Part shown: positions 1 through 64,000 of the stretch, in pieces | Position numbering within the stretch: the stretch's first letter is position 1 | How the letters are laid out: each line of letters starts with the position of its first letter | Assembly (NCBI GenBank): GCA_945833835.1 | Contig: CAMAFR010000003.1 | Span: 1 to 64,000, forward strand | From: an uncultured Bacteroides sp. | GTDB taxonomy: Bacteria > Bacteroidota > Bacteroidia > Bacteroidales > Bacteroidaceae | Length of the DNA stretch: 64,000 nucleotides | Direction of reading: 5' to 3' | Made by a program: the position numbers and the translations under genes | The notes under the pieces: generated by a model | What the model was told of the DNA's origin: nothing | The model's input: only the letters and a program-made list of their open reading frames with translations | Database searches by the model: none

Positions 1-66
1 ATATGGGATAGTCTGCCGGTTAAATCAGATTGAAGGAATTAAATGACTATCCCTAAATAATAACTG

Positions 67-100
67 AAGACAGGAAGAGCCATTTCTTCCTGTCTTTTTT
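67..100 (+). terminator. Rho-independent terminator of an upstream gene mostly outside the window
   Basis: 12-bp perfect stem AAGACAGGAAGA/TCTTCCTGTCTT (67-78/85-96), 6-nt loop, followed by a T-run. Confidence 0.8.
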
Positions 101-299
101 ATGCTATTGCTGAAAAACGGCTTATATCCACCCAAAACGGGGATATCCGTTCACTTTTCATGCTCTTTATCCTAATGGCGATTAAAAGAACACCATTATA
201 TCTTCATCATAAATGAATTGCGTATTGGTAGTTATTATCACTTTGCTCTCTATACCATCAAAATGGAAGAATCGGAGCATGCTGTTACAGTATTATCAG

Positions 300-1745
300 C
301 TAAAAGAACAAATCATCCATGGTCACTACGTTAATGAAATCACTGCTATACTCATTGCGCGTCAGACCGTATGTCGTGATGAGCGTACTGTGTATTGCGG
401 CTTTTCGGGGAATATGTTCGAGCAAGATATTCTTGCGATGTACCAGTTTGGAGTGGTATGACTTATCTACAGTAAAGTCCTCACTGTAGAACTTTATCTC
501 ACAGAGGTTATAAATGTTATCCTTGCGTTTTATGATAAGGTCAATTTGTATCCCCTCTTTGTTGTCATCACCTTTTTGAATCCACGACGACTGTTCGGTG
601 CTGATTCCTGCAATGCCCAACGCCCTCTTTATCTGGACTATGTGATTAAGGCATACCTCCTCAAATGCAGTTCCTCTCCAACTGATTACCGGCTGGGAAT
701 CCATGTTCTGTGTCCAATAATCCTCGGGGATATGACGAAGGTCATTTACATACGCCTGACAAAATCGGCAGAAGGGGTCAACTAATTTGTAATGGGTATT
801 GCGTAAACTCTCTCCAAACGGTACATATTCTATAATGAAATTACTGGCAACAAGAGCCTTCAGCTTGTCGGAAAGGTTTCCACTGTCTTCTATTCCCGTG
901 AAAGCCGATATTTCCTTGCGCATATAACCCGAATGCCTTCTACCTACACAGTTGACGATTGCCTTCATGTCGTCGGGAGAAGAGAATACGGATGAAAACA
1001 GCCTGTCGTATTCATCCTTCAACTTTCCGTCGTTGGCAAACAACAACCTATCCACGTTCTGGGAAAGACTCAGCTGAGGGTCGAAATAATTCAGGTAATA
1101 AGGCACTCCGCCGAATATCATGTAGCTCTGAACAATGTCGTATCTGGATATAGGAACATTCTTGCTCTTGAAGAACTGCTCACATTCGTTGAGCGTGAAA
1201 GGAGATAATTTGATGATGTGTGTTGTCCTGCCGTACAGTCCACCATGGTTGTTAATCAGTTTGTCGAGAATCCACGAATTGGCACTGCCGCAAACTATCA
1301 CCATTATGTTGTCTCGATGACATGCCCATGTGTTCCAGAATCCCTCAAATGCAGTGAGGAATCCCGATCGAGGCGTATCCAGCCATGGCAGTTCGTCAAG
1401 AAAAACAACCTGTTTTCTGCCTGTATCATTTTTCTGCAGGTGCATGCTTAACATAAAGAATGCTTCGAGCCACGATGTGGGTACATGACTTTTGGGCATA
1501 CCTTGTAGGAGCAGGGAATGGTAGAAATGCTTGAGCTGTTCGGACATGAGATTCTTTTTCCCTGCCTCATCTACGGGAGACAATCCTGCATGACGGAAAG
1601 TTATCTTTCCGCTTAATGCTTGGTCAACCAGAAAAGTCTTTCCAACCCTGCGTCTGCCATATATGGCCACCAGGTGAGCCTGGTCACTCTTATAAAGAGT
1701 ATGTAACTCTTTGATTTCCTTGTTCCTTCCAATTATCTTCGCCAT
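300..1745 (-). CDS. AAA/archaeal-type ATPase with C-terminal PD-(D/E)XK-like (DUF234-type) domain
   Basis: Walker A 'AIYGRRRVGKT' and Walker B-like 'VVFLDELPW'; C-terminal 'IDLIIKRKDNIYNLCEIKFY' resembles D...ExK. Start taken at MAKIIGRNKEI rather than the longer ORF start at 1844. Confidence 0.8.
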   Translation of the reverse strand: MAKIIGRNKEIKELHTLYKSDQAHLVAIYGRRRVGKTFLVDQALSGKITFRHAGLSPVDEAGKKNLMSEQLKHFYHSLLLQGMPKSHVPTSWLEAFFMLSMHLQKNDTGRKQVVFLDELPWLDTPRSGFLTAFEGFWNTWACHRDNIMVIVCGSANSWILDKLINNHGGLYGRTTHIIKLSPFTLNECEQFFKSKNVPISRYDIVQSYMIFGGVPYYLNYFDPQLSLSQNVDRLLFANDGKLKDEYDRLFSSVFSSPDDMKAIVNCVGRRHSGYMRKEISAFTGIEDSGNLSDKLKALVASNFIIEYVPFGESLRNTHYKLVDPFCRFCQAYVNDLRHIPEDYWTQNMDSQPVISWRGTAFEEVCLNHIVQIKRALGIAGISTEQSSWIQKGDDNKEGIQIDLIIKRKDNIYNLCEIKFYSEDFTVDKSYHSKLVHRKNILLEHIPRKAAIHSTLITTYGLTRNEYSSDFINVVTMDDLFF

Positions 1746-1890
1746 AACAAATATGCTTTTATTTTTCGACAAAGATAAAAAAAAGCCGTTCACCGAAAAA
1801 TAAAAGCATACTTTTCTTTGCCTTTTAACAATTATCACATCCATTCATCCGTTTTCTATCACATCAAAACCCACTTCAAAATATTACTTC

Positions 1891-2154
1891 CTCAAGTTTC
1901 GGATTCAGGCTAATGCCATAGGTTTAGACATAGAGACCTTTGGAGGATTGTTTGCCGACATATATGAGGGGGTGCACGAACCCACAGTTGTGGAAAAGAT
2001 CTGGTCAATCATTATGGACGTAATAGCAATCGTGGCTGAGATTTTCACCATTGATGAGAACGAATTGATGGAGCAAATCATACGGGACAACCGCAGTCTC
2101 AAGGCCATGCAAAGAATCGCTCAGACGGCCTGAACCCTAAATCCGAAACTTGAG
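1891..2154. mobile_element. 264-bp element with perfect 15-bp terminal inverted repeats; MITE-like or insertion-sequence remnant
   Basis: CTCAAGTTTCGGATT at 1891-1905 and its reverse complement AATCCGAAACTTGAG at 2140-2154; interior is an open frame ('QANAIGLDIETFGGLFADIYEGVHEP...') without a recognisable transposase domain. Confidence 0.45.
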
Positions 2155-2270
2155 TTAAAAGACTCATTGAACACGCTGCATTTAGACTTCTATCGGTTCA
2201 CCTCACACTTTCTAAAAATCACACCATCCTTTTGTATTCAGGGGGTAATGGAAGGTTCATTGGAAGGCCT

Positions 2271-2374
2271 GTCAGTATCTCTTACAGTGACAGCTGTCTG
2301 GTACTGCAGTTTATGTCTACTGGTACTGGAAGTTTAATCAACATAAACTCCAGTACCAGAAGGCTTCTACTGAC
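2271..2374. repeat. Nested inverted repeats forming alternative hairpins downstream of the 2374-2823 gene
   Basis: TCTGGTACTGCAGTTTATGT (2297-2316) pairs with ACATAAACTCCAGTACCAGA (2341-2360) with one mismatch; a third related copy CTGGTACTGGAAGTTTA lies between them; outer GTCAGTA/TACTGAC pair at 2271-2277/2368-2374. Confidence 0.65.
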
Positions 2375-2823
2375 TAAGGTATCCAGTTGATGGCTTCGAT
2401 GTATTGGTCGAACTCCATCGGGTGGTCTACTCCTACCCGAACAAGGATAGACCGGATGAGCTCCTGCTCCTCGGGAGAGAGGACAATATCACCCCTCCTA
2501 CGGCTGAAGTACTGGTTGCGCCCATAGTGGGCGATGAGGATGGTCATGAACCTGTCATACTGGGCGGGGTACATCGATTGCTTGAAGTTGGTGAATCCTT
2601 TGGCGAACTTTACAGGCCGATTGCTCACGTAATGCGGACAACCGGACTGCCGCGTGCACTGGGACGGATTCACCAGTCGGAGGTACAGGCCCAGTTCGGC
2701 ATGACGGCGGAAGGCCAGCTGGCGCAGGCAATGGTCTGCCATCGGGCAGTCGGTGTGCAGGCAGAGCGGATAGTTGTCCGGTAAGTCCGGATAGATTTTC
2801 GCATTCTTCGCATTCTTGTTCAT
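2374..2823 (-). CDS. Small Cys-rich hypothetical protein, DUF6078-like
   Basis: 149-aa ORF with N-terminal Cys pattern CLHTDCPMADHC...CTRQSGC; resembles the Bacteroides DUF6078 family from memory. Confidence 0.65.
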   Translation of the reverse strand: MNKNAKNAKIYPDLPDNYPLCLHTDCPMADHCLRQLAFRRHAELGLYLRLVNPSQCTRQSGCPHYVSNRPVKFAKGFTNFKQSMYPAQYDRFMTILIAHYGRNQYFSRRRGDIVLSPEEQELIRSILVRVGVDHPMEFDQYIEAINWIP

Positions 2824-2939
2824 AGCATATTCATTCGTTGTCTGTTTTTCCTATATATAGGACACAAAAATAATGTATTTATCGGAACTGCGGTCGAAGA
2901 GCCAATAAGAAACGACAGGACAGGCGGCAAGTACCCACG

Positions 2940-2986
2940 AAAAAAAGCGGATAAGCCGCTCCGGTGAGGAGGACTTATCCGCTTTT
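2940..2986 (-). terminator. Rho-independent terminator of rpsP
   Basis: 13-bp stem AAAAGCGGATAAG/CTTATCCGCTTTT (2943-2955/2974-2986), T-run on the minus strand, directly downstream of rpsP. Confidence 0.8.
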
Positions 2987-3010
2987 ACGGTTTTCTGTCG
3001 AAAAAACGAA

Positions 3011-3553
3011 TCAGGCTTCGGCAGGAGCTTCAGTGGCTTCTGCAGCAGCTTCGGCATTGGCGGCAGCCTCGGCCTCAGCCTTGGCGGCAGCTTCGGCAGC
3101 CTTCTTCTCGGCCACCTTCTTGGCGATTTCTTCGTTCACTTTCTTTTCAGCTTCCAGACGTGCCTTTGCAGCAGCCTGCTTGGCTTCTGCTTCCTTAGCG
3201 CGCTGAGCGTCCAGACCGGCCTGCTTGTTTTCTTTCCAAGCGTTGAAGCGGGCTTCGGCAGTAGCTTCATCAAATGCGCCCTTGGCGACACCGCCCAAGA
3301 GGTGCTTCTTCATGTAGACACCTTCGCGAGACAGGATGTTACGCACTGTGTCAGTAGGCTGCGCACCTACCATTACCCAATGCAATGCACGTTCAAAATT
3401 CAAATCTACTGTGGCAGGATTGGTATTCGGGTTGTAAGTACCAATTTTTTCAGTAAATCTACCATCACGTGGTGCTCTTGCGTCAGCAATAACAATTGAA
3501 TAGAACGCATAGCTCTTGCGTCCTCTTCTCTGCAATCTGATTTTAGTTGCCAT
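3011..3553 (-). CDS. rpsP: 30S ribosomal protein S16 with long Ala/Glu/Lys-rich C-terminal extension
   Basis: [42 protein letters not shown] is characteristic of bS16. Confidence 0.97.
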
Positions 3554-3660
3554 TTCTTAACTTTTGTTTTTATTGATATGAATGATTTGAATTATGCCAA
3601 CATCTCGTATTGGCGGCGCAAAGGTACTACTTTTCTTTTATTCTGCAAACAATGAGGCCC

Positions 3661-4506
3661 TTAAAATGTGGTCTCGCGCAGCCATTTTTCGAGTTCGCCC
3701 GTCCATTGGCGCTTGTAGGGGAAACGGTCGCGGAAGCCCCAGCCGTGTCCGCCCACCGGATAGATGTGCAGACTGGCCGACACGCCATTGGCCAGCAAGG
3801 CGAGATAGTAGTCGACGCTGTTGGTCACTGGTACCGACTTGTCGTCGGTGCTGTGCATGATGAAGGCGGGAGGGGTTTGCGGCGTCACCTGCCGTTCGTT
3901 GGAAAACAGATCTTCGGCCTCCTTCGTGGCCTCCTGCCCCAACAGGTTGTTGTGCGAGCCCATGTGGGTGTTGTCCGGATGCATGGTGACCACCGGATAG
4001 AACAGTATCTGGAAATCGGGACGGGTTTCGGCATCGGTGAAATGGGTGGCTGCCGTGCTGGCCAGGTGTCCGCCGGCAGAAGCGCCCATGATGCCTACCT
4101 GGCGGATGCCCCATTCCTGCGCACGGCGGCGCATGAGCCGCAAGGCCTGCTGCGCATCGCTCAAGGGGACCTCCCGGTGTCCGTTGGGCATACGGTAGGT
4201 AAGTACGGCATAGGTGATGCCCAGGGTGTTGAACCAGGCCGCCATGTCGTGTCCCTCATGGTTCATGGCCAGGTGGTGATACCCTCCGCCAGGGCACATC
4301 ACGATGGCCAGTCCGTTGGGGCAGGCAGCCGGATAAACGTCCAGTGTCGGCGAGGTGACGTGCAGGGTGCCGTCGGGTTTCTCACCGGTCATTTCATTCG
4401 TATTGGGAGCTCCGTCGGGCCAGAGGGGCACCGTGATCGGAGTCTGCGCCCGGAGTGCGCCCACCAACAGCGAGCAGCCGAGCAAAAAGATGGTCTTGAG
4501 TTTCAT
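3661..4506 (-). CDS. Secreted alpha/beta hydrolase (acetyl-esterase/xylanase-like)
   Basis: Signal peptide MKLKTIFLLGCSLLVGALRA; GASAGGHLA nucleophile elbow; 'GGGYHHLAMNHEGHDMAAWF' and C-terminal 'GGHGWGF'. Start set at MKLKT. Confidence 0.85.
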   Translation of the reverse strand: MKLKTIFLLGCSLLVGALRAQTPITVPLWPDGAPNTNEMTGEKPDGTLHVTSPTLDVYPAACPNGLAIVMCPGGGYHHLAMNHEGHDMAAWFNTLGITYAVLTYRMPNGHREVPLSDAQQALRLMRRRAQEWGIRQVGIMGASAGGHLASTAATHFTDAETRPDFQILFYPVVTMHPDNTHMGSHNNLLGQEATKEAEDLFSNERQVTPQTPPAFIMHSTDDKSVPVTNSVDYYLALLANGVSASLHIYPVGGHGWGFRDRFPYKRQWTGELEKWLRETTF

Positions 4507-4544
4507 GGTGATTTGGATTTCAATTGTAGCGTTTATATCCATAA

Positions 4545-4589
4545 AACGAAAGGAGCCGGCACCACACAATGAACATCGGTGCCGGCTCC
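4545..4589 (-). terminator. Rho-independent terminator of the GH20 gene
   Basis: 12-bp perfect stem GGAGCCGGCACC/GGTGCCGGCTCC (4552-4563/4578-4589), T-rich tail on the minus strand. Confidence 0.7.
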
Positions 4590-4637
4590 TCCCTGACGGG
4601 GAAGCGAAGGAGGTTTCCTATTTACTTCCCGGCCTCC

Positions 4638-6992
4638 TTATTTTTCCACACAAAGCATGTCGCCTTTGATTTTCTGGAATTTCTCCTGGTCGGCCTTACG
4701 GATGCGGATGGCACCGTCGTTCCAGTTGGAAGGCCAGCCGCCCACAATATGGCCGAGGAAGACGGCCTTGATGTCGTGCAGGCCCTTGGCCAAAGCCACC
4801 GACTTGTCTTTACGGGAGAAGCGTTTCACCTCACCACCGTTGTCGATGAGCAGCTTGCCGTCAATCCAGACTTCTTCGAGTTCGGAAGAGAAGTAGTAGA
4901 CACCGTCTTCGGGGATGTTCACATAACCATTGGCAATGGCCGCATACTGCTTCACGCCACGCATGGATTCGGGCGCCGGTGTCTGTGCGGTCAGGGCACG
5001 GGTTTCCTGAATCACCTTGGTCTCACGCGGCTGCGGGTTGGCGGCTGCGAAAGCCTTCACATCGAGGTACATGCCGTCATAGACATCCATCTTGAGGCCC
5101 GGCTGTGTCGGGGCACTGACTTCCTTGGCCGGCGCCAGTTCCTGTTTTTCCACTTCGATGGTGCGGATGGGGCTGAGCTTGCCCGAGGGCAGTGCGGTGG
5201 CAATCTTCAGGGTAGTAGTCTGGGTAATCTCGATAGGTCCGCTATAAACAGCAGAGGCAGCGGTGGGGTCGGTGCCATCGAGCGTATAGACCATGGTTTC
5301 AGGACGGGTGGTCGTGAAGGCCAGCGTAGCCTTGTCTGTAAAGGCGATGAAGTTGCAGGAGCCGTTTTCCTGTTCGGGCTGCGGGATGTGGTAGTTGATG
5401 CCATACTCATCCAGACGGACGTAGGCATTGTTGATGCGGCGTTCGAAGTCCTTGTAGTCCTTGCGGTCGTTATTGCTCCAACCGATTTCGGAGATGGCGA
5501 TGATGCGCGGGAACGAACGGTAGTCGCGGATGGCTTCGGTGTACATATATTCGGCCCAGCAGTTGCCCTGTACGCCCAACACGTAAGAGGCCTTGCCCAT
5601 CGTGGCCAGTGTGTCGGGCAGCGGGTTGTAGCTATACGTCTTTTCGAGGGTGGTGTAACCGCCGATGGTGACCGGCTCAATCTTCGAGTCGCCCTGATAA
5701 TGGTCGAGGTACATACCGTTTCCGCCCGGTGTCATGATGACACTGTGGTCCATGAGCGCGGCAGCGATACCGCCCTCTTCGCCACGCCATGACATCACTG
5801 TGGCCGAAGGAGCCAGACCGCCTTCGAGGATCTCATCCCAACCGATGATCTTCTTGCCCTTGCTTTCGAGGTATTTCTCCATGCGCTGGATGACGTAGCT
5901 CTGCAGGCGTTCTTCGGCCGTGTGCTTCTTGTCGCCGCGCAAGCCTTCCTGCTGGATGCGCTTCTGGCAGAGCGGGCAGTTCTTCCAGCTGACCTTCGGA
6001 CATTCGTCACCACCGATATGGAAGTATTCGCTGGGGAACAAAGGCACCATTTCATCGATGACATCGGCCAGGAACTTGAACATGTCTTCCTTACCCGGAC
6101 ACATCACGATGTCTTCCACCCCCCAGATGATACGCGGGTCGTGCTGTTCGCCCTTGCAGGAGAGCTCGGGATAGGCCGAGATGGCGGCCATTTCGTGACC
6201 GGGGATTTCCAGCTCGGGAATGATGGTGATGAAGCGGTCGGCAGCATATTTCACGATGTCCTTCACCTCTTCCTGGGTGTAGAAACCGCCGTGCTCGGTA
6301 CCTTCGCCGTCAATGCGCTTCGAACCGATTTCGGTCAGCTTGGGATATTTCTTGATTTCGATGCGCCAGCCCTGGTCTTCGGTGAGGTGCCAGTGCAGAC
6401 GGTTGATTTTGAAGAGTGACAATACGTCAATGTATTTCTTGATGTTCTCTACCGGCATGAAGTGGCGGCACGGGTCGATCATCATGCCTCGGTAGCCGAA
6501 GCGGGGCTCGTCTTTGATGTCCACGGCCTGTGCGGTCCAGGCGATGCCTTTCACTTTGACGGGGCTTTCTATTTCGGCAGGCAGGAGCTGCATGAAGGTC
6601 TGCATACCGTAGAACAGTCCTTGCGGGGTCTTGCCCACCACGTCAACAGACTGGGGGGTCACCTTCAGGGTGTAGCCTTCGTCGTTCACATCCAGTGCAG
6701 GGTCAATGCTGAGCGAGATGTTGCCCTTTTCGCCCACGCCGATGGAATAGCCGGTAGACTGCTTCATCTTGTTAGCGAAGAATTCGGCAATGGTCTTGGC
6801 TTCGGGCGAAGCGGCCCCCAGCGATGTGCTGCCGGAAAGTTGGAACTTGCCTTCCTGTTGCGTCAGGCTTTGTGGAATGGGGATGATGTTGATGCCTTCA
6901 TTGTACGACTTCACCTCACCCGGCTGGCTGCAAGCGGCCAGAAAGCAGAGAGAAACCCCTGCGCAAAGTGTGCTAAAGAAATTTTTTTTCAT
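4638..6992 (-). CDS. Beta-N-acetylhexosaminidase (GH20), lipoprotein
   Basis: Lipobox 'FLAAC'; GH20 motifs 'RGMMIDPCRHFMPVENIKKYID', 'HWHLTEDQGWRIEIKKYPKL', 'FHIGGDECPK', 'WDEILEGGL'. Confidence 0.95.
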   Translation of the reverse strand: MKKNFFSTLCAGVSLCFLAACSQPGEVKSYNEGINIIPIPQSLTQQEGKFQLSGSTSLGAASPEAKTIAEFFANKMKQSTGYSIGVGEKGNISLSIDPALDVNDEGYTLKVTPQSVDVVGKTPQGLFYGMQTFMQLLPAEIESPVKVKGIAWTAQAVDIKDEPRFGYRGMMIDPCRHFMPVENIKKYIDVLSLFKINRLHWHLTEDQGWRIEIKKYPKLTEIGSKRIDGEGTEHGGFYTQEEVKDIVKYAADRFITIIPELEIPGHEMAAISAYPELSCKGEQHDPRIIWGVEDIVMCPGKEDMFKFLADVIDEMVPLFPSEYFHIGGDECPKVSWKNCPLCQKRIQQEGLRGDKKHTAEERLQSYVIQRMEKYLESKGKKIIGWDEILEGGLAPSATVMSWRGEEGGIAAALMDHSVIMTPGGNGMYLDHYQGDSKIEPVTIGGYTTLEKTYSYNPLPDTLATMGKASYVLGVQGNCWAEYMYTEAIRDYRSFPRIIAISEIGWSNNDRKDYKDFERRINNAYVRLDEYGINYHIPQPEQENGSCNFIAFTDKATLAFTTTRPETMVYTLDGTDPTAASAVYSGPIEITQTTTLKIATALPSGKLSPIRTIEVEKQELAPAKEVSAPTQPGLKMDVYDGMYLDVKAFAAANPQPRETKVIQETRALTAQTPAPESMRGVKQYAAIANGYVNIPEDGVYYFSSELEEVWIDGKLLIDNGGEVKRFSRKDKSVALAKGLHDIKAVFLGHIVGGWPSNWNDGAIRIRKADQEKFQKIKGDMLCVEK

Positions 6993-7111
6993 GAAGCTTA
7001 AGGTTTTATTTAGAATTTTGCTCCGAAAGTACCATTTTTTTTCAAGTTAACCAAAGTATAAGGCATGATTTTTGAAAAAATTCATTTTCAGAGGAAGGTC
7101 CGACCCATTTC

Positions 7112-8119
7112 TTATCGTAAATATTTCTTCATTCCCGGTGTGAAATAGACGTCGCTCTTCCCATCGGGGAGGGTATAGATGAAATAGGCTTCCAGTTCGG
7201 GATGGGAGGCACAGACTGCCTTGGCGGAGTCCAGACCCAACACCATGAAGGCGGTGGCATAGGCATCGGCCGTAGCGCAGTCGTCCGCCACAACGGTAGA
7301 CGAGAGGATGTTGTGCTGCACCGGATAGCCGGTACGGGGGTCGATGGTATGGGCATATTTCTTGCCGTCTTTGTAGTAGAAGTTGCGGTAATTGCCCGAG
7401 GTGGCCACCCCTACATTACTGATCTCCAACACAGTCTCCAATTCGTTGTGGACGGCCAGCGAGTCGTCCACAGGTTTGTTGATACCGATGCGCCAGCTTT
7501 CCTGGCGGGGGTTGCAGCCTTTGACCACCACCTCGCCGCCGATGTCCACCATATAGTTGCGCACCCCTTTGCGGTCCAGGAGGCGTGCCACGCAGTCCAC
7601 ACCGTATCCTTTGGCGATGGAGCTGCAATCCAGCATCATCCGACTGTCGTCCTTGACGATGACCCCCTCCTGCAGACGTACTTTCCCAATGCCCACCAGG
7701 CTGCGCAGGCTGTCGAGCGTCGCCTCGTCGACGTTCATGCCGGTCTTGAACCCGAAGCCCCATGCATTGACCAACGGAGCCACCGTAATGTCAAATGCGC
7801 CGCCCGTAGCCGCCGACACCTCCTGGGCCAGGACGAACACCTCCGTGAAAAGGCTGTCGGGGGTCAGGTCGGTATTCTCATTGATACGGGTGATGACCGA
7901 CGCTTTGTTGAAAGGCGAAAGGGCGAAATCCACCTTCCGCAACTCCTCCTCGATGGTTTCGCGGAGGTTCTCCTTCGACTGGTAGGTGATTTTATACATC
8001 GTGCCGAACACCAGCCCCTGGTCGGTCTGGTAAGGGGCCTGATTTCTCAATATCAGAATGGTTCCGACGATGAGCAGAACCAGAAAGGGCAACTTCCACT
8101 TGATGCTTTTACTGTTCAT
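7112..8119 (-). CDS. apbE: FAD:protein FMN transferase
   Basis: 'DCSSIAKGYGVDCVARLLDRKGVRNYMVDIGGEV', 'HTIDPRTGYPVQHNILSSTVVADDCATADAYATAFMVLG' are ApbE hallmarks. Confidence 0.95.
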   Translation of the reverse strand: MNSKSIKWKLPFLVLLIVGTILILRNQAPYQTDQGLVFGTMYKITYQSKENLRETIEEELRKVDFALSPFNKASVITRINENTDLTPDSLFTEVFVLAQEVSAATGGAFDITVAPLVNAWGFGFKTGMNVDEATLDSLRSLVGIGKVRLQEGVIVKDDSRMMLDCSSIAKGYGVDCVARLLDRKGVRNYMVDIGGEVVVKGCNPRQESWRIGINKPVDDSLAVHNELETVLEISNVGVATSGNYRNFYYKDGKKYAHTIDPRTGYPVQHNILSSTVVADDCATADAYATAFMVLGLDSAKAVCASHPELEAYFIYTLPDGKSDVYFTPGMKKYLR

Positions 8120-8151
8120 GACTGCATGGTTATCTTTTGTATCTTATTGTC

Positions 8152-8727
8152 TTATACTCCCAGGTGCTCCAACAGTATCTTCACTCCGATACCTATCAGC
8201 ACCAGCCCGCCGAAAATCTCCATGCGGAAATGGAAACGCCGCCCGAAGAAGACCCCGATGAGGAAGCCGGCCACAGACAGGACAAACGAGGCAAGCCCGA
8301 TGGCCAGCAACGGGAAACCGAGCTGCCCGACCGATGTGTAGCCGGCAAAGGCGAAGGAAATGCCCACCGCCAACGCATCGATGCTGGTGGCCACAGCCAA
8401 CGAGAGGATGGTACGCATCCGGGTAGGGTCAAAGTGCTGGGTGTCGTCCTCATCGCGAAAACCCTCGCACAACATACGGACACCCAGAAACAGCAGCAGG
8501 CCGAAGGCCATCCAATGGTCATACTCCTCAATGAGATGCTGGAAACGACTGGCCCCCAACCACCCGAGGAAGGGCATCAGGGCCTGGAACAGGCCGAAGA
8601 AGAAGGCCATGGTCAACACGGTGCGCCACAAGGTGCGCTTCAGGATAGCTCCGCTGGCCACCGACACCGTAAAGCAGTCGATAGCCAGACTGACGGCCAG
8701 CAAAATGACTTCAACAAAATACATCAT
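8152..8727 (-). CDS. mntP: Putative manganese efflux pump MntP
   Basis: 'VILLAVSLAIDCFTVSVASGA' and 'LAVATSIDALAVGISFAF' duplicated MntP motifs. Confidence 0.93.
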   Translation of the reverse strand: MMYFVEVILLAVSLAIDCFTVSVASGAILKRTLWRTVLTMAFFFGLFQALMPFLGWLGASRFQHLIEEYDHWMAFGLLLFLGVRMLCEGFRDEDDTQHFDPTRMRTILSLAVATSIDALAVGISFAFAGYTSVGQLGFPLLAIGLASFVLSVAGFLIGVFFGRRFHFRMEIFGGLVLIGIGVKILLEHLGV

Positions 8728-8732
8728 GACGG

Positions 8733-9443
8733 TTAAAACGGCAGGTTATACATCAGGTGATAGTTCAGGTTGAAGGCGGTACCCGAGTTCTTGCCGAATC
8801 CTGGCACATACCAAGGGACGGCGTTCTCGGTCGCTCCCACACTCAGCCTCATCTTGTAGCGCAACGACCAGCCCATGTGGAACGCCTTGTAGATGCGTAC
8901 TTTCACACCGACCACGGCCTCTATCCAGCTGGCGTTGCTCTTGATGCCTTCGTAGCGGAAAGGGACGCTGCCCCCATAGTGAGGGTCCTCCATATCAGGC
9001 CCACCCACATCGTACTTGAATGAGGACAGGGCATAGCGCAGGCCCACGGCCAGATAACCGGGCAAATAGGGTTTCTTATGGAAGACATTGTAATCCATCC
9101 CGATACGGAAATAGGGGGCCGACGTCTTGTAGTGCATGTCGTTGTCATCGTTCGTGCTGTCGGTCTTGCCATACCCCACTTCCAGCGTAGGCAGGAAACG
9201 GTTCTTCAGATTGCATTGCAGTTGCAGCTCGGTATTGAAGATGTCACTGCCCAGCACATAATGGCTGATGGGTCCCGCCACTTCGAGCCCGACCGCCATG
9301 CCTTGGTAGAAAGGTACCTCCGTGGGAGTGCCGGCAGCGTCCTTCCGGTCCTGACGCTGCTGTGCCTGCACAGGCACGGCCGACCAACACAGGCAACTAA
9401 TCAGCCACAGCAGGGAAATAAATCTGGAAGTTCTCTTTTTCAT
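8733..9443 (-). CDS. DUF6048 family outer-membrane-like protein
   Basis: Signal peptide; beta-barrel-like repeats; gene pair arrangement with the DUF6452 protein. Confidence 0.75.
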   Translation of the reverse strand: MKKRTSRFISLLWLISCLCWSAVPVQAQQRQDRKDAAGTPTEVPFYQGMAVGLEVAGPISHYVLGSDIFNTELQLQCNLKNRFLPTLEVGYGKTDSTNDDNDMHYKTSAPYFRIGMDYNVFHKKPYLPGYLAVGLRYALSSFKYDVGGPDMEDPHYGGSVPFRYEGIKSNASWIEAVVGVKVRIYKAFHMGWSLRYKMRLSVGATENAVPWYVPGFGKNSGTAFNLNYHLMYNLPF

Positions 9444-9879
9444 TGTTGTCTATGTGGGGATTGGTAATCACAATCGAGTCAATCAAGTGACGGGTGGTCT
9501 GCACCGCCCGCACCTCGTGGAACATCATCGAGCCGCAGTCGATGTTCATAAAGTGGGGGATATTGCGGTGGGTCACCGTGATGGTGTCTGTCGTCTGGTC
9601 GGGATAGACCAGGATGAACCGGGTCTGGTCGGCATAGCTCAACGGCAGACTGAAGCTTTGCGCATTGGCCTGCTTGTTGACAATGGTGTCTTTGCCGCCG
9701 GCCTCTGTCTCACCGATGACACTCACCGCCGAGGTAAAGGACACGTTGCGCCCGTTGGCGTCCTTCAAGTTGAAACAGGCATACGACAGGGCGTTGGGCG
9801 GACAGTTCTCCACCTCACACGACGGAACCAGCAACAGGGCCGCCACCGCCACACCTCCTGAAAACAACAACCGTCTCAT
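9397..9879 (-). CDS. DUF6452 family lipoprotein
   Basis: 'LLLVPSCEVENCPPNALSYACFNLKD'; overlaps the downstream DUF6048 gene by 47 nt. Confidence 0.75.
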   Translation of the reverse strand: MRRLLFSGGVAVAALLLVPSCEVENCPPNALSYACFNLKDANGRNVSFTSAVSVIGETEAGGKDTIVNKQANAQSFSLPLSYADQTRFILVYPDQTTDTITVTHRNIPHFMNIDCGSMMFHEVRAVQTTRHLIDSIVITNPHIDNNEKENFQIYFPAVAD

Positions 9880-9882
9880 GAA

Positions 9883-10833
9883 TCAGAGCTCTTTTTCTAT
9901 TTGGTACTTGTTGCGCTCCGGCGAATTACGCGCAATCAGTTCTCCTAAGAAACCGGCCAGGAACAGCTGTGTGCCGATGACCATCGTGGTCAGCGCCAAA
10001 TAGAAATAGGGATTGTCCGTCACCAACCGGTACGGGTTGCCCGCATACATGTCGTAGAGCTTCATGCCGCCCACGGCCATCACTGCCAGAAAACCGAACA
10101 GAAACATCAGGGAGCCCAGGAACCCGAAGATATGCATCGGCTTGACACCGAAAGTGGACAGGAACCACAAGGTCAGCAAATCCAGATAGCCGTTGACGAA
10201 ACGGTTCAACCCGAACTTGGTCTTGCCGTACTTGCGTGCCTGGTGGTGTACCACCTTCTCGCCAATGCGGGTGAAGCCCGCGTTCTTGGCCAGGTAGGGG
10301 ATGTAGCGGTGCATCTCGCCATACACCTCAATATTCTTCACCACCTCGCGGCGATAGGCTTTCAGCCCGCAATTGAAATCGTGCAGGTTGTGGATGCCCG
10401 ACACAGCACGTGCCGTGGCATTGAACAGCTTGGTGGGAATGGTCTTCGACAACGGGTCGTAACGCTTCTGCTTCCACCCCGACACCAGGTCGTATCCTTC
10501 ATACATCACCATGCTGAACAGTTGCGGAATCTCGTCGGGGCTGTCCTGCAAGTCGGCATCCATTGTAATGACCACATCGCCCTCGGCACGCTCGAAGCCA
10601 CAATACAGGGCCGGCGACTTGCCGTAGTTGCGACGGAACTTCACTCCCCTCACCTCGGGATGGGCGGCCTTCAGCTCCTCAATCACCTGCCAGGAGCGGT
10701 CGGTGCTGCCGTCGTTCACAAATATCACCTCGTAAGTGAAATGATAGTCCTTCATCACTCTGTCTATCCAAGCCAGCAGTTCGGGCAAGGATTCTTCTTC
10801 ATTATATAAAGGTATGACTACTGATATGTCCAT
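9883..10833 (-). CDS. Glycosyltransferase family 2 (DPM1/ArnC-like) with two C-terminal TM helices
   Basis: 'DISVVIPLYNEEESLPELLAWID', 'DADLQDSPDEIPQL', 'NFNCGLKAYRREV'-like context. Confidence 0.93.
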   Translation of the reverse strand: MDISVVIPLYNEEESLPELLAWIDRVMKDYHFTYEVIFVNDGSTDRSWQVIEELKAAHPEVRGVKFRRNYGKSPALYCGFERAEGDVVITMDADLQDSPDEIPQLFSMVMYEGYDLVSGWKQKRYDPLSKTIPTKLFNATARAVSGIHNLHDFNCGLKAYRREVVKNIEVYGEMHRYIPYLAKNAGFTRIGEKVVHHQARKYGKTKFGLNRFVNGYLDLLTLWFLSTFGVKPMHIFGFLGSLMFLFGFLAVMAVGGMKLYDMYAGNPYRLVTDNPYFYLALTTMVIGTQLFLAGFLGELIARNSPERNKYQIEKEL

Positions 10834-10856
10834 GTGGGTTGATATATTTTATAGGT

Positions 10857-11378
10857 TCATTTTCTCACCAGCCATGCCGTCAGCAGGGCAATCGGTGTAC
10901 AATAGAAAACATTCTGCCAAGCCAGCCAGAAGGTCTTCTGGAGGGCACTCCATGCGGCCACTTCCTCGAACACCTTGACAGACTGTTCGATGAGCTCCAG
11001 CATCTCTCCTTGCGCCACCTCCTGCGCCAGCCTTAACTGAGCCTCATAGGCACCCGCCAGAAAGCCGTTGTCCAGGTAACGGAAATACAGATAGTGCCCC
11101 AAGAATGTGAGCATCATGGCGGCAATGTACATGAGCCACTGGAACAGGAATCCCCGTCCGAATCCCAGCTTTCCCCCGCAGTAACGGTCCCGGTACTGTT
11201 TGACATAGGTATAGCCCAGGAAAGGCACCGCCAACGTGCAGACGATGAAAAGCAGGTGCAGGAAAGGCACCTGAAATCCCAGCGGTATCAGCGTGAACTT
11301 GAGAATCCAGTACAGCCCCATATAGGTGCCATAGCGCAAAGCGGCTTCCTGAAGTGTGGTCGGTTTGTTGGTTGTCAT
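10857..11378 (-). CDS. DUF4199 family membrane protein
   Basis: Four-TM profile, position next to GT2, similarity to DUF4199 proteins from memory. Confidence 0.7.
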   Translation of the reverse strand: MTTNKPTTLQEAALRYGTYMGLYWILKFTLIPLGFQVPFLHLLFIVCTLAVPFLGYTYVKQYRDRYCGGKLGFGRGFLFQWLMYIAAMMLTFLGHYLYFRYLDNGFLAGAYEAQLRLAQEVAQGEMLELIEQSVKVFEEVAAWSALQKTFWLAWQNVFYCTPIALLTAWLVRK

Positions 11379-11502
11379 CGGCAAAGTAGCTTCTTACTGT
11401 TAAGATTCGGCAAAAGTACATTTTTTATCCCTATAAAAGCGTATCATCGGTCTTAAAAAACGCATTCTACAACAACAAATTGCATTTTTTTTGCATGAGG
11501 CC

Positions 11503-11532
11503 TTGCAGAATCAAAAATAATGCCTACCTTTG
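11503..11532 (+). promoter_or_regulatory. Bacteroidetes-type promoter upstream of tRNA-Thr
   Basis: TTG (11503-11505), 19-nt spacer, TACCTTTG (11525-11532), matching the TTG/TAnnTTTG consensus. Confidence 0.7.
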
Positions 11533-11652
11533 CACCCGCAAACAAGAAACACGGGTAAGTCCCATACGGCCAGCTCCCTTCGAATCCTCCAGGGCTTGAT
11601 CGCAGCAAAGGTAGTTGGTTGTAGCGGCGCGATATGGTCAGCTTACCCACCC

Positions 11653-11726
11653 GCCTCTTTAGCTCAGTTGGCCAGAGCACGTGATTTGTAATCTCGGGGT
11701 CGTTGGTTCGAATCCGACAAGAGGCT
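11653..11726 (+). tRNA. tRNA-Thr (anticodon TGT)
   Basis: Acceptor GCCTCTT/AAGAGGC, D-arm GCTC/GAGC, anticodon loop TTTGTAA, T-arm GTTGG-TTCGAAT-CCGAC. Confidence 0.93.
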
Positions 11727-11727
11727 C

Positions 11728-11765
11728 AAAAAAAAGGATATACTTTCAGGGTATATCCTTTTTTT
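11728..11765 (+). terminator. Rho-independent terminator after tRNA-Thr
   Basis: 15-bp stem AAAAAAAGGATATAC/GTATATCCTTTTTTT around a 7-nt loop. Confidence 0.85.
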
Positions 11766-11784
11766 GTGTGGTGTCAGCCCGCCG

Positions 11785-12369
11785 TCATCTTCCGGCCTGC
11801 TGTTGCGGATGCGGTGCAGGCAACGGACAACCTACCGGTTTCCCTGCACGTCTGTCAGGACAGGCTTGGGGCCGCTTGCCTTTGTCACGGCCTTCCTGGG
11901 GCGAGAAGATCATTTCCAACTGACGTGCGGTGAGGAACTTCGAGAAACGGTCGAGGTACTTCTCTTGTGTATCGGCCAGCAGACGACGTATCTGGATGCG
12001 GTGCTTCAACTGCTGACGGATTGCATCGTCAGAAAGCACCTCTTTTTGAGCCGGTTGACCAGATGCGATGGCCTTCTTCCCGGGACAATCCTTCCGGCAG
12101 TCGTTCAGTGCCCGGAGGTATTCCGTATAGAGCGGGACAAACTTGGCGGCGGCAGCCTCATCGAGCAGCAGACGACGCTGCATTTTCTGCACCCGTTGTT
12201 CGATACGTTGTTCGTCAGTAAGAGGTTTCCGCTCAGGACGTGCAGGCCGTCCCGCCTGAGAGACGCTCTCGGTGCCGGCACCCGCCGCGTAGCGGTTCTG
12301 TGCAAATGCCGTATTCATACTCAGCGTGACAGCCATCAGGGCTACGGTCAAAAATGGGATTGTTTTCAT
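11785..12369 (-). CDS. Periplasmic Spy/CpxP-like hypothetical protein
   Basis: Signal peptide MKTIPFLTVALMAVTLSMNTAFAQ; Lys/Arg/Gln-rich helical, 'LTDEQRIEQRVQKMQRRL...LTARQLEMIF'. Confidence 0.65.
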   Translation of the reverse strand: MKTIPFLTVALMAVTLSMNTAFAQNRYAAGAGTESVSQAGRPARPERKPLTDEQRIEQRVQKMQRRLLLDEAAAAKFVPLYTEYLRALNDCRKDCPGKKAIASGQPAQKEVLSDDAIRQQLKHRIQIRRLLADTQEKYLDRFSKFLTARQLEMIFSPQEGRDKGKRPQACPDRRAGKPVGCPLPAPHPQQQAGR

Positions 12370-12553
12370 GTTCTTTTTCCTTTTGTTGGTGGTAAAAACG
12401 GAGCCTGTTCGGGAGGCTCCAGACCCGTTTGCGTTGCTTGTACAAGTTTATGGGTTAGAGTGTTGCAAAGGGTCTTGGTTTAACACAAAAGGAGAGATTT
12501 AACATAATAGATGAATGGATAGTAGATTTTCACATACCGGGCAACGGGAAAAC

Positions 12554-12604
12554 AAAAAAAGGTGGTCAGAACGAACGGCAATACTGACATTCGTTCTGAC
12601 CACC
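12554..12604 (-). terminator. Rho-independent terminator of the RND/LpxA-like operon
   Basis: 15-bp perfect stem GGTGGTCAGAACGAA/TTCGTTCTGACCACC (12561-12575/12590-12604), T7 on the minus strand. Confidence 0.85.
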
Positions 12605-12641
12605 CTCTCCCGACAGTGGCGACAGGTCCGGCACTGCCGGT

Positions 12642-13409
12642 TTAATGGATAATGCCCAGACGGGAAGACTCTACAAACGAGAGGATATGCTCAATCTCCG
12701 GCCCATAGGGAATCTGCTCACGGATGCGGATAAGGGCATCGTGCTGGGAAGTATTCGCCTTGTAGAGAATGCGATAGGCTTGTGCAATGTGCTTGATGAT
12801 GGTTTCAGAGAAGTTCACTTTCTCCAACACCATCGTATTGATGCTGTAGAACTCGATGGGGTCGTGTGCCGCCACGATGTAAGGAGGAATATCCTTGGTG
12901 AAACGGCAACCGCTCTGCACCACGGAGTACGTGCCCAGACGGGTGTTGCCCAGCATCAGGACATTCGACGTGAGGATGGCGCAATCTTCGATACGGCAGT
13001 TGCCCGACACCTGCGAGCCGTTGCCGATAATGCAATGGTTGCCTACCTCCACATCGTGGGACAGGCGTGCGCCGGTCATCACGAAGTTGCCGTTGCCCAC
13101 CACGGTGGCATGGCCGGCATGGGTGCCACGAATCAGGATGGCATTCTCACGGATGACATTGTCGTCACCCACCACACACAGGGTCTCCTCACCGGTAAAG
13201 GCAAAATCCTGAGGAACCGCCGACACGACGGCTCCCTGGTACACCTTGTTACGCTTGCCCAGGCGCGCACCGCTCATGATGCTGGCATAAGGCATAATCT
13301 CACAATCATCGCCTATCTCCACGTTCTTGTCTATATAGGCGAACGGATGAATCGTCACATTTTTGCCAATCTTGGCAGACGAGTCAACGTATGCTAACGG
13401 ACTAATCAT
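12642..13409 (-). CDS. LpxA-like left-handed beta-helix acyltransferase (divergent paralogue)
   Basis: Hexapeptide repeats collinear with LpxA ('RENAILIRGTHAG', 'ARLSHDVEVGNHCIIGNG', 'DIPPYIVAAHDP', 'AYRILYKANTS'). Start at MISPLAYVD. Confidence 0.88.
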   Translation of the reverse strand: MISPLAYVDSSAKIGKNVTIHPFAYIDKNVEIGDDCEIMPYASIMSGARLGKRNKVYQGAVVSAVPQDFAFTGEETLCVVGDDNVIRENAILIRGTHAGHATVVGNGNFVMTGARLSHDVEVGNHCIIGNGSQVSGNCRIEDCAILTSNVLMLGNTRLGTYSVVQSGCRFTKDIPPYIVAAHDPIEFYSINTMVLEKVNFSETIIKHIAQAYRILYKANTSQHDALIRIREQIPYGPEIEHILSFVESSRLGIIH

Positions 13410-13432
13410 AGCTGTTGTCTTTAATGGGGTTA

Positions 13433-14827
13433 TCAATCTCGTCCTCCTCCCACTGCGCTATACAGGTTGATGACAGCCTGCATACGCTGGAAGTTATCGG
13501 CCACTTCACTCAGCTGTGCGCTCAGATGGTTCTGCTGGGCGGTCAGCACTTCCAGATAGGTGGCCTGTCCGCTCTGGAACAACGCGCGGGTATAGGTCAC
13601 GGCCTTCGCCAGCTGGTCTACCCGGCCCCGGTCTTCCACCAGTTTGTTGTTCTGGGTGTCAAACAGGAACAGCGCGTCGCTCACTTCCTTGCCAGCCGTG
13701 AGGATGGCGTGATGATAGGCCATACGGGCGATTTCCTCCTCTGCCTTCGACACCTTCAGGTTCGTCACCAGCTTGCCCTTGTTGAAGATGGGCTGTGTGA
13801 GTGAGGCCAACGCCTGCAGCATGAACACACCAGGATTGGCCACGGTCACGCCGGAACCATTGGTCCAGCCGGCGGTACCGGTGAGCGTAATGCCGGGATA
13901 GAAAGCCGCACGGGCCTGATTGGTCGTATAATAGGCACGGGCCAAGGTCATCTCGGCGATTTTCACATCCGGACGGTTCTCCAGCAACTGCAAGGGTACA
14001 CCGGCCAGCAGACGGTCGGGCATCACTTGTTCGTCAAGGGTAGAACGGTCTATGGCCTGCGGGGCTTTGGTCAGCAGCACAGACAAGGCGTTTTCCGTTT
14101 CGCGCACCTGGCGTTTCAGGTCCATGAGCGCGGCATCCACCTGATGGGCGGCCGCCCGCATCTGCACGACAGCAGCCTCAGTCGTCATACCGGCCACTTT
14201 CATCGCCTCCATCGTGCGCACGTTTTCCTTGAAGATGGCCGAGGTCTCGGTAGAGATGGCCACCTGGCGGTCCAACATCAGCAACGAGTAGTAGCAGTTG
14301 GCAATGGCGCAGATGATGCCCGAACGGGTAGCCTGCTGGGCATACTGGCTCTGCTGGTAGGCAGCCTGCTGTCCGCGCTTGCTGTTGAGGATTTTGCCGA
14401 ACAGGTCTATCTCCCAACTGGCGACAGCCGGCAAGGTATAGGCCTTGACGTAGCTGCCCCCGTCCATACTGGTGGTGGTTCCTTGCGGAGCCAGGTTGAG
14501 GGACGGCAGATACGACAACTTGGCGGACGTGAGCATCCATTTGGCCTCTTTCACACGCAAGGCGGCCGACTGCACATCCACATTGTTGGCCAGCCCTTCT
14601 TCTATCAAGGCCTGCAGCTTGGCATCGCGGAACACCTCTTTCCACGACAGGTTCCCCATGTTGGCGGTGTCAGCCTTCAGAGTTCCGGTCGCCGATGCCG
14701 GATCACGGAAGACATCGGCTATTTCCTCCTCCATCCCTTCGGGACGTTCGTATGACTTGTAGATGTGGCAGCTGCTCATCATGGCAGCCACACACATCAT
14801 TCCTATTATCTGTTTCTTCATGTTCAT
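13433..14827 (-). CDS. RND efflux outer-membrane factor (OprM/TolC family lipoprotein)
   Basis: Lipoprotein signal 'MCVAAMMSSCHIYKSY'; 'ASWEIDLFGKILNSKRGQQAAYQQSQ', 'RPDVKIAEMTLARAYYTTNQARAAFYPGITLTGTAGW'. Confidence 0.95.
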   Translation of the reverse strand: MNMKKQIIGMMCVAAMMSSCHIYKSYERPEGMEEEIADVFRDPASATGTLKADTANMGNLSWKEVFRDAKLQALIEEGLANNVDVQSAALRVKEAKWMLTSAKLSYLPSLNLAPQGTTTSMDGGSYVKAYTLPAVASWEIDLFGKILNSKRGQQAAYQQSQYAQQATRSGIICAIANCYYSLLMLDRQVAISTETSAIFKENVRTMEAMKVAGMTTEAAVVQMRAAAHQVDAALMDLKRQVRETENALSVLLTKAPQAIDRSTLDEQVMPDRLLAGVPLQLLENRPDVKIAEMTLARAYYTTNQARAAFYPGITLTGTAGWTNGSGVTVANPGVFMLQALASLTQPIFNKGKLVTNLKVSKAEEEIARMAYHHAILTAGKEVSDALFLFDTQNNKLVEDRGRVDQLAKAVTYTRALFQSGQATYLEVLTAQQNHLSAQLSEVADNFQRMQAVINLYSAVGGGRD

Positions 14828-17800
14828 TAATTTTTAGGCGAATATTGTTCAAGCTCCGATTCCATCTCGCTTTCGTCCAGGCTGTCCCATTCGATGGGCT
14901 TCACTTTCTCTTGCAGCCACTGGAACACCACGAACAGCACCGGTACGAGGAATATCTGGAAAATCATACCAATCAACATACCGCCAATGGCCGACGCACC
15001 CAGCGTACGGTTACCGTGCGCACCGACACCCATGGCCAGCATCAACGGGATCAGACCGACAATCATGGCCAACGAGGTCATCAGGATAGGACGCAGACGG
15101 GCAGCGGCTCCCAGCACGGCGGCCCAAGAGATGCTCATGCCCTGCTTGCGGCGGTCAAGGGCGAACTCAACAATCAGGATGGCGTTCTTCGCCAACAGAC
15201 CCATCAACATGATCAAGGCAATCTGCATGTAGATGTCGTTCGACATGGAGCCCAGAATCAGTTTCAGGGCAGGGATGCTGCCCAAGGCGGCAAAGCCATT
15301 GACGAAGAGGAAGCTGCCCAACAGACCGAACGGAACAGAGAGCAACACGGCCAGCGGCAGGATGTAGCTTTCATACTGTGCGCTCAGCAAGAGGTAGACA
15401 AACACGAAGCAGAGCACGAAAATCAATCCGGTGGTGCTGCCGCTGGTCTCGGCCTCCTCACGCGCCATACCACCCAGTTCGTAACCGAAACCGGCCGGAA
15501 GATTCTGCTTAGCCACCTCGGATATGGCCTGCAGAGCCTGACCGGAAGTGTAACCGGAGGCAGGGGCCACCATCACCTTCATAGAGGTGAACAGGTTGAA
15601 ACGGCTGATGTTGTCGGGACCGTATATCTTGCGGATGGACACATACTGCTCGATGGGAGCCATCTCGCCGTTGCGGTTGCGCACCTTGATGCCCTTGAGC
15701 GACTCCAGGTTGGCACGGGCTTCGGGGTCGGCCTGAACCATCACACGATACATCTTACCGAAACGGTTGAAGTTGGAGGCATACAGACCGCCGTAATATC
15801 CCTGCATGGTAGAGAGGATGTCACTCGGACTGATGCCGGCACGCTTGCACGCCGCCGCATCGATGTCAATCATGTACTGCGGGAAGTTGGGGTTGAACGA
15901 CGTCTGGGCCGAATTGATTTCGGGACGTGCCTTCAAGGCCGCGATGTAATTGTTCACCACGCTGAAGAACTTCTCCAGATCACCGCCGGTCTTGTCTTGC
16001 ATGTTCAGCTCGATGTCGCTCGATGCCGAGTAACCCGGAATCATCGGCGGCGCGAAGAAGAGCACCTGGGCCTCCTTGATGACTTTCTGCGCCCGCAGGA
16101 ACAGCGAGATGTACACCACGTCCGAGTTCTGCATCATGGAACGTTCTTCCCACGGCTTCAGCTTGATGATGAACGAGCCGTAAGACGGACCCTTACCGCC
16201 GATGAAGCTGAATCCCTGGATCATGGTGCGCGACTCGATGGCCGGGTCGGCGGCAATCAGGCTGTCCACACGCGCCAAGGTCTTGGCGGCCTGGGCCTGC
16301 GACGTGCCCGGAGGCAAGGTCACCGTACCCATGATAGAACCGGTATCCTCATTGGGCACCATACCGGTCGGGGTGGTGTTCATGAAGAAGACCAGCAGGA
16401 CGATAGAGGCGCCCACCAGTCCGAAGGACAGCCATTTCTTGTGGATAAAGAACACCACGCGTTTCTTGTAGCTCTTCAGCACCGTGTCGTAGGCGGCGTT
16501 GAACGAGGCGTGGAAACGATCCACCAGCGAGAGTTTCTTCTCCTTGCCGTGCCCGTCCAGCGAATGGGGCTTCAGGAACAGGGCGCACAAGGCCGGCGAG
16601 AGGGTCAAGGCATTCAAGGCGGAGAAGCCGATGGACACGGCCATCGTGATACCGAACTGGCGATAGAACGTACCGGCCGTACCGCTCATGAAGCTCACGG
16701 GGATGAACACAGACATCATGACCAGCGTGATGGAGACAATGGCGCCGCCCAACTCGCTCATGGCGTCGATAGACGCTTCACGAGAGGACTTGTAGCCCTG
16801 GTCCAGCTTGGCGTGGACACCCTCTACCACCACAATGGCATCGTCCACCACAATGGCAATGGCCAGCACCATGGCCGACAGCGTCAGCAGGTTCACACTG
16901 AAGCCGATGAGCTTCAGCACAAAGAAAGTGGCGATCAGCGCCACGGGGATGGCAATGGCAGGAATCAGTGTGGAGCGCATGTCCTGCAAGAAGACATACA
17001 CCACGATGAACACCAGCACGAAGGCCTCGAACAGCGTGTGGATAACCTCGTTGATAGAGGCGTAAAGGAAGTCGTTGGCATTCAGTGACACATTGACCTT
17101 CAAGCCCGAAGGCAGCGTTTCCTGAGCCTCGTCGAGCAGCTTCTGGATGTCGTTGATGGTTTCGGTGGCATTGGATCCGGCCATCTGGTAAACCACGCAG
17201 GTCACTGCCTCATGGCCGTTCACCCGGTTGCCCAGCGAGTAATCCAGACGTCCCATCTCGATGGTGGCGATGTCTTTCAGGTGCAGCACCGAACCGTCGG
17301 CCAACGATTTGATGACGATGTTCTCAAATTCTTCGGGCTGTTGCAGACGTCCTTTATAGCGGATGGTGTACTGGAACGTCAGGTCCGAGCGTTCGCCGAA
17401 CTGCCCCGGAGCGGCCTCGACATTCTGTTCGGCCAAGGCCGCCGACACGTCGGACGGCACCAGCTTGTACTGGGCCATCACGTCCGGCTTCAGCCAGATA
17501 CGCATGGAGTAGTCCTGGCCAAACACGTTGGCGTCGCCCACACCGCGCACACGCTGGATGAGCGGCACCAGGTTGATCTTGGCATAGTTTTCGATGAATT
17601 CGATACCGTAGCTGTCCGTCTCATCATAGATGGAAAACACCACGAGCATGGAGTTCTGTCGTTTTTGGGTGGTCACACCCACTTTGGTGACTTCGGCCGG
17701 CAGCAGACCTTGTGCCTTCGACACACGGTTCTGCACGTTCACGGCCGCCATGTCCGGGTCCGTGCCCTGCTTGAAGTAAATATCGATGCTGGCCGAACCG

Positions 17801-18057
17801 TTGTTGGAGGCGGTAGACTGCATGTACATCATGTTTTCCACCCCGTTGATTTGGTCTTCCAGCGGAGCCACCACCGAGTTGAGCACGGTGGACGCGCTCG
17901 CACCGGTATAAGTGGCGCTCACCTGCACCGTAGGGGGCGCGATGTCCGGATACTGTGTGACCGGCATGGTGGCCAGTCCGATGGCTCCCAGGATGACCAT
18001 GAGGATGGAAATCACGGTCGAGAGCACCGGACGGTTAATGAATTTATCTAATTTCAT
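14827..18057 (-). CDS. HAE1-type RND efflux permease (AcrB-like)
   Basis: 'MKLDKFINRPVLSTVISILMVILGAIGLATMPVTQYPDIAPPTVQVSATYTGASA', 'AIAIVVDDAIVVVEGVHAKLDQG', 'GLLAKNAILIVEFALDRRKQGMS'. Confidence 0.98.
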   Translation of the reverse strand: MKLDKFINRPVLSTVISILMVILGAIGLATMPVTQYPDIAPPTVQVSATYTGASASTVLNSVVAPLEDQINGVENMMYMQSTASNNGSASIDIYFKQGTDPDMAAVNVQNRVSKAQGLLPAEVTKVGVTTQKRQNSMLVVFSIYDETDSYGIEFIENYAKINLVPLIQRVRGVGDANVFGQDYSMRIWLKPDVMAQYKLVPSDVSAALAEQNVEAAPGQFGERSDLTFQYTIRYKGRLQQPEEFENIVIKSLADGSVLHLKDIATIEMGRLDYSLGNRVNGHEAVTCVVYQMAGSNATETINDIQKLLDEAQETLPSGLKVNVSLNANDFLYASINEVIHTLFEAFVLVFIVVYVFLQDMRSTLIPAIAIPVALIATFFVLKLIGFSVNLLTLSAMVLAIAIVVDDAIVVVEGVHAKLDQGYKSSREASIDAMSELGGAIVSITLVMMSVFIPVSFMSGTAGTFYRQFGITMAVSIGFSALNALTLSPALCALFLKPHSLDGHGKEKKLSLVDRFHASFNAAYDTVLKSYKKRVVFFIHKKWLSFGLVGASIVLLVFFMNTTPTGMVPNEDTGSIMGTVTLPPGTSQAQAAKTLARVDSLIAADPAIESRTMIQGFSFIGGKGPSYGSFIIKLKPWEERSMMQNSDVVYISLFLRAQKVIKEAQVLFFAPPMIPGYSASSDIELNMQDKTGGDLEKFFSVVNNYIAALKARPEINSAQTSFNPNFPQYMIDIDAAACKRAGISPSDILSTMQGYYGGLYASNFNRFGKMYRVMVQADPEARANLESLKGIKVRNRNGEMAPIEQYVSIRKIYGPDNISRFNLFTSMKVMVAPASGYTSGQALQAISEVAKQNLPAGFGYELGGMAREEAETSGSTTGLIFVLCFVFVYLLLSAQYESYILPLAVLLSVPFGLLGSFLFVNGFAALGSIPALKLILGSMSNDIYMQIALIMLMGLLAKNAILIVEFALDRRKQGMSISWAAVLGAAARLRPILMTSLAMIVGLIPLMLAMGVGAHGNRTLGASAIGGMLIGMIFQIFLVPVLFVVFQWLQEKVKPIEWDSLDESEMESELEQYSPKN

Positions 18058-18108
18058 AGACGATGTTTTTTTAGGAGTATTCTTACTGTTGGTTCGTAAT
18101 GGGGCGAC

Positions 18109-19311
18109 TTATTGGAAAGCCGTCGCCAGATTGCCCTCGCTTTGATCTTTCAACGCCTGCTGGTACTTGGCTTCCTTTTCGGCAGGCGTAATCGGAGTAA
18201 TGGCCTGTCCGTCTTTGAGCGACTGCACTCCCTCCACCACAATCTTGTCACCGGCCTTCAGTCCTCCGGTCACGATATAACGATGGCCGTCATCCAGCGG
18301 AGACACTTTGATTTCCGTGTATTTCACGGTGTTGTCCGCCTGCAGCACATACACGAACTTCTTGTCCTGGATGTCTACGGTTGCGCTTTGCGGGATGAGG
18401 ATAACATTGTCGATGCTGTAAGGGAAGACCACGTTGGCCATGCCCCCGCTGCGCAGGATGTTCTGCTTGTTGGGGAAGACGGCACGCATGCTTACCGACC
18501 CGGTCGTCTGGTCAATCACCCCACTCACAGCGTCAATCTTTCCCTCTTCGGCATACAGCGAACCGTCGGCCAGCTGCAATTTCACGGCCGGCATCTTCTC
18601 CAGTTGCTCCTTGAGAGTGCCTCCGGCACGGGTCAGCTCCAGTAGTTGCTTTTCCGTCATCGAGAAATAAACATACATGTCGGCAATCTGCGACACCGTG
18701 GTCAGTGCCTGGGCCGAAGGGCCTACCAACGCCCCTACCCGATAGGGAAACGTACCGACCACGCCGTCTGACGGGCTGGTCACGGTGCAGAAGCCCAGGT
18801 TCTGCTTGGCCGACGCAAAAGCCGCCTTGGCCTGCGCCAACGCTGCCTTGGCCGAGAGCGTATTGTTGATGGCCGTACGGTATTCAAAGTCGCTGATAAT
18901 CTGCTGTTCGTGCAACATCTTCTTATTGGCTTCGGTCTCACTGACTGTCTTCAGGCTAGCTTCGGCCGACTTGACCATGGCTTCGGCCTGATCGTAGGCG
19001 GCCTTGTACTGGGTAGGATCAATCTGGAATAAGGCCTGTCCGCGACGCACCGTCGCCCCCTCGTCTACACACAGCTTTACAATAAAGCCAGATACTTGCG
19101 GATGAATCTCAATATCCTGCACACCCTTGATGGTAGCCGGATACTGTTCGGTCTGGAGGCTGTTCGTCACCGACACCGCCTCAACGGCAAACTGATCGTC
19201 ACCCAACTTCATACCGCCCTGGCCTCCGCCACAGGCAGTCAACACCGCGAGCCCACATGCGACTAAAGCCACCCGGTGAGAAGAAAAACTTCTGTTCTTA
19301 TTCATATTCAT
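18109..19311 (-). CDS. RND efflux periplasmic adaptor (AcrA-like lipoprotein)
   Basis: Lipobox 'LTAC'; 'IEIHPQVSGFIVKLCVDEGATVRRGQALFQIDPTQYKAAYDQAEA'. Confidence 0.96.
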   Translation of the reverse strand: MNMNKNRSFSSHRVALVACGLAVLTACGGGQGGMKLGDDQFAVEAVSVTNSLQTEQYPATIKGVQDIEIHPQVSGFIVKLCVDEGATVRRGQALFQIDPTQYKAAYDQAEAMVKSAEASLKTVSETEANKKMLHEQQIISDFEYRTAINNTLSAKAALAQAKAAFASAKQNLGFCTVTSPSDGVVGTFPYRVGALVGPSAQALTTVSQIADMYVYFSMTEKQLLELTRAGGTLKEQLEKMPAVKLQLADGSLYAEEGKIDAVSGVIDQTTGSVSMRAVFPNKQNILRSGGMANVVFPYSIDNVILIPQSATVDIQDKKFVYVLQADNTVKYTEIKVSPLDDGHRYIVTGGLKAGDKIVVEGVQSLKDGQAITPITPAEKEAKYQQALKDQSEGNLATAFQ

Positions 19312-19651
19312 ATCTACAAAAAAATAATCTGCGAAAAAACAAGTGCAGACCGGCCGCCTATCCGCCTTCTATGGCGGCGGGAAAACGCCGGTCCCTTTGT
19401 CAAATACGCCGCAAAATTAGTAAAAAAGGCCACAGCGAACGAGCCTCTTTAACGAACAATAACCAAATATCCTCCGGATAAGGGTCTTTGCCTAATTTTT
19501 CTTGTCATTTGACCAAAAAGACAGTCCTGCTTCTCCCTCCCCTACGGAAGGAAAAAGAAAGTTTTTACCACCGCAAAAGGACAATGCGCCGTTTATTTTC
19601 CTACATTTGCACCCCAAAACCACAAAAATACAACTGAAACAACTGATAATT

Positions 19652-21934
19652 ATGGTCAAGATTACGAAAGAGGCAGCCTTGCTCTATCACTCACAAGGCA
19701 AACCGGGAAAGATTGAAGTCGTGCCGACAAAGCCCTATCAGACACAGCGGGACCTGTCGCTGGCCTATTCGCCCGGCGTGGCAGAACCCTGCCTGGAAAT
19801 CCAGAAGAAGGCCGACGCGGCCTATGACTACACCGACAAAGGCAACCTGGTGGCCGTCATCTCCAACGGCACCGCCGTGCTGGGACTGGGCGACATAGGC
19901 GCCATGGCCGGCAAACCGGTCATGGAAGGCAAGGGCCTCCTGTTCAAGATATACGGCGGCATTGACGTGTTCGACATCGAAGTGAACGAAAAAGACGTCG
20001 ACAAGTTCATCGAGGCCGTGAAGGCCATCGCCCCCACGTTCGGCGGCATCAACCTGGAAGACATCAAGGCCCCCGAATGTTTCGAGATAGAACGCCGGCT
20101 GAAAGCCGAGCTGGACATCCCCGTGATGCACGACGACCAGCACGGCACGGCCATCATCTCCAGCGCCGGACTGCTGAACGCCCTCGAAGTGGCCGGCAAA
20201 CGGATAGAGGACGTACGCATCGTGGTGAACGGCGCCGGTGCCGCCGCCATCTCGTGCACCAAGCTCTACGAGGCCCTCGGCGCCACGCACGAGAACATCG
20301 TCATGCTCGACTCGAAAGGGGTCATCACCAGCGACCGCGAAGGGCTGAACGAGACCAAACGCTATTTTGCCACCGACCGCCGCGACATCCACACCCTCGA
20401 AGAAGCTGTACGGGGTGCCGACGTGTTCCTCGGGCTCTCCAAGGGCAACGTCCTCACCCAGGACATGGTCCGCAGCATGGCCGACCATCCGATTGTGTTC
20501 GCCCTGGCCAACCCTGTCCCCGAAATCTCCTACGAAGACGCCATGGCCTCCCGCCCCGACGTGCTGATGTCGACAGGACGCTCGGACTATCCGAACCAAA
20601 TCAATAATGTCATCGGTTTCCCCTACATCTTCAGGGGTGCCCTCGACACCCGCGCCACCGCCATCAATGAAGAGATGAAGCTGGCCGCCGTGCGCGCCAT
20701 CGCCGGACTGGCCAAGCAGCCGGTGCCCGACGTGGTGAACAACGCCTACCACGTGAACAACCTCACCTTCGGTCCCGACTACTTCATCCCGAAGCCGGTG
20801 GACCCGCGCTTGATTACCGATGTGTCCATGGCCGTGGCCAAGGCTGCCATGGAGTCGGGCGTGGCACGCCGCCAAATCACCGATTGGGAGGCCTACAAGC
20901 ACCACCTGCGTGAGCTCATGGGGCAGGAGAACAAAATCACCCGGCAGCTGTATGCCACCGCCCGCCGCAACCCGCAGCGCGTGGTGTTTGCCGAAGGCAT
21001 CCACCCCAACATGCTGAAGGCCGCCGTCGAGGCCAAGGCCGAAGGACTCTGCCACCCCATCCTGCTGGGCAATGACGAACGCATCACCAAGCTGGCCAAA
21101 GAACTCGACCTGAGCCTGGAAGGCATCGAAATCGTCAACCTGCGCCACGACCGGGAGGCCGAACGCCGCGAACGCTATGCCCGCATCCTGGCCGAGAAAC
21201 GCGCCCGCCAGGGAGCCAACTTCCAGGAGGCCAACGACAAGATGTTCGAACGCAACTATTTCGGCATGATGATGGTCGAGACGGGCGAGGCCGATGCCTT
21301 CGTGACCGGACTGTACACCAAATACTCCAACACCATCAAGGTGGCCAAAGAGGTCATCGGCATCAAGCCAGGCTACAAGCATTTCGGCACCATGCACATC
21401 CTCAACTCCAAGAAAGGCACCTACTTCATCGCCGACACGCTCATCAACCGCCATCCCGACACGGAAACCCTGGTCGACATCGCCCGACTCACCGACCAGG
21501 CCGTGCGGTTCTTCAACCAAGAGCCGGTCATGGCCTTGCTCTCCTACTCCAACTTCGGTGCCGACACCGACGGGAGTCCGGCCAAGGTGCACGAAGCGGT
21601 GGCCCGCCTGCAGGAGGAATACCCCGACCTGGCCATTGACGGAGAAATGCAGGTGAAATTCGCCCTCAACGACCAGCTGCGCGACGAGAAATACCCCTTC
21701 ACCCGCCTGAAAGGCAAGGAAGTGAACACGTTGGTGTTCCCCAACCTGAGCTCGGCCAACGCCACCTACCAGCTGCTGCAGAGCATGAGCGACACGGAGG
21801 TGCTGGGCCCCATCCAGATGGGTCTGAACAAACCGATTCACTTCACGGACATCGAAAGTTCCGTGCGCGACATCGTGAACATCACCGCCATCGCCTGCAT
21901 CGACGCCATTGTGGCCAAGAAGCTGAAGCGCTGA
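19652..21934 (+). CDS. maeB: NADP-dependent malic enzyme with C-terminal phosphotransacetylase-like domain
   Basis: '[20 protein letters not shown]', '[19 protein letters not shown]', '[12 protein letters not shown]'; C-terminal PTA-like half. Start at [13 protein letters not shown]. Confidence 0.95.
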
Positions 21935-21993
21935 CACCCCACGCCGCTGCCTGCCCCGACCGGCAGGACAACGGCCTTCTCCCCTTCTCTGCC

Positions 21994-22052
21994 GAGGGTG
22001 TGCCCCCACCGCTGTCACTGAGCGTGTCGCGTCGGGGCACACCCTCCTTTTA
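21994..22052 (+). terminator. Terminator-like hairpin downstream of maeB
   Basis: 13-bp perfect stem GAGGGTGTGCCCC/GGGGCACACCCTC (21994-22006/22034-22046) followed by CTTTTATTT. Confidence 0.7.
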
Positions 22053-22097
22053 TTTCCCCCACCCGAAGACCATCGGCCACACGCCCACTGATGCCTC

Positions 22098-22147
22098 CGG
22101 CCGGTCGTCACTGAAGGCCGCACCCCGTCGTCAGTGACGACCGGCCG
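22098..22147. repeat. GC-rich 17-bp perfect inverted repeat
   Basis: CGGCCGGTCGTCACTGA (22098-22114) / TCAGTGACGACCGGCCG (22131-22147), 16-nt loop, no T-run on either side. Confidence 0.8.
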
Positions 22148-22259
22148 CGGTCCTCCCTGTCCCCTCCTCCCTGGCCTTTAGGATATTTTTACGGCAACTA
22201 CACGGTTAATATCCAAACTTAATCGTATATTTGCAAATTCAAAACCACTTACTATCATT

Positions 22260-22949
22260 ATGTCGTGTATTTTGCACATTGAAACATCTACGGATGTCTG
22301 CTCTGTCGCACTGAGCCAAGACGGAGCCTCCATTTTCTCACAAGAGGATTTCGACGGTCCCTCACATGCCACCACACTCGGCGTATTTGTCGACGAAGCC
22401 CTGAGCTTTGCCGACAGCCATGCCATCCCGGTAGATGCCGTGGCGGTGAGCTGCGGGCCGGGCTCCTACACCGGGCTGCGCATCGGCGTGTCCATGGCCA
22501 AGGGCATCTGCTACGCCAAAGACATTCCGCTCATCTCGCTGCCCACGCTCGAAGTGATGTGCGTCCCGCCGCTGCTGTTCCACGACCTGCCCGACGACGC
22601 CCTGCTGTGTCCGATGATCGATGCCCGGCGCATGGAGGTCTATGCCGCCGTCTACGACCGCTCCCTGAAGCCTGTGCGCCCCACGGCGGCCGACATTGTC
22701 GACGAGCACTCGTATGCGGAGTTTCTGGAGCGGCAGCCCGTGTATTTCTTCGGCAACGGATCGGGGAAATGCCGCGGGAAGCTGACGCATCCCAACGCCC
22801 GTTTCATTGACAACATACACCCGCTGGCCAAGTGGATGTTCCCGCTGGCCGAGAAAGCCAATGCCAACCAACGATTCGAGGACGTGGCCTACTTCGAGCC
22901 TTTCTACCTGAAAGAGTTCGTGGCCTCCACCCCTAAAAAATTATTATAA
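22260..22949 (+). CDS. tsaB: tRNA threonylcarbamoyladenosine biosynthesis protein TsaB
   Basis: 'CILHIETSTDVCSVALSQDG', 'VAVSCGPGSYTGLRIGVSMAKGICYA'. Confidence 0.95.
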   Translation: MSCILHIETSTDVCSVALSQDGASIFSQEDFDGPSHATTLGVFVDEALSFADSHAIPVDAVAVSCGPGSYTGLRIGVSMAKGICYAKDIPLISLPTLEVMCVPPLLFHDLPDDALLCPMIDARRMEVYAAVYDRSLKPVRPTAADIVDEHSYAEFLERQPVYFFGNGSGKCRGKLTHPNARFIDNIHPLAKWMFPLAEKANANQRFEDVAYFEPFYLKEFVASTPKKLL

Positions 22950-22962
22950 AACAGGAAAACAA

Positions 22963-23565
22963 ATGGAATACAACACCCAACAGCGGCGACTGCCGCTTCC
23001 CGAATACGGACGCAGCGTACAGAACATGGTAGATCATGCCTTGACCATCGAGGACCGCGAGGAGCGGCAGCGGTGTGCCAACACCATCGTCAACATCATG
23101 GGCAGCATGTTTCCGCAGCTGCGCGATGTGGAAGACTTCCGCAACAAGTTGTGGGACCACCTGGCCATCATGGCCGACTTCCAGCTCGACATTGACTACC
23201 CGGTGGAAATCGTCCGGAAAGAAAGCCTTGAGGTGAAGCCCGAACGTATCCCCTACACCCAGCAAGGCATCCGCTACCGCCACTACGGCCGCTTTATCCA
23301 GGACCTGATCAAGACCGCCAAGGACTATCCCGACGGAGAGGAGAGAAAACAGCTGGTGCGCATGATTGCCAACCACATGAAGAAAGACTATCTGCAATGG
23401 AACAAAGACGGCGTGGAAGACCAGAAAATCCTGCAAGACCTGTGCGAGATGTCGGACGGAAAGATACAGCTCAGCCCCGAAGACATACGGCTCGTGGAAC
23501 AGCAGCGCACCTTCATCCCGCGCCGCCGGCAGATGAACAACAATAACCAGAAACGCAAATACTGA
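22963..23565 (+). CDS. DUF4290 domain protein
   Basis: '[55 protein letters not shown]'; between tsaB and murA as in other Bacteroidetes. Confidence 0.85.
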
Positions 23566-23579
23566 CCCACCCTCCCGCA

Positions 23580-24887
23580 ATGGCATCATTCATTATAGAA
23601 GGCGGTTATAAACTGCATGGGGAGATCACCCCACAAGGAGCGAAAAACGAGGTGCTGGAGGTGCTCTGCGCCACCCTGCTCACCCCGGAGAAAGTCACCA
23701 TCAGCAACCTCCCGAACATTCTGGACGTGAACAACCTCATCCAGTTGCTGCGGGACATGGGCGTGAAAGTGGCCAAGACCGGGATAGACACCTACACGTT
23801 TCAGGCAGACGACGTGAACCTCGCTTATCTGGAAAGCCAAGAGTTCCTGACACGGTGCTCCAAACTGCGGGGTTCCATCATGCTGGTCGGGCCCCTGATA
23901 GCCCGGTTCGGACAAGCGATGGTCGCCAAACCAGGGGGCGACAAGATAGGCCGGCGCCGCTTGGACACCCATTTCATGGGCATCCAGAAACTGGGGGCCC
24001 AGTTCGACTATTTCCCCGACTTCGGCATCTTCCGGCTGACGGCCGACCACCTGAAGGGCACCTATATGCTGCTCGACGAGGCTTCGGTCACCGGTACGGC
24101 CAACATCGTCATGGCAGCCGTTCTGGCCGAAGGCACCACCACCATCTATAACGCCGCCTGCGAGCCGTACCTGCAACAGCTCTGCCGGATGCTGAACAAC
24201 ATGGGTGCCAAGATTTCTGGCATCGCCTCCAACCGCCTCACCATCGAGGGCGTACCCTCGCTCAAAGGATGCAGCCACCGGGTGCTCCCGGACATGATTG
24301 AGGTGGGCAGCTTCATCGGCATGACCGCCATGACGGGCAGCGAAATCACCATCAGGAACGTCTCCTACGAAAATCTGGGCATCATCCCTGACAGCTTCCG
24401 GCGGTTGGGCATCCGGCTGGAACAACGGGGAGACGACATCTTCGTCCCCGCCCAGGACCACTACGAGATTGAGTCGTTCATTGACGGTTCCATCATGACC
24501 ATTGCCGACGCTCCCTGGCCGGGACTGACCCCCGACCTGCTGAGCGTGCTGCTGGTGGTGGCCACCCAGGCCAAAGGCAGCGTGCTGATTCACCAGAAAA
24601 TGTTCGAAAGCCGCCTCTTCTTCGTGGACAAGCTGATTGACATGGGGGCACAAATCATCTTGTGCGACCCTCACAGGGCCGTCGTCATCGGGCACGACCA
24701 TAACTTCAGGCTGCGGGGCGGCAACATGGTCTCGCCCGACATCCGCGCCGGCATCGCCCTGCTGATCGCCGCCCTCAGCGCGGAAGGCATCAGCCGCATC
24801 CACAACATCGAGCAGATTGACCGCGGCTACCAGCACATCGAGCAACGGCTGTCGGCACTCGGTGCGCGCATCACCCGCATAGAATAA
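23580..24887 (+). CDS. murA: UDP-N-acetylglucosamine 1-carboxyvinyltransferase
   Basis: '[30 protein letters not shown]', '[17 protein letters not shown]', '[17 protein letters not shown]'. Confidence 0.96.
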
Positions 24888-24909
24888 CTCTAAGGACAAG
24901 AGCACCATT

Positions 24910-25428
24910 ATGATACGAGAGACAGACGTTTTCAGGATAGGCACCATCAACAAGCCCCACGGTGTGAAGGGGGAGGTGAGTTTCACGTTCACGGACGACA
25001 TCTTCGACCGTGTGGACGGAGAATACCTGCTGCTGATGATGGATGGCATCCTCGTACCCTTCTTCCTGGAAGAATACCGCTTCAAGTCGGACAACGTGGC
25101 CCTGGTCAAGCTGGAGGACATCGACACCGCCGAACAGGCCCGCCGGCTCACCAATGTAGCCGTCTATTTCCCCAAGAAATACATGGACGCACAGGAAGAG
25201 GTGACTTCGTGGGAGTACTTCACCGGTTTCCGGGTGGACGACCTCCGTCACGGCACCTTGGGCACGATTACGGCGATAGACGACTCGACCCTGAACGTAT
25301 TGTTCGTCATCGACGACGGCAAAGGGGGCGAACTGCTGCTGCCAGCCCACGAGGAGTTCATCACCGGCCTGGACAAACAACAGAGAATCATTACAGTAAA
25401 CATCCCCGACGGACTGATTGACCTATGA
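24910..25428 (+). CDS. rimM: 16S rRNA processing protein RimM
   Basis: 'IGTINKPHGVKGEVSFTFTDD' and C-terminal PRC-barrel. Confidence 0.94.
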   Translation: MIRETDVFRIGTINKPHGVKGEVSFTFTDDIFDRVDGEYLLLMMDGILVPFFLEEYRFKSDNVALVKLEDIDTAEQARRLTNVAVYFPKKYMDAQEEVTSWEYFTGFRVDDLRHGTLGTITAIDDSTLNVLFVIDDGKGGELLLPAHEEFITGLDKQQRIITVNIPDGLIDL

Positions 25429-26276
25429 AAAAGAAAGGAAAATTCTGGCATAACTTCAAGTTCAAGTATAAACTGACGATTGTCAACGAAAACACCCTCG
25501 AAGAAATCGTCGGTCTGCACGTATCCAAGCTGAACGGACTCTCCGTGCTACTCTCGGCGTGCATGGTGCTGTTCTTTTTCGCCGCAGCCGTCATCGCCTT
25601 TACCCCGTTGCGCAACTACCTGCCGGGCTATCTGAACAGCGAGATCCGCCAGCAAGTGGTGACCAACGCCCTTCGTGCCGACTCGTTGCAAGCGGCCTTG
25701 AACCGCCACAACCTGTACCTGCAGAACCTGCAAGACATCATCGGCGGGAAAATCAAGACAGACACCGTGCAGAGCATCGACTCGCTGGCCAACCTCCGTG
25801 CCGAACAGTTCATGGAGCGGTCGGCGGAAGAGGCCGAATTTGTAGACGGCTACGAGGAGCGCGAGCGGTACAACCTGACCGCCGTGGCCGAAGACCCGCT
25901 GGCCGAAGGACTGATTTTCTGCCCGCCAGTTAGGGGGATGGTGACCAAACGCTTCCACCCGGATGCCAGACATTACGGAACCGACCTGACCGTCAACCCC
26001 AACTCCAGTGTCATGGCCACGCAAGACGGGACGGTGGTGTTCGCCTCCTATACCGCCGCCCACGGCTACGTCATCCAGCTGCAGCACACCCAGAATTACC
26101 TGTCCACCTACAAGTATTGCGGCTCCCTGCTGAAGCAGGAAGGTGACGCGGTAAAGGCCGGCGAAGCCATTGCCCTCACCGGGAGGAGCGAGGCGCAGAA
26201 AGACAAGCCACACATCCACTTCGAGCTGTGGCACAAGGGGAAGCCCATCAATCCTGAAAAATACATCGTATTCTAA
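25425..26276 (+). CDS. M23 family metallopeptidase (LytM domain), single N-terminal TM
   Basis: 'PVRGMVTKRFHPDARHYGTDLTVN', 'DKPHIHFELWHKGKPINPEKYI'; starts inside the rimM stop region. Confidence 0.93.
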   Translation: MKKKGKFWHNFKFKYKLTIVNENTLEEIVGLHVSKLNGLSVLLSACMVLFFFAAAVIAFTPLRNYLPGYLNSEIRQQVVTNALRADSLQAALNRHNLYLQNLQDIIGGKIKTDTVQSIDSLANLRAEQFMERSAEEAEFVDGYEERERYNLTAVAEDPLAEGLIFCPPVRGMVTKRFHPDARHYGTDLTVNPNSSVMATQDGTVVFASYTAAHGYVIQLQHTQNYLSTYKYCGSLLKQEGDAVKAGEAIALTGRSEAQKDKPHIHFELWHKGKPINPEKYIVF

Positions 26277-26290
26277 AAACAACTTGCCGT

Positions 26291-27466
26291 ATGAAGAAAA
26301 AACAAATCGCCATATTAGGTTCCACCGGCTCGATAGGAACCCAGGCCCTCCAGGTCATCGAAGAACATCCCGACCGCTACGAAGTCTATGCGCTCACCGC
26401 CAACAACCGGGTGGAGGAACTCATCGGGCAGGCCCGCCAATTCCGTCCCGAAGCCGTGGTCATCGCCAACGAGCAATGCTACCCCCGGCTCAAGGAGGCA
26501 CTTGCCGACCTTCCCATCAAGGTCTATGCCGGTGCCGACGCCATCAGCCAGGTGGTCGAATCGGGTCCCATCGACATCGTGCTGACCGCCATGGTGGGCT
26601 ATGCCGGCCTGCGCCCCACCATGAACGCCATCCGGGCCGGCAAGACCATCGCCCTGGCCAACAAGGAAACCATGGTGGTGGCCGGTGAACTCATCAACTC
26701 GCTGGCACGGCAATACCACACCCCCATCCTGCCGGTAGACTCGGAACACTCGGCCATCTTCCAGTGCCTGGAAGCACAGAATCCGGTAGAGAAGCTGATT
26801 CTCACGGCCTCGGGCGGCCCGTTCCGCACCTTCAGCAAGCAGCAGCTCGCCCACGTCACCAAAGAGCAGGCCCTGAAACACCCCAACTGGAGCATGGGAG
26901 CCAAAATCACCATCGACTCGGCCTCCATGATGAACAAAGGCTTCGAGGTCATCGAGGCCAAATGGCTGTTCGGTGTCCGTCCGGAACAGATAGAAGTGGT
27001 CGTGCATCCGCAATCGGTCATCCATTCGATGGTGGAATTTGAAGACGGTGCGGTCAAAGCGCAACTGGGGGTCCCCGACATGCGGCTGCCCATCCAGTAC
27101 GCCTTCTCGTTCCCGCAGCGGCTGCCGTCGTCGTTCGGACGACTGGACTTCATGCAGTGCCACGAACTGACGTTCGAAGCACCCGACACCGACCGCTTCC
27201 GCAACCTGGCCTTGGCCTACGAAGCCCTGCACCAGGGCGGCAATATGCCGTGCATCGTCAATGCCGCCAATGAAGTGGCCGTGGCCGCCTTCCTGGCCGA
27301 CCGCCTCTCGTTCCTCGGCATGAGCGAAGTGATCGAACAGACCATGCAACGTGTCGCTTTCGTGGCCACCCCTTCCTACGAAGACTATGTGGCCACCGAC
27401 GCCGAAGCGCGACGCATGGCCGAAGAGCTGCTCGCCACTCCCGGACAAGGCTGCCTGCACCGCTGA
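26291..27466 (+). CDS. dxr: 1-deoxy-D-xylulose-5-phosphate reductoisomerase
   Basis: 'KQIAILGSTGSIGTQALQVI', 'LANKETMVVAGEL', 'PVDSEHSAIFQCL', 'ASGGPFRTF', 'IDSASMMNKGFEVIEA'. Confidence 0.98.
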   Translation: MKKKQIAILGSTGSIGTQALQVIEEHPDRYEVYALTANNRVEELIGQARQFRPEAVVIANEQCYPRLKEALADLPIKVYAGADAISQVVESGPIDIVLTAMVGYAGLRPTMNAIRAGKTIALANKETMVVAGELINSLARQYHTPILPVDSEHSAIFQCLEAQNPVEKLILTASGGPFRTFSKQQLAHVTKEQALKHPNWSMGAKITIDSASMMNKGFEVIEAKWLFGVRPEQIEVVVHPQSVIHSMVEFEDGAVKAQLGVPDMRLPIQYAFSFPQRLPSSFGRLDFMQCHELTFEAPDTDRFRNLALAYEALHQGGNMPCIVNAANEVAVAAFLADRLSFLGMSEVIEQTMQRVAFVATPSYEDYVATDAEARRMAEELLATPGQGCLHR

Positions 27467-27516
27467 ACCGTAGCATAGTAAAGACCCTAAACCATAAACA
27501 AACGTAACAACTCGCA

Positions 27517-28857
27517 ATGGAAACATTTTTGATTCGCGCCCTCCAACTGATACTCAGCCTTTCGCTGCTGGTCATCATCCACGAAGGAGGACACTTTTTC
27601 TTTGCCCGACTGTTCAAAATCCGGGTGGAGAAATTCTATATTTTCTTTGACCCTTGGTTCGCGCTGTTCAAGCATAAGCCCAAAAACAGCGATACCGAAT
27701 ACGGGGTGGGATGGCTGCCGCTGGGCGGCTATTGCAAGATTGCCGGCATGATTGACGAATCCATGGATACCGAACAGATGAAACAACCGGCACAGCCCTG
27801 GGAGTTCCGCTCCAAACCGGCCTGGCAACGGCTGCTGGTGATGATAGGCGGCGTGCTGATGAACTTCCTGCTGGCCCTGTTCATCTATTCCATGATTCTC
27901 TATACCTGGGGCGACCAGTACATCGCCCTGAAGGACATGACCTATGGGATGAAATTCAACGAACAGGCCCAAGCGCTGGGCTTCCGCGACGGCGACATCC
28001 TGCTGCGTGCCGATGACAAGCCGCTCGTGCGGTTCGATGTGGACATGCTGCGCGACATTGCCGAAGCCCACGAAGTGACCGTCTTGCGCAACGGTGCCGA
28101 GACCTCCCTGCTGATGCCTGAACTCAGCCTGCTGGACATTGCCCGGCAAGACCCGCCTTTCGTGACGGCATGGCAGCCCAACGTGGTAGATTCGGTGATG
28201 CCCAACGGCAGTTTCGACCGAGCCGGCATCCGTAAGGGGGACGTTCTCGAAGCGGTCAACGGAACACCGGTGACCTCGTGGAACGATTTTCTGGAATCCA
28301 TGGCCGCCCTGCAGGCCCAGGCCGAGCTGGAACAGCAGCCGACAGCCACGGTGAACGTTGTCTATACCCGCAACGGCCTCCGCGACAGCCTCACGGTACA
28401 GACGGACGAGCATTATAAGGTAGGTGTCATGGGCGGACGGCTGGACTATACGCCCACCTCACTGACCTATGGCTTCTTCCAGTCATTCCCGGCAGGGGCC
28501 GCACTGGGCGTCAATACGCTGAAAGGCTATGTCAACGACATGAAGTACGTCTTCACCAAAGAAGGCGCCAAAAGTATGGGCGGCTTCGGAACCATCGGCA
28601 GCATCTTCCCCAAAGTGTGGGATTGGGCACGCTTCTGGTCAATGACGGCCTTCCTGTCCATTATCCTGGCCTTCATGAACATCCTGCCCATCCCGGCCCT
28701 CGACGGTGGACATGTCTTGTTCCTGCTGTATGAAATCATTGTCCGCCGCAAGCCCAGTGACAAGTTTTTGGAATACGCGCAGATGGCAGGCATGGGCCTC
28801 CTGTTCGCCTTGCTCATCTGGGCGAACTTCAACGACGTCCTGCGCTTCCTGTTCTGA
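27517..28857 (+). CDS. rseP: RIP metalloprotease RseP (site-2 protease)
   Basis: 'LVIIHEGGHFFFARLFKIRVEKF' (HExxH), internal PDZ, 'NILPIPALDGGHVLFLLYEII'. Confidence 0.96.
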   Translation: METFLIRALQLILSLSLLVIIHEGGHFFFARLFKIRVEKFYIFFDPWFALFKHKPKNSDTEYGVGWLPLGGYCKIAGMIDESMDTEQMKQPAQPWEFRSKPAWQRLLVMIGGVLMNFLLALFIYSMILYTWGDQYIALKDMTYGMKFNEQAQALGFRDGDILLRADDKPLVRFDVDMLRDIAEAHEVTVLRNGAETSLLMPELSLLDIARQDPPFVTAWQPNVVDSVMPNGSFDRAGIRKGDVLEAVNGTPVTSWNDFLESMAALQAQAELEQQPTATVNVVYTRNGLRDSLTVQTDEHYKVGVMGGRLDYTPTSLTYGFFQSFPAGAALGVNTLKGYVNDMKYVFTKEGAKSMGGFGTIGSIFPKVWDWARFWSMTAFLSIILAFMNILPIPALDGGHVLFLLYEIIVRRKPSDKFLEYAQMAGMGLLFALLIWANFNDVLRFLF

Positions 28858-28885
28858 CGGCTCCTCTGCCGGCAGCCCTACCCTG

Positions 28886-28950
28886 ACGGATACGACAGAC
28901 TACCACGGATTTGTCCCGATAACGATGGCTGGTCTGTCGTATCCGTGTTT
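28886..28950 (+). terminator. Terminator-like hairpin closing the dxr-rseP cluster
   Basis: 15-bp perfect stem ACGGATACGACAGAC/GTCTGTCGTATCCGT (28886-28900/28932-28946) followed by GTTTT. Confidence 0.65.
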
Positions 28951-29132
28951 TCACCCCGTCCGCAGAAACTGTTTCAATGTCCGAATTGACAACTACACCT
29001 CCCCGCTCCGTTCAAAAAAAGAGGAATTTAGAATACTTTCACAAACAAATCCATCTTTCGTACGTTAAAGTATAGTAGTACTTTTGTACCCAAGAAAGAT
29101 GAAATGCCCAACCTATTTAAAACCTCATCACA

Positions 29133-30209
29133 TTGAAAACAAATATTACTTATTGGTTGGCGGCAGCAGCCGGGTGCTTGCTGGCCGCCTGTACGGAAAA
29201 AAGCGCACGTACCGCCGAACCCGTAACGGTGAAAGTAGAGAAAGTGATAGCGGCCGATGCACTGTCGGTACTGGAATATCCGGGAAAGGTCAAGGCCGCG
29301 CAAGACATCAGCCTGTCCTTCAAAGTAAGCGGCACGCTGCAGAAGATGTTCGTAGAGGAAGGAGACCACGTACGGGCCGGACAACTGCTGGCACAGCTGG
29401 ATGCCACCGACTACCAGGTACAGCTGGATGCCACCGAAGCCGAATACCAGCAAGTGAAGGCCGATGCCGAACGGGTCATCTCCCTCTTCCAGGAAGATGC
29501 CGTGACGGCCAGCGCCCACGACAAGGCCACCTATGGCCTGCGACAGATCACCGCCAAGCGCCAGCACCACCAGGACCAGCTGGCCTATACCCGGCTGTAC
29601 GCACCCTTTGACGGTTATGTGCAGAAACGCCTGTTCGAGCCGCACGAAACCGTAGGGGCCGGGATGCCGGTACTGTCCGTCATCAGCAGCGGATGGCCCG
29701 AAGTGGAAATCAGCCTCCCGGCAGCCGACTACGTGCGCCGCGCTTCGTTCGAGACCTACCAGTGTACCTTCGGCATCTATCCCGGACATACCTACACGCT
29801 GAAACCACTCAGCATCACTCCCAAAGCCAATGCCAACCAACTCTACGTCATGCGGCTGCAGGTGGTAAAGGCCGACCAGCCCCAACCGTCGGCAGGCATG
29901 AACACCCTGGTGACCATCGGCTGCCGCGCCGACAACGGACAACTCCCCCACCTGGCCGTCCCCTCACAGGCACTGCTGCACAAGGACAATGCGACGTGGG
30001 TATTCGTCTACAATGCTGATGAGGGCAAAGTGCACGCCCGCGAAGTGCGGCTCCAGGCACTGACCACCGACGGCAAAGCCATCGTATGCTCCGAACAACT
30101 GAAGGCCGGCGACAGGGTCGTGGCAGCCGGCATACACACCATCCAAGACGGCGAGACGGTGCAGCCGCTCGCCCCTGAAACCCCAACCAATGTAGGAGGA
30201 TTGTTATGA
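29133..30209 (+). CDS. RND efflux periplasmic adaptor (lipoprotein), TTG start
   Basis: Lipoprotein signal 'TNITYWLAAAAGCLLAAC'; 'SFKVSGTLQKMFVEEGDHVRAGQLLAQLDATDYQ'; in-frame TAA at 29118 and TTG at 29133. Confidence 0.93.
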   Translation: MKTNITYWLAAAAGCLLAACTEKSARTAEPVTVKVEKVIAADALSVLEYPGKVKAAQDISLSFKVSGTLQKMFVEEGDHVRAGQLLAQLDATDYQVQLDATEAEYQQVKADAERVISLFQEDAVTASAHDKATYGLRQITAKRQHHQDQLAYTRLYAPFDGYVQKRLFEPHETVGAGMPVLSVISSGWPEVEISLPAADYVRRASFETYQCTFGIYPGHTYTLKPLSITPKANANQLYVMRLQVVKADQPQPSAGMNTLVTIGCRADNGQLPHLAVPSQALLHKDNATWVFVYNADEGKVHAREVRLQALTTDGKAIVCSEQLKAGDRVVAAGIHTIQDGETVQPLAPETPTNVGGLL

Positions 30210-33200
30210 CAGACATCAGCAAATGGGCCTTCGGCAACCGGAATCTGATATACTTCCTGATTGCTGTCCTGGTGGTAGGCGGCGCATGGTCGTGCTACCA
30301 GATGAGCAAACTGGAAGACCCCGAGATAAAAGTGAAGCTCGCCATGGTGGTGACTCCCTATCCGGGAGCATCCGCCCATCAGGTGGAGCTGGAAGTGACG
30401 GATGTGCTCGAAAAAAGCATCCGCAACATGGGACACGTAAACAACATCGAGAGCTATTCGTTCAATGACCTGTCACTCATCCAGGTAGAACTGACCACCA
30501 CCACGCCCACCGACGAGGTGGAGCAGTGCTGGGACATGCTGCGGCGCAAGGTGGACGACGCCCGGAGCAGCCTGCCAAGCGGCATCCAAGGCCCTATGGT
30601 GAAGGATGACTTCGGCAATGTGTTCGGCATGTTCTATGCCCTGACGGGCGACGGCCTGACCGACCGCGAACTGTCGGGCTATGCCGAACTCGTGAAGCGG
30701 GAGGTGAACGACCTGGAAGGCGTGGAGCGGGTGGACATCTATGGCAAACGCCCGGAATGTATCAACATCTCCCTGCTGCAGGACCGCATGGCCAACCTGG
30801 GCGTGAAGCCGGCAGAAGTGTTGGCCACGCTCAACGGACAGAACGCCACCACCTACAGCGGCTATTACGACAACGGCGACCGCCGCATCCGTATCAACGT
30901 GAGCGACCGGTTCCGCACGGTGGACGACATTGGCCAGCTCATCATCCAAGGGCATGACGACGACCAGCTGCGTCTGCGGGACATCGCCCGGCTGGAAAAG
31001 GACTATGAGAAGCCGGTGCGGAACGCCTTGCAATACGACGGACAGCAGGCACTGGGCATCCTTATCGCCGTATCAAGCTCGGCAGACATCGTGAAAGTGG
31101 GGGCCGAAGTCAACGCCGCCCTCCAGGAACTCAAAGCGCAACGTTTCCCGGCCGGTGTGGAATGCCACAAGGTGTTCTACCAGCCCGAACGGGTGGCCGA
31201 CTCGTTGGGCACCTTCATCATCAACCTCATTGAGTCCGTCATCATCGTGGTGGTCATCCTGATGCTGGCCATGGGCCTCAAAAGCGGCCTCATCATCGGC
31301 ATCTGCCTCGTTGTGACAGTATTGGGCAGCTTCCTGTTTCTGCAAGGTGCCGGGGGCACCATGCAACGCGTCTCACTCGCCTCGTTCGTGCTGGCCATGG
31401 GGATGCTGGTGGACAATGCCATTGTCATCGTCGACGGTATCCTGGTCGACCTGAAGGCCGGCAAGCCGCGCATGGAAGCCCTGACCGCCATCGGACGGCA
31501 GACGGCCATGCCCCTGCTGGGAGCCACGCTGATTGCCATCATCGCCTTCCTGCCCATCTTCCTCTCGCCCGATACGGCAGGGGTCTATACCCGCGACCTG
31601 TTCATCGTCTTGGCCGTGTCGTTGCTGCTCAGCTGGGTGCTGGCCCTGCTCCATGCTCCGCTGATGGCCAACCGCTATTTCGGTCCACAAAAGGCCATTG
31701 CCCCCAGCGGGCAACCGGCCTACAACGGACGTATCTATGCCACCCTGCGCCGACTGCTCTATGCGGGGCTCGCCCATCGCTGGACGGCGGTAGGCATTGT
31801 GGTGGGACTGCTGGTGCTGTCGGGCATCGGGTTCGGCTACATGCGGCAGGGCTTCTTCCCCGACATGGTCTATGACCAGCTGTACATGGAATACAAACTC
31901 CCGGAAGGCAACAACCATACCCGTGTGGAAAAAGATTTGAAAGAAATCGCCGACTACCTGCGCACACGCCCGGAAATCACCCACATCACCACCTCGACCG
32001 GCGGCACACCGGGACGCTACAACCTGGTGCGGAGTGTGGCCAACCCTTCGCTGGCCTATGGCGAACTGATTATCGACTTCACCTCGCCCGAGGCGCTGGT
32101 GGCCAACATGGAAGAAATACAGGAGTACCTCACCGCCCACTACCCCGATGCCTACGTGAAGCTGAAACGATATAACCTGATGTTCAAGAAATATCCTATC
32201 GAGGCGCAGTTCACGGGTCCTGACCCTGCCGTGTTGCACCGTCTGGCCGACAGCGCACGCAGCATCATGCAGCAGAGTGAGGCCGTCTGCCTCATCACGA
32301 CCGACTGGGAACCGCAGGTGCCTGTACTGACCGTAGAATACGACCAGCCGGCTGCCCGCGCCCTGGGACTGAGCCGTACCGATGTCAGCCTCTCGCTGCT
32401 GGCCTCGTGTGGCGGCATCCCCGTCAGCTCGTTCTACGAAGGCACCCACCGCAACAACATCTATCTGAAATGCCTGGACGAGCAGGGGCTGCCGATCGAG
32501 GACCTCGGCAACACACAAGTATTCGCCACACTGCCCCGCCTGAACGGACTGACGAGCGAAGAGATGCTGGTCAAGCTGCAGAGCGGACGGATAGACAAAG
32601 AGGAGTTCATCGAGCAGCTGATGGGCAGCACCCCGCTGAAACAAATCAGCCGGCGCATTGACCTGCAATGGGAAGACCCGGTGGTGCCCCGCTACAACGG
32701 ACAACGCAGCCAGCGGGTGCAGTGTTCGCCGGCACCCGGCATGGAGACCGAAGCGGCCCGACAGGCCATCGTGAAGCAGATTGAAAGCATCCCCCTGCCC
32801 AAAGGCTATGCCCTGCAATGGCAGGGTGAGCGCAAAGCCAGCACCCAATCCATGAAGTACCTCTTTAAGAATTTCCCGCTGGCAGTCATCCTCATGATAG
32901 CCATCCTGATCATGCTGTTCAAGGACTACCGGAAGCCCATCATCATCTTCTGCTGCATCCCGACGGTCCTCATCGGCGTGGTGGCCATCATGCTGCTGAC
33001 GGGCAAGACCTTCAACTTCGTGGCCATCGTGGGAACGCTGGGCCTTATCGGCATGCTGCTGAAAAACGGCATCGTGCTGATGGACGAAATCACCCTACAG
33101 CTGCGGCAAGGCACCGAACCGGTGACGGCACTGGTCAACAGTGCCCAGAACCGACTGCGGGCCGTCAGCATGGCGGCACTGACCACCATCCTCGGCATGA

Positions 33201-33340
33201 TTCCGCTGCTGCCCGACGCCATGTTCGGCTCACTGGCCGCCAGCATCATGGGCGGATTGGCGTTCGGCACGGTCATCACCCTCATCTTCATCCCGATACT
33301 TTACGCATTATTCTTCAACATCCAATACCGCAAAGCATGA
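30206..33340 (+). CDS. RND efflux permease (AcrB/HAE family)
   Basis: 'KWAFGNRNLIYFLIAVLVVGGAWSCYQMSKLEDPEIKVKLAMVVTPYPGASAHQVELEVTDVLEKSI', 'LAMGMLVDNAIVIVDGI', 'GMLLKNGIVLMDEI'. Confidence 0.97.
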   Translation: MTDISKWAFGNRNLIYFLIAVLVVGGAWSCYQMSKLEDPEIKVKLAMVVTPYPGASAHQVELEVTDVLEKSIRNMGHVNNIESYSFNDLSLIQVELTTTTPTDEVEQCWDMLRRKVDDARSSLPSGIQGPMVKDDFGNVFGMFYALTGDGLTDRELSGYAELVKREVNDLEGVERVDIYGKRPECINISLLQDRMANLGVKPAEVLATLNGQNATTYSGYYDNGDRRIRINVSDRFRTVDDIGQLIIQGHDDDQLRLRDIARLEKDYEKPVRNALQYDGQQALGILIAVSSSADIVKVGAEVNAALQELKAQRFPAGVECHKVFYQPERVADSLGTFIINLIESVIIVVVILMLAMGLKSGLIIGICLVVTVLGSFLFLQGAGGTMQRVSLASFVLAMGMLVDNAIVIVDGILVDLKAGKPRMEALTAIGRQTAMPLLGATLIAIIAFLPIFLSPDTAGVYTRDLFIVLAVSLLLSWVLALLHAPLMANRYFGPQKAIAPSGQPAYNGRIYATLRRLLYAGLAHRWTAVGIVVGLLVLSGIGFGYMRQGFFPDMVYDQLYMEYKLPEGNNHTRVEKDLKEIADYLRTRPEITHITTSTGGTPGRYNLVRSVANPSLAYGELIIDFTSPEALVANMEEIQEYLTAHYPDAYVKLKRYNLMFKKYPIEAQFTGPDPAVLHRLADSARSIMQQSEAVCLITTDWEPQVPVLTVEYDQPAARALGLSRTDVSLSLLASCGGIPVSSFYEGTHRNNIYLKCLDEQGLPIEDLGNTQVFATLPRLNGLTSEEMLVKLQSGRIDKEEFIEQLMGSTPLKQISRRIDLQWEDPVVPRYNGQRSQRVQCSPAPGMETEAARQAIVKQIESIPLPKGYALQWQGERKASTQSMKYLFKNFPLAVILMIAILIMLFKDYRKPIIIFCCIPTVLIGVVAIMLLTGKTFNFVAIVGTLGLIGMLLKNGIVLMDEITLQLRQGTEPVTALVNSAQNRLRAVSMAALTTILGMIPLLPDAMFGSLAASIMGGLAFGTVITLIFIPILYALFFNIQYRKA

Positions 33341-34719
33341 AACTGAACATGAAACGGAATACCCTTCTCCTCCTGGTCCTGCCAAGCCTCTTGGTCACCG
33401 CCGGTCAGGCACAGGAAACGCTGACCCTGCAACAGTGCCGCGAAATGGCGCTGCAGCACAACAAGGACATCGCCGCCGCCGAACGGCAGCGCCAACGGGC
33501 CGCCTATACCGTAAAAAGCACACGGGGCAACTTCTTCCCCGACCTGAGTCTGAACGGCACCGGTGCCTACAGCACCGGAAAGACCTCGATGGGCATTCCC
33601 GGAGGCTATCTGCCGACCGGCAACCTCGACGCCACCGGGCAACTGACCCCCGACGGACGGGTGGCCTATCTCCCCAACATTGACCTGCACGCCCGTTTAG
33701 GATGGCTCTACATGGGCGGCATCACCCTCGAACAGCCCATCTTCATGGGCGGCAAAATCGTCACCGCCTACCGCATGGCCCAACTGGGTGAAGGCATCGC
33801 CCGCCAGAACGAACGGCTGACCGCCACAGATATCCTGGTGAAGACCGACGAAGCCTATGCGCAAGCCGTAAAAGCCAAAGAAATGAAAACCGTGGCCGAC
33901 AGCTATCATACCCTACTGAAAGAGCTGTTGAAGAACGTGGAAAGCGGACGGCGGCACGGCATGACCTCCCGCAACGATGTCTTGAAAGTACAGGTCAAGC
34001 TGAACGAAAGCGAACTGAACGTGCGACGGGCCGAAAACGCCATCCGACTGTCGGCAATGAACCTGTGCCACTACATCGGACGGCCCTTGACCGCCGACAT
34101 ACAGGTATCCGACGCCCTGCCCGAAACGACGGCCGTCCCTGACGATGCCGACATCAGCCACCGTCCGGAATATGCCTTGCTGGAACAACAGGTGGCACTC
34201 GCCGGCCAACAGGTGAAGCTGCAACGGAGCGAACTGCTGCCCCAGATAGGCCTCCGGGCCTCTTACGACTACATGCACGGCATGAAAGTGAACCAAGACT
34301 ACCTGCTCAACCGGGGCAGCGCGACGGTGCTGCTGAATGTCTCGATACCGATTTTCCATTTTGGCGAACGCCATAATAAGGTGAAAGCCGCCAAAATGCA
34401 GTTGGAACAGACTCGGCTGGAACAGGAAAGCAAAAATGAACTGATGCGGCTCGAACTGACGCAAGCCCTCAACAACCTCGACGAGGCACGGCTGGAGAAA
34501 GCCCTTGCCGAGACCTCGTTGGAGCAGGCAGAGGAAAACCGCCGGGTCAGCCTCAAGCAATACGAGGCCGGACTGGAAACACTGTCGGACCACCTGGAGG
34601 CACAGGCCATCTGGCAGAAGGCCTATGAAACCAAAGTGGATGCCGCCTACCGCCTCTACCTGAGCCATCTGCATTACTTGAAGGCCGCCGGCAAACTGAC
34701 CGTAAGCGGACAATTCTAA
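33337..34719 (+). CDS. TolC family outer-membrane factor
   Basis: 'ETLTLQQCREMALQHNKDIAAAERQRQRA'; two-fold coiled-coil TolC-like protein. Confidence 0.94.
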   Translation: MKLNMKRNTLLLLVLPSLLVTAGQAQETLTLQQCREMALQHNKDIAAAERQRQRAAYTVKSTRGNFFPDLSLNGTGAYSTGKTSMGIPGGYLPTGNLDATGQLTPDGRVAYLPNIDLHARLGWLYMGGITLEQPIFMGGKIVTAYRMAQLGEGIARQNERLTATDILVKTDEAYAQAVKAKEMKTVADSYHTLLKELLKNVESGRRHGMTSRNDVLKVQVKLNESELNVRRAENAIRLSAMNLCHYIGRPLTADIQVSDALPETTAVPDDADISHRPEYALLEQQVALAGQQVKLQRSELLPQIGLRASYDYMHGMKVNQDYLLNRGSATVLLNVSIPIFHFGERHNKVKAAKMQLEQTRLEQESKNELMRLELTQALNNLDEARLEKALAETSLEQAEENRRVSLKQYEAGLETLSDHLEAQAIWQKAYETKVDAAYRLYLSHLHYLKAAGKLTVSGQF

Positions 34720-34738
34720 AAAGTTTTTTCAGAAAAGC

Positions 34739-34769
34739 TTGCAAGTTTCGAAAATATCCTCTACCTTTG
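34739..34769 (+). promoter_or_regulatory. Bacteroidetes-type promoter for the tRNA-Met pair
   Basis: TTG (34739-34741), 20-nt spacer, TACCTTTG (34762-34769), followed by the same GCACCCGCAA initial sequence as the tRNA-Thr unit. Confidence 0.7.
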
Positions 34770-34788
34770 CACCCGCAATCAACAAGAT

Positions 34789-34862
34789 GGCGGGATAGCT
34801 CAGCTGGTTAGAGCGCATGATTCATAATCATGAGGTCCCCGGTTCAATCCCGGGTCCCGCTA
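34789..34862 (+). tRNA. tRNA-Met (anticodon CAT), copy 1
   Basis: Acceptor GGCGGGA/TCCCGCT, D-arm GCTC/GAGC, anticodon arm CATGA-TTCATAA-TCATG, T-arm CCCGG-TTCAATC-CCGGG. Confidence 0.93.
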
Positions 34863-34919
34863 CGGAAGAAAGCTTTAAGCCGTTGGGTGGCTTCCACGCC
34901 TGGCGGTTTTTCAGTCGAT

Positions 34920-34993
34920 GGCGGGATAGCTCAGCTGGTTAGAGCGCATGATTCATAATCATGAGGTCCCCGGTTCAATCCCGGGTCCCGCTA
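34920..34993 (+). tRNA. tRNA-Met (anticodon CAT), copy 2, identical to copy 1
   Basis: Same 74-nt sequence 131 bp downstream. Confidence 0.93.
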
Positions 34994-35002
34994 CGGAAGA
35001 AG

Positions 35003-35040
35003 TGGCAGTCATATTCAGTGAATATGACTGCCTTTTTTTT
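35003..35040 (+). terminator. Rho-independent terminator of the tRNA-Met unit
   Basis: GGCAGTCATATTC...GAATATGACTGCC followed by T8. Confidence 0.9.
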
Positions 35041-35169
35041 GCGCCTCAAGAATTGTTAAAATCGGTCCTTCCTACGAAATAAATAGGGTTTTTAATGAGT
35101 ATATACAAAAAAAACACTTACTTTGGCGGCGAAACTTAAAACCAAAGAGACAGTACACGTTTGAACACT

Positions 35170-35550
35170 ATGAAAAAGAAAGTGCATATAGAGTATCCGC
35201 TCCACCCCGCTTCAGGAAGCATACTTTGGGGAGCCATCAGTACCCCTTCAGGATTGCAACGATGGTTTGCCGACCGAGTGAACAAGACAGGAAAAACATT
35301 CTGCTTCAGATGGGGCAAAACGGAAACCCGTACCGCCGACCTTATCAATTCGCGTACAGATTCGTTCGTAAGGTTCCATTGGAAGGACGAGACAGACCGC
35401 TCCTATTTCGAACTGAGAATCAACTACAACGAACTGACCAACGACCATTCGCTGGAAGTGACCGACTTCGCCGAAAACGGGGAGGAAGAAGATGTACGCA
35501 ACCTGTGGGATTCGCAAATAGAACAACTGAAAAGAATTTGCGGCGTATAA
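35170..35550 (+). CDS. START-like/SRPBCC domain protein
   Basis: 126-aa protein 'MKKKVHIEYPLHPASGSILWGAISTPSGLQRWFADRVNKTGKTFCFRWGKTETRTADL'; AHSA1/START-like. Confidence 0.75.
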   Translation: MKKKVHIEYPLHPASGSILWGAISTPSGLQRWFADRVNKTGKTFCFRWGKTETRTADLINSRTDSFVRFHWKDETDRSYFELRINYNELTNDHSLEVTDFAENGEEEDVRNLWDSQIEQLKRICGV

Positions 35551-35575
35551 CTTTTAAAAATATGCAAAACATACC

Positions 35576-35604
35576 TTGTATCATCTTTTTTTATGCTACT
35601 TTTG
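35576..35604 (+). promoter_or_regulatory. Bacteroidetes-type promoter for the LptF/LptG-like gene
   Basis: TTG (35576-35578), 18-nt spacer, TACTTTTG (35597-35604), 27 nt before the ATG. Confidence 0.6.
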
Positions 35605-35630
35605 CAATCCGTTAATGATAGGAACATAGC

Positions 35631-37532
35631 ATGTTACGCATAAAAAAACTTGATATATTCATCCTGAAAAGTTTCCTGCTGCTGTTTGCCGGAACCTTCT
35701 TCATCTGCCTGTTTATCTTCATGATGCAATTTCTGTGGAGATATGTAGACGAATTGGTGGGGAAAGGGCTGGAAATGAACGTGCTTGCCCAATTTTTCTT
35801 TCTTTCGGGACTGACATTGATACCGTTGTCACTGCCGTTAGCCGTCCTGCTGGCCGCACTGATGACCTTCGGCAATTTCGGCGAACGCTACGAACTGCTG
35901 TCCATGAAGGCGGCAGGCATCCCGTTGTTGCGCATCATGACACCGGTCGTCCTGTTCTGCATCTTGCTCGGAGGCATGTCGTTCTTCTTCCAGAATGTCA
36001 TCGGCCCCAAGGCACAAAAAGAATTGTGGACCCTGCTGGTCTCCATGAAGCAGAAGTCGCCGGAAGTGGACATTCCCGAAGGGGTTTTCTATAGCGACAT
36101 AGAGGGATACAACATCTACGTACGCCACAAAGACCGCGAGACAGGCCTGCTGAAGGATGTGCTTATCTACAATTTCTCGGACGGGTTTGACAATGCCCAC
36201 ATCATCTGGGCCGAAGAGGGAAAACTGGACCTGACCGCCGACAAACAGCACCTGTACCTGCACTTGTTCAACGGCGAACAGTTTGAAAACCTGCGGTCAC
36301 AGTCGGTGCTTTCGCGCAACATACCTTATCGGCGCGAATCGTTCCGGGAAAAGCATGCCCTGATCGAGTTCAACACCAACTTCAACATGGTCGACGGCAG
36401 TTTCCTGAACGGACGGTCGGACATCAAGAACATGAACGAAATCAGCGCCGCCATCGACTCGCTGCGCCACCGGGCGGACAGCACCGGGCAGGCCCTGCAC
36501 AAGGAAATCATGCAGACAACGTTCCGCCCCACACAGCTGACGGAAGCCGACTCCACCCAACTGTATGAAACGCCGGCGGCCAGCATCAACATCGACAGCG
36601 TCTACAACACGCTGGCCTCTTCTGAAAAGCTGAAAACCCTGTCGGCAGCCACCTCCAAGGTCTCCTCACTGGCCACCGACTGGAACTTCAAGAGCTTCAC
36701 CACAACCGAAGCGGACAAAGATATCCGTACCCATCGTTCGGACTGGCACAAGAAAATCACCCTCTCCCTGGCATGCGTCATCTTCTTCTTCATCGGTGCC
36801 CCGCTGGGTGCCATCATCCGCAAAGGAGGGCTGGGGATGCCGGTAGTGCTGTCGGTCATCATCTTCATCCTGTATTACATCATCGACTCGGGAGCCACGC
36901 GTGTGGCCAAAAGTGACGAGATGAACATTGTGCTGGGCACCTGGATGAGTACCCTGGTACTGGCGCCACTGGGAGGTTTCCTCACCTACAAGTCGAACAA
37001 GGACTCCGTCGTCTTCAACATCGATCTCTACACGGCCTTCTTCCGCAAAGTGTTCGGCCTCCGCATGGCACGCCATCTCTACCGCAAAGAGGTCATTATA
37101 GAGACCCCACAATATGCCGACGATGCAGCCGCACTGCAGGCCATCATCCTCCAGTGTGCCGACTATCAGCGCCAACAGCGTCTGAAGCAGCTACCCAACT
37201 ATTTCAGGCTGTTCACCAACAACCAGGCCGACGAGGCGGTGGCCGACATCAGCAACCGCCTGGAGCAGGTCATCGAAGACCTCTCGAACAGCAAGGACGC
37301 CGCCCTGCTGAACTATCTGAACAACCTGCCGGTCTTGTTCGTCAAGTCACACAAGAGTCCGTTCGACAATCGGTGGCTGAATGCGGCCGTGGGGTTGGCG
37401 CTACCTGTAGGCCTGGCCGTCTACCTGCATATATGGCGATACCGGCTCCAGTTAGACAAGGACCTGACCGTCATCATGGAAAACAGTGAGAAAATCATAG
37501 AACGAATTAACAACCAACTAAATATACAATAG
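35631..37532 (+). CDS. LptF/LptG (YjgP/YjgQ) family permease with C-terminal extension
   Basis: '[53 protein letters not shown]', '[24 protein letters not shown]', '[21 protein letters not shown]'. Confidence 0.93.
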
Positions 37533-37536
37533 CACT

Positions 37537-38745
37537 ATGGACAAGATCAAATTAGACACCGTAGAAGAAGCCATCGCATCATTCCGCCAAGGAGAATTCG
37601 TAGTCGTGGTCGACGATGAAGACCGTGAGAATGAAGGTGACTTGATTATCGCCGCCGAACTCATCACACCGGAAAAAGTCAACTTCATGTTGAAACATGC
37701 CCGGGGTGTGCTCTGTGCCCCCATCACGATGTCCCGCTGTCAAGAGCTCGACCTGCCACATCAGGTAGTCAACAATACATCCATGCTGGGCACTCCGTTT
37801 ACTGTCACTGTCGACAAACTGGAAGGCTGCACTACCGGTGTATCCGCCGCTGACCGCGCCGCCACCATCCGCGCACTGGCCGACCCGGCCTCCACGCCCG
37901 AGACCTTTGGACGACCCGGACACATCAACCCGCTGTATGCACAAGACAAAGGCGTATTGCGCCGCGCCGGACATACGGAAGCCAGCATCGACCTTGCCAA
38001 ACTGGCCGGACTCTATCCGGCAGCTGCCCTGATGGAAGTCATGAACGAAGACGGCACCATGGCACGTCTGCCCGAACTGCGCCAGCTGGCCGACCAGTAC
38101 GGCTTCAAGCTGATTTCGATAGCCGACCTCATTGCCTACCGCCTGCGGAAAGAATCGCTGGTGGAAGAAGGGGCAGAAGTAGATATGCCTACCCAATACG
38201 GACACTTCCGCCTCATCCCGTTCCGCCAAAAAAGCAACGGATTGGAACATGTGGCCCTCATCAAGGGCGATGTCAACACAGACGAGCCCGTACTGGTGCG
38301 TGTCCACTCGTCCTGCGCCACCGGCGACATCTTCGGCTCCATGCGCTGCGATTGTGGCGAGCAGCTGCACAAGGCCATGGAAATGATTGAAAAAGAAGGT
38401 TGCGGTGCCATCATTTACCTGAATCAGGAAGGACGCGGCATCGGGCTGATGGAAAAGATGAAAGCCTACAAACTTCAAGAAGGGGGACTGGACACCGTGG
38501 ATGCCAATCTGCATTTAGGACACCAGGCCGATGAACGTGACTATGGGGTAGGCGCCCAAATCCTGCGTACGATAGGAGTACGCAAAATGCGCCTGCTCAC
38601 CAACAATCCCGTGAAACGGGTCGGACTGGAGGCCTACGGACTGGAAATCGTGGAAAACCTTCCGATTGAAGTGACTCCCAACCCGTACAACGAACGTTAT
38701 CTTATGACCAAGAAAGTGCGCATGGGGCATAACCTGCATTTCTGA
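37537..38745 (+). CDS. ribBA: Bifunctional 3,4-dihydroxy-2-butanone-4-phosphate synthase / GTP cyclohydrolase II
   Basis: '[18 protein letters not shown]', '[18 protein letters not shown]', '[26 protein letters not shown]'. Confidence 0.98.
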
Positions 38746-38788
38746 TGCGGCACGCGCTTTACATATTATTTATTTAAAACCAATATTT

Positions 38789-39484
38789 ATGAATACACTT
38801 ACAAAGTCTATCGGGCAACAGATGGCACAAGCCAGCCTGATGCGCAGTGTCTATTTATGGATGACCTTAGCACTGGTCATCACCGGCCTTACTTCCATGT
38901 ATGTGGCCAAGTCTATGACCCTCATCAACCTGATGATGCAGAACAGCCTGCTTTTCTGGGGACTGATGCTGGCGGAAATTGGTGTGGTGGTCTATCTGAC
39001 GGCACGTATCCGCCATCTCGCCTTCAGCACCGCCACCCTATTGTTCATCCTGTATTCCATCCTCAACGGAGTCACCCTCTCGTTGGTGTTCCTCATCTAC
39101 ACCTTCAGTTCCATCGCCACCACCTTCTTCATCACGGCTGGCACGTTCGGCTGCATGGCACTGATCGGATACACCACCAAGAAAGACCTGACCCGCATCG
39201 GCAGCCTGTGCATCATGGGGGTCATCGGACTCATCATCGCCTCGCTGGTCAACCTGTTTTTGCACAATTCCATGATGGACCTGATCATCTCGGGCGTGGG
39301 CGTGTTGATCTTTGTAGGACTGACCGCCTATGATGCCCAGAAAATCAAACAACTGTTGACCGGTAACGATGTCGAAGTCAATGAAAGCACCCAGAAAATC
39401 GCTTTGCTGGGAGCCATGACCCTTTATTTGGATTTCATCAACCTCTTCCTGTACCTGCTCCGTTTTATGGGAGACAGAAAATGA
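38789..39484 (+). CDS. Bax inhibitor-1/YccA family membrane protein
   Basis: Seven-TM profile; 'LTAYDAQKIKQLL...QKIALLGAMTLYLDFINLFLYLLRFMG'. Confidence 0.93.
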   Translation: MNTLTKSIGQQMAQASLMRSVYLWMTLALVITGLTSMYVAKSMTLINLMMQNSLLFWGLMLAEIGVVVYLTARIRHLAFSTATLLFILYSILNGVTLSLVFLIYTFSSIATTFFITAGTFGCMALIGYTTKKDLTRIGSLCIMGVIGLIIASLVNLFLHNSMMDLIISGVGVLIFVGLTAYDAQKIKQLLTGNDVEVNESTQKIALLGAMTLYLDFINLFLYLLRFMGDRK

Positions 39485-39515
39485 GTAACCATCAAAACTT
39501 AAAAACCAAATACAA

Positions 39516-40709
39516 ATGAATCAACTTTCAGACCGTTTGAACAGCCTGTCGCCATCGGCCACACTGGCTATGTCACAAAAGAGCAGTGAACTCAAGGCGC
39601 AAGGCGTCGATGTCATCAATCTGAGTGTAGGTGAGCCCGATTTCAACACTCCTGACCACATCAAGGAAGCTGCCAAACGCGCTATCGACGAGAATTTTTC
39701 ACGTTATTCGCCCGTTGCCGGCTATCCTGCCCTGCGCAACGCCATCGCCGCCAAACTGAAGAACGAGAACGGCTTGGAGTACAGCGCCGCCCAAATCAGT
39801 TGCGCCAACGGTGCCAAACAATCGGTGTGCAACACCATCCTGTCATTGGTGAACAAAGGGGACGAGGTCATCGTCCCGGCTCCGTACTGGGTGAGCTACC
39901 CTGAAATGGTCAAACTGGCCGAAGGGGTCCCCGTCATCGTAAAGGGAGGCATCGAACAGGACTTCAAGATCACCCCCGAACAGCTGGAAGCGGCCATCAC
40001 CCCCAAAACCCGCCTGCTCATTTTGTGCTCGCCGTCGAACCCCACCGGTTCGGTGTACAGCAAGGAAGAACTGGCCGGACTGGCAGCCGTACTGGCCCGT
40101 CACGAACAGGTCATCGTCATTGCCGATGAAATTTATGAGCACATCAACTATGTGGGCCATCACGAAAGCATCGCCCAGTTCGAAGCTATCCGTGACCGCG
40201 TTGCCATTGTCAACGGTGTGTCAAAAGCCTATGCCATGACCGGCTGGCGCATCGGTTTCGTCGCCGCCCCCGAATGGATCATCAAAGGAGTGAACAAACT
40301 GCAAGGACAATATACGTCAGGTCCCTGCTCGGTCTCTCAGAAAGCCGCCGAAGCCGCCTATACCGGAACCCAGGAACCGGTAGAGACCATGCGTCAGGCC
40401 TTCGAACGCCGCCGCGACCTCATCGTGAAACTGGCCAAGGAAGTTCCGGGACTGGAAGTGAACTTCCCGCAGGGTGCTTTCTACCTCTTCCCCAAATGTG
40501 ATGCCTTCTTTGGCAAGAAAGACGGCGACCGCGTCATCAACAATGCGGACGACCTGGCCATGTACCTGCTCGAAGTGGGCCACGTGGCCTGTGTAGGCGG
40601 CACTTCTTTCGGAGCACCCGAGTGCATCCGCATGAGTTATGCCACTTCTGATGAAAACATCGTCGAGGCCATGCGGCGCATCAAGGAAACCCTTGCCCGC
40701 CTTCGCTGA
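39516..40709 (+). CDS. aspC: Pyridoxal-phosphate aminotransferase (aspartate aminotransferase-like)
   Basis: 'VINLSVGEPDFNTPDHIKEAAK', 'NGAKQSVCNTILSL', 'SPSNPTGSVYS', 'VSKAYAMTGWRIGFVAAP'. Confidence 0.95.
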   Translation: MNQLSDRLNSLSPSATLAMSQKSSELKAQGVDVINLSVGEPDFNTPDHIKEAAKRAIDENFSRYSPVAGYPALRNAIAAKLKNENGLEYSAAQISCANGAKQSVCNTILSLVNKGDEVIVPAPYWVSYPEMVKLAEGVPVIVKGGIEQDFKITPEQLEAAITPKTRLLILCSPSNPTGSVYSKEELAGLAAVLARHEQVIVIADEIYEHINYVGHHESIAQFEAIRDRVAIVNGVSKAYAMTGWRIGFVAAPEWIIKGVNKLQGQYTSGPCSVSQKAAEAAYTGTQEPVETMRQAFERRRDLIVKLAKEVPGLEVNFPQGAFYLFPKCDAFFGKKDGDRVINNADDLAMYLLEVGHVACVGGTSFGAPECIRMSYATSDENIVEAMRRIKETLARLR

Positions 40710-40730
40710 ACATGACCTTTCCAGGCTCTC

Positions 40731-40778
40731 AAGAGGATGTGCCCCTGCTTTTCTCCGCATAGGGCACATCCTCTTTTT
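40731..40778 (+). terminator. Rho-independent terminator after the aminotransferase gene
   Basis: 14-bp perfect stem AAGAGGATGTGCCC/GGGCACATCCTCTT (40731-40744/40762-40775), T-run. Confidence 0.85.
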
Positions 40779-40865
40779 CATAGCTGTCCCCTTCCGCATC
40801 GGGTGCCAAAACACCTTCCCCATTTTGCCATTACAGAAAAAATACCGACCTTTGCAAAAAGCAAT

Positions 40866-43800
40866 ATGGAGAGGATTATGCGTAACTACCTATTATTTTT
40901 CCTGTATGGACTGCTGATGGCGGTCACGCCTGTCCCGGCACAGATTTTCAAATACATCAATACCGACAACGGACTGGGCAGCCGTCGTGTTCTCGCCATC
41001 GAACAGGACTCCTACGGATATATGTGGATCTTGAACCACAAAGGCATTGACCGTTACGATGGCAGCCAGTTTACCCATTACAAATTGCAGGAGAACGGGA
41101 AAGACCTTTATTTCTATCCAGACATGCACCACCTGCGCATGGACGACCAGGATGAGTTGTGGGAATATGGAAAGGACGGCCGCATTTTCCGTTTTGATGA
41201 CCAGAAAGACATCTTCGAACCCGTCTTCCAATTGCGTACCGTTTATCCGCAAGTCCAGAGCACCCCCATCTCGGCGGTCTATTTCGATGTACACGGAGGC
41301 ATCTGGTTCGCTTGCGGCCAGTTGCTGGTGGTCTACAACACCAAGACAGGACAAAGCACCCTCGTGTCGGAACAAATCAGCGAACCGATTCTTGCCATCA
41401 CCTGCGACGGAGAAGACAACTATTTCTTTGCCGACAATTATGCCATCCGCCAGACAGTCTACAAAGACGGGCAGCTGGTGGACATACGGAAAATCATCCA
41501 TCCGGACATTTTCCAAATCAACTATATCTATTACCACGCACACAGCCGGCAGTTGCTGATCAACACCTTGCGGAACGGCCTCATGCTGATGGACCCGGAG
41601 ACAGACACGTTCCGATCCTTGGAGACCCAACTGAAAGACATCTGCATCAACACCATCAAGCCTTATCCGGGACATGACGATGAAGTGCTGATCGCCACCG
41701 ACGGCGACGGCGTGTACCGGCTGGATCTCCGTAACGGCCGGCTGAACCGTTTCCTACAAGAAAATGCCGCCCAACCCAACCAGATGAACGGTAGTATCGT
41801 GAAAGACCTGCTCATCGACAATGACTTCCGGATATGGAGTGTCATCTATCCGACAGGCATCACCGTCTACTCCGAAAAATACCCCGCTTACCAATGGATC
41901 AAACACTCCCACGGTGATTCTTCATTGGTAGACAACCGTGTCAATGCCATCACACAGGATACGGAAGGAGATATCTGGTTTGCCACCAGCGACGGCATCA
42001 GCTGCTACACCCCTTCCACTCACCGCTGGAAGAATTATTTCGATGAGAGCTCCGACCAAAGCCCGAACCGTAACCGCATCTTCACCTCCATCTGCGAGGT
42101 GAAGCCGGGCATCATCGTGGCAGGTGGCTACATGGCCGGCACTTATTTGATTGACAAGCATAACGGACGGGTAGAGCGCAGCATCAACCTGATTGCCCAT
42201 CCGCAAGATCTGCCCGACCAATATATCCGCAGCATCATTGTCGGCAAGGACAGCACCATCTGGGCAGGGGGCGCACGCTATCTGACCTCGTTCAATTCCG
42301 CTACCCGCCAGACCACGCAATATGCCACTTCTTACCCCATCGTCTATCTCAAGGAGAAAGATGAAACGGCCCTATGGGTAGGCACCATCGACGGCCTTTT
42401 CCTATTCGACCGAAACACCCAGAAACTGAAACGTTACAACTGCGGATTCCAGATAGGATGCGTGACCACCATCTACCAAAGCGCGGATGGCAGGACCACC
42501 TATATCGGGACGTATGGCAACGGTCTGTTTATCATTGACACCCGCACCGGCAGAACCGAACATTTCCACAAGGAGAACTGTGGATTGGAGAACAACAACA
42601 TCTACACCATTGTCCCCAACAAATACGATGACCTATTTCTCGGAACAGAAAACGGACTGACGCTCTACGACCACACCAAACGGAAATTCATCATCTGGAC
42701 CAAGGAACAGGGACTGCTGGCCGCCAGTTTCAACCAGGATGCCGGCATCCGCACCAAAGACGGGAAGCTGATATTCGGCACCAACGAAGGGGCCATCTTG
42801 CTCAACGACAGCACCTCATTGATAGAGGACTTTAACTCACACATGGTGCTGACCGACCTGCACATCATGTACAGGGCTGTGCATCCCCAGGAAAAGAATT
42901 CCCCACTGACCCTGCCGCTGGATGACACCGAACAGATTGTACTGAAATACAAGGAGAACACGTTTTCCATCAATGTGTCTTCCATCAACTACGACCATGC
43001 GTCAAGCATCCATTACAGCTGGAAGCTGGAAGGCTTCTACGATGAATGGACCCCTCCTTCCGACTACAACCTGATACGCTACACCAACCTGTCGCCGGGT
43101 GATTATACCCTGCGCATCCGCTCTATCCAGACCAACAGCAACACGGTGCTGGAAGAACGCACCCTGCGGATTCACGTCAATCGTCCGTTCTGGCGGTCGG
43201 TATGGGCCTATCTGTTGTACTCCCTGCTGCTGACGGTTATCCTGTATGCGTGGTTCCGCTACCAGATCATACGGCGTGACCGGAAAACTTCCCAGGAGAA
43301 GATCAATTTCTTCATCCACACGGCCCACGATATCCGGACACCGCTGACGCTCATCAAGGCACCATTGGGCGAGATTCTCAACAACGAACAGCTGAGTGAG
43401 CAGGGAATCGTCAACATCAACCTGGCTTTGCAGAATACCGATAACCTTTCTACATTGACCAACAATCTGATGAATTTCCAAAAAGAGGAAATGTACAGTT
43501 CAAAAGTATTGGTCACCAAGACAGAACTGAAAGAATACCTCTCACAATATCTGGTCCAATTCAAGAATTACGCCACTCAAAAAGGGATTGACCTACAGTT
43601 TCATTGCTCTTTCGAACGGTTGGACGTGTGGATAGACCATACCAAAATGGATTCCATCCTACGCAACCTGATCAGCAACGCCCTGAAATATACTCCCCAG
43701 GGGGGACAAGTGCGACTGACAGCCAGCTGCACGAAAAGCCATTGGCACCTGTCGGTCAGTGATACGGGTATCGGTATCCCTAAGCAGGAGCAGAAGAAAC

Positions 43801-44855
43801 TGTTCAAGTCCCTGTTCCGTGGCAGAAACGCCACCAACCAGCTCATTACCGGAGCAGGAGTGGGTATGCTGCTGACCTACCGCCTGATTAAAAACCACGG
43901 TGGCAAAATCAACTTCAGCAGTACCGAGAACGTGGGTACGGACTTCTACCTCAACTTCCCCATACACAGCAAGCTCTATTCCTATAAGGATGAAAATGCA
44001 GAAGCATTGTCCCCATCTGTCACAATAGACACCGTGGAAGTGCCTCACAACATCATCCCCCAACTGCAACAGCCCAAGCAAACCGATGCCCCACATCTGC
44101 TCATCGTGGAGGACAACCAGAGCCTGTGCGCTTTCCTGGCACAAAGCCTGTCGGACAGTTATTTCGTGGATACTGCCGGCAACGGACAGGAGGCGCTGGA
44201 ACACATCCGGCAACGGCATCCGGACCTCATCGTCTCGGACGTGATGATGCCGATTATGGACGGTATGGAATTGTGCGCAGCCGTCAAAGGCAACATAGAA
44301 ACCAGTCATATCGCCTTCATCCTGCTGACGGCACTGGCCGACCGGGATGACATCCTAAAAGGACTGGACACCCGGGCGGACCTTTACATCGTGAAGCCTT
44401 TTGACCTGCTTGTACTGAAAGCGAATATCTTCAACCTGCTGGAGAACAGAAGGATGTTACGCAAGAAATTACAGCAGATGATGGCACTGCCCGAATCGGT
44501 CACCGAACAGCTTGACCTTCCGTCGGCTTTGGACCAGAAATTCCTGCAAGACATCACTGACTACATCAAGCAAAACCTGGACAACGAACTGACAGTCGAC
44601 AGCCTGTGTGCCCACATGAACATGAGCCGTACCAGTTTCTACAATAAAATGAAGTCACTGGCAGGCATTGCGCCCAACGACTTCATACGCAACATCCGTA
44701 TGCGTGAAGCTGCCCTCCTGCTGCGCAGCCAGCAGTATTCTGTCAGCGAGGTGGCAGACATGACAGGATTTGCCGACCCCAAGTATTTCACAGACACATT
44801 CAAGAAATTCTTTGGCATGACTCCCAGCAAGTATAAACAACAAAAGGAAGTGTGA
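40866..44855 (+). CDS. Hybrid two-component system sensor/regulator (HTCS)
   Basis: N-terminal beta-propeller repeats, Y_Y_Y domain, HisKA 'FFIHTAHDIRTPLTLIKAPL', HATPase 'DTGIGIPKQEQKKLF', receiver 'LIVSDVMMPIMDGMEL', C-terminal AraC HTH. Start at 40866 or 40878. Confidence 0.95.
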   Translation: MERIMRNYLLFFLYGLLMAVTPVPAQIFKYINTDNGLGSRRVLAIEQDSYGYMWILNHKGIDRYDGSQFTHYKLQENGKDLYFYPDMHHLRMDDQDELWEYGKDGRIFRFDDQKDIFEPVFQLRTVYPQVQSTPISAVYFDVHGGIWFACGQLLVVYNTKTGQSTLVSEQISEPILAITCDGEDNYFFADNYAIRQTVYKDGQLVDIRKIIHPDIFQINYIYYHAHSRQLLINTLRNGLMLMDPETDTFRSLETQLKDICINTIKPYPGHDDEVLIATDGDGVYRLDLRNGRLNRFLQENAAQPNQMNGSIVKDLLIDNDFRIWSVIYPTGITVYSEKYPAYQWIKHSHGDSSLVDNRVNAITQDTEGDIWFATSDGISCYTPSTHRWKNYFDESSDQSPNRNRIFTSICEVKPGIIVAGGYMAGTYLIDKHNGRVERSINLIAHPQDLPDQYIRSIIVGKDSTIWAGGARYLTSFNSATRQTTQYATSYPIVYLKEKDETALWVGTIDGLFLFDRNTQKLKRYNCGFQIGCVTTIYQSADGRTTYIGTYGNGLFIIDTRTGRTEHFHKENCGLENNNIYTIVPNKYDDLFLGTENGLTLYDHTKRKFIIWTKEQGLLAASFNQDAGIRTKDGKLIFGTNEGAILLNDSTSLIEDFNSHMVLTDLHIMYRAVHPQEKNSPLTLPLDDTEQIVLKYKENTFSINVSSINYDHASSIHYSWKLEGFYDEWTPPSDYNLIRYTNLSPGDYTLRIRSIQTNSNTVLEERTLRIHVNRPFWRSVWAYLLYSLLLTVILYAWFRYQIIRRDRKTSQEKINFFIHTAHDIRTPLTLIKAPLGEILNNEQLSEQGIVNINLALQNTDNLSTLTNNLMNFQKEEMYSSKVLVTKTELKEYLSQYLVQFKNYATQKGIDLQFHCSFERLDVWIDHTKMDSILRNLISNALKYTPQGGQVRLTASCTKSHWHLSVSDTGIGIPKQEQKKLFKSLFRGRNATNQLITGAGVGMLLTYRLIKNHGGKINFSSTENVGTDFYLNFPIHSKLYSYKDENAEALSPSVTIDTVEVPHNIIPQLQQPKQTDAPHLLIVEDNQSLCAFLAQSLSDSYFVDTAGNGQEALEHIRQRHPDLIVSDVMMPIMDGMELCAAVKGNIETSHIAFILLTALADRDDILKGLDTRADLYIVKPFDLLVLKANIFNLLENRRMLRKKLQQMMALPESVTEQLDLPSALDQKFLQDITDYIKQNLDNELTVDSLCAHMNMSRTSFYNKMKSLAGIAPNDFIRNIRMREAALLLRSQQYSVSEVADMTGFADPKYFTDTFKKFFGMTPSKYKQQKEV

Positions 44856-44886
44856 AGTACTCCCCTTGAATAAAATCAACGAAACT

Positions 44887-45453
44887 ATGAATTTCTATTT
44901 ACAATCTTTTCTCATTTTCTCCCGGATAGGCATGTTTACCATTGGCGGAGGCTATGCCATGGTACCCTTGATAGAGGCAGAAATCGTCGACAAGCGGAAG
45001 TGGGTTCCGAAAGAAGAATTCATCGACCTGCTGGCACTGGCCCAAACGGTGCCCGGCATTTTTGCCGTCAATATCGCCATCTTCATCGGCTACAAGCTCC
45101 GTAAGTTCTGGGGAGCCTTCTGGATGGCACTGGGCACCATTCTGCCCTCTTTTGTCATCATGCTGGCCATAGCTCTGTTCTTCCAGCAGTTCAAACATCT
45201 GGAGACCGTAGAACATATCTTCAAAGGCATCCGCCCGGCCGTGGTGGCATTGATTGCCGCCCCCGGATTCCGCATGGCCAAATCGGCACGCATCAACCGC
45301 TACACCCTCTGGATCCCGGTGGCGGCCACCCTACTGATATGGCTGGCCGGCGTCTCCCCTATATACATTATTATATTATGTGGCGTAGGCGGCTACCTGT
45401 ATGGCAGGCAACGCCGCAAACTATCCGCCAGACGAAAGGAGGAAACGGTATGA
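44887..45453 (+). CDS. Chromate (CHR) family transporter, first half-protein
   Basis: 'FLIFSRIGMFTIGGGYAMVPLIEAEIVDKRKWVPKEEFIDLLALAQTVPGIFAVNIAIFIGYKLR'. Confidence 0.93.
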   Translation: MNFYLQSFLIFSRIGMFTIGGGYAMVPLIEAEIVDKRKWVPKEEFIDLLALAQTVPGIFAVNIAIFIGYKLRKFWGAFWMALGTILPSFVIMLAIALFFQQFKHLETVEHIFKGIRPAVVALIAAPGFRMAKSARINRYTLWIPVAATLLIWLAGVSPIYIIILCGVGGYLYGRQRRKLSARRKEETV

Positions 45454-47096
45454 TCGTCTTCTTGCAACTCTTCTACACTTTCTTCAAAATCGGCCTGTTC
45501 GGTTTTGGAGGGGGCTATGCCATGTTGTCCATGATTCAGGGCGAGGTCGTCAATCGTTACCACTGGCTCAGCTCCTATGAGTTTACGGATATTGTGGCCA
45601 TGAGCCAGATGACACCTGGACCCATCGGCATCAATGCCGCCACCTACATCGGCTATACGGCCGTCGTGAACGCAGGTTTCACACCGACCATCGGCATCAT
45701 CGGCTCGTTCGTCACAACATTGGCGGTCATTTTCCCCTCGTTCATCCTCATGATACTCATCAGCCGGTTTTTCCTGAAATACCAGAAACATCCTACCATC
45801 GCCGCCGTATTCAGCGGCCTGCGTCCCGGTGTCGTCGGCTTGCTGGGAGCCGCCGCGCTGGTCTTGATGAACCGGGAGAATTTCGGAACCGAGACCCGGC
45901 AGGTCCTCATCAGCTGTGTGTTGTTTTTGGGCACCTTCATCGCCTCCTACCGGTATAAGGTCAACCCCATCCTGCTTATCTGTCTTTGCGGAGGTATCGG
46001 GTTGCTGACCGCCTGCGGCAACGTCAAGGAAACCTCTGCCACCGCCACGGAATCCGGGGACACCCTCCGGTTAGGCTATGCCGAACACCTCCATCTGGTC
46101 GAGCACGAATATGCTACACAGGTAGTGATAGACAATCCTTGGAAAAACGGCCAAACCCTCCATACCTATTGGTTGGTGAACCGTAACGACACGGTTCCAG
46201 AAGGTCTGTCGGGAGGGACCGTTGTCCGGGTGCCACTGACGGAGGCCTTGGTGTACTCATCGGTACACTGCAGTCTGTTGCAACAACTGGAAGCCTTTTC
46301 GGCCCTACGGGGCGTATGCGACTTGGAATACATACAGCTGCCAGCCGTTATCGAGGGTTGTCAGGAAGGCCGCATCGCCAACTGTGGCAGCAGCATGAGT
46401 CCGAACATCGAACGGATTATCGACCTTCATCCCGACGCCATCCTGCTCTCACCGTTCGAAAACAGCGGAGGCTATGGCCGCATTGAGAAAACAGGCATTC
46501 CGCTGATAGAATGCGCCGACTATATGGAGACGTCTCCATTGGGACGTGCCGAGTGGATGAAGTTCTTCGGCAGGCTCTTTGGCAAAGGCGGGACAGCCGA
46601 CTCCTTGTTTGCAGTCGTCGAAAAAGAATACTTGACCCTGAAGGCATTGGCCGCCCAGACGACCGAAAAGCCTACCCTCTTGTGCGAACTGAAAAACGGA
46701 TCGGCCTGGTATGTCCCCGGCGGCAACAGTACCATGGGGCAACTTTATCGGGACGCTGGTGCCGACTATGTATTTGCCGACCGCACACAGAGCGGCTCCA
46801 TCCCCTTGTCGTTCGAAACCGTCTTCGACAAAGCACAACACGCCGACTTCTGGCTGATAAAATACCATCAGATGCAGGACAAGACGTATGCCGACTTGCA
46901 GTCCGATTATGCCCCCTACGCCCAATTTGACGCTTTCCGCCAACGCCACATCTATGGTTGCAATACAGGGAAAGTGCCTTTCTACGAAGAATCGCCCTTT
47001 CACCCCGAAGTGCTTCTGAAAGATTTGCTGCACATTTTCCATCCGTCCGTATTGCCGGAACACCATTTGAAGTATTTTCATCCTTTAGCCGAATGA
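45450..47096 (+). CDS. Apparent fusion: second CHR chromate-transporter half-protein plus FecB/BtuF-like ABC substrate-binding lipoprotein domain
   Basis: Residues ~1-185 CHR ('FFKIGLFGFGGGYAMLSMIQGEVV...MSQMTPGPIGINAATYIGY'), then 'NPILLICLCGGIGLLTAC(189)GNVKETS', then a helical-backbone SBP; no in-frame stop between; ATG overlaps the preceding stop (ATGA). Confidence 0.88.
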   Translation: MIVFLQLFYTFFKIGLFGFGGGYAMLSMIQGEVVNRYHWLSSYEFTDIVAMSQMTPGPIGINAATYIGYTAVVNAGFTPTIGIIGSFVTTLAVIFPSFILMILISRFFLKYQKHPTIAAVFSGLRPGVVGLLGAAALVLMNRENFGTETRQVLISCVLFLGTFIASYRYKVNPILLICLCGGIGLLTACGNVKETSATATESGDTLRLGYAEHLHLVEHEYATQVVIDNPWKNGQTLHTYWLVNRNDTVPEGLSGGTVVRVPLTEALVYSSVHCSLLQQLEAFSALRGVCDLEYIQLPAVIEGCQEGRIANCGSSMSPNIERIIDLHPDAILLSPFENSGGYGRIEKTGIPLIECADYMETSPLGRAEWMKFFGRLFGKGGTADSLFAVVEKEYLTLKALAAQTTEKPTLLCELKNGSAWYVPGGNSTMGQLYRDAGADYVFADRTQSGSIPLSFETVFDKAQHADFWLIKYHQMQDKTYADLQSDYAPYAQFDAFRQRHIYGCNTGKVPFYEESPFHPEVLLKDLLHIFHPSVLPEHHLKYFHPLAE

Positions 47097-48124
47097 AACC
47101 TACCGCCTCTTTCTATTACATCACCCTCAGCCTATGGGTCTGTCTGCTGTTCGCCGCCAACCTGCTGGCAGGTGCGGTAGACATTCCGGCCACCGAGGTT
47201 ATCCGTATCCTCTGTGGTGAAGCGCCCGCCAAAGCCGGTTGGGGATTTATTGTCTGGGAGTCGAGGGTACCACAGGCCGTGACAGCCTTGTTGTGCGGTG
47301 CCTCCCTGTCAGTCTGCGGATTACTGCTCCAGACAGTCTTCAGCAATCCGCTGGCAGACGCCTCCATTCTCGGCATCAGTTCGGGAGCCAGTCTGGGGGT
47401 GGCACTGGTGCTGCTTGCCGGCGGCGGAAGCATGGCCGGCGGTGCCCTTGCCTGGTCGGGCTTTCTGTCGGTCATAGCCGGCGCATTCATCGGGTCGGTC
47501 ATGGTCATGGGGCTTATCCTGTTCCTGTCCACCCTCATCCGCAACAGTGTCATGCTGCTCATTATCGGCATCATGATAGGATATGTCACCTCCTCGGCCA
47601 TCTCTCTGCTGAACTTCTTCGCTACCGCCGAAGGAGTCCACTCCTTCGTCATTTGGGGATTGGGCAACTTCAGTGGCATTTCCCTCAGACAATTACCCCT
47701 GTTCACTGCGGTCATTGTCATCGGACTGGCGGCGGCCGTTCTCCTGATCAAACCGCTGAACGCATTGCTACTGGGGCCACGCTACGCCGAGAACCTGGGC
47801 ATCAACCTCCAACGTACCCGCCACCTGCTGCTCTTGACGACCGGATGGCTGACGGCTGTCACCACGGCCTTTTGCGGTCCTATCGCCTTCATCGGCTTGG
47901 CGGTCCCTCACATTGCCCGTCTGCTGACAGGCACCTCCAACCACAACACCCTGCTGCCCGTCACGTTACTGGCCGGCAGTGCCACCGCACTGATGTGCAA
48001 TCTTATCTGTCTGTTGCCAGGCGAATGGGGGGTCATTCCGTTGAATGCCGTCACACCGCTGTTGGGAGCTCCCGTCATTCTCTATGTCATTATCCGCCAA
48101 CGCAAACTACACTATTTCAACTGA
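47093..48124 (+). CDS. FecCD-family ABC transporter permease
   Basis: 'ILGISSGASLGVALVLLAGG', 'GPIAFIGLAVPHIARLLTGTSNHNTLLPVTLLAGSATALMCNLI'; ATGA overlap with the fused SBP stop. Confidence 0.95.
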   Translation: MKPTASFYYITLSLWVCLLFAANLLAGAVDIPATEVIRILCGEAPAKAGWGFIVWESRVPQAVTALLCGASLSVCGLLLQTVFSNPLADASILGISSGASLGVALVLLAGGGSMAGGALAWSGFLSVIAGAFIGSVMVMGLILFLSTLIRNSVMLLIIGIMIGYVTSSAISLLNFFATAEGVHSFVIWGLGNFSGISLRQLPLFTAVIVIGLAAAVLLIKPLNALLLGPRYAENLGINLQRTRHLLLLTTGWLTAVTTAFCGPIAFIGLAVPHIARLLTGTSNHNTLLPVTLLAGSATALMCNLICLLPGEWGVIPLNAVTPLLGAPVILYVIIRQRKLHYFN

Positions 48125-48127
48125 ACC

Positions 48128-49159
48128 ATGAATACCCCTACAGCCATCATTGAAGGCAAGCAGCTGTCCATCGGCTACACCACCGGCCGCCATCGCCACA
48201 TCGTCCACGAAGAGCTCTGCTTCCGGTTACTGCCAGGCGAACTGACCTGCCTGTTAGGTGCCAACGGTTCCGGCAAGTCTACCCTGCTACGTACCCTCGC
48301 AGCGGCCCAGTCCCCCTTGTCCGGACAATTGGAACTGCTCGGGAAACCCATCTCCGCCTATTCGGAACGAGAACGCTCGCGCCACATCGGCGTCGTGCTG
48401 ACCGACAAGACCCAGACGGGGGGACTCAGCGTCTATGACCTGGTGGCACTGGGCAGACAACCCCATACCGGTTTCTTCGGACGGTTAAGGGCCGCCGACC
48501 ATCAAAAGGTGGAACAAGCGCTGGCAGCGGTGGGCATTGCCGACAAAGCCTGGTGTTATACCGCCGAGCTCTCAGACGGCGAACGTCAGAAAGCCATGAT
48601 CGCTAAAGCACTCGTGCAAGAATGTCCGCTCATCCTGCTCGATGAGCCCACTGCCTTTCTGGATGTGGTCAGCCGCATTGAAATCATGCACCTGCTGCAC
48701 CGGTTGGCAGCCGAAGAGCACCGTGCCATCCTGCTTTCTACCCATGACATCGACCTGGCACTGGTGCTGGCCGACCGCCTGTGGCTGCTGCGGAAAGAAA
48801 AGGGGATGCAATGTGGGGTGACAGAAGACCTCATCCTCAGCGGTGCGTTGGATCAGCTGTTCCCGCATCCGGACATTCTGTTCGACCGTATGCACGGCGT
48901 GTACTCACCCGCCGTGAAGGGCAGGCGTTCCATCCGTCTGCGTGCCGCCGACGAGACACTGCTCCATTGGACACAGAATGCCCTCAACCGCCACCACTTC
49001 TTGTGCCTGCCCTACGACAAGGAAGGTTCGGACCACCTGCCTCTACTGGAAGTATGGTCGCCCTGCCGGCTGGAATTGCATACCGTGAACGGCTTCCGGT
49101 CGTTCACCTCTTTCGAAAGTCTGCTGGAACACGCCGGGCACTTTGCGACAGACGTGTGA
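48128..49159 (+). CDS. FecE/BtuD-like ABC transporter ATPase with ~90-aa C-terminal extension
   Basis: Walker A 'GANGSGKST', signature 'LSDGERQKAMIAKALVQECPLILLDEPTAFLDVVSR'. Confidence 0.94.
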   Translation: MNTPTAIIEGKQLSIGYTTGRHRHIVHEELCFRLLPGELTCLLGANGSGKSTLLRTLAAAQSPLSGQLELLGKPISAYSERERSRHIGVVLTDKTQTGGLSVYDLVALGRQPHTGFFGRLRAADHQKVEQALAAVGIADKAWCYTAELSDGERQKAMIAKALVQECPLILLDEPTAFLDVVSRIEIMHLLHRLAAEEHRAILLSTHDIDLALVLADRLWLLRKEKGMQCGVTEDLILSGALDQLFPHPDILFDRMHGVYSPAVKGRRSIRLRAADETLLHWTQNALNRHHFLCLPYDKEGSDHLPLLEVWSPCRLELHTVNGFRSFTSFESLLEHAGHFATDV

Positions 49160-49326
49160 ACAAAACCTCTGTGCTGTTTGTTCCATTACCAACCGACACG
49201 AACGGTCACGATAAGCCCTTTCTCCGGGAAAGACACTTATCCACCACCGTTCTGCTTTGTCACTCAAAATAAATCTGTAAATTTGTAACCGACAACAACC
49301 GACTTTTCACCCAACAAAGAAAGCCT

Positions 49327-50778
49327 ATGATTACCGCAGAAAACATCTTATTGGTAGGTTCTATTCTTATATTTTGCAGCATTCTCATCAGCAAGACCGG
49401 CTACCGTTTCGGCATTCCCACCTTGCTGTTATTCCTGCTCGTCGGCATGCTCTTCGGCAGCGACGGGTTGGGCATACAGTTTGACAGTGCACACGATGCC
49501 CAGTTCATTGGCATGATTGCCCTCAGCATCATCCTCTTTGCCGGTGGTATGGACACCAAGCTGCAGGATGTGAAACCTGTCATGACCCAAGGTGTACTGC
49601 TGTCCACGGTAGGGGTCTTGCTCACGACCTTCCTCACCGGACTGTTCATCTTCTTCATCTCCGACCGTACCAGTGCCAACATTTCCATGGCATTGATGAC
49701 TTCCATGCTGCTGGCCGCCACCATGTCGTCTACCGACTCGGCCTCTGTCTTCAACCTGCTCCGTTCGCAGAAAATGAATCTGAAGCACAACCTCCGGCCC
49801 ATGCTGGAACTGGAAAGCGGAAGTAACGACCCCATGGCCTATATGTTGACCATTGTCCTGATTCAGGTGATCAGCAGCGGTAGCGAACTGAATGTCGAAG
49901 ACCTGATTCGCGACCTGCTGATACAGTTCTGTGTAGGAGGTGCCATCGGCTATGCTTTCGGGCGTTTCAGTGTATGGCTGATCAATCGTATCAACCTGCT
50001 CAACAGCTCGCTGTATCCCATCCTGCTGCTCAGCCTGGTCTTCATCACCTTCACCCTGACCGACCTGATGAAGGGCAACGGCTATCTGGCCGTCTACATC
50101 GCCGGGGCGGTAGTGGGCAATGCCAAGTTGGTGTTCCGCAAAGAAATCAACACCTTTATGAACGGACTGACATGGATGTTTCAGATCATCATGTTTCTGG
50201 CACTGGGGCTATTGGTCAACCCTCATGAAATGTTCGAGGTGGCAGGAGTCGCATTGCTCATCGGGGTGTTCATGATCATCGTGGCACGTCCCGTCAGTGT
50301 TTTCCTTTGCCTGCTGCCCTTCCGCGAGATGAGTGGCAAAGCCCGTCTGTTTGTCTCATGGGTCGGCCTGCGCGGAGCGGTTCCCATCATTTTTGCCACC
50401 TATCCGGTAGTGGCCGAAGTGCCGGGGTACAACCAGATTTTCAACATCGTCTTCTTTATCACCCTGATGTCACTCGTCGTACAGGGCATGAGCATCTCTA
50501 AAATGGCACGCTGGCTCCATCTGGACCTGCCGCAGGAAAAAGAAGGGAACGAATTTGGTGTGGAGCTACCCGATGAAATCGATTCCAAGCTGGAAGACCT
50601 GACACTGACCGAAGAAATGCTGGCCGGTGGCAACCGGTTGGCCGATATGAACATCGCCAAGGGTACGCTGGTCATGCTGGTCAAACGTGGCAAAGAATTC
50701 ATCATCCCCAACGGACAGGTGGAACTCAAGGCGGGCGACAAGCTGCTGTTCATCTCCGAGAACAAGCCCGAATCCTGA
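49327..50778 (+). CDS. Potassium/proton antiporter (CvrA/NhaP2-like) with C-terminal RCK_C domain
   Basis: 'ILLVGSILIFCSILISKTGYRFGIPTLLLFLLVGMLFGSDGLG', 'SWVGLRGAVPIIFATYPV'. Confidence 0.93.
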   Translation: MITAENILLVGSILIFCSILISKTGYRFGIPTLLLFLLVGMLFGSDGLGIQFDSAHDAQFIGMIALSIILFAGGMDTKLQDVKPVMTQGVLLSTVGVLLTTFLTGLFIFFISDRTSANISMALMTSMLLAATMSSTDSASVFNLLRSQKMNLKHNLRPMLELESGSNDPMAYMLTIVLIQVISSGSELNVEDLIRDLLIQFCVGGAIGYAFGRFSVWLINRINLLNSSLYPILLLSLVFITFTLTDLMKGNGYLAVYIAGAVVGNAKLVFRKEINTFMNGLTWMFQIIMFLALGLLVNPHEMFEVAGVALLIGVFMIIVARPVSVFLCLLPFREMSGKARLFVSWVGLRGAVPIIFATYPVVAEVPGYNQIFNIVFFITLMSLVVQGMSISKMARWLHLDLPQEKEGNEFGVELPDEIDSKLEDLTLTEEMLAGGNRLADMNIAKGTLVMLVKRGKEFIIPNGQVELKAGDKLLFISENKPES

Positions 50779-50904
50779 TTTTTACGGCTAAATCTGCTTG
50801 TTGGCCACGTTTAGGGCACTACTTTGACACAAAAGGGATAGAATACTACGATTATTTTACCTACTTTTGCAGTAGTTGAATTACCTAAACATTTTAATCT
50901 ATCC

Positions 50905-53900
50905 ATGAAAATGACCTACAAGCAAAAACTGTTTGCCGTCTGCGGAGCCACAGCACTGACAACGGCATTGTTGAGTGGCTGTACAGGAAGCGGTGCTTCG
51001 GACGAATCGTACGAACGTTCCTCGTATTACACCCGCGGTATCGGACACTATCCTGGAAATCCGGCAGAAGATTTCTCGCCAGAACTGCAACCAGACCACA
51101 ACACCTATCGGAACATTGCCCTGTTACGCACGGCCTACCAGTCTTCTTCACACGACTATAACCTCGTGGCACAATTGGTGACCGACGGTATTGTGTCGGA
51201 TCAGACTCCCCGGTACCTCACCCTTTCCACTCCCGATGGCGAAAAGCCCCGCCGCGAACGGGAATGGATGATAGACTTCGGTCCTTTCTCGAACAACCTT
51301 GTAGAAGGAGATGACACCTACTTGCAGCTGAACCTGCACAACTACACCAAGAAAGCCGACAAGGTAGTGCTCAAAGGAACGGTAGCCTACGATGGTGCCA
51401 AGGCCACCCAAGGATACACGATTGCCCTGCTGGGTTCGAAAGACGGCCAGCAGTGGACCGAACTGGGCAAACAAAGCGGCAAGGGCTTGCCCGGCAAGGC
51501 AGTTCCCTATATGGTCAATTCAGACCCCAACAAACAGAACGAAGAGGGAAACCTGCCTTCACGCCAGCTGGAAGAGACCATTGCCCTCGGCCAGACCGAC
51601 GACTATACATCCTATAAGCTGCAGCTCACACTGCCCGGTGCTGCCTATTGGCGCATCCATGACCTCGATTTCTTCTGCCACAACGAAGAAGTCGACCTGA
51701 AGCCCTCACAATATTTCAACAGCACCTGGATGAGTGCCGGCAACGGGGAGGAATGGATTTATGTAGACCTCGGCAGCCCGTCCACCTTCGACAAAGTCGT
51801 ACTGCGCTGGACTGCCAAAGCCGAAAAAGGGAAAATCCAGAGTTCCGATGACGCCCAGCAATGGAAAGACCTGGGTGACCTGCCCGGAGGAGCAGACCTG
51901 ACCGATGAAATCAACGTCAATGGCAAAGGCCGCTATGTACGTGTGCTGATGACACAAGCCGGCGACAATGCCCACTATATGTTGAGCGAGCTCGAAGTCA
52001 TGGGCAAAGGCGGGCTCACCGCCCGCCCCGCAGCACAGCCTGCCGGCAAAAACAATCGCGAAATCCGTCTGTCGGGGGGCAACTGGCGGCTGCAACGTGC
52101 CTCGGAAGTGACAGCCACCGGCGAAGAAATCTCTACGGACCACTTTATTCCTGAAGGCTGGATTACCGCCACCGTACCGGGTACTGTCTTGAGCAGCTAC
52201 CGCAACATTGGCGCACTGCCCGACCCCAACTACGCCGACAACCAGCTGCACATCTCCGAATCCTTCTTCTGGAGCAATTTCTGGTACCGCGACGAATTCG
52301 ACATTCCCGCCGACTTCAAGCAGGATCGTCTGTTCCTGAACTTCGACGGCATCAACTGGAAAGCCAATATCTATATGAACGGACAGCGGCTGGGCCGTAT
52401 CGAAGGCGCTTTCAAACGAGGTATCTTCGATGTGACCGACATTGCAGTGGCCGGCAAGAACGTCGTTGCCGTAGAAATCATCAAGAACAGCCATATCGGT
52501 GCCATCAAGGAGAAGAACAAGCAAAGCACCGACTTCAACGGAGGTATTCTCGGAGCTGACAACCCGACCTTCCATGCCACCATCGGGTGGGACTGGATTC
52601 CGACCATGCGCGGACGCAACATCGGTATCTGGAACGATGTGCATCTCACCACAACCGGCAAGGTGACGGTGGCAGACCCCTTTGTACAGAGCGTGCTTCC
52701 TTTGCCCGACACGACCCGTGCCGCCGTCACTACCGGTATCATTGTCAAGAACCATGATGCCGCCGACGTGAAAGGCGTACTGCAAGGACAGCTGGGCGAC
52801 ATCCGCTTCGAACAGCCCGTCGAGCTGAAAGCCGGTGAAGAAAAGACCGTCACCTTTGACCCCGCCCACTTTGCCCAACTGAACATCCAGCAACCCAAGC
52901 TGTGGTGGCCGGTAGGTTACGGAGCTCCTCATCTGTATGATGCCAACTTTACGTTCAAGATAGCAGACAAGGTGTCGGACCAGCGTGATTTCAAGGCAGG
53001 TATCCGCCAAATGACCTTCAATGAAAACAACCACATCCTCAACCTGTACATCAACGGACGTCGCTTCATCGGCCGTGGTGGCAACTGGGGATTCAGCGAA
53101 TCGAACCTGAACTACCGCGGACGGGAATACGAAACCGCTGTCGCCTATCATGCCGATATGCACCTCACCATGATGCGTAACTGGGTGGGTATGATTGGTG
53201 ATGAAGAGCTTTATGAGGCCTGCGACCGTCACGGTGTCATGATCTGGCAGGACTTCTGGCTGGCCAACCCGTGCGACGGACCCGACCCCTACTATCCCGA
53301 AATGTTCATTGACAATGCGGAAGACTATGTGAAGCGCATCCGCAGCCATGCCTCCATCGGTCTGTATTGCGGACGCAACGAAGGATTCCCGCCCGAAAAG
53401 ATAGACAAAGCCCTCCGGCGCATTGTCAAAGAACAGCACGGTGACCTGCACTACATCCCCAGCTCAGCCGATGACGTAGTGAGCGGACACGGTCCCTACC
53501 GCATGTTGCCTGCCAAGACCTACTTCACGATGGAAACCGGCAACGACAAGTTCCATAGCGAACGGGGTATGCCCAACGTGCTGACGTATGAAAGTTTCCA
53601 GCGTACCTTCTCGCCCGCAGGACTTTGGCCACAAGACCACGAATGGGGTATGCATGACTACACCTTGCAAGGCGCACAGGGTGCCACCTCCTTCAATGAA
53701 ATCATCGCCACCGGCTACGGACAGCCGCAGAACGTACGCGAGTTTGCCGAACTGGCCCAGTGGGTGAATTACGACGGACACCGCAGTATGTTCGAATCGC
53801 GCAGCAAAAACCGTATGGGACTCCTCATGTGGATGAGCCATCCCTGCTGGCCGTCAATGGTATGGCAGACCTACGACTACTATTTCGAGCCTACCGCCGC

Positions 53901-54519
53901 CTATTTCGGCATCAAGAAGGCCTCTGAGCCGCTCCACATCCAATGGAATCCCGCCAACGAGGAAATCGAAGTAGTCAACTACAGTGCCGGTACCCATCAA
54001 GGACTGACCGCCAAAGTACAGTTGCTCAACATGGACGGAAGTCTGGCCTGGGAAAAGGAAACAACAGTGGACAGCCAGGAAGACACGACCGTCAAATGCA
54101 TCCGGATGGAATATCCGGCCGCTATCAGCGAAGTACATTTCCTGAAGCTGACCTTGAAAGAGGGTGACCGACTGGTGTCCGACAATTTCTATCACCGTAC
54201 ACTGAAAGAAAACAACTACCAAGCCCTGAAGCAACTGCCGAAAGTGAAACTGAATGTCGACTTCCAGAGCCATCAGGAGGCCAACGGCGATTGGACGGCT
54301 ACGGCGGTGGTAGAAAACCCCACACAGACGCCTGCCCTGCTCATCCGTCTGAATGTGACGGGCAACAAGGACGGCCTGCAAATCCTCCCGATGTTCTACG
54401 GAGACAACTATTTCTCACTCCTGCCGGGTGAAAAGAAGACCGTCAGCCTCCGCTGGAAAGACGTGGATACCCGAGGCAACGCTCCGCAACTGACCGTCAG
54501 CGGATACAACGCCGAATGA
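50905..54519 (+). CDS. GH2 family glycoside hydrolase (exo-beta-glucosaminidase/beta-mannosidase-like) lipoprotein with N-terminal F5/8-type region
   Basis: Lipobox 'LLSGC'; 'FWSNFWYRDEFDIP', 'LNFDGINWKANIYMNGQRLGRIEGAF', 'MRNWVGMIGDEELYEACDRHGVMIWQDFWLAN', 'GLYCGRNEG'. Confidence 0.93.
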   Translation: MKMTYKQKLFAVCGATALTTALLSGCTGSGASDESYERSSYYTRGIGHYPGNPAEDFSPELQPDHNTYRNIALLRTAYQSSSHDYNLVAQLVTDGIVSDQTPRYLTLSTPDGEKPRREREWMIDFGPFSNNLVEGDDTYLQLNLHNYTKKADKVVLKGTVAYDGAKATQGYTIALLGSKDGQQWTELGKQSGKGLPGKAVPYMVNSDPNKQNEEGNLPSRQLEETIALGQTDDYTSYKLQLTLPGAAYWRIHDLDFFCHNEEVDLKPSQYFNSTWMSAGNGEEWIYVDLGSPSTFDKVVLRWTAKAEKGKIQSSDDAQQWKDLGDLPGGADLTDEINVNGKGRYVRVLMTQAGDNAHYMLSELEVMGKGGLTARPAAQPAGKNNREIRLSGGNWRLQRASEVTATGEEISTDHFIPEGWITATVPGTVLSSYRNIGALPDPNYADNQLHISESFFWSNFWYRDEFDIPADFKQDRLFLNFDGINWKANIYMNGQRLGRIEGAFKRGIFDVTDIAVAGKNVVAVEIIKNSHIGAIKEKNKQSTDFNGGILGADNPTFHATIGWDWIPTMRGRNIGIWNDVHLTTTGKVTVADPFVQSVLPLPDTTRAAVTTGIIVKNHDAADVKGVLQGQLGDIRFEQPVELKAGEEKTVTFDPAHFAQLNIQQPKLWWPVGYGAPHLYDANFTFKIADKVSDQRDFKAGIRQMTFNENNHILNLYINGRRFIGRGGNWGFSESNLNYRGREYETAVAYHADMHLTMMRNWVGMIGDEELYEACDRHGVMIWQDFWLANPCDGPDPYYPEMFIDNAEDYVKRIRSHASIGLYCGRNEGFPPEKIDKALRRIVKEQHGDLHYIPSSADDVVSGHGPYRMLPAKTYFTMETGNDKFHSERGMPNVLTYESFQRTFSPAGLWPQDHEWGMHDYTLQGAQGATSFNEIIATGYGQPQNVREFAELAQWVNYDGHRSMFESRSKNRMGLLMWMSHPCWPSMVWQTYDYYFEPTAAYFGIKKASEPLHIQWNPANEEIEVVNYSAGTHQGLTAKVQLLNMDGSLAWEKETTVDSQEDTTVKCIRMEYPAAISEVHFLKLTLKEGDRLVSDNFYHRTLKENNYQALKQLPKVKLNVDFQSHQEANGDWTATAVVENPTQTPALLIRLNVTGNKDGLQILPMFYGDNYFSLLPGEKKTVSLRWKDVDTRGNAPQLTVSGYNAE

Positions 54520-54572
54520 CCGACGGACATCTCAGCTTCAAAACGGAGTGATTCCCATTGAGGCATAAGCCA

Positions 54573-54620
54573 GGAGAGAGTGTGTCAAACCATCAGGAAT
54601 GACACACCCTCTCCTTCTTT
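54573..54620 (+). terminator. Rho-independent terminator after GH2
   Basis: GGAGAGAGTGTGTCA/TGACACACCCTCTCC (54573-54587/54600-54614), one mismatch, followed by TTCTTTT. Confidence 0.75.
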
Positions 54621-54856
54621 TGATTTCCCCCTAAGAATGTCCCAATACGGTAAGACAGGAAATCGGAAGATAGAAATTTTCATACATCAGCTCCTACTGA
54701 CAACCGCTATGGTTTGCAGATACAGATGGAATAGCTGTCGTTCATCGGATGCTGACAGCGGGCCCGACACTCCCAATCGTTCATTCCCGTTCAACAACCG
54801 TTCGGAAAAAGCAGTCATCCACCCACTTTTCACACGCTCTCGTTCCTACCTTCTCA

Positions 54857-54994
54857 GGACGTACGTCCAGAGGGGTTTAGTACGTACGGGCATAGCTCCT
54901 CTGGACGTACGGGCATGGCACCTTTGAACGTACGTCTATAGACCCTTTGGACGTACATCTATAGTTCACCTGGACGTACGCCGTGAGAGAGGCA
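54857..54994. repeat. Six tandem 23-bp units with GNACGTAC core
   Basis: Units start at 54857, 54880, 54903, 54926, 54949 and 54972 (exact 23-bp period): GGACGTACG, GTACGTACG, GGACGTACG, GAACGTACG, GGACGTACA, GGACGTACG followed by partly conserved 14-nt spacers. Confidence 0.9.
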
Positions 54995-55115
54995 TGTTTT
55001 TCGTGAATTTTATCAGACACTTTCTGCTTGATGCGCTGCACCAGCAGACCGTCTTGTCAAATGCTGGAATGGGCGGATGAGGGAACGAAGCTATGAGCGT
55101 GAAGGCTCCCCAGCG

Positions 55116-55826
55116 TCAGGAATGGTGGGCAATGTGGTTGGCGATAATGCTGAATTTGGGTGCCTTCTGATAAGCACGGGCATTGAACCTGTACAAGGCC
55201 GCTCCCCGCTTCGAGGTTTTCTTATCCACTCTTCCTGTCTTTTCTACAAACCCCATTTCGGCCACCTTCTTTCGGAAATTGCGCTTATCGAGTACTTCGC
55301 CGTAAACGGCTTCATACAGCTGCTGCAACTGGGTCAGTGTGAACATCTTGGGCAACAATTGGAAACCCACCGGCTCAGTCGCTGCTTTCCGCTTCAACAA
55401 TTCGCGCGCCTGACACACCATGTCCGCATGGTCAAAAATCAACGGGGGCACGTCCTTCATCTTTACCCAGCAGGCATGGTGCGCCTGTATCAGTGCGGTG
55501 TCATTGTCACGGATATTCATCAACGCATAATAGGCGATAGATATCACCCTCGCTCCCGGATCACGCTCCACAGCCGTATAGGCCTTGACCTGCTCCATAT
55601 AGACCTTGTCCAACCCGGTCAATTCCTTCAGTACCCGCCGGGCCGCCTCATCAGCACTCTCCTCCTCCTGCACAAAACCTCCCATCAGTGACCATTCACC
55701 CTTGGCCGGTTCTATCATCCGCTTCACCAACAACAGGTGCAGCTCTGCCTCGGCAAAACCGAAAATGATGCAATCCACCGCCACATATATCTTGGCAGTG
55801 CCTATGTAATAATCTTTACCAGACAT
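55116..55826 (-). CDS. NUDIX domain protein with C-terminal winged-helix (NrtR/AraR-like) regulator
   Basis: 'GEWSLMGGFVQEEESADEAARRVLKELTGL' (Nudix box-like) and C-terminal 'LYEAVYGEVLDKRNFRKKVAEMGFVEKTG'. Start at MSGKDYYIG. Confidence 0.88.
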   Translation of the reverse strand: MSGKDYYIGTAKIYVAVDCIIFGFAEAELHLLLVKRMIEPAKGEWSLMGGFVQEEESADEAARRVLKELTGLDKVYMEQVKAYTAVERDPGARVISIAYYALMNIRDNDTALIQAHHACWVKMKDVPPLIFDHADMVCQARELLKRKAATEPVGFQLLPKMFTLTQLQQLYEAVYGEVLDKRNFRKKVAEMGFVEKTGRVDKKTSKRGAALYRFNARAYQKAPKFSIIANHIAHHS

Positions 55827-56205
55827 TTTTTCCGTTCCTTTCTCTCCAGACTTTTCCCAGCAAGGCGATAGGACCTCCCTTTTACCGCCCGTTCCTACAT
55901 TCGAGTGACAGATTCTTTTCAGAATTTTCATTTTCTGCAATATTACGAATAAGTGTAAAATCACACCAATTTTATCATCTGTTTTACAGCATATTTTCAG
56001 ACGTAAGCAAACCGACTGCCCATAGTCCCTTCCGAACAATCCATTGGGAATGAAAGGGCATTATTGTTCTAATCTGCCGAAATATTTCTCCATTTTGCTT
56101 CTTCGTTTCCTAAAAACTACATACATTTGCCCCAATGTTATGCTATCAAATCAGCTGACATCTATGTGATGATACTCATTTAATAACCGTTAAAAACAGA
56201 AGCTT

Positions 56206-58008
56206 ATGAAAAGAACATTGCCTTTGCTTTCTTTGCCGATGGCGTTCCTGCTGTTCTCTTGCGTGAACAAGGACTATGACTTGTCGGACATAGACAGTAC
56301 TATCGGTGTGAATGTGAACGAACTGACTGTCCCCCTCAACCTGGACGACATCACCCTCGAATCCTTGCTGGACTTGAAAGACAACAACCGCATTAAAACC
56401 ATCAACGGTGAATATGCCATTGTGGAGGACGGCACCTTTACTTCCTCGCCCGTACACGTCAGTGCCATCCGCACCAACGCCCCCACCGTCAACGCCATAC
56501 AGGATCTCGTCACCACGACAGTTCCCTCCACCCTGCCGGCCTCCGGCCCCGTGTTCAGCTATCCACTGACTGAAACAAGTACGCACGTCAACATCCATGC
56601 CGACGAGGTGGACAAAGCCGTCGTGGCCATCACCCATATCGGGACAGAAAAGACGGTCACCCGCATCGAACTGAAGTTCTTCGACGACAATGACCAACTG
56701 AAGGACGTGGTGAAGGAATTCAAGGTGGAAGGACTGAAGATCCAATACCTGAAAGGACTGGATGCCACGTTGGACCATCCGGACGACACCTATAACCCGG
56801 AGACCGGTATCATTACCGTCGCCGACCGGTCCACCAAGAACCACGCCCTGTCGCTCACCGTCACCCTTACCGGCATCGGTGAAAAGTCGGGCATGGTGTT
56901 CGATGCCGACCAACGCACTTTCGATCTCTCGCAAAACTGCCACGCTCTGGCAGGAGCCAAAATCACCGCTTACCGCGAGAACCTGACGGACGCTTTTGCC
57001 GCCGCCTACGACCCGACTCAGGTTCCCACCGGCATCCAGTATTACTGCCAGCCGGTCATCCCCTCCATCGTGGCCAACCGCTTCTCGGGACAAGTGAAGT
57101 ATGACATCGAGGGCATCCAGATTGATCCCGTAGACATGTCGGACATCCCCGACGTGCTGAACCAGACCGGTACAGACATCCGTCTGGCCAATCCGCAAAT
57201 CTATCTGCAACTGAACAATCCGGTCAGCCAGTACCAACTGATCTCCACCGCCAACTTGCAGCTCACCTCCCACATAGGCGAACAGCAGAAGTCGTTCACC
57301 CTCGACAATGCCAACGGCTTCCAGATAGACAAGCCCGACAACCAGCTTTGCCTGTCACCTACCGATCCCGGCACCTATTATAAAGGTACCATCGACAAGG
57401 ACGGAACAACTGCCGAAATCAACTTCGACAAGTCCCGCCATGAGGCCTTCACTACCCTGAGCAACGTGCTGAGCGGCGAACGGATTCCGGAAAGCATCGA
57501 CATCGAGGTGGTAAATCCGCAAATCCCCGTCCAGCCGGTACAGGACTTCCCCTTGGGGCAGGACATCGAGGCCGTCAACGGCACCTATGTCTTCTATGCC
57601 CCGCTCGACCTGACCAAAGACGCGAAAATCAACTACTCCGACACCTTCGACGGCTGGAACGACGAAGACGTGGATGCCATGGAGATCACCCAGCTCAAAG
57701 TAAACGCCAACGCCAGCTCCAAGGTGCCCATGGACCTCACCTTCAGCATCTACCCCATCGACAAAGAAGGCAAGAAAATCACCGACAACGGAAAAGAAGT
57801 GGTGGGCAAGGTGAGCAAGACCATCACCCCGGGCATGAATGAACCGATAGAAATCATCGTCGAAGGCAGTATCCGTCACATTGACGGCATCCTCCTGCAG
57901 GCCGACATCAACGGCAGAGAAAACGGGGAACCCCTCCAGCCCGACCAGTCCATCCAGCTGAAGAACGTGAGAATCAAATTGTCTGGAACCTATATCAAGG
58001 AATTGTAA
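56206..58008 (+). CDS. Hypothetical lipoprotein (Bacteroidales surface/periplasmic)
   Basis: Lipobox 'LLFSC'; 600 aa, beta-rich; paired with the DUF5723 gene. Confidence 0.75.
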   Translation: MKRTLPLLSLPMAFLLFSCVNKDYDLSDIDSTIGVNVNELTVPLNLDDITLESLLDLKDNNRIKTINGEYAIVEDGTFTSSPVHVSAIRTNAPTVNAIQDLVTTTVPSTLPASGPVFSYPLTETSTHVNIHADEVDKAVVAITHIGTEKTVTRIELKFFDDNDQLKDVVKEFKVEGLKIQYLKGLDATLDHPDDTYNPETGIITVADRSTKNHALSLTVTLTGIGEKSGMVFDADQRTFDLSQNCHALAGAKITAYRENLTDAFAAAYDPTQVPTGIQYYCQPVIPSIVANRFSGQVKYDIEGIQIDPVDMSDIPDVLNQTGTDIRLANPQIYLQLNNPVSQYQLISTANLQLTSHIGEQQKSFTLDNANGFQIDKPDNQLCLSPTDPGTYYKGTIDKDGTTAEINFDKSRHEAFTTLSNVLSGERIPESIDIEVVNPQIPVQPVQDFPLGQDIEAVNGTYVFYAPLDLTKDAKINYSDTFDGWNDEDVDAMEITQLKVNANASSKVPMDLTFSIYPIDKEGKKITDNGKEVVGKVSKTITPGMNEPIEIIVEGSIRHIDGILLQADINGRENGEPLQPDQSIQLKNVRIKLSGTYIKEL

Positions 58009-58029
58009 TAACTGAAAAAAATTGTCCTT

Positions 58030-59418
58030 ATGAAATTCAACATAAAGTCATTCCTGGCTGCCGTCGTTGTACTGGCACCAGTTACCGGAGCCGTTGCCCA
58101 AAACACCTATTCGGCCTACTTTACAGAAGGCTATACGTTTCGTCATGACATGAACCCAGCCTTCGGCAACGAGAAGAACTACGTCTCCATGCCTGCACTG
58201 GGTAATGTCAACGTCAGTATGCAAGGCAATCTGGCCGTGGACCACATTCTTTACAACGTGAACGGCAAGACCACGACCTTCATGAACCCGAACGTCAACG
58301 CACAAGAGTTTCTGAAGCACGTCAATGGCACCAACCGCCTGGGGGCCAACGTCAAGATGGAAATCCTGTCGGGGGGCTTCAAGGCATTCGGCGGTTACAA
58401 CACCGTGTCGGTCAACCTGCGCTCTACCGTAGGAACCACCATACCGGGTTCCCTCCTGCGGCTGGCCAAAGAAGGTCCTGCCAACCAGTCGTATGACATC
58501 AGTGACTTCAAGGCACATGCCGACGCATACGCCGAACTGGCCTTCGGACATTCACGGCAGCTCACAGACCAGCTCCGTGTGGGAGCCAAGGTGAAGTTCC
58601 TGCTGGGTGGCGGCAACGTGGACGCCAATTTCGAGAAGGCACAGCTCACGTTGGGCGAAGACCAGTTCACAGCCGTCAGCAACGCCCAGGTACAGACCAG
58701 CATCAAGGGCTTCTACTACAAGATGGAAGAGAAAATGCGCGGTCCTGAGAACGCACAGACCAAACACACCTACGTGAACGATATGGACATAGACGGCGGT
58801 GGTCTGAACGGTTTCGGCATGGCCTTGGATTTGGGAGCGGAATACAAGCTCGACAAAGACTGGACCTTCAGCGCCGCCTTGCTGGACTTCGGCTTCATCA
58901 GCTGGAACAACAACATCGTGGCTTCCACCAACGGCGAACGGACCTTCACGACGGACAAATACATCTTTAATATAGATGAGAATGCCGACAACAAATTCGG
59001 CAATGAAATGGACCGTCTGGGCGAAGGCATCGCCACCCTCTATGAGTTGCAGGACAACGGTGACCAGGGCGGACGCACCAAGATGCTGGGGGCCACCCTG
59101 AACCTGGCGGCACAATACCGTTTCCCCTACTATGACAAACTGACCTTCGGGCTGGTCAACACAACCCGCATCCAAGGCGCTTATAGCTGGACGGACTTCC
59201 GCCTGTCGGCCAACGTGGCTCCGGTCAAGATTTTCTCGGCAGGCGCCAGCCTGGCGGCAGGCAGCTACGGGGTGGCTTTCGGCTGGATACTGAACCTTCA
59301 CATGACGGGCTTCAACTTCTACTTAGGCATGGACCGCACCCTGGGTTCGCTGGCCAAACAAGGACTCCCGCTGTCCAGCAACGGTAGCGTGAACCTCGGT
59401 ATCAACTTCCTGTTCTGA
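58030..59418 (+). CDS. DUF5723 family outer-membrane beta-barrel-like protein
   Basis: Signal peptide; 'YTFRHDMNPAFGNEKNYVSMPALGNVNVSMQGNLA...' matches the DUF5723 pattern from memory. Confidence 0.8.
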   Translation: MKFNIKSFLAAVVVLAPVTGAVAQNTYSAYFTEGYTFRHDMNPAFGNEKNYVSMPALGNVNVSMQGNLAVDHILYNVNGKTTTFMNPNVNAQEFLKHVNGTNRLGANVKMEILSGGFKAFGGYNTVSVNLRSTVGTTIPGSLLRLAKEGPANQSYDISDFKAHADAYAELAFGHSRQLTDQLRVGAKVKFLLGGGNVDANFEKAQLTLGEDQFTAVSNAQVQTSIKGFYYKMEEKMRGPENAQTKHTYVNDMDIDGGGLNGFGMALDLGAEYKLDKDWTFSAALLDFGFISWNNNIVASTNGERTFTTDKYIFNIDENADNKFGNEMDRLGEGIATLYELQDNGDQGGRTKMLGATLNLAAQYRFPYYDKLTFGLVNTTRIQGAYSWTDFRLSANVAPVKIFSAGASLAAGSYGVAFGWILNLHMTGFNFYLGMDRTLGSLAKQGLPLSSNGSVNLGINFLF

Positions 59419-59537
59419 TCCTCCTGTCCCGGCAGAGCCGGCCAAACATCAAGCGAATGCCGCCCGACACATCAACGTGCAGGACGGCATTCATGGTTCA
59501 GAACAACGACTCCTAACTTACATTAATTCTATCTTTT

Positions 59538-59565
59538 GTTCCGGCGGGCCTCCACCCGCCGGAAC
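59538..59565. repeat. GC-rich 11-bp perfect hairpin between convergent genes
   Basis: GTTCCGGCGGG/CCCGCCGGAAC (59538-59548/59555-59565) around CCTCCA; no T-run. Confidence 0.7.
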
Positions 59566-59577
59566 TCGTCTGTTCCA

Positions 59578-61251
59578 TCATCTCTTCAGATTCGGATTCT
59601 TCTCCACTTCCGTATCCGGATACGGCAGATAGATGCTGTTGTCGCCGGCCCAAGTAGACTTGGTGACCGAAACACTTTCGGAAGCTTTGATACCCGGCAC
59701 AATCTCCAGCGGGACATTGGCCACACGGTAGTCAAAGTTCTTCTTCAGCTCCTCCATACGGAACTCATCCGAGCGGCGGGTCACCATAGACACCCAGCAG
59801 CCGGCCACTTCCCATCCGTGTTCTTCGTAGGCTGCCTGTGCCAACTGCTCGGCACTCATGGCATCGATGCCTACCGTCGTGCCGTCCATATAGGTGAACT
59901 TGTCGGCATCCGCCGCATTCACCGCGCGGTTGTGTACCCGCTTCAGGCACGTCTTGGCCAGCGTGAGGTCGCCACCAGAGCGGGCGGCACTCTCGGCATA
60001 CCACAACAGCACTTCCGAGTAGCGGATGACACGGTGACGATGACCGTTGGTCATCCCCCGGTAGTTACGCTCCAGGTAATTGTACGGCTGTGCCAGCTCA
60101 TTGCCCTTTTCATCGGCATTGGTGGTGAAAATGCAGAACATCGGGTGATAGGCCTCCACAATCTTGTTGCCCTCGGCATCCAGTTCCCACCAGTCGACAA
60201 TCTTATTCGGGTCAATCTTGCCGTCGGCATCCTCGAACGTGATCTTCGGCGCATAAATGGCATCCTTGCGCGGACCTTCGGGGAAATTCTTCCAGAACTT
60301 GATTTCGCCCCAAGCATCGCCCCAGCCACCGTCGCCGAGTCCTTCGAAACGGCAGCAGGAGGTCAGTTCGGAGTCATGGTCCCAGCTGCCGTTGTTCGGC
60401 GAGTTGTCAATGCCCAGCACAGTGGCCTTGTTATAGTTGTGCCCCATGGAGTAGACTTCGTTCCAGTTGCTTTCCAGGAAGAAGCCGTATTCGCCCTCCT
60501 TGTCGATGACTTCCTTGGCCTTGGCTGCCGCCAGCTTATAGTATTCCGTGCCTTTGTTCAGCGGATACCCTGCCATGGACATATACACGGCGGACAAGGT
60601 AGACTGCACGGCCTGTCGGGTCACATAAGCGTCCACTCCGTCATGGTTGCGCGGTGCCTTGTCATATCCGGTGGGCAACATCCCCTCGGCCTGTGTCAGA
60701 TCATCCACAATGAGCTTGTACACCTCCTCTACCGAAGAGAGCTGTATGTCACTTTGGGCAAGCTCGTCGGTCGTCACCAAAGGCAGCGGCCCGAAGATAC
60801 GCACCAGATAGTAATAGGCATAAGCCCGCCAGAAGCGTGCCTGCCCCATGGCAATGTTCAGCTCGGTGGCATTGACAGGCGTATCCCCCGCTCCGTTGAC
60901 AATCTGGTTGCAAGCCTTTATCAGCGCATAATGGAGGTTCCAGGCATCCTTCGTACCCTTGTTGTTGTTGGTAGAGCTGAAGGCGTCCAGTTCGGCACAC
61001 GCCTGCTTGTTCGAGCCCGGGTTGGCGGTGATGTCATCTCCCTGCCATTGCGGATACATCGGGTTGGTCCACGATTGTGTCTGGTTCACCTTCTCATAGA
61101 CCGCATACACACTGGCGTCCAATGCCTCCTGCGAGTCGAAATACGTTTCGGGAGTCAGCTGGCCCTTCGGCTCCTCGGTCAGGAAGTCACTGCAAGCGGT
61201 GGCCACCACCGACGCCATCATCAAACTACCTAAGAATATCTTTGTTTTCAT
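59578..61251 (-). CDS. SusD/RagB family nutrient-binding lipoprotein
   Basis: 'VVATACSDFLTEEPKGQLTPETYFDSQEALDASVYAVY', 'NIAMGQARFWRAYAYYYLVRIFGPLPLVT', C-terminal 'LPYPDTEVEKNPNLKR'. Confidence 0.97.
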   Translation of the reverse strand: MKTKIFLGSLMMASVVATACSDFLTEEPKGQLTPETYFDSQEALDASVYAVYEKVNQTQSWTNPMYPQWQGDDITANPGSNKQACAELDAFSSTNNNKGTKDAWNLHYALIKACNQIVNGAGDTPVNATELNIAMGQARFWRAYAYYYLVRIFGPLPLVTTDELAQSDIQLSSVEEVYKLIVDDLTQAEGMLPTGYDKAPRNHDGVDAYVTRQAVQSTLSAVYMSMAGYPLNKGTEYYKLAAAKAKEVIDKEGEYGFFLESNWNEVYSMGHNYNKATVLGIDNSPNNGSWDHDSELTSCCRFEGLGDGGWGDAWGEIKFWKNFPEGPRKDAIYAPKITFEDADGKIDPNKIVDWWELDAEGNKIVEAYHPMFCIFTTNADEKGNELAQPYNYLERNYRGMTNGHRHRVIRYSEVLLWYAESAARSGGDLTLAKTCLKRVHNRAVNAADADKFTYMDGTTVGIDAMSAEQLAQAAYEEHGWEVAGCWVSMVTRRSDEFRMEELKKNFDYRVANVPLEIVPGIKASESVSVTKSTWAGDNSIYLPYPDTEVEKNPNLKR

Positions 61252-61276
61252 ATCAGTTCATTTTTAAGGTTTAAGA

Positions 61277-64000
61277 TTAGAAATTCATACGGACCCCCAC
61301 GGTGATGGTACGCGGATTGGGATAGGCACCCATGTCCAGACCATTGTCGATGTCGACTCCGCTGGCGCTGAAAGAGGCTCCTGCCGGGTCAAACCCTTTG
61401 TATCCGGTGATGGTGAACAGGTTCTGGGCGGATACGGACAGACGGATATCGGCAAACTTCGTCATCTTGCGCGGGAACGTGTAAGCCACGCTGATGTTCT
61501 CGCAACGGAAATAGTCGGCGTTCTCCAACCATTTGCTGGAGTTGCCGTAGTTCTTGTTCTCCGCACCCGGTGTCGGCATGGTGGTCCCCACCTGGTCAAA
61601 ATACTCCTTGTCGGTCACGAACATGGAGGCACCCACCATGGAGTTCATGGCAAAGCGGACCAGGTTGAGCCGCTGTGCCCCGAAGGCCGCATTGCAGAAG
61701 ATGTTGAAGTCCCAGTTCTTATAGGTGATGGTGTTGTTCCATCCCAGCGTGAAGTCGGGATTGGAGCATCCCAGCACCTGCTTGTCGTCACCCGTAGGAG
61801 AGGTGGTGATGCTGCCGTCGGCCGCATAATAGGCATCGACGAACTGTCCCTGGCTGTTTTTCTGCACGCCGGCCCATTTGTACCCGTAGAAGGTACCGAT
61901 GGCTTCCCCTTCCTTGATGATGGTACACGGATCCACCGTACCGGGCGAAGGCGACGCCCCATACAGAATCGGGTCTTCGGCCGTCAGACGAGTCACCTCG
62001 TTCTTCAGGAAGCTGCCGTTGAAGGTGGTGGTCCACTGCAGGTCATCGTTCTGCAGCACCCGTGCCGAGAGGGTAAGGTCGAATCCCTTGTTGCTTACCT
62101 CGCCGGCGTTCACCCAATAACTGGCACCGCCCAGATAGTTGGGCGCTGTCTTGCGCAGCAATGCGTCAGAGGTCTTCTTGTTGAAGTAATCCACACTCAA
62201 GGTCAGCCGGTTGTCCCAGAAGCCGAGGTCGATGCCCAGATCCAGCTGCTTCACTTTTTCCCACGTCAGGTCGGGCGTGGCCAGCCCGTTGGCCCAGTAG
62301 CCGGTGTAGGTGGTGCCGGTACCCATGTTGAACGACGTGGCGTTCATCGTACCCAGGGTGGAATACGGCGTAATGTCCTGGTTGCCGATGACACCGTAGC
62401 TGGCACGGATCTTCAGCTCGCTCACCGTACGCTTCACGTTCTCGAAGAACTTTTCGTTCGAAACGGTCCAGGCGGCGGCGATGGACGGGAAGTAGCCCCA
62501 TTTCTTGTTGGTGAACCGCGAGCTGCCGTCGGCACGGAACGTACCGGTCAGCATATAGCGGTCGGCATAGTTATACATCACCCGGGCCACCCCCGACAAC
62601 ATGGTCCATTTGCTGTAGGCGTTGCTCGCGTCGCGGGTCTTGGCGTTGCCCACATTCCAGTAGCCCACCGATTCCTTGGCCAGGTTGCGGCCGGTGATGC
62701 CCATGTTGCGGGTTTCCGACGAAGTGGCCTCCCACACACCGGTGGCCGTCAGCGAATGCTCGTTCCACTTGTGGAAGTAGGTCAGGTTGTTGGTGGTCTG
62801 CAACACCATCTTGTAGGCGTCGCTGTTGCTCATGGAGCTTTGGGTCATGACGTCGGTGCCGCTGAAGGTGTAGCCCTTGAAGTCTGAATAGTCGATACCG
62901 TTGGTCGTCGTAAACGTCAGGCCGTCGATAATGTTGAACTTCAGGTCCACATGCCCGGTCGCCACGCTGCGCTTGCGGTCATTGTCCGTGCTGTGCAGCA
63001 AGCCGTAGGGATTGTGCTGGATATTGTTGTACGGGTCCTTGTTGTAGTCGCCGTTCTCTGTGTACATCTCCATGGTCGGCGAGTAGTTCAGGCCCACCCA
63101 CAAGGGGTTCGACTGGTTCTGGTTGAACCCGATTCCCGAGCTGTTGGTCTGGCTCAGGTTCACGTCGGCGGTCAGTTCCAGCCACTTGTACAGTTTGGTA
63201 TGCAGGTTGGCCTTGATGGAGTAGCGGGTGGACTCCGTGTCGGTGATGACACCGCGCTGGTTCATATAGTTGCCCGAGAAGTAGACCTGCGTGTCTTCAT
63301 TGCCTTTCGACACGGCCAGCTTGTAGTTCTGCACGACTCCCGTCCGCAACAGCTGGTCCATCCAGTCAATGCCGGGGTTGGCACCGCTCAGGTAGTCCTT
63401 CATCACACTTTCGCTGATGCCCTTATAGTCTACCAGCGCCTGCGCATACTGGCGGGTGTCCATGGCCTCGGGCACATGGTAGGCGTTGGCGAAACCCAGC
63501 GAGGCATCCAGCGTGACCTGTGTCGCCCCAGCCTTTCCGGTCTTGGTCGTCACCAGCACGACACCGTTGGCACCCCGCGAACCGTAGATGGCGGTAGACG
63601 AGGCGTCCTTCAGCACCTGCATACTCTGGATATCCTCCGGATTGATGCCTTCGAGCCCGGTTTCGCGGACAATGCCATCCACCACATACAACGGGTCGTT
63701 CGACTTGCTGACAGAGCTGGTACCGCGCACACGTATCTTCATGTCACCGCCCGGCACGCCGCTGGACATGACCGACACGCCCGAGAGTCGTCCCTGCAGG
63801 GCATCCTCCACGCGGGTCACCGGCTGGTCGCGGAAACTCTTGTTGTCCATGACGGCCACCGAGCCGGCCAGGTCGGCCTTGCGCACGGCACCGTAACCAA
63901 TCACCACAATCTCATCCAGTGCCTCGCTGTCTTCCTGCATCGTCACCGTGAGCTGTGTGCGCTGGCGTACGGGCATTTCCACCGTCCTGTATCCGATATA
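61277..64000 (-). CDS. SusC/RagA family TonB-linked outer-membrane protein, N-terminus beyond the window
   Basis: 'LDEIVVIGYGAVRKADLAGSVAVMDNKSFRDQPVTRVEDALQGRLSGVSVMSSGVPGGDMKIRVRGTSS', C-terminal 'MGAYPNPRTITVGVRMNF'; frame stays open through the right edge. Confidence 0.97.
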   Translation of the reverse strand, partial: YIGYRTVEMPVRQRTQLTVTMQEDSEALDEIVVIGYGAVRKADLAGSVAVMDNKSFRDQPVTRVEDALQGRLSGVSVMSSGVPGGDMKIRVRGTSSVSKSNDPLYVVDGIVRETGLEGINPEDIQSMQVLKDASSTAIYGSRGANGVVLVTTKTGKAGATQVTLDASLGFANAYHVPEAMDTRQYAQALVDYKGISESVMKDYLSGANPGIDWMDQLLRTGVVQNYKLAVSKGNEDTQVYFSGNYMNQRGVITDTESTRYSIKANLHTKLYKWLELTADVNLSQTNSSGIGFNQNQSNPLWVGLNYSPTMEMYTENGDYNKDPYNNIQHNPYGLLHSTDNDRKRSVATGHVDLKFNIIDGLTFTTTNGIDYSDFKGYTFSGTDVMTQSSMSNSDAYKMVLQTTNNLTYFHKWNEHSLTATGVWEATSSETRNMGITGRNLAKESVGYWNVGNAKTRDASNAYSKWTMLSGVARVMYNYADRYMLTGTFRADGSSRFTNKKWGYFPSIAAAWTVSNEKFFENVKRTVSELKIRASYGVIGNQDITPYSTLGTMNATSFNMGTGTTYTGYWANGLATPDLTWEKVKQLDLGIDLGFWDNRLTLSVDYFNKKTSDALLRKTAPNYLGGASYWVNAGEVSNKGFDLTLSARVLQNDDLQWTTTFNGSFLKNEVTRLTAEDPILYGASPSPGTVDPCTIIKEGEAIGTFYGYKWAGVQKNSQGQFVDAYYAADGSITTSPTGDDKQVLGCSNPDFTLGWNNTITYKNWDFNIFCNAAFGAQRLNLVRFAMNSMVGASMFVTDKEYFDQVGTTMPTPGAENKNYGNSSKWLENADYFRCENISVAYTFPRKMTKFADIRLSVSAQNLFTITGYKGFDPAGASFSASGVDIDNGLDMGAYPNPRTITVGVRMNF

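Follow-up and report, generated by a model that had tools for sequence, protein, structure and literature searches.

A single gene in the window (the whole 64,000 nt stretch of DNA analysed herein, from an uncultured Bacteroides sp.) joins one half of a CHR-family (chromate-type) transporter, in frame, to a BtuF-type substrate-binding protein, with the last helix of the transporter half running directly into a lipobox. The fusion is under purifying selection and is shared with a second species, and from its predicted features the single gene is probably the source of two distinct membrane proteins (Table 1). As the sequence-only reading that preceded this analysis had proposed, the frame is uninterrupted, extending over 548 codons from an ATG at 45450 to a TGA at 47094–47096, and Pfam places both a CHR half-transporter (Chromate_transp, residues 5–185, 3.6e-51) and a binding protein (Peripla_BP_2, residues 308–504, 6.7e-26) within the one chain. 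The junction reads YRYKVNPILLICLCGGIGLLTACGNVKE, and the codon for Cys189, which closes the lipobox L-T-A-C, lies at 46014–46016, just where it had been located. The stop of CHR1 overlaps the ATG of the fused gene (ATGA, 45450–45453) and, as had also been noted, the ATG of the downstream permease overlaps its stop (ATGA, 47093–47096); with such overlaps on both sides, the four genes for CHR1, CHR2-BtuF, the permease and the ATPase appear to form a single compact operon, preceded by a hybrid two-component regulator. A regulator of this type is also found directly 5′ of the chr pair in several relatives (L126, L127, L128, L130 and L133), which suggests that it controls the pair.

Table 1. Features of the fusion locus (positions refer to the window unless a locus is named)
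Feature	Position	Strand	Evidence or remark
Hybrid two-component regulator	40737..44855	+	Pfam: Reg_prop, Y_Y_Y, HisKA, HATPase_c, Response_reg, HTH_18; just 5′ of chr genes
CHR half 1 (CHR1, N-terminal-type), partner of fused half	44887..45453	+	Pfam Chromate_transp 6.9e-52; TIGR00937 positions 1–175
Fused gene, CHR half 2 (CHR2) + BtuF, 548 aa	45450..47096	+	Open frame; Pfam; second species G013 (L002/L031)
CHR half 2 domain (C-terminal-type), residues 1–185	45450..46004	+	Pfam 5–185; TIGR00937 positions 203–365; alignment
Last CHR helix, residues 173–189, proposed hydrophobic core of lipoprotein signal	45966..46016	+	Junction alignment; model; dN/dS
Lipobox L186-T187-A188-C189	46005..46016	+	Sequence; L-T-S-C in G013; PWM score
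Linker, residues 190–205, fast-evolving, predicted disordered	46017..46064	+	dN/dS 0.60; pLDDT
BtuF-type binding domain, residues 206–548	46065..47093	+	Pfam Peripla_BP_2; pLDDT; Foldseek
FecCD-family permease, BtuC orthologue	47093..48124	+	Pfam FecCD; NCBIfam best match BtuC, below cut-off
ABC ATPase, BtuD orthologue	48128..49159	+	Pfam ABC_tran; gene order kept in relatives
Na+/H+ exchanger (tree marker; end point of G014 deletion)	49327..50778	+	Pfam
Possible btuF tail after CHR stop, G014	L126 2822–2945	-	~40 bases resembling 3′ end of G013 btuF

Both partners in the fusion belong to ordinary families. The CHR half matches PF02417 with 173.9 bits against a cut-off of 28.6, covering positions 1–166 of 166, retains the columns that are invariant among its homologues, and is adjoined at its 5′ side by its partner, CHR1. 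Matches of the CHR proteins to the NCBIfam chromate equivalogs fall far below cut-off, AlphaFold confidence for the half is low to moderate, and a Foldseek search with it returned no solved structural relative. A full-length, two-domain ChrA-like protein of 400 residues is encoded elsewhere in the genome of the second species (L209, G013:C48).

With regard to the binding domain, its earlier designation as FecB/BtuF-like holds for the fold and can be made more specific, as the gene context of relatives identifies it as a BtuF orthologue. The Peripla_BP_2 match scores 91.6 bits, the predicted structure has pLDDT values mostly >90 with a long central helix at residues 380–402, and Foldseek matches include BtuF (1n2z and 5ysc, E about 1e-9), placing the fold with BtuF and its relatives. 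NCBIfam gives the binding protein only a weak heme-SBP match, and the curated cut-offs for btuFCD are not reached. The proposed coupling of the binding protein to its ABC genes is supported, and their gene order is conserved in relatives. A cobalamin riboswitch (RF00174) lies 5′ of the orthologous binding protein in 7 of the 14 relatives scanned, directly so in L035 and with two genes between in the other riboswitch-bearing relatives (the intervening genes being inspected in L032, L037 and L048); in P. plebeius (L037) the products run from a TonB B12-type receptor (BtuB) and a DUF5074 protein to the binding protein, a permease (best match BtuC) and an ATPase. With orthologues placed behind a cobalamin riboswitch, BtuB and DUF5074, the best reading of the ABC genes is btuFCD, with BtuF as the fused cargo and B12 as the compound imported, an assignment that is well supported by gene context.

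In the window (44887–49159), btuFCD is found outside the riboswitch-btuB-DUF5074 locus of the relatives, behind the chr genes and the hybrid two-component regulator. No cobalamin riboswitch was detected between positions 34000 and 64000, and the single example found in this genome sits on another contig, 5′ of a TonB receptor plug domain. Given this displacement of btuFCD, B12 import in the lineage may no longer be under riboswitch control. A search of the window's own genome (assembly 89.6% complete) returned no second BtuF homologue, and the fused copy must therefore serve BtuCD.

The first search, of 60 related genomes and the window's own (G000), revealed one other fused genome, G013 (contig JAQXRG010000142.1), in which the match spans residues 1–548 at 72% identity with no stop. 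Its junction reads NPILLICLCGAIGLLTSCGNG, with a lipobox of L-T-S-C. Between the two species the whole gene displays a dS of about 1.45 and a dN/dS of 0.145. By part, dN/dS is lowest, at 0.065, across the last helix and its lipobox (residues 166–189); it is 0.098 in the CHR part and 0.138 in the binding domain, and reaches 0.60 in the linker right after the Cys. L186, T187 and C189 are identical, and the sole varying lipobox residue is A or S, both of which are permitted; half of the linker residues are kept. As the frame has remained open and constrained across this distance, the fusion has been selected. Recent decay of the fused gene is ruled out by the dN/dS values. No other spanning fusion occurs among the matches listed in 62 genus, 400 family, 395 order and 399 phylum genomes, overlapping sets that comprise ~1,200 genomes beyond the two fused species and in which a fused homologue would be expected near the top of the matches. 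Long frames in G017 and G014 (615 aa) and in G662 (664 aa), inspected in L018, L208 and L207, contain no fusion, being either separate genes or a free BtuF after an open stretch without CHR sequence.

Most relatives carry chr and btuF as two genes, in the order CHR1, CHR2, a gap, binding protein, permease and, in part, ATPase (L018, L049, L063 and L075). Their free CHR2 proteins end in GYLLY, GYLFF, GFLLF..., GYLLF... or similar, followed by a stop and without a lipobox, and the free binding protein starts at an ATG of its own, with a typical lipoprotein signal, e.g. MRKFLRFTPILWIAIFILSAC; the strict lipobox pattern is present in 79 of 89 distinct binding-protein N-termini, a count that includes both fused proteins. 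When the fusion is aligned with these, the sequence before the lipobox corresponds throughout to the last helix of CHR, and that from the Cys onward to the binding protein. By this comparison the separate genes are ancestral and the fusion is derived, and BtuF's own lipoprotein signal is gone, with the final CHR helix in its place. Most simply, a deletion in an ancestor would have joined chr2 and btuF within a common Leu-Leu stretch, taking out the CHR stop, the spacer, and the start codon and signal peptide of btuF. Linkage of chr and btu genes recurs in various orientations, with btuD convergent to the chr pair in L114, L117 and L128.

A third species, G014, nested in the fused clade, probably illustrates the partial undoing of this arrangement. 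All trees give (G000,(G013,G014)), namely those of gyrB (99/92), the antiporter (97/95), CHR1 (100/99) and CHR2 (91/86). In G014, btuF, btuC and btuD are missing from the chr locus, and CHR2 ends ...GAIGLLTS-YA-stop, at the position of the lipobox, with the antiporter next; in the junction alignment, GLLT[AS] at the CHR2 end is confined to G000, G013 and G014. The tree and the common junction together indicate a single origin, and the most economical history is one fusion with one later loss, in G014. The CHR half of G014 has a dN/dS of 0.054 against that of G013, and such constraint after loss of btuFCD indicates that it works without BtuF. Past the CHR stop there may be a short remnant of the btuF tail, as support and not as proof: compared with the end of G013 btuF the match was reached in 0 of 2000 shuffles, and when all 3.2 kb were searched blind the result was not significant (33 vs a shuffled maximum of 36). 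A distant second BtuF-like protein (about 35% identical) and a permease lie in G014 beside a cobyrinate a,c-diamide synthase-like gene (L208, G014:C75), and this locus possibly explains how G014 manages without btuFCD.

Since BtuF requires the periplasm for its function, the topology of the CHR2 end matters for any mechanism. In CHR2 proteins the loop before the last helix averages a charge of +1.8 and the tail -0.1, and in CHR1 the charges are reversed (loop -0.1, tail +2.5); these statistics support the in-to-out orientation that had been assigned to the last helix. Within the literature covered, nothing on CHR topology itself was found, and the opposite topology of paired halves is cited in PMC5640608; taken with the charges, this citation would put the CHR2 end, and with it the junction, on the periplasmic side. 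The last helix should end at the membrane–periplasm interface, in agreement with the location of the lipobox Cys described in PMC8048626. In the AlphaFold model the helix spans residues 173–188, and pLDDT falls <50 at 188–200. Both LTAC and LTSC, placed after a hydrophobic helix, fit the consensus [LV][ASTVI][GAS]C (PMC8048626), and the lipobox is kept in both fused species; the idea of a helix common to the transporter and a lipoprotein signal is supported. A position weight matrix built on 132 lipoproteins, a set rich in BtuF homologues, scores the sites at 20.0 bits (G000) and 23.7 bits (G013), the 15th and 28th percentiles among lipoproteins (mean 28.2, 5% limit 15.1); no other Cys in CHR halves scores above 6.4. 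The site would accordingly rank as adequate, not strong.

In the mechanism proposed, one polypeptide is made and its CHR part inserts in the membrane, with the last helix spanning from cytoplasm to periplasm and taking BtuF across. Having basic residues (YRYK), a hydrophobic core and a lipobox, this helix would then serve as a lipoprotein signal; Lgt would lipidate Cys189 and signal peptidase II would cut before it, freeing a lipid-anchored BtuF for BtuCD and leaving a CHR half with the same end point as its free counterparts. We lean towards such a polyprotein, in which signal peptidase II, and not I, splits a transporter half from a lipoprotein and the signal stays a working part of the transporter. 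An lspA match is present in the genome, below its curated cut-off. Counting against a cut are the matrix score, adequate but not strong, and the packing of the last helix within the transporter, which may limit access by Lgt and LspA. The main rival, which we consider possible although doubtful, is that the fusion stays whole, BtuF hanging from the last CHR helix by a flexible linker and Cys189 being either a leftover or lipidated without a cut. The single frame, the roughly 15 disordered residues that follow Cys189 as a linker and the substrate-binding domains that hang on some importers in the same way all accord with a tether, as does the inferred nature of the cleavage. A tether has no need of a lipobox, however, yet L186, T187 and C189 are unchanged, with only a permitted A/S exchange, whereas the adjoining linker is only half kept; nor is there an obvious gain in binding BtuF one-to-one to CHR instead of BtuC.

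We give little chance to additional, separate production of BtuF by initiation inside the frame, for example at ATG140 or a nearby GTG or TTG. The sequence-only reading had seen no in-frame ATG near the junction and had named a GTG at about V157 as the nearest plausible internal start; the nearest ATG is codon 140, and the GTG is missing in G013. Codon 140 is an ATG in both fused species and the only ATG, GTG or TTG common to them between codons 102 and 215, so the claim that a usable conserved start is lacking stands: this codon specifies a conserved CHR-family Met, and initiation there would give a 49-residue leader with two hydrophobic stretches, where free BtuF genes have their ATG shortly before the lipobox Cys. 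Internal initiation thus appears unlikely. The lipobox fit, the matrix score, the topology and the dearth of usable internal starts together favour lipidation and cleavage at Cys189 by Lgt and signal peptidase II, which we regard as likely. That the fusion arose from misassembly, a sequencing error or an accident confined to one strain is scarcely credible: the draft assembly that holds the window is incomplete (95 contigs, 89.6% complete) and most relatives do have two genes, including the separate ATG-started binding protein that had been named as a sign of artefact, but the identical junction position recurs under purifying selection in a second species, from a separate assembly, at a dS of about 1.45.

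Should the proposed cleavage hold, a lipoprotein signal does not have to be a disposable segment at the N-terminus, since here it would lie at residues 186–189, behind a polytopic domain, and a structural transporter helix would suffice. This would bear directly on substrate recognition by Lgt and signal peptidase II, and predictors that read N-termini only would overlook such lipoproteins. The three species also offer a natural series (separate, fused, fused then cut back) for studying the rise and undoing of gene fusions. Within the literature covered, neither a lipoprotein signal formed by a transporter half's last helix nor a precedent for signal peptidase II cutting the end of a polytopic protein was found described.

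Amongst known systems, the cytochrome b/c1 precursor encoded by Bradyrhizobium fbcH is a membrane polyprotein cut by signal peptidase, and likewise holds a polytopic and an exported protein in one frame with an internal signal sequence. That signal is an ordinary one, whereas the enzyme proposed here is signal peptidase II acting at a lipobox, and the signal is the transporter's own last helix. In some ABC importers a substrate-binding domain is similarly carried on a membrane protein, there as a lasting tethered fusion with its own permease; in the present case the fusion partner is a transporter half unrelated to it. Paired short-chain CHR proteins (PF02417), such as the B. subtilis pair, are likewise encoded by neighbouring half-size genes, the N-type first and the C-type second, and show opposite C-terminal charge bias (opposite topology being cited in PMC5640608), but here the C-type half runs without a stop into a second protein. 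Finally, the genes are orthologous to, and in identical order with, those of the BtuF-BtuC-BtuD importer of Bacteroides, from which the present system differs in that BtuF is without its own signal peptide and the genes stand behind chr genes, with no riboswitch in 34000–64000.

Follow-up and report, generated by a model that had tools for sequence, protein, structure and literature searches.

A dispersed intergenic repeat element with 23-bp-phased CGTACG cores in some gut Bacteroidales

Introduction

The genome of an uncultured Bacteroides sp. carries, between two genes, a short tandem array in which a palindromic core recurs every 23 bp. The question raised by this locus is whether the array is a product of replication slippage, an operator of the neighbouring regulator, a structured RNA, or a row of protein-binding sites that belongs to something larger. 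The stretch of DNA that was analysed comprises 64,000 nucleotides of contig CAMAFR010000003.1 and is referred to here as the window. The window array forms part of a non-coding element of ~200 bp, scattered in about nine copies over this genome, that is intergenic in some gut Bacteroidales. An earlier note on this DNA had described the array; the leader that precedes it, the dispersed multi-copy element of which both are part, and a wider occurrence of arrays with a period of 22-23 bp go beyond that note.

The array in the window

The array occupies positions 54857-54994 of the forward strand. As the earlier note had stated, it consists of six units with an exact period of 23 bp, which start at 54857, 54880, 54903, 54926, 54949, and 54972 by direct reading of the sequence, and TRF reports a period of 23 over the same interval; motif counts and the alignment of copies also define this array of units with CGTAC(G/A) cores. 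The CGTACG cores are located at 54860-54865, 54883-54888, 54906-54911, 54929-54934, and 54975-54980, and the core of unit 5 is CGTACA (54952-54957). The motif GNACGTACR was observed nine times in the window compared to an expectation of 2.2, with seven of the nine occurrences inside the array. It had been suggested that the cores lie near the same face of the DNA, but with 10.5 bp per turn a step of 23 bp amounts to ~2.19 turns; each core is rotated by ~69 degrees relative to the one before it, and the cores do not share one face.

The array was correctly placed between convergent 3' ends. On the forward strand, positions 50905-54519 encode a GH2-type glycoside hydrolase with an exo-beta-glucosaminidase Ig domain (ORF list and domain search), and on the reverse strand positions 55116-55826 encode a NUDIX domain plus an NrtR/AraR-type winged helix regulator. 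A 115-aa ORF mechanically overlaps the array and has no support as a gene, in keeping with the earlier view that no convincing ORF is present. The interval that separates the GH2 gene from the element contains a strong, terminator-like hairpin with the T-rich sequence TCTTTTGATTT behind it (54572-54615, forward strand; RNA fold energy of -30.7 kcal/mol); the hairpin was overlooked by a consensus terminator scan because its loop is long.

A role for the neighbouring NUDIX/winged-helix protein had also been proposed. Adjacency is the one observation that would make the array a local operator of this NUDIX/NrtR-type regulator; the array adjoins the NUDIX gene at its 3' end and the other copies of the element are beside unrelated genes, and this explanation is extremely improbable. 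The regulator was likewise not supported as a binding partner: where neighbours were seen at the other copies, they were different genes. A CRISPR array was also rejected: CRISPR arrays have a constant repeat of ~25-40 nt and unique spacers of similar length, whereas the core here is 6-9 nt and the spacers are common to several loci.

Copies and anatomy of the element

The earlier note had proposed to look for the pattern in the rest of this genome and in close relatives, and copies were found in both, which argues against a simple local minisatellite. In the genome itself (2.57 Mb, 95 contigs), contigs C1, C3 (to which the window belongs), C10, C29, C33, C44, C61, and C66 each contain one full copy, eight in all; C94 has a variant copy and C46 a weak partial one. 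Two cores in a 23-bp register occur 40 times genome-wide (both strands) versus 0 times for a reversed control pattern.

Alignment of the eight full copies determined that each is composed of a ~75-nt leader followed by about five units with position-specific spacers; the window copy has six units. The limits given earlier for the feature are thus correct for the array and too narrow for the element, which reaches upstream into the leader at 54778-54856 (forward strand). The leader is kept in all eight copies, can be made out in the related copies that other genomes carry, and contains CGTTC-type boxes at 54778, 54788, 54799, and 54841, the first three being 10-11 bp apart. The spacer between units 3 and 4 (54912-54928, forward strand) is GGCATGGCACCTTTGAA in the window copy and mostly TCCATAGACCCTTTGAA elsewhere in the spacer table; of all spacers in the family it is the best conserved, but the CTTTGAACGTAC at its end served to anchor the copies. 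The sequence CCTTTGAACGTACG is found at the unit 3/4 junction in 8/8 full copies, which were anchored at that point. A possible tail, TTCGTGAATTTTATCAGACA (55000-55019, forward strand), is common only to the window copy and the copy on C29 (L032 versus L034), and a longer tail is present in the copies of genome G077. The window copy is among the more diverged of the copies in its genome. In the alignment, the copies of this genome showed no terminal inverted repeats.

These features bear on whether the array is an ordinary minisatellite that arose through replication slippage. An exact period is what slippage would produce, but the units are position-specific, are common to dispersed copies and are not homogenised within the array. 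A dispersed family contradicts a slippage origin, which we consider very unlikely, and the earlier judgement that this is not a recent slippage duplication holds.

One of the full copies is rearranged. In the copy on C1 (L031, C1:21627-21707) the inner two-unit block is inverted with respect to the other seven full copies, which can be described as a single event. When the block between the cores of units 1 and 3 was compared with the other copies, the inverted orientation was the better fit in 7/7 comparisons, with 2-14 mismatches in 40 positions versus 11-18 in direct orientation; among the remaining copy pairs the inverted orientation was better in 0/21. The inversion ends inside the palindromic CGTACG cores, a position suggestive of template switching or recombination there.

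Conservation of the cores

The claim that the core is kept while the spacers drift could be quantified and is correct. Pairwise divergence among the copies in this genome is 2.7% in the cores (all five) and 29% in the spacers; in the leader it is 24% in the GTTCA boxes and 36% in the remaining sequence. In units 1-4 of the eight copies, 32/32 CGTACG cores are intact, and the core of unit 5 is intact in three of the eight. Because the copies were anchored at the unit 3/4 junction, units 1 and 2 (16/16 intact) provide the cleanest evidence. Copies in other genomes were picked through the core motif, so core conservation there is inflated and is not independent evidence; the figure for this genome is less affected. 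Whole-element searches turned up no copy in which the leader was intact but the cores had been lost. Given 32/32 intact cores against 29% spacer divergence, the cores look selected in the copies of this genome. With a core that is nearly unchanged while the rest drifts, the array is probably a row of protein-binding sites, on a repeat that is mobile or spreads horizontally, and not an ordinary slippage repeat.

Genomic placement and neighbouring genes

The copies are intergenic and are enriched between converging genes. Among the copies for which both neighbours were called, 10 of 19 are in convergent gaps versus 48 of 365 background gaps (13%), where genes were called with a purpose-written codon-usage gene caller and background gaps were at least 150 bp. 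The associated P is about 5e-5, or 4e-4 when length-weighted. In the genome studied here, 5/6 copies are in convergent gaps.

Divergent gaps hold four copies, three of them at a locus that is common to four genomes, this one included (L035 in this genome, L042, L045, and L068). Here the array is flanked by an HU-HIG gene on one side and a small gene on the other. The small protein has an IHGGxNQIxPNATHAEQH motif, and at least at L035 and L068 a second downstream protein has a similar N-terminal motif plus a VILGAGADA stretch (nucleotide-binding-like). By eye, this second protein appears SIR2-like; it has no Pfam match. No recurrent neighbour gene was found outside this HU-HIG / SIR2-like locus, and apart from one conserved locus the copies in other genomes have unrelated flanks.

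HU-HIG was considered as the cognate protein and rejected: it adjoins the arrays at the four loci but an orthologue is missing from most genomes with arrays, and none was found in G079-G082, G084, G085, G087, and G088. RAYT (Y1_Tnp, PF01797) was rejected as a mobiliser because it is over the cut-off in only some of the array genomes; in the genome studied here PF01797 is on C57, a contig that yielded no array.

RNA structure

The earlier note had left two options, a protein-binding array or a structured or variable minisatellite. An element that acts at the RNA level would be a transcribed array of small hairpins, a bidirectional terminator or a 3'-end stabiliser between convergent genes. The convergent placement would suit such a function, and most single copies fold better than mononucleotide shuffles, but they fold well because of the palindromes. 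There is no match in Rfam, and the RNAalifold consensus has nearly no covariation, with only the palindromes pairing. The flanks of the cores do not covary in the copies of this genome and do so in other genomes at the first position only. Moreover, a terminator-like hairpin already precedes the window array and some copies are in divergent promoter regions. A structured RNA family was rejected for want of an Rfam match and a covarying consensus fold, and an RNA-level role in general is unlikely. Multi-site protein binding, the other option, is plausible.

Distribution in other genomes

A pattern of two cores in register, searched against 85,462 species genomes, returned 70 hits. The Bacteroidales hits (Prevotella-like genomes, genomes labelled 'Mediterranea', unnamed MAGs, and Prevotella cerevisiae) have the same or a related architecture, and the module of leader plus units is recognisable across genera. 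Many of the remaining hits are in Streptomyces and other Actinobacteria and were set aside as probable chance matches within GC-rich DNA. The distribution is patchy, as the element is absent from nearly all relatives: among 61 congeneric genomes it is otherwise found only in G013, and three exact cores in register, a strict pattern that misses degenerate arrays, occur in 2/399 genomes of the family and 1/393 of the order, with the genome studied here counted. No match was found in the viral contigs, phages, and plasmids searched.

Evidence of movement was looked for at the copies themselves. An empty-site comparison with 60 congeners, in which the query covered four of the seven loci, found the flanking genes but no synteny, and neither a target-site duplication nor a clean empty site was found. 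As the copies in this genome also have no terminal inverted repeats, it is their distribution, by itself, that suggests mobility.

The main rival explanation is that the element is a purely selfish or decaying MITE-like repeat, with cores that matter only for transposition and no role for the host. The patchy distribution and the lack of coding sequence fit this, as do some of the copies in G077, which are embedded in a MITE that has terminal inverted repeats of 27 bp (L101:1386-1934 and L062; repeats TGCAAAGTAACGGGTAACAGGTAACGC in L101). The array is present in some copies of this MITE and apparently absent from others. Two copies in G078 also carry 22-30 bp that resemble the 5' end of the gene adjoining a third copy. 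However, copies that are ~29% diverged in their spacers keep intact cores, which are seemingly maintained in resident copies, and the copies in the genome studied here have no terminal inverted repeats. A purely selfish origin is possible, and we regard it as doubtful.

Comparison with known systems

A literature search with the core sequence returned no paper on bacteria. Judged by architecture, the nearest known kind of element would be the BrickBuilt MITE of Porphyromonas gingivalis. BrickBuilt has a tandem 23-nt unit with an adjoining leader and 19 dispersed copies that are always intergenic and non-coding (Klein et al. 2015, PMC4596501). It is bounded by IS5-type terminal inverted repeats (GAGACCTTTGCA) that match ISPg elements, has 4-nt target duplications, and contains 1 to 22.8 repeats (PMC4596501). 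Both elements are from Bacteroidales and share a 23-nt tandem unit without extra spacers, a leader, dispersed intergenic copies and no coding capacity. They differ in that the window element has no such terminal inverted repeats (the MITE that encloses copies in G077 has a different one of 27 bp), its number of units is nearly fixed at about five and its units differ by position. BrickBuilt has a leader and a tail; here the leader is clear in eight copies of the genome, a possible tail is common to two of them, and the G077 copies have a longer one.

REP/BIME sequences of E. coli and Pseudomonas are also dispersed intergenic palindromic repeats in small arrays, but they number more than 100 copies versus about nine here, the presence of RAYT is inconsistent here, and the unit and spacing are different. 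Iteron or multi-operator arrays for cooperative dimers combine short palindromic cores, a spacing of about two turns and drifting spacers. Unlike these, the window element is dispersed on the chromosome and no neighbouring replication or regulator gene is common to its copies.

The explanation that we favour, with a probability of roughly 0.55, is that some Bacteroidales have a non-coding repeat element, dispersed between genes, that would spread within and between genomes and that offers, in its array, a platform for multi-site DNA binding. The CGTACG palindromes would be bound by a dimeric protein, with adjacent dimers, possibly binding cooperatively, spaced at 23 bp along the DNA. The binder could be a factor of the host that organises DNA or a factor that mobilises the element.

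A wider pattern of 22-23-bp arrays

Arrays with this spacing are not limited to the CGTACG family. In ~2.26 Mb, TRF found 38 arrays with a period of 22 or 23 among 59 with periods of 16-30, a proportion for which a uniform null is crude and to which G123, sampled for having such arrays, contributes 15 of the 38. The samples (L189-L308) were drawn from the genome studied here (G000), G011, G007, G017, G123, 20 genomes of the family, and 20 of the order. Intergenic tandem repeats in them show a peak of period length at 22 and 23 bp. In five examined genomes, 30/30 arrays of period 22 or 23 are outside called genes. The units are unrelated in sequence and many contain palindromes such as AAACCGTACGGTTT, AAGGTTAATAACCTT, and ACAAGCTTGT. 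No such arrays were found in 200 kb of E. coli; the actinobacterial loci could not be used as a control because they had been selected for the 23-bp pattern.

G123, the only other genome of the family that matches the three-core pattern, has a different 23-bp array in several intergenic copies, with the core GTCG[TC][AG]CGAC and other spacers. In three of its arrays (L182, L183, and L185), whose core is related to this sequence, the spacers are largely homogenised within an array and differ between arrays, and these arrays adjoin terminator-like hairpins. The genome studied here also has an unrelated 23-bp array on C16 (L264:10722-10809) with 3.8 copies of the unit CGAAAGGTTAATAACCTTCAAGC and the palindrome AAGGTTAATAACCTT.

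A more tentative proposal, which is possible and which we hold with less than even confidence, is that a phasing of 22-23 bp marks a general class of intergenic arrays in Bacteroidales, whose cores are often palindromic but unrelated and in which the spacing and not the sequence is conserved. A DNA-binding or recombining factor would read the spacing and either tolerate many cores or co-evolve with them. The element in the window would then represent a single multi-copy family within this class, and the inverted block on C1 would have arisen from recombination or template switching at the cores.

Conclusions

What appeared as a local curiosity becomes a family whose members can be counted and whose anatomy is clear. 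If the 22-23-bp class is confirmed, the species-specific BrickBuilt would join a broader class of elements, and a period of 22-23 bp that is confirmed genome-wide would point to an unrecognised DNA-binding or recombination activity that is common in gut Bacteroidales.
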